22,595 bases of DNA from Pezizomycotina sp. ARF18 (lineage: Eukaryota > Ascomycota): positions 1 to 22,595 of the forward strand of contig AZLU01000063.1 in the NCBI GenBank assembly GCA_002224055.1. Reading direction: 5' to 3'. This document shows positions 1 to 22,595 of the stretch, one piece after another. A program made the position numbers and the translations under genes. The notes under the pieces were generated by a model, which was given only the letters and a program-made list of their open reading frames with translations, ran no database searches and had not been told where the DNA came from. How positions within the stretch are numbered: the first letter of the stretch is position 1; each line of letters starts with the position of its first letter.

Positions 1-134
1 TATCATAAATATGCATATGCGTTACCGCAAAAGTCGCCTAGGGAAAAAAAAAATATGCAGAAAAATTGGAGTATTCAGGTACAGTTTCTGCATTACCCGC
101 CGGGTTTCTCAGGGGCGCGACGACGAGGAAGTAC

Positions 135-319
135 CGTATAATCTGGCGGATAAGCACTGATGCTTAATTTGATTTGGGGAGCACCACGATGCTAAGCACC
201 GGTGCTTATTTCACGAATATTCTTCGGATAGGTGAAAACGGCCAAAATTTTGCTAAGCAGGTGCTTATTCGACAATAGGTGCTTACTTTGTAGTAGGTGC
301 TTATCCGCCAGGTTATACG
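135..319. mobile_element. MITE-like element with 23-bp terminal inverted repeats
   Basis: The left end (135-157) contains CTGGCGGATAAGCAC and the right end (297-319) is its reverse complement; the two 23-bp ends match at 22 of 23 positions. The interior has no coding capacity and carries seven copies of the heptamer TAAGCAC/GTGCTTA (one variant, TAAGCAG), some arranged as hairpins, including the perfect palindrome AAGCACCGGTGCTT at 194-207. Size (185 bp), inverted ends and lack of an ORF fit a non-autonomous DNA transposon (MITE). No clear target-site duplication is visible (flanks GTAC and ATAT), so a foldback or regulatory palindrome remains possible. The family is not recognised. Confidence 0.5.
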
Positions 320-2103
320 ATATTCTTCATATAATAATATATGGCGTATTATCTGGTGGTGAGTGGAGCATACACTATACCGGAGTATTTGCGAATAAGT
401 ACGTAAGCTCCTCGAAATCAATATTGTTTGTTTTACTATACAACTATAACAAGTAGATCTTTCTTTCTTTCTTTCTTTCTTGTGCGATAAAGTAATTTCA
501 GTAATAGTATAGACGTTCAGAGTTGGGTTGTACAGGAGTAAATTATATGGTTCACAAAAAACGTGAACTGCCCAGTATCTTCAATTAAACGCGAATACAA
601 ATATATAACACATATACCCTTGACAATATATAACCCTTGACACTACATGATGGTATAAATATGAGAGCAAAGGCGTTTGTAGTACACATCATATTTGACA
701 GCCCCGTTTCTTTTCTTTTTTATTTTTTTTATTTTTATAGGATGTATACAATTATCAGCAACCAATATCTCTGAATGGGAGCTTACTACTCTGCGTATTT
801 TCGCATACTAATTTAATTTCTAAACCCCATTATCGGTCGTAAGAACGTTTATCAAGCGTAGTAGCTAATCGGATCCAGATCACAACTCACGGAGATTAGA
901 AAAATATAACTACTTATAGTATACTTGGTAACAGATAGAAGAAAAAAGTTAATTTCATTTATTGGATAGTTCACAGGTTTTTTACACTATTGTATCGCAT
1001 TGATGCTGAACTAGAGTAAAGCGGAGTTTGAAACTAGGGTGACAATCGAAGGCGGGGGAGGGTGAAGAGGGCGATTATAGGGGAAGTGTATGGAAGATTC
1101 GCCTCTGCTACGAGGCAATGTAGTGTGTTAATATGGTGGAGGGAGACGGAACGGAAACCAGAGAGAGGCGGTTTGGGGAAAGAGGGGGAAAGGGTCTTTG
1201 CATCGGGATGATAATTGGGAGGGGAGGGGGGGTCATGGCAACAGGTGGATATTGCGACATCAATGGAAGGAATAGAAGAAAAAATAGATAGATAAATAAA
1301 ATAAAGAGGGGAGGAATATAAAGGAGCAGATATGAGATATGCCAGGATAAGGGAGAAGTGGAGATATGAGGGCTAATGTAATAAAGAAAAACGGGTTCAG
1401 AAGCCATATAAAGAGTGACAAAGGTTCTTTAAAGACGCTCGGAGGTAACAGAACCGTGCAAAATGGGAGTTAGGCAATGGAAATGGTCTACTCTTGCGCC
1501 GCGCGAAAAAGAACCATAAAAGACGATCCGAAAGAAGAGCCCGAAAAAAGAAAATAGAAATGAATGAATGGAAAAGTCAATTGCCAATATCTGCAGAGTG
1601 AAGATGCCAAGTTGCGAGAGAACCGATTCATAGACTGGCGGTATATACTCGGTAGTCAGGTCCTTAAGCAAAAAATTGACAGCCTGACATGTCCACGGGA
1701 GATACTGCAGGGCAATTTTGAGCAGTAATGTTAAGATAAGCTCGACTCTTCGTAGGAGATTCTCAAACTGCCAGGAGGGACCAATCTCTAAAAAAAAAAA
1801 AAAAAAAAAAAATAGAAAAAAAAGAGCACCCAAATATCCACGAGATGACATCTGCAGCACTTTGCTGGAATAGTCAAAGGATCGCGGCAATATCAAAATC
1901 TCGATCACAGATGGAAAAGGGTAAGAATGAGAGGAACAACATTTTTCATCAGAAATGCATTCTACAATGTCCAACCAAGACCCGTTAGAATTCATTTGAA
2001 AGCGCGGGAATTCAACCTAAAAACCGTAATAAACAGACAAATAAAAAGCGGAGAAGAAAATGTAGGCTAAAAGGCAAACGAAAATGAAAGCAAGAGGCTT
2101 TGG
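320..2103. other. intergenic, no supported gene
   Basis: This is AT-rich DNA with short repeats: a degenerate copy of the MITE end at 344-358, a GTTCAC/GTGAAC hairpin at 550-568, a direct repeat ACCCTTGACA at 616-625 and 633-642, and A23 at 1790-1812. A 188-codon open frame on the minus strand (1429-1995) runs through the A23 tract, has no recognisable domain and is treated as chance. Low-complexity purine-rich sequence fills 1040-1400. Confidence 0.6.
459..481. repeat. (CTTT)n microsatellite
   Basis: Five to six uninterrupted CTTT units lie just outside the MITE-like element. This is a simple sequence repeat with no other feature attached. Confidence 0.9.
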
Positions 2104-2132
2104 GCGCAGCGAGCTCTGTCAGCTCCCTGCGC
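2104..2132. other. GC-rich hairpin downstream of the minus-strand gene
   Basis: GCGCAGCGAGCT (2104-2115) pairs with AGCTCCCTGCGC (2121-2132) across a 5-nt loop (CTGTC), with 11 of 12 bases matched. It lies about 100 bp beyond the stop of the CxxC gene (2232), so it would sit in that gene's 3' UTR or terminator region. Its function is unknown; an mRNA 3'-end structure is inferred from position only. Confidence 0.55.
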
Positions 2133-2231
2133 CGGCCTATTGCAGCTGTCGTGCCAGAAGCTGTTCTGTGGTGTTTTGCGTAGTCAAAACTGAATCTGTT
2201 TGCACAGGCTGGCTCTGACGCCGTTGCGGTT

Positions 2232-3624
2232 TCAGGGCGGGGTTGCAGTATTCGAGCCTAATGGTGTGTTATCAGACTGCGTTCCCTGAGAATCCGTCAT
2301 GCTAGGCGGCGGAGAGGAGGAGAGGGGGCCGTTGGTAGCTCCCGCCGGGTGATGCTTTTTGCCTGTGCGACCAGCATTCTTCTTGTTCTTCTGCTTTGCC
2401 TTCTCGAGAAGGCGCCTCTTCTCTGCAAGCCTTCGCCGTTCCCTTCTATCTTTTATATCGTACTGCCTCATCAGAGCCTCTGGCGGGCGCCCGAAGATAG
2501 ATTCATATTCACAAAATTCACAAATCCAGATCTCTCCGCGGGGATTACTGAGCGCTGCCTGCCGCAGCCGCAGCCTTTGCTGCTGGAGGGCGTATTCACG
2601 CCGGGCTGCCGGGGACCTCGTTTTCTTCTTCGCCTGAGGCGGCGGAGGGTACGCGCCGGAATTCGACATGCTGGAGAAGTCTGTGTCCTACGGTGGACAT
2701 TGACTTCGTATAGCCTCCGGAATTGCCGTGATGTTGCGGCGCCGGTCGAGAGAAAGCAAGATTTGCGGACACGGGCGAATCACACGCGAACGTAAAATGC
2801 GTACTTGGCGCTGCCATGCCGGATCTGTCGACAATATTTTCCTTATCTGATGCCTTTGAATGTAACGGCGAATCCAACTCTGGAGGCGTAGCTTTGCCAT
2901 TTATGGTCACGTGATTCGGCTTCCTGGTTGGTGTTTCGTACGGAGACGTCGGTCCGCTTCCAGGATACCTTCTGACTCTGCGTACCGGATTGTTCCCGCC
3001 CGATGACAATGACGAAAGCGGAGAGCGTTGTGCGGAAGAACCTCCCGAATTCTTCAACGGTTGCGAGGAGTAGACGTCGCACCGGTAGGGCTATATCCAG
3101 CCTGAGAGCCAGCATGGCCGTAGGAGTTTCCAGATGGCATCCGGAGCTTATGCCGCTCCCAAACCCCGGAATAGCACCCGCTTGTCCGCTGAACCCGGAC
3201 CCATTGATGATAGCCCCTCCGGGATGGCTGGGGTAGGTATTTTACGCTTCTTCTTGTTGTTCGTATTCTCAGACCAATCGTAGCTATCGGCCTGCCCGCC
3301 GTGGTGGAACTCCAAGCTAGAAATCGGGGTGACCCGTAGGTTGTCCGGAGCGTACCTGGCGTGAGCCGAGCGTGGCTATGATTGTCCTCCTCATCCGATG
3401 ATTCCAAAAGTTGATCCCGCCATTCAGCATAGACGATGTCCCGTGGAGACACCAGCCGTGGGTGGGTAGGTATACGGAAGGTAGAACAACGGTGTTTGAG
3501 CCGGCTGCGTCGGCGACGAAAGGATGGCAGATGAGGCGTCGGCTGAAAGTCGAGAGCGAAGACGACGCTTGGGAAGAGGCCGGATGGGACGGCCATTGAC
3601 CACACTGAACGTGTCTGCATGCAT
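2232..3624 (-). CDS. conserved fungal protein with C-terminal CxxC/basic helical domain, frame-broken
   Basis: The start is chosen at the ATG at 3624, which leads into NGRPIRPLPKRRLRSRLS, a motif I recall at the N terminus of a conserved Pezizomycotina protein of unknown function. Intact length would be about 465 residues with no intron seen. The middle is Ser/Gly/Pro-rich and disordered, with a basic NNKKKRKIPTP patch that could be a nuclear signal. The C-terminal about 145 residues are the conserved part: basic residues, then IWICEFCEYESIF (CxxC, encoded near 2511-2531), then a charged helix, RQYDIKDRRERRRLAEKRRL, and a low-complexity tail. The frame shifts near 3470, 3365, 3231 (CCCC), 3141, 3063 and 2688. 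Four of these are single-base losses; the breaks near 3470 and 2688 are net -2 or +1. Single-Cys-pair metal binding or RNA/DNA contact is possible but unproven. It is divergent from the PHD gene, 4.7 kb away. Confidence 0.82.
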
Positions 3625-6600
3625 TGCATCGATAAGTAACGTTAGGTACACAACTGCATCATTGATATATTATCGAACTTCATAAGAGAAAAGAGAAAGG
3701 GGTGGACCGAAAGGAGCAAAAAGAAATGTGTATCTAAGGGTTCCTTTGTGTTACGTGAATGATGACAATGGGAACAGGGAGTATTGAGGAATGGGGGGCT
3801 GGTGGAATGTGTTTAATAGGTAGGTTATATTGGGCTCGGAAGTGATAAGGAAGGTGCAGACAAGCCATGAGCTGTTCATTTTCCGTACCGGTTCCTTGGA
3901 TGTTGTCATCTTCTATTTGGAGATATCTCGGATTTAGGTCAACCAGGCAGGGAGACGGCAGAGGTGAGAAGAAACGTTGTAGTCGTGGCTCAAAGGTGGC
4001 AATACGGATGGCCCCAACGCTTATCTACTCTTTCTTAACCCTGGATAACGATGTAAACAGATCGAGAGATTTGAACCGTTCAACCGATAGAAGGTAGCTA
4101 GGGTCTGATTCCTTGCAAGTAAGATTGAAGTAAGCAACAGACTGAAGGGAAGGGGGTCAGTACATGAAGGGGAAAGATTGGATGCTGTTTGAGTATGGCT
4201 GTAGGGTAATAAACGGACGAGTTTTTAGGATGGAGGATTTGCTCTAATGCCGATGCCCGCTGCCATAAATCGATGCTTGGGTTGGTGTATAGGAAAAAAA
4301 AAAAAAAAAGAACCCCTACTTTCTCTATGATGCTTTCCCCCTCCTCGTGACGAGTATTTAAGATCTGATAGCTTTGCTTTCGATGATAAAAGCTTTCGAA
4401 TAATCTATATACTTGAAGTATATAAAACCAATATACTAATGGATGTCCTTGTCTTTCAGCTCCTTCTCCGTCTTTGTTTTTCCTCGTTCTCCTTCTCTCT
4501 TTTTCCTAATTTTAAAATTCTTTCTAAAAAAAAAAATATCGGCGTGTGGTTGGTGGGTAATTGATTGATTGATGGATTGATTAAGAGTATAGATTAAGTA
4601 AATAACTAAAAGAGAGAAAGAGGGGAGAGAAATAGATTAAAAAAAAAAAAAAAAGCCCTGCAAGCTTGCCTGCTCTCTCTATCTTGCTCTATCTATACAC
4701 TGCAAATTAATTATCGTTTTTATTCATTTAGCCTTGCCTTGCTTCAAGAAGAAACCCCCGTCTTAACCTTTCTTTTAAACCCTTCGAAAAGCCCTCAATT
4801 TTTTTCCCGATACGTGTGGGGTGGATAGTGCAGTTAGGTCCAGCAGGACGGTTGTCCGTGCCGTGGATTAGTTACGGTCTCCTCCGACGAGCATACGAAA
4901 GCACAGAGGGATGATATATATATAGCTCACGAATACAGTATGCTCAGCAAAGTCGAATATGTTTCTAGACCGAAGACTATTCAATTTACCCACTCTAATA
5001 ACGGGTATAAGCTTGTACGAATTGCGGCGGGCGGACGAGTAACTGCTATGTAATGTTTACTAATGAGAAGGCCGCATGCACTAGATAATCGGTGGTAGTT
5101 TTCGTACTCGAGGAGGTCTCGTGATGGTCACTCAGGCTGTGGTATATGAGAAGGAAGGGCAGGACTCTAAAGTCAAGGCGAAAAATAGAATCAAATCATT
5201 CGACAAATCATGCAGTGGTCCTTACTATTGGTTCTTGCTGGCCGCCTTCGTTATTATTTATAATCAATCTTAGCATCCAGTGACTAGATTCTCTCTTGGA
5301 GGGAGTTCTAACAAAGCAATATATATATTATTGACTATTCCATGCCCTTGGACGTTACTCCCATGATTTTGGCAATCATCATCTACAGGAATAAGATAAT
5401 AGTAGTATTATAGACGAACCCTTGGGGATAAGAGATTATGTGAACTGGCGGCGAAGATTGTCCGTACGAGTTGAATTTTGGATGTCAAGGTCAATTTTCT
5501 AGAAGGTGGATTCTATTTTCATAATGTTTCCGAAAGAACGAAGAAATCACCATTGCAATAACCCAAGTCAAGCGAAATTATTTATCGGTATTTCAAAGAA
5601 ATATTGCTGGATGTGACGCGACGTAGGACAATAAGAATATATATGAAATAATTAACGGATACGACCAATGCTTAAATAGGGCATTTGCAGTATCCGGAAT
5701 CTGGATGCGCTCCTGAGGAAAAGCTTCGAGAACGACTATGACAGGCTGAGTCTAGAAGGTGAAGCCGGAAGCCCGTAATGTATGGAAATTCGAAGGTTCC
5801 TGTTTTAGGCAAGAGATTTTTCACCAGATGAGGAGGAGCATCGCATGAATATAGCAGACGATAAAGAACTTAAACCGTAACCACCGCGATTTTCGATGAA
5901 GCGAGGCTCTGTATGTTTGATAATGATCGTCCCTTCTACAATATCTGACAAGGCACGCTGGATATCCTATTATATTAAGGGGGGAAAAAAAGGCGAGAGG
6001 AAATAGCAACGGTAAACCTCCCTACGCCGTTAGTATTTCTTCGGATGATCGAACTCGAGACTATATGAAGGTAGAAGCTTGAGAGGAATTGACGCAGCAT
6101 ATGTGGCGTTTTCTTCTTCGATGAAGTTTCGAAAAGGCTCTAGACCTTGCACCTGTCACCGTTGAGTCCTACCCAGCACGCTTCTTCAGAAAAAAAAAAA
6201 AAAAACAAAAAAAAAAAAGCAGAGAGGAAGAAAGCTTGCAAGGGAGCGGGCCCTTTTTAGAACCTCAGTTTTATGTAGGTCAATAGAAAAGACAGCACTC
6301 TTGCAGGAATGAGCTGCAGAAGGATACTGTGAGAGAAAAGCAAACGAGAACTTGCTTGCATATCGAAATGAGAGCGGTTAATCAGAAGAAGACAAAGAAA
6401 TGGGAAAAAAGGCATATCTGATTCTGTTAGTGGGGTCAGCTGTCTGAATGATTTGTTGTACCGCTAAAAACTTTTTGATTTCCATCCTTTTCCACCTTTT
6501 TCGGCGTCCTTGAAAAAACCACCACGGGCGGCGGGTAAGAAAGATACACACGAGTACTGATTGATACTGCTGAGCGCAAAGCTGGTAGTGATGAAATTTA

Positions 6601-6860
6601 GTACCCTGAAGATGTATCTTTTTGATTCGTTCGCTTGATCTGTTTTTAATACGTCGATAAACGTGTGTAGGAATTACTTGCAGCGATAACAGCAGTAGCG
6701 ACAACGAGGAGAAAGGAAGAGAGGGCAAAAAAAAGGGCATCATTCTCATTTGCTGCTGAGCGTAGAGGGGGAAAGAGTAAGTATAGTATGATAAAGGGAT
6801 TATTCTTTTGCTGGCGGTTGAAAAGCAGGAAGAAAAAGAAAAGAAGAAAGAAGGGCCAGA
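3625..6860. other. intergenic and 5' region of the CxxC gene, no supported gene
   Basis: No open frame here shows a recognisable domain. Contents are A-runs (about 4293-4309, 4639-4654, 6190-6204), ATTG repeats near 4560-4582, a perfect small inverted repeat TATATACT/AGTATATA at 4406-4424, and pyrimidine-rich stretches at 4440-4520. The first few hundred bases above 3624 probably hold the promoter and 5' UTR of the minus-strand gene, but no specific site can be assigned. Confidence 0.6.
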
Positions 6861-6861
6861 A

Positions 6862-6895
<34 letters not shown>
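6861..6895. repeat. (AAT)n microsatellite
   Basis: About eleven perfect AAT units. Confidence 0.95.
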
Positions 6896-6898
<3 letters not shown>

Positions 6899-7117
6899 TA
6901 AAGAGAACAGAGAGATTAATAAATATATTTTGATTCGGCCTGCAAGGAAAGACATTAGTTAGAACTTAGCAAGGGAAATAAGTAAGACTAACAATTACTG
7001 TATTGGTCTGTATTGACGTATTTCTCAGAGCTATAAGCCTGCTAATTCTACCAGATCGGGGTCATTTAGCACCTATTCCCTTACCGAAGAGATAAAGCTC
7101 AAGGTTGGTTTCAAAGC

Positions 7118-7184
7118 TAAAAAATAAAATAAAATAATAAATAAATAAATAAAATAAAATAAAATAAAATAAATATAAAATAAA
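7118..7184. repeat. (AAATA)n / (AAAT)n simple repeat
   Basis: This is a run of AAATA and AAAT units with minor interruptions. Confidence 0.9.
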
Positions 7185-7420
7185 CTGCTTTTTAATAATA
7201 ATTAGTAGCAGCAGACTAAACTACTGCTACATGCGAAATATCTTAGTTTTTGACCGCCGCTATACCGCAGCTGAATGTACAGGTCTCGTTCCCCCTCATT
7301 TTTTTTTTTTCTCCCGCCCTCAGTTCAGTCGCCGGTGGTGCCTGTCCTCCGATTTTTTTTATTATGGTGAGAGAAGGAAAAAAAGGGAAACAGGAAAGGG
7401 AAGAAGAAAGAACAGGAAAC

Positions 7421-7517
7421 GGAAGAAGGAAGAAGGAAAAGGAAAAGGAAAAAGGAAAAAGGAAAAAGGAAAAGGAAAAGGAAAAAAGGAAAAGGAAAAA
7501 GGAAAAAGGAAAAAAAA

Positions 7518-7550
<33 letters not shown>
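7421..7550. repeat. 98-nt pure purine GGAAAA tract joined to (TTA)n
   Basis: From 7421 to 7518 the plus strand is uninterrupted purine, mostly GGAAA, GGAAAA and GGAAAAA units, and it passes directly into about ten TTA units (7519-7550). A less perfect purine-rich lead-in starts near 7370. It is about 0.8 kb upstream of the PHD gene start. Translated as lysine/glutamate or tyrosine/leucine runs it gives open frames that are not genes. Confidence 0.95.
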
Positions 7551-8324
7551 TTTTTAGTATCTTATTATATTTTCTTAATCCAGCCAGCCACCATGAGACT
7601 TCCTCTGTGTGCGTTGTAGGTTGTAGGCCGGTCTAATAATAATAATCTCTCTTTATTATGTGTGGGTTGAAGTGAGTGTGTGAGGGAGAGTCCGTTTTTT
7701 TTTTTTTTTTTTTCCTGTTGCTTTAGGCCGGGTGGTGCTCCTGCTCCTACTAAATTTTTTTTTCTACTCGCAGTCCTCCATCTTTCCCAGTCCTTCTTCT
7801 TCTCCCTTTCACCCCTCCAACTGACTGATCCTCTTTCCCACCGTTGTATATCCTTTTCTCGATACTCATTCTTTACTCCGATAGTCTCAATCGATCCTGT
7901 TGTCTTCTTCAAGTCCCAGTGTTTATCTTTCAAAAGTCTTGGGAAACGATTCCATCTTTCTCCTCGCCGAGTTTCGCTCCTCCACACCGTCAGATGAGAG
8001 TCTTTCTCCCCGTCGCCAGATTGCCTCTTCTTCTCAATCATCGTACATTCAGCACTTGACGCATCCTTAGACCCTTAGGGTGTCCACCGTACAAGAAAGA
8101 ATAGTTTTTATTTTGTTGATCATTTTCGGCCTTCTCAGGTCTTGAATCCGACCTTTTTTTTTTTTTTTTGCCCACTCTCACGAAGTCCCTTTTTTTTCTG
8201 ACTGGCAGCCTCACCTACTACTCAAGAGACACGCCTAACCTCACAATCCCCCTTTATCTTAAAACTATTTCACCTTTTATATCTTATTTGATAACTCGGT
8301 AATATTATTTACTCTCTCTCGAGA
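7551..8324 (+). promoter_or_regulatory. probable promoter and 5' UTR of the PHD-finger gene (pyrimidine-rich)
   Basis: The plus strand is strongly C/T-rich from about 7690 to 8320, with T-runs at 7695-7713 and 8154-8169. CT-rich leaders are common just upstream of filamentous-fungal genes. No TATA box or defined operator can be assigned. The minus-strand open frame at 7565-8041 consists of repeat-derived residues and is not supported. Confidence 0.45.
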
Positions 8325-10382
8325 ATGTCTCCTCGCCGCTCTTCCAGAGCGCGTCCTCCAACGCTCACTCCAGTTCCCACCAGTCCTCCCAATCATCCCG
8401 CGGATCCCGTCACAAAAGGAACGATGACAAGGATGACGCTCACATCACCGCCGACGACGGAATGCACGACGGCGACGAGCTCCTAGAAGACGATCCCGAC
8501 GAGAACGGCTCCGAAACGAAGAAGATGAAGGGGAAACCCGATGTGTCTGCGGCTTCAAGGAGTACAGGGCGGATCCGACGACGGATCCACCGATGCGACT
8601 GACGGCCTTTTCATCCAGTGCGACCAGTGCAAGGTTTGGCAGCACGGCCTGTGCGTCGGTATTAGAGATACCGCGCTCGCACCTGAGAACTACTTCTGTG
8701 AGATGTGTAAACCAGCGTTCCACTCTCTGTACGAGAAAAAGGGCGGGTAAGAAACATCCCTCACCAAAATATCACCCAAAGTCACCCCATTCCCCATCTC
8801 CCTTTCCTACAACGCAATTTTTTTTTTTTGCCATGACCCTTCATTCGTATTTCTCTTGAGCCTATCCTCTCCTTTTCACACCATTTACCCTTCTCCACTT
8901 TCTTTTCACCGATGGAAAGGGTAGAATTTCCATCAGTCTTGATTTCAAGTCCGGAAAATGGTCCGCAGTGCTAATCGCCAATAAAGGAGAAAATACTCCA
9001 ATTACATCGGTACCGGAGATGGCTCCGACATCCATTCCAAGGACCATCCTACCAAACGCCGTTCTACTATGAATTCCAGAGATGCAGCGTACGATGAGCA
9101 GGTTCTTCTCCAGCGAGCCATCGAAGAAAGCAAGGTTGCCGATAAGAAATCAAGTAATCCCAGGAGTCGCAAGCGTGGAACTAGTGAAGGCTCGGACGAG
9201 TATGAAAACCTCCTTTGATGACACCCATTTTCACTTCTCTCGTTCATCTTCCTCCCTTGTTATTTTTTCTCCTTCTTTTCTATGGACAACCCGCTAACGA
9301 CATGTAGGATCAGGGGAGAGAGTAAGAGACAACGCACTTCCAACTCTCCTGACAAGACAGCCACGGAGGCCGTAGAATCCACCGATGAAAAGGCTGAGAA
9401 GTCTGGATCGGGTAAGAAAGGACGAGGACACGCACCAACAACAGCTCCAGCAGCAATAACAATAACAACAACGCCTCCTCGAGTAAAAGGTCATCGAATA
9501 GAAATCGTGGCCGCGAGAAAGGAGAAAGTCGTCGCGAAGGTTAGCATACAGTAATGCAATGAAGGGGAAGAGAGAAAATTGGATGATTGATGAGCGGCAG
9601 AGAACGCCCTTTTTCAGTGATTATTTACTTATATTATTCTCCCTGTATAGAGTCCGAACAATCGACGAGCACCTCGGAGCACTCGTAATACCCAAAAGTC
9701 CGAGGATCAAATTCCCACCATCTCTACGCCTGTTCCGGAAGCACCAGATACACCACAGCCCAAACGCAGCGGCGAGCAGCAAACGGCCGAAGACAGCGCA
9801 ATCGCAATCGTAACCGCCAGTCAGAGGATCTTGGTGACGCTTCTTCTCAGGTCATGACAAGAGATCACTCCATGACTGGAGTTGACCACTCGAGGAATGA
9901 TACCGTTATCGACAAGCCCGCAAAGCCCCGTCTCCCGGGTCCAGGACTACCCTGCAGGAGATGCGCAAACGCGTCAACGGCATATCTGACTTCATCGCGA
10001 GGACCCAAATCGAAATGGCCGAGACAAGAAGCGTCTTTTTGCCTTCTCTGCCATTGTCACTGCCACTTCTCCTCCAGCTTCCACTCCCAAGGTTGTTGCC
10101 GAGATCGCCGAACAGGCCCCGAAGATGCCAGTCGTGACCGGTATTAACGGTAATGTAACGGAGAGTCTTCTTCGAGCTTGTCATCGTCTGCGAGCCCACC
10201 GTCCGGTGTCCCAGATGTGACCGTCAACGGCATGCAGGTCACTGTGAGTCTGAGATCCTGAAAAGTGCGTCGATATTTCAAATCTTCAAAGTACAGAGAT
10301 TATGGACCTTCTCATGCGCAAAGTCCATCAATGGAATGCACATACGGCCGTCAAGGTGAGAAGGTATCAGTATAAGTTATAA
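8325..10382 (+). CDS. CTI6: PHD-finger protein, Cti6-like (Rpd3L histone deacetylase complex), five exons, frame-broken
   Basis: Exons are 8325-8746, 8987-9199, 9308-9539, 9651-10243 and 10299-10382. Intron 2 has branch GCTAACG at 9293; intron 1 has GCTAATC just before its AAAG acceptor. The start MSPRRSSRAR fits the family. A Ser- and acid-rich region precedes a C4HC3 PHD finger: RCVCGF, then GLFIQCDQCKVWQHGLCVGI, then NYFCEMCK, with all eight ligands present. KYSNY, RRSTMNSRDAAYDE and an Asn/Ser/Arg low-complexity stretch follow, then LQEMRKRVNGISDFIARTQI, as in Cti6 C termini. Intact length is about 515 residues, close to yeast Cti6. In yeast Cti6 is an Rpd3L subunit linked to Cyc8-Tup1; such PHD fingers read H3K4 methylation. 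Frame breaks near 8355, 8515, 8568, 9418, 9685, 9763, 9938, 10018 and 10162 each fit loss of one base. Exon 2 is intact. The last exon is less certain. Confidence 0.85.
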
Positions 10383-10580
10383 CCTATTCTATAAAATAAG
10401 AAAAATGGGTTCCTTGTTATATCTATGTGGGGAAAGCCTTACCTTGTTGTCCTATAACGCCCTGAAAGAATAATTATTGTCTCCCGCATTTGTGCCGTTT
10501 TCTCACACCAGAAGAATTGTTGAAGCCAATAATGGCGGCCAAAGGTTGTTTCCGCTAGGTTTATTTCTTTCCTCTTTCTT

Positions 10581-10586
10581 AATAAA
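10581..10586 (+). terminator. candidate AATAAA poly(A) signal of the PHD gene
   Basis: AATAAA lies about 200 bp beyond the proposed stop codon and is followed by T-rich DNA. Fungal poly(A) signals are loose, so this is suggestive only. Confidence 0.35.
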
Positions 10587-10817
10587 ACCTCCCTCTTCTC
10601 CCATTCTCATTGCTCCTTGACGATATTTTTGTTTTATTTGTTCCGGTAGTTGGCCTATTTTCCCTACGAATGTGCGGTCAAAATTTATTTTTGTTTTTTA
10701 TTTTTTTTATTTTTTATTTTTGGTTCTCGGCTTTGCTGCTCTTTCTTTTCTCCAGCCATTATTGCTCTTTTCCGTCTGCCTCAGCTACTGGATCGGCGCG
10801 GGTTTTGGAGTTCTTTG

Positions 10818-10842
10818 TATATATATATATATATATATATAT
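10818..10842. repeat. (TA)n microsatellite
   Basis: An uninterrupted alternating TA tract. Confidence 0.95.
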
Positions 10843-12324
10843 TTCTCTCTTGCTTTTCATCTCTTTTTTCTCTTGCTTCTCTTCATTGCACAGGCCGGCG
10901 TATAGCTGCTTCCTTTTTTTTTCTCTTCTCTTTTTAAACCATTGCATTTCCTGAAAAAGTAACATCTGATCTTCTATTTGTACATTTTCCCTCCCCCCTT
11001 ATCGCCTTATATACCTTCACACCCATGCAGGTAATTCCAAAGATATCGCCAGCCAATCATGTTTCATCTCACACCTCTATAATCTTACTCAGATCTTACG
11101 TCGCTTCGCACTTGACCACCTCATTCCCGCGCTTAACTTTCTCATTGTATACCGGAGTTTTCTTCAGCGCTCCTTTTTTTTTTCCACCGCATTACCGCAC
11201 ATTCGTCTCCTTTCAAACCTTTTTTCCATTTGTCATACAATGTACAATTTCTTGTTTTAAAAAATATGGGCGGCTTCGGATTTTTTTTTTTTTAAGCTTC
11301 TTGTCACTCTCTTTAACGGATCTTTTTTTCTGCATGGCTGATGCCTACACACATGTTTTAGCTTTGATTTTGCTTTTGTGGTTCTTTGTTTGTCAACTAA
11401 AGGTCGGTGTCTTTTCTTTTTAAGCCATATATATATATACACAACACTTCCTACACATCATATTATATATATTTCCTCGGTATATTCCATCTATGACGCA
11501 CCTTGTTAATACAAGTCTCTGGTCACAACTCTCACCCCGGATCCAGTCTCGGCCCGGGTCTATACTACTACTCGTTTATTCTACCTTTTTTACTTGTATT
11601 TGTCTTAACATCTGAACAATTTCAGGTATAAAAAAGGGACAGGGCTCAAGGAAGAGGATATCTTCTCAACTTTATCAAAAATGGATCTTTGTTGTTCTAG
11701 TCAAGAACTAATTCTCTAACCTCTTTACTCTCTACTACTCTTTGGATTTCCCCGTATCTTTTTCTCTATTAATACCAAACTGTTTTGGTTTTGGTTCTTC
11801 TCTTTTGTTCTCTTGGATTGGAAATCTGCGATACGATTTTACTGCTTTAGTTTATCCTTTTTTTTTTTAATGCCAAAATGTATTATGTATGATGACTACA
11901 GCTGAACTACCAGCTCCTTCAGCGGATGACTCCTTTTCCTACTTGAATTTTATTTGAATATATCCATCTCTCTATACGAATTTCCTTCTACATCTCGATT
12001 GATAGCGTTTAAAGTCTTTTTTCACGCCGGTACTCATGACTCGCATGGGGTCATCAGCGGTCTGTTACGGTCTACTTGGAATTATGTACATCTCCGCGTC
12101 TTCTGGCTGCGATCGAGTGTTTCTTTAAAAAGCGGAAAATTTTACGTTTTTACACACATACACACTCTCTCTATCTGGTGCTGAAGTTTGCTCGGTTTGA
12201 TGTTTCTCCGCAAGATGTTCTTTACGAAAAAAAGAAAGTTGATTGATTAAGATATACCCACGGGTGATTTAAAAAAAAATAACGAACTGGTTGTTCGGTG
12301 GTATAACGTTTGATATCTTTGTCT

Positions 12325-12394
12325 TTTTTTTATTTTTATTTTATTTTTATTTTTATTTTTATTTGGTTTTGGTTTTTATTTGGTTTTGGTTTTA
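12325..12394. repeat. TTTTA / TTTGGTTTTGG low-complexity tandem repeat
   Basis: Repeated TTTTATTTTTA units are followed by two copies of TTTTATTTGGTTTTGGTT, the second slightly altered. This is a simple tandem repeat. Confidence 0.85.
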
Positions 12395-12967
12395 TGTATG
12401 TATTGAAGTATTGTAATGAATGCTTTAGTTCCCCTCGAAAAGAGTCGTGTATATCTATCTTTCTACTAGTTCTGCAAAGATGAAAAGATACAAAAACAGC
12501 TTAAGCATAAAATAAACATAAATTGAAAAAGATGGTATCAAGGTATCTTGAAAACAAATTATAAAGAAGGCTGCTGAGTGTTCGGGTATCATGTATGATG
12601 TTGTCGTGTTCGTTAATGAATGTTATTAATAGTCGCTTTTTGAGATATATGTTGTACCACAACAGAACATAGTTCTCAATTTTCCAAATATACTTAGGTA
12701 ATTATAATACATATATATGTAGATGCGATAGTACGTATATTTGATTGTAGATATATGATAAGTAGATGATATAAATTATAGCTTGGGTGATCGTGAGAAA
12801 GTAGAACACTAAAAGTAAACACCGCTACCCTACCCGGGAGAAAACAACGAAGAATGCATGCTAATATATCATGACAAAAAAAAACTAGATGGTAGTAAGA
12901 AAGCAACACACGAACTATCGTCAAAAGAGAGTATCCAAAGAAATCAAACGCCTGTTTCTGTAGTGAA

Positions 12968-15554
12968 TCACACCGAAGACCCAAAAATCGACGATCCGTA
13001 ATTTGCAGATTCGTAGCCGTTCAACGACGAAGCGGACCCCGGACTCGACGGCCCGGTCAGGAACGTACCACCCCCGAAATCACTTCCTATAGGCCACCCT
13101 GCTTCTTCAGCAGATGCTTCGCCCGCTGCGGCTGCTGTATCTGACACTCTCCGTCGTCATCGCCGTCCTGCTCCTCTTCCGCTGCTGCTCGAACATGCAC
13201 TGTATCCTCCTGGGCCTGTACTCCTCCATCGTCTCGTCGTCGGCGTAGAAGCTACCCCTGCCTAAACCCCGCGGGATCGGCGTGTCCGTCGTATCCGCAT
13301 CGGATTCGGCGTCGTCGTTGCAGTTGCGGTTAAAGTCGTGCGCGGCGTGTATGCGGATATGCACCCTCGACGCTAAACCTAATTCCGCGTCGTTTATGTT
13401 CGCCGCGGTTGCGCCTTGCGGAGTAATGTGCAGCATCTCGCGAACGCGATCCCGCTCCCGTTCTTCCATGGATTTTCCATGTCCGTGTTCCGCTCCCACT
13501 CCTGTCGGCGACGGTGCTGGCGCCAGCAATCATGGTATTTACGCCGGCACCTCCGCCGCCGTTCGTCCTCGTTTTACGACCACCGAAGGTAGAAAGGCGA
13601 GCTCGCCACGGCTTAGCCTTTTCCGCTTGTCAGCGTTGTCACTACCGGGAGCAGGTTCGTCGGCGCTACCAATACTAGCCACTTCCGCCAACCGCTCCCC
13701 ACGCCGACGCCTCCGTGCTGCGCGGGTGGCATATCGACGGATAAACTCCTCTCCTCGGCGCAGCCCGCCGCCAAACAACACTCCGTCCTGGTCTCCGTAA
13801 CAGTTCCAAGACCGGATATAGAAAGCGATCGGTCCTCGTCGAGCGTCTCAACAGATAACGTCCCTCGGTCCCGCCGTATTCGTCGCCGTCCAATCCGGCG
13901 ACGTAACTTTCGTCTTCTCGCCAAAGTTCGTAGAAAACCTCGTCGTCCTAGTCCTATTAAATCTAGACTTCTTGGTGAAAAAAGTCGACCTGAGCTTTCC
14001 CATCATCTTCTCGTTCCGACTTCCCTAACGTTCCTGGTATCGAGCCCGCCGCGGGTTCGCGGACGCTACCTCCCTGGCGGTTATCACCGCTACGGCTCCT
14101 TTACTGCGGCCGCCGGATCCCATACCGACGGTAACGCAGCAGATACCGCCGCTGCCGCCGCTCTTGCGAATGTGCTCCATACGAGAGCTCCAGAACCATT
14201 TGAGAGGCGGGCAGCAGGCGACGATAATGCCAGCTGCCATCTCCGACGCACTCGTGGAGCCAATTAGCGGGAAAGAGGCAGCTAAAACCACGAGGATTAT
14301 ACGGCTATCGTGATCGCAATGCATATGAATCCAAACCAAATATCGCAAATATACCGGCGAGCCGTCTTCTCGACGTCGTTGCGGCAAGCGTCCGGATGAG
14401 GAAAAAGGTAATGCGTAGACTTTTTTATATTAACAAAAATGTTAGCCTAAGCTTATCGAATAGAAATGTTGGGAAGATACGTACTCATTAGGTCACTCAT
14501 AAGATGGAAAGCGGCTGTGATGAGATATGTTGGTACGCTTGCGACGGCTATAACGAACTAGAGTTAGCTACGAAAATCAAATATATAGACAATATAGCTT
14601 CTCAACTCTCTATTCGACATACCTAAACACCTATCAGGGCTTGAAGTGGACCAATTTCTCCATACCGGAAGACACCAGAAGAGATTGAAGCAGAGCATCA
14701 GGACACAGCCAGAGCCGTGAAGCCCGTTGTAAAATACAGAGCCCGGCGTAATTTGATGTGATCGGGCGGGAAGAGCCTGAAGTAAAGAAGTATAATTGCA
14801 GCTTTGATAAGATACAAAGCAAGATAGTAGAGCGGGGTCGAGAAGTATAGTATCTGAGCAGAAAATTTGAGAGTATGTTAGGCATTATAATAAGCGGGAA
14901 TTGTCACTTCCAGAAAGAGAAAAAGGAGCGATTGGGGGTAATATCAGATTGTTAAATATCGGTCAAACTGCTCCTTCATAATGGCACAGGTGCATTCATA
15001 CTCAATTTAATAGAAGGGTTATTGTCAGACTGGATATTTATATATATAATACCTTCAGAACCTTAACCAGCATCCGCTTGTCGGGAAATACCACGTCGAA
15101 ATCCGGTAGGTTGGTAGACGTGAACCTGATTTTCGGATTCCACATGCCATACTTGTTGGAGTAAATGTCGCATATGGTGTTACTCAGGAACAAGAGCCAG
15201 GCTGCAACGATCAAGAAATCGGATGCGGATAACTTTCGTAGTATGTAAGCCTGAACGTAAACACGCAGGACAACGAATATCCCCGCAAGAGTCAAACACA
15301 CTGACTCAACACCCTATTTGAATAACGGTTTTTTTCCATCGTGTAAGCCAAAAGGAGCCTTTAATATGGGAGAATGTGATCATTATCATATACAAAAATG
15401 TATAGGCTTGTTTATAGAGTTAAAAGTACCTTAATCTTTAGAGAGGATTGCAACAAATGTCAACCATTGGCAGATTTTGTATGGATGGATGAATATAAGG
15501 GACTGGAAAGAATATACTCACTACGGCACCGTGCGGTTTTAGGTCGGGTTGCAT
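12968..15554 (-). CDS. PTH11-like seven-helix membrane protein (fungal rhodopsin-domain family), five exons, frame-broken
   Basis: Exons on the minus strand are 15554-15522, 15313-15053, 14853-14623, 14557-14485 and 14419-12968. Intron branch sites CCTAAC (14877-14882), GCTAACTCTAG (14558-14568) and GCTAAC (14441-14446) support the model. Exon 1 encodes MQPDLKPHGAV with no signal peptide or CFEM domain. Seven hydrophobic segments follow in family order: LTLAGIFVVLRVYVQAYIL; DFLIVAAWLLFLSNTICDIY; LYYLALYLIKAAIILLYFRL; LMLCFNLFWCLPVW; FVIAVASVPTYLITAAFHLM then SDLMIYALPF; RRRLAGIFAIFGL then GFICIAITIA; SASEMAAGIIVACCPPLKWF. A long tail rich in Ser, Gly, Arg and acidic residues ends with WPIGSDFGGG and a Ser/Gly stretch (stop 12968-12970). 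Intact length is roughly 690 residues. PTH11 relatives are surface receptors for host or surface cues; the ligand here is unknown. Single-base losses break the frame near 14703, 14404, 14331, 14303 and 13098, with more in the tail. The exon 3-4 phase is unresolved. Confidence 0.83.
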
Positions 15555-16364
15555 CTTGTCCACTCTCTTCTATCCGCCTCCCGAAGGCGAACGTAAACCG
15601 TATTGCTATATATCCAATGGAACTCCTTCAGACGTCGTAAAAAGCATTCTTATTTTTTATTTTTCCCTTGACAATTCCCCAATTTTTCTTTTAAAAACGG
15701 TTTTTACAAGGGAAGGAAAGAGAAGGCTTTCAAAGGAGACCCCCAAATTTTTGGCCAAAACGGATATATATAAATAAAAGAATAGATGTGGTCGGAGATC
15801 TGGTAGTAATAAAAAAAAGGGACCAGGCCCATTGTGTTGAGGAGATTACTGTAAAATACATCAATCATATATCTGAAATCCCATCCTCTTCGCTCTTGTA
15901 ACCTAGGTAGGATACGACCACCAAGAGAAGAAAAAAGAAGAGTACCTAGGTCTGCGAAAAACGCCATGGCCTGGCACGTAGAGAGTGGATCCCCAAAAAA
16001 GGTCCTTTTCTCGTCGGAGAGGGGGACCCAGATTCTCACTAGTTTTCCAATGGGCAGAGTCTCGTAGGAAACACCAACGCCTCTCCGGCCCAAGAAACAG
16101 GGAATTTGCTTCCTGTTTTGCGTCTAAAGGAGCTGCGCGAGCGTGTGGGGACAGGTGTTGGTATCTCGCAACAGACAGCCCAGTCCGGCAATACGTCTAA
16201 CCTCATCTCGTATACAATAGAGGTCTGCTGGGGCAGCCAGGCAGAAAGCTTTTGGTCTGGTTTGTAATATTTTATAGCTCTGGGTTATCGCGGGATCGGG
16301 AAAAAGCGTACAATCGTTTTTGTATGTACCTGTGTGCGTAACATTCGGCAACGCTCTTATATTT
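15555..16364. other. 5' flank of the PTH11-like gene, no supported gene
   Basis: The promoter of the minus-strand receptor gene should lie here, but no defined element is visible. ACCTAGGT occurs twice (15901-15908 and 15944-15951) as an inverted pair. A 129-codon minus open frame (15704-16093) has no recognisable domain and is not called. Confidence 0.5.
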
Positions 16365-16436
16365 CCTTTTTTCTCTATACTGTTCTTATATTCAATATAT
16401 CCTTTTTTCTCTATACTGTTCTCATGTTCAATATAA
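16365..16436. repeat. tandem duplication of a 36-bp unit
   Basis: Two adjacent 36-bp units, each beginning CCTTTTTTCTCTATACTGTT, match at 33 of 36 positions. Two of the three differences are transitions. No gene is associated. Confidence 0.95.
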
Positions 16437-17010
16437 AAGGCAGTTCAGGAAAAGCTTCGGATTGAACCATATATCTCTATCGCGAGCTGGCTTTAAATAT
16501 ACGACATTCACAGGGAATAATAGATTTCTACTCAGTTCTTTCCTTTTCCTTATTTTCTCTCTCTAATGACAAGGGATCATCCTAGCCGAAAAGCCATATC
16601 TCTATCTCTATCGTTGTATTGTTGCACAAAAAAATGAGAAACCCTCGCCGACTCGTTTGAGCTTGAGTCTCTTTTTAACCGCCCTTCTTTTTTTCCCGTC
16701 TCCAAAGAATTGTCAGGTTTCTGCTGCAGCTGTATGTGCGTACGCCTGCACCCAAATTTAATAGTGTCCACGAGCCCGGTTTCGTATGTTTCTTCATTCT
16801 CCTCTCCTTTTTCTTTTTCTAACTACCGGTACCTGAATCCTGAACCCCGTTCTTATTCGTATTGCAACACAAAACCGGTATAATTCCCCTATTTAAGTGA
16901 CTTTTTCGGGTGTTCTTAAACGAGTAGGTTTAGTATACAAGAGATTCAAATTGAATACTTACTTATCTGGAGGCGATTATTTATAGAAGAATAATTTTAT
17001 TCAGCGAGTT

Positions 17011-17041
17011 TATATATTATATATATATATATATATATATT
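17011..17041. repeat. (TA)n microsatellite
   Basis: A near-perfect alternating TA tract with one interruption. Confidence 0.95.
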
Positions 17042-17510
17042 CCAGTTTGCAATTCAGATGGCTACACGCTATATATTCTGAAAACCAAACACCTTGGATC
17101 ACGCCGACGTCTACAGAGCTTCAACTCACTCGAGTCTATTGCATTATTTCAAACCTCCTATACTATATACTGACTTTACGACTCGTCAAGGAGCTGCTTC
17201 TTGCCGGTAATACTTTTCAATATAATAAATATATATGTGTAGATTTACGTAAATAAGAGCAATAAATATATAAGTACCTCTTCGAATTCCAAGACGGTAA
17301 ATATCAGATTATAATACAAAATTTCCTATTTCAGTTTCTGCTTCTTCGTCCTCATTTTTCTGCTATAAAGGCATCTCCGAGTGGGGAGGGGCGAATAAAG
17401 CCTTTTTTTTTTTCGTGCAGCTCGAATGACGTTGAGGTTTTAACTCGAAGAAATCCGTTCCATCCATTCCATCTAGAAAGAAAAAGAAAGGTAATATATA
17501 GCGGCAAGCG

Positions 17511-17532
17511 TTTTTTTTTTTTTTTTTTTTTT
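17511..17532. repeat. T22 homopolymer
   Basis: Twenty-two consecutive T. Confidence 0.9.
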
Positions 17533-17735
17533 GAGGCGTTTGGTCGTAACGGCAAAAGGAAACGACACTAGCCGTGACATGGCTTGAACGCCCGGTATTT
17601 TCTTCCGTCTCTCTTGAAATTTCTATACTTCCTGGATGTATATATATCCTGCTAGGTCTGAAATGTTTGGGGATACAGATTCGGGGAATTTTCTAAACAT
17701 GGATTTTTGTCCAAATTCGGTTTAAACACAATCGT

Positions 17736-17740
<5 letters not shown>

Positions 17741-17769
<29 letters not shown>
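17741..17769. repeat. T29 homopolymer
   Basis: Twenty-nine consecutive T, the longest homopolymer in the window. Its exact length is likely unreliable. Confidence 0.9.
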
Positions 17770-17774
<5 letters not shown>

Positions 17775-18696
17775 AATACCTGACTATTGTACTTGATCAA
17801 TATTTCCTCTCTCAACCCCTCACCAGCTCCGGTCATAGCCACGTTTGAAAGCGCTAGGGGATAAGCTATTTGGCTATCTATCCTCAAGAAGCGCCGAGAG
17901 AGAAAAAAAAATCAAGTTCTATGATCACAGTATATACAGAGGCAGGGTTTCAACCCTACTATTCGTCCATAATATCAAAGTGTAGAGCTCTATATCGATC
18001 TCGAAAGATTCCATTTCCAGTTTCATGAATTCTGCTCGGCCCACACCGAGCCCCTCTCTTCATGCCTGAACTAAAGCCTCGCCAGCCAGCGCCTAAAAGA
18101 AGAAGCAAAAAAAAAAAAATTAGATGAATAAATCCCTCTTAGCGCTTCCGTTCATAAACTCTGGTTCAGGCAAGACAACCCAACCCTCCCTTGCCAGGCA
18201 CCCGGCACCTGGAGAGACACATGATTAGAAAAAAGGATAGTGGGGAATAAACTGGGGAGTAGGAAATCCTTTGAAATGTCCTATTTGATATCTATTAGTT
18301 TGGTTTTATCCGGGGTTTCTGATCTATTCACTATTTTTTTTTTTTCTTTCGAAGCTCAATATTAATAGCTTAAGAACAAGTAGCTATCACGGCCTCGTTC
18401 GGCTAGAGAAACAAATGTCTGGTTACGAGACTAAGAGGCTAGCTGTAGCCTCAGCGAGCTCGAACTGGGATTCACTGCCATGTTTTATTTTTATGTAATT
18501 TATCTACTTTTTAGACCAATAGATATCACTCCATTTAACATGCAATGGATACCGCCGTCTGCTAACGGTGTTTAATCATGGATCTTAAAGCTTCCCCTCT
18601 TTTGAGCTTTTTGCATCGTATCCACAATATGCGGAGGAAGACCAGGAAGATTGCGTTTTGCACATGCCTTTTTTCTTTTTTACTTCTTAAATAAGC

Positions 18697-18721
18697 TTTT
18701 TTTTTTTTTTTTTTTTTTTTT
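18697..18721. repeat. T25 homopolymer
   Basis: Twenty-five consecutive T. Confidence 0.9.
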
Positions 18722-19145
18722 GAATTTGAATTTGACATGTATGCATGTGTAAGTTCCGGGTCCTTGGCCTTGTATATTTCAAAATAAAAAAAAGAAAAAA
18801 AAAAGGAAAACGTTCCCTAGATCTTCCGATATCGATATCGATAGTAAGATTGCATTTATGTCAAAACTCCCCCATGGGGAAATATTCGTTGCGGGGTTTG
18901 TAAATTGCATACATTTATATTAATAGTGCGTTTTGATCAATAATGGTTGACAGCTGCATGGAGAAGTTAGATAATCTAGCTCTTTCTTGTATGAGATAGC
19001 CAGAAAGAGTAAATGAACATTGCTCGATTCTCAAAATACCTAATACAATAAGCAATCTACGGATTATCATTCCGAGCACACGCAGGATTCTCGAACCGAT
19101 TGAATCTTTGAATTTACGGTTTAGGTGGTGATGATGAAGTTTAGT

Positions 19146-19221
19146 AGTAGTAACGCAGTAGTAATGCAGCAGTAACACGCTAGTAACGCAGTTGTGATAC
19201 AGTAGTAATGGTTATTACTAC
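19146..19221. repeat. degenerate 11-bp tandem repeat ending in a hairpin
   Basis: Units resembling AGTAGTAACGC recur about six times (19146-19211) with drift in length and sequence. The last unit forms an inverted repeat GTAGTAAT-GGTT-ATTACTAC (19202-19221). It produces a Thr/Tyr/Val-rich chance frame on the minus strand. Confidence 0.8.
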
Positions 19222-20696
19222 AAATCCATTCATTCGCTCGTATCTATATAATCGTCTCATGCGTGGTGGAAGCTTACCATAAATCTACAATTACCAAAGC
19301 TTAAATAAACGGTTCGGTTTCAATATCCTACAATTCTAGGTATTAACGTTAACTTTCATAGCCACGTGTAGGAAACTTAACTTAGCTTAACCTTGCGATG
19401 TCGGCCAATATGCACCAATGCCTCAACTCATATACCGAGGACCTTAGCTTTCTCCTACGATGTAGAAACTTAATTCAAGCTAAAACATCTGTATACCTGA
19501 ATAGATGTGAAATTGCTACTTCTCACGAAATTCTTGCTGGTACATGTGTACAATGCTCCTATATTCAAAGGTATCACGTAAAACACGTGTCATTAGCTAT
19601 AACCAACTTATATACACCTGATACGTAAAGATAAGAATTGGTATCCAATTAATGTCAATATATCTGTAAGCTGCAATAACTATGCAGCTAAGGGTACCAT
19701 CTACACCTAACTGTGACCACTAACAACCGTAGTAATAGTATAGGACCTACAGCACTCGCGCGCTCACATGATATCAACATCGGCTCCAGCAATGCTTCGT
19801 TGGTTAGACGCATATGCACGATGCCACTTGCCGAACCAATGAGATCAAAAGAGAATCCACAGTCGCAGATACAGATTTTTACTTCCTTAGGTCCTATGAA
19901 TATCCAGAGCTTGGCGGAACGCAGTGGACACCCTAGTATCACTGTACATGTTATCTAAACGCACGAGGTGCACGAGTTCCTGCAGCTGTCTTGTCTCGGC
20001 TTACTGCATATTTTTTGCTTCACCCCACGATGCATATATTAGGTTCCTAATTCTTAAAAGCTGGTGATCTGCGAGAGAGGGTTTTCCTACCTTGACGAAT
20101 CAATTGATAGTACATTTTGCAGCTTGCATGCCGCACCAATTCATAACGCCAGCAATACTATAAATACTTAGTATATCTTAAAAGCCAATGCAGCGCAGTA
20201 ATGGAAAAATGTGCTTGCGTGCATACAGATATAGCATAACAAAAGAACCTCATGCAAGTAAACGCACAAACTCAAGGGAAAGCCAATATTTTTGAAGAAA
20301 TGGAGATAAACATGCTGTGAATACCAAGGAATAAAAACTCCAACAACTCCAATAATTCACTGCTTCTGAACCGTCGCGTTTAATCATGCATTATATCGAA
20401 ATAATCGATCAAATCGACAATACGAGTTAAGAAAATATAATAAAAAAAAAAAAAAAGAAAAAAAAAAGAGCATAGTCAGACGTTGTCTGAGCTCCATATC
20501 GCACGTAACGTAACGTCGACATGGCGATACGCCAATGCAGCATTCCGTTACAGCAAGTAGGTATTGCGGGGTATGAAACGGCCAGCCGTAGACGTACACG
20601 TAACGCTTCGCGGAAGATATTTGGGCTGAACACTAGGTTGAAACGTGGTAAGGAGATGTCGCGATTAACCGTCTTCAGCTCCTCCTCGTGGACCTT
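19222..20696. other. no supported gene; less AT-rich unexplained DNA
   Basis: Composition is more balanced than in the flanking AT-rich DNA and short open frames exist on both strands (for example 19398-19628 plus, 19688-19942 minus), but none carries a recognisable domain. The stretch could be an old degraded transposon or an unrecognised gene. The minus-strand piece near 20690-20640 (LKTVNRDISLPRF) could continue the fragment upstream, but this is speculative. Confidence 0.45.
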
Positions 20697-21047
20697 CTAG
20701 TTTCTACCCGGACTAAATTTTAATGAATCCATTAGCATCCTTACCCATTTTACTTTCGAAATATATATGAAAAGTGAATGCAAGTGACCTGGGGAACGAG
20801 CTCGTATACCTTCTTCCTCTTCGAGGCTAACGCTGCTGCTCTCTATATCGCTGACACTGTGACTGCGCCGTCCTCCGCGCCGGAACCTTCCGGTGAAGGT
20901 ATACGAGAAAAGCCCGCGGCGCGAGTTGTACGTGAACGCGAATATCAGCAGCAGTACCGCGATGACGACGGCGAAGCTGATGGGAGGTAGAAGGCGACTG
21001 CGGGGTACATAATTTTTACCCTTTGATCTTGCTCCCGCCGTGCGACG
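20697..21047 (-). CDS. possible C-terminal part of a single-pass membrane protein
   Basis: An open frame without an internal Met start runs from after the stop at 21048-21050 to the stop at 20697-20699. It encodes a hydrophobic segment, ISFAVVIAVLLLIFAFTY, directly followed by a positively charged and aromatic stretch (NSRRGLFSYTFTGRFRRGGR), then a Ser-rich and acidic run (SDIESSSVSLEEEEG). This order (helix, basic stop-transfer, acidic/Ser cytosolic tail) and the raised GC of 20840-21000 suggest real coding sequence. No family is recognised. Upstream exons on the minus strand and indel breaks like those in neighbouring genes could explain the missing start. A chance open frame cannot be excluded. 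Confidence 0.4.
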   Translation of the reverse strand, partial: RRTAGARSKGKNYVPRSRLLPPISFAVVIAVLLLIFAFTYNSRRGLFSYTFTGRFRRGGRRSHSVSDIESSSVSLEEEEGIRARSPGHLHSLFIYISKVKWVRMLMDSLKFSPGRN

Positions 21048-22595
21048 TCAAAGATTTATTATAGAGAGGAGTAAATGAATTCTGGAAGCTATAGATGCGC
21101 TGGCTAGGTGCTACGTAAATGTTGATCGGTAGAAAATGCTGCTCTAAGGATATGATTTTGACGCTTGACCTCGGGCTCCACCCAAAACGAAGCTCGAGCT
21201 CTGAGAGTCCTTTAGAAATCAAAGGATACAAGCGATACCCTAGTTGTGATCTGATAGTCTCGACGAAGGAACGGGCTTTGAGGATAATGACGATGTTTAG
21301 TTCAAAGCTATTCTTTTTTTTTTTTTTTTTTTTTTCAAAGGTGATGGTCGTCCATGGTTGTTTTTGCGGCGCAACCGAAGCAACGGACCAGAATTGGGAA
21401 GGCTGGGGTTGGTGGGACAGGGGAGAGCTGATCTCAACCCGTAAACACTCACAATTTTTTTGAAGCTTGTTTAATTTCCCCCACATTTTAGTGAACCTCC
21501 GCCGACTTCTCACTAACAAGCCATCTTCTCAAAAAAAAATACTCCAGCACTGGAATCTCCTTATAACAGGCTCCCGAAGTATTTATTATACATATGAATA
21601 TTTATACATGCATTTGGAGTAACTGGAGCGTTGTTAAGTAGGGCCAATATTGTGTTACTCCACCAAGTCCGATATAGCTTATATCTTACTGCAAATGTCT
21701 GCCGTCAAAGTGCTCATGCTAAACTTCCGAAAAAAGGGAGCAAGTGTAAACACTCCTTCGATGAGCCGCTATAGATCCGGAGATCGGCTGGCTCGAGTTT
21801 TTGATGGCGACATCCCGCATCGTACCCGTTCCTGCCCGTACCTGCAACATCCCGTGCACATTCCGTTTTTCGGGATATTAATCATACGTCGGCATTGGTA
21901 GTTTATTTTGTTTTTATTTTATCTTTCGCAGAATGTATACACCTTTTCCCTTAGAGAAAGGGGTTTTTTTTTTTTTAAAAAAAAAAACGACGAGATGAGT
22001 CAAGAGGCGCGGGGAATATAAAAATAATATAAACGATCAGAGCCGAACAGCGAAACTGATATCGTGGTAATCTGACATTCGGTGCGAGCGAGTTCGCTAC
22101 GAAGATAATCATTTACTAAAATCATTACTAGTATAGTATAGTGGCAATGGTAAAGATTTGATATCGATTTTTAATCATTTTCCACTTCTTAGCTAGCCTT
22201 TAGCTTCTCGCTCCAGCTGCGGAATTTCTAGAACGAAGCGCTTCCCTTTAAACGGGGGAAGAGATGAAAAAGGAACAGCAATACTCTCGAAAAGAAAAGG
22301 AAAAAGAAACAAGGGCCAGGATTAGAAATGCAACAGGGATTTCTCAAGAAACACGCCAGCGTACCTGACGGAGCATTCCAAAAATCGAATTCCATTTGAC
22401 AGAAGAAATAACAAGGGCAAGACAATTTCTCTGCAACATAGCGGTTCGGACTTCTGGAAGATTTCCTAATCAGGCTAGGGTACAGCGCCCAAAAGATGGA
22501 AAGATCCATGTTGCCTTTTCTCTCGGATATATACAATTTATTTGGTGTTTCATAAATCATGTTGTCCTATACTATTCGAGAAAAGCAGAATCGTG
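21048..22595. other. right-hand flank, no supported gene
   Basis: The stretch holds T22 (21314-21335), a T13-A11 palindrome (21964-21987) and AT-rich DNA. Open frames at 21016-21519 (minus), 21650-21901 (plus) and 22228-22560 (minus) have no recognisable domain. Confidence 0.5.
21964..21987. repeat. T13-A11 self-complementary tract
   Basis: Thirteen T are followed immediately by eleven A, forming a perfect foldback of about 22 bp without a loop. Confidence 0.9.

Follow-up and report, generated by a model that had tools for sequence, protein, structure and literature searches.

Frame breaks in the genes of a fungal contig most likely reflect base-level errors of an indel-prone draft assembly

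The window, i.e. the whole stretch of DNA analysed here, comprises bases 1-22595 of contig C63 (203,056 bases). The assembly to which this contig belongs has 408 contigs and totals 46,361,250 bases. Three genes are recognisable in it, an orthologue of the PHD-finger protein Cti6, a gene for a CxxC protein and a PTH11-like receptor gene (Table 1). Among the best 120 of 723 matches of the Cti6 protein, the first nine relatives are Orbiliomycetes and the tenth is a Tuber; the top match, Orbilia brochopaga (50% identity, 92% of the query), is followed by other Orbilia species, Dactylella, Arthrobotrys and Dactylellina. The five best matches of Prp8, a core protein of the spliceosome encoded elsewhere in the assembly, are also Orbiliomycetes (85-86%), and no near sibling of the host is found among the matches listed. 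Judged from these proteins, the host would be an Orbiliomycete, in or beside the class of the nematode-trapping fungi.

Table 1. Features recognised in the window
Feature	Position in the window	Strand	Basis and remarks
CxxC protein gene (coding sequence with frame hops)	about 2232-3640	minus	database matches and frame-tolerant alignment
Cti6 orthologue	8325-10382	plus	PHD finger, orthology, tblastn pieces in different frames, frame-tolerant alignment (ending by 10366)
PHD finger	8595-8708	plus	profile positions 8-47 in one frame; first cysteines upstream, in another frame
PTH11-like membrane receptor gene (fungal rhodopsin domain)	12968-15554	minus	pieces in different frames; outer limits from the initial annotation or from open frames

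The PHD finger of the Cti6 gene scores 40.1 bits in a profile search, against a cut-off of 24. When the intact Cti6 of a relative is compared with the window by tblastn, consecutive pieces of the first exon fall into three frames with no room for an intron between them. A candidate for an intact second Cti6 elsewhere in the assembly was rejected: the sole other match is to the N-terminal and PHD part and lies in a gene on contig C3 (39%). The CxxC protein is widespread in Pezizomycotina. Its three best matches are metagenome proteins, the first being 48% identical across 99% of the X-joined pieces, and the named matches mix Orbiliomycetes and Pezizomycetes. All three CxxC matches in the assembly fall within the window gene, and a second intact copy was not found in the assembly. 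Some relatives of the CxxC protein carry a precomputed PF27834 label; in the two relatives that we scanned no Pfam family was matched.

Cti6 and CxxC are divergent neighbours in the window (2232-10382). In distant Pezizomycotina the two genes bear adjacent or near-adjacent locus numbers (H072_363/364, EJ06DRAFT_560589/560590, GP486_004532/004533 and M1819_006619/006620). A conserved gene pair is suggested, and it seems to sit in its normal genomic place here.

In the PTH11-like gene, the piece at 14698-14877 reaches 29.1 bits against the Fung_rhodopsin cut-off of 27 and covers profile positions 56-105, and the profile continues at positions 103-136 in a piece of another frame (14564-14884, E 0.062, under the cut-off). 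The single junction that can be placed, by coordinate arithmetic and with the second piece under the cut-off, is a frame change of the one-base-lost kind. Elsewhere in the window an open frame on the minus strand (20697-21047) encodes a single hydrophobic helix followed by a serine-rich and acid-rich tail; it could encode the end of a small membrane protein, and a Pfam match to it was not found. No tRNA was detected by ARAGORN (bacterial settings) in the window or in 20 sampled regions, and the window has no Rfam match at the gathering score. Next to the window, 4,093 of the 10,000 bases at positions 22000-31999 of the contig are N, which would mark either a gap or sequence that has been withheld.

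The initial annotation had read the three genes as broken by single-base losses in the same direction, with no nonsense substitution needed, and had proposed a frame-tolerant comparison with relatives as a check. We carried out this comparison with an aligner in its second version, which allows introns that split codons, using six of the best 120 references for each of the Cti6 and CxxC genes. Intact orthologues of both proteins can indeed be aligned along the window only if the reading frame is changed repeatedly. In Cti6 most hops are of a kind that corresponds to one lost base: the ratio of this kind to the other is 44:5 at cost 20, 49:13 at cost 16 and 55:15 at cost 12, and each reference gives 7-8 one-base-lost hops and 0-2 others at cost 20. 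The alignments at costs 12 and 20 place four introns, and each Cti6 alignment contains either no stop or one. The corresponding ratios for CxxC are 21:11, 36:8 and 48:8 at costs 20, 16 and 12, with 0-3 stops read through, only at costs 16 and 20. The direction of loss is less certain for CxxC than for Cti6, because the hop directions are mixed with two of the six references and because of the stops at the two higher costs. On the whole, the observation made in the initial annotation is borne out.

Breaks of this kind are found well beyond the window. Prp8, the HSP70 proteins and the chaperonins are proteins that a fungus cannot lose. The Prp8 gene occupies one place in the assembly, on the largest contig, and contains 22 single-base losses, one two-base loss and one single-base gain in 7,037 coding bases, i.e. 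one event per 293 coding bases, with no in-frame stop in 2,330 aligned codons. Identical codons number 2,126 of 2,330 against the first reference (91%) and 2,122 against the second, and the event counts are equal. Losses account for 23 of the 24 events (sign test, 3e-6), and the spacing of the events is random-like (CV 1.0). A run of at least three identical bases lies within four bases of 13 of the 24 hops, against 8.6 expected (P 0.057), and 11 hops have no such run within that distance. In a simulation, eight indel-free runs gave no hops, and 288 injected indels led to 273 calls of the injected single-base type, five two-base calls and one call of the wrong sign.

The same picture is seen in the mitochondrial HSP70 which, aligned with E. 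coli DnaK, shows six single losses and one double loss, no gains and no stops. Among the HSP70 and chaperonin genes, 12 of 15 loci, distributed over 11 contigs, show at least one hop that leaves no room for an intron, and the 33 hops comprise 26 of the one-base-lost kind and seven of the other kind. We treat these profile matches as supporting evidence only, as several pairs overlap heavily and 23 intron-sized gaps were set aside. GroEL is too distant from the four chaperonin loci compared with it for their hops to be counted. Two close losses can also mimic one gain, a point that was examined at the mitochondrial HSP70 locus only. Long open frames are few: in 186 kb (19 regions) there are nine stop-to-stop frames of at least 300 amino acids, the longest of 409, a count from a sample in which 11 of the 19 regions were chosen around PHD matches, the twentieth region was dropped for its 4,093 N in 10,000 bases, and no intact genome was set beside it. 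A and T runs of up to 35 bases are common in the sampled regions, despite the single-base losses in genes.

A measure of error that needs no reference is provided by contig C50 (231,088 bases). This contig is mitochondrial: translated with the mould mitochondrial code it yields LAGLIDADG endonucleases and an ATP synthase A chain, and of the assembly's 54 listed tRNA matches it carries 33, all on one strand. Two of its tRNA pairs occur again 215,404 and 215,390 bases away, and positions 5001-15000 and 220401-230400 prove to be the same stretch written twice (10,051 aligned columns). Since the copies lie near both ends of the contig and about 215.4 kb apart, we regard them as the overlap expected when the sequence of a circular molecule continues beyond its starting point, which puts the size of the mitogenome near 215 kb. 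Between the two drafts there are 111 indel events (95 affecting a single base) but only four substitutions. Indels between them in the near absence of substitutions therefore point to error, and not to divergence, decay or recoding.

The frequency of indels in the two drafts rises with the length of the run, from 21 of 4,199 runs of one base (0.5%) to 22 of 194 runs of four, 16 of 65 runs of five (25%) and 7 of 20 runs of six. The initial annotation had placed many of its breaks in short homopolymers, and the runs that it named are present, i.e. AAA at 8514-8516, GGG at 8567-8569, AAA at 9417-9419 and AAA at 9762-9764, as well as two that it had given for the minus strand and that read GGGG (3230-3233) and AAAAA (14402-14406) on the plus strand. 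The link to homopolymers is shown by the mitochondrial overlap; the hops in coding sequence would not suffice to prove it. Coverage is usually lower at contig ends, and the rate in the two drafts, both taken from near contig ends, may overstate the error rate of the genome as a whole; the final 2 kb of the alignment contain 59 of its 136 gap columns.

It could be argued that the two mitochondrial stretches are real, diverged copies that arose by duplication, heteroplasmy or insertion into the nuclear genome, in which case they would be uninformative about error. Fungi do have mitochondrial repeats and nuclear inserts, as is generally known. However, true divergence would have added substitutions to the indels, and the position near both ends of the contig, with a spacing that fits the mitogenome sizes given for Orbiliaceae (146-281 kb, PMC7174627), speaks against separate copies as well, so that we find this explanation very unlikely.

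It is almost certain, in our opinion, that the frame breaks are base-level errors in a draft that was assembled from reads prone to indels, most probably underpolished long reads. Frame hops occur in essential genes on many contigs, losses are in excess and the two mitochondrial drafts are discordant by indels. According to this explanation the consensus of the nuclear genes for which a rate was obtained would have dropped a single base every 150-300 coding bases or so, the loss would happen more readily in homopolymers, as on the mitochondrial contig, and the Cti6, CxxC and PTH11-like genes would presumably be normal in the living fungus. The initial annotation had argued for uncorrected long-read deletions in the three genes, and this cause is backed by Prp8, the HSP70 and chaperonin genes, the short open frames and the mitochondrial double draft. 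Two adjustments are called for: the damage extends beyond the three genes, to essential genes on other contigs, and 11 of the 24 Prp8 hops are not close to a run of three or more. We infer a long-read origin from the error spectrum, and a lack of polishing seems probable. The platform itself we leave open, because the surviving A and T runs would be unusual for a basecaller that collapses homopolymers, and because the link between Prp8 hops and homopolymers is weak.

There is a slight chance that a few hops are real, for example if the PTH11-like gene has truly decayed in this lineage. That all three window genes have decayed, i.e. that the window is a dying or relic region with real frameshifts, we regard as extremely unlikely. 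It is true that breaks affect each of the three recognisable genes and that intact second copies of Cti6 and CxxC were not found in the assembly. Nevertheless, Prp8, HSP70 and the chaperonins on other contigs are broken in the same way, the mixed disablements, stop substitutions included, that a pseudogene would show are not seen (no stops in Prp8, 0-1 in Cti6 and, depending on cost, 0-3 in CxxC), and the Cti6 and CxxC proteins of the relatives are full-length in the database.

Another explanation would attribute the hops to short introns that were overlooked or to artefacts of aligning poorly conserved proteins. Short introns are generally known in fungi, the direction of the CxxC hops varies with reference and cost, and the aligner does call false events. 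In a control for chance, proteins of the relatives were back-translated and aligned pairwise by the aligner in its first version, which had no codon-splitting introns, and 146 intact pairs gave 58, 21, 3 and 11 frame events at costs 12, 16, 20 and 24, together with 46 false introns. In the window this version, run with 11 and 10 references for the two genes, called hops of the other kind more often in Cti6, e.g. 11 losses and 4 gains with one reference and 7 and 7 with another. But the three events in 146 intact pairs at cost 20 stand against 7-10 per single Cti6 alignment, and in Prp8, which is 91% identical to its reference, the frame changes although hardly a residue is lost and an intron would not fit. 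The alignment of the mitochondrial HSP70 with DnaK contradicts this explanation too. Taken as an account of the breaks in general, missed introns and alignment artefacts are therefore exceedingly improbable.

Genome-wide translational recoding, by which the genes would work as written, might appeal to hops that are frequent, run mostly in one direction and have normal protein on either side, but it is next to impossible, given that the 24 Prp8 hops have no slippery motif in common (3-, 4- and 5-mers are no more shared than in random sets; P 0.18, 0.24 and 0.09), that like indels separate the two mitochondrial drafts, beyond the reach of recoding, and that the database entries for Prp8 and Cti6 from relatives in the same class are uninterrupted.

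The breaks are an ordinary sequencing or assembly artefact and not biology, and their importance is that of a quality warning: gene predictions, pseudogene counts, claims of gene loss and protein sets will be badly wrong unless the assembly is polished. The repeat near both ends of the mitochondrial contig serves as a reference-free gauge of error that could be used on other assemblies.

It is useful to compare these observations with known systems. Firstly, Cti6, which we take to be the PHD-finger subunit of the Rpd3 histone deacetylase complex, provides the natural counterpart of the window gene. The two are alike in the PHD finger and in near-full-length orthology, and the window gene differs from Cti6 of the Rpd3L complex only by its frame-hopping letters. 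Secondly, programmed ribosomal frameshifting and other recoding share with the present case that the protein continues across a change of frame, whereas the Prp8 hops are without a common motif and indels of the same kind occur between drafts of one stretch. Thirdly, one report on long-read assemblies (PMC12007338) describes long-read errors as mainly short indels at homopolymers; in a bacterial draft that it presents, false deletions made up most indel errors and frameshifted genes were the result. As far as that description goes, the present assembly resembles underpolished long-read assemblies in its single-base losses, in the rise with homopolymer length, in its few substitutions and in its split genes. 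It differs from them in that very long A and T runs are kept, and the error rate is higher here than in the bacterial draft, for which 2,900 errors (less than 0.05% of the assembly) are given (PMC12007338).
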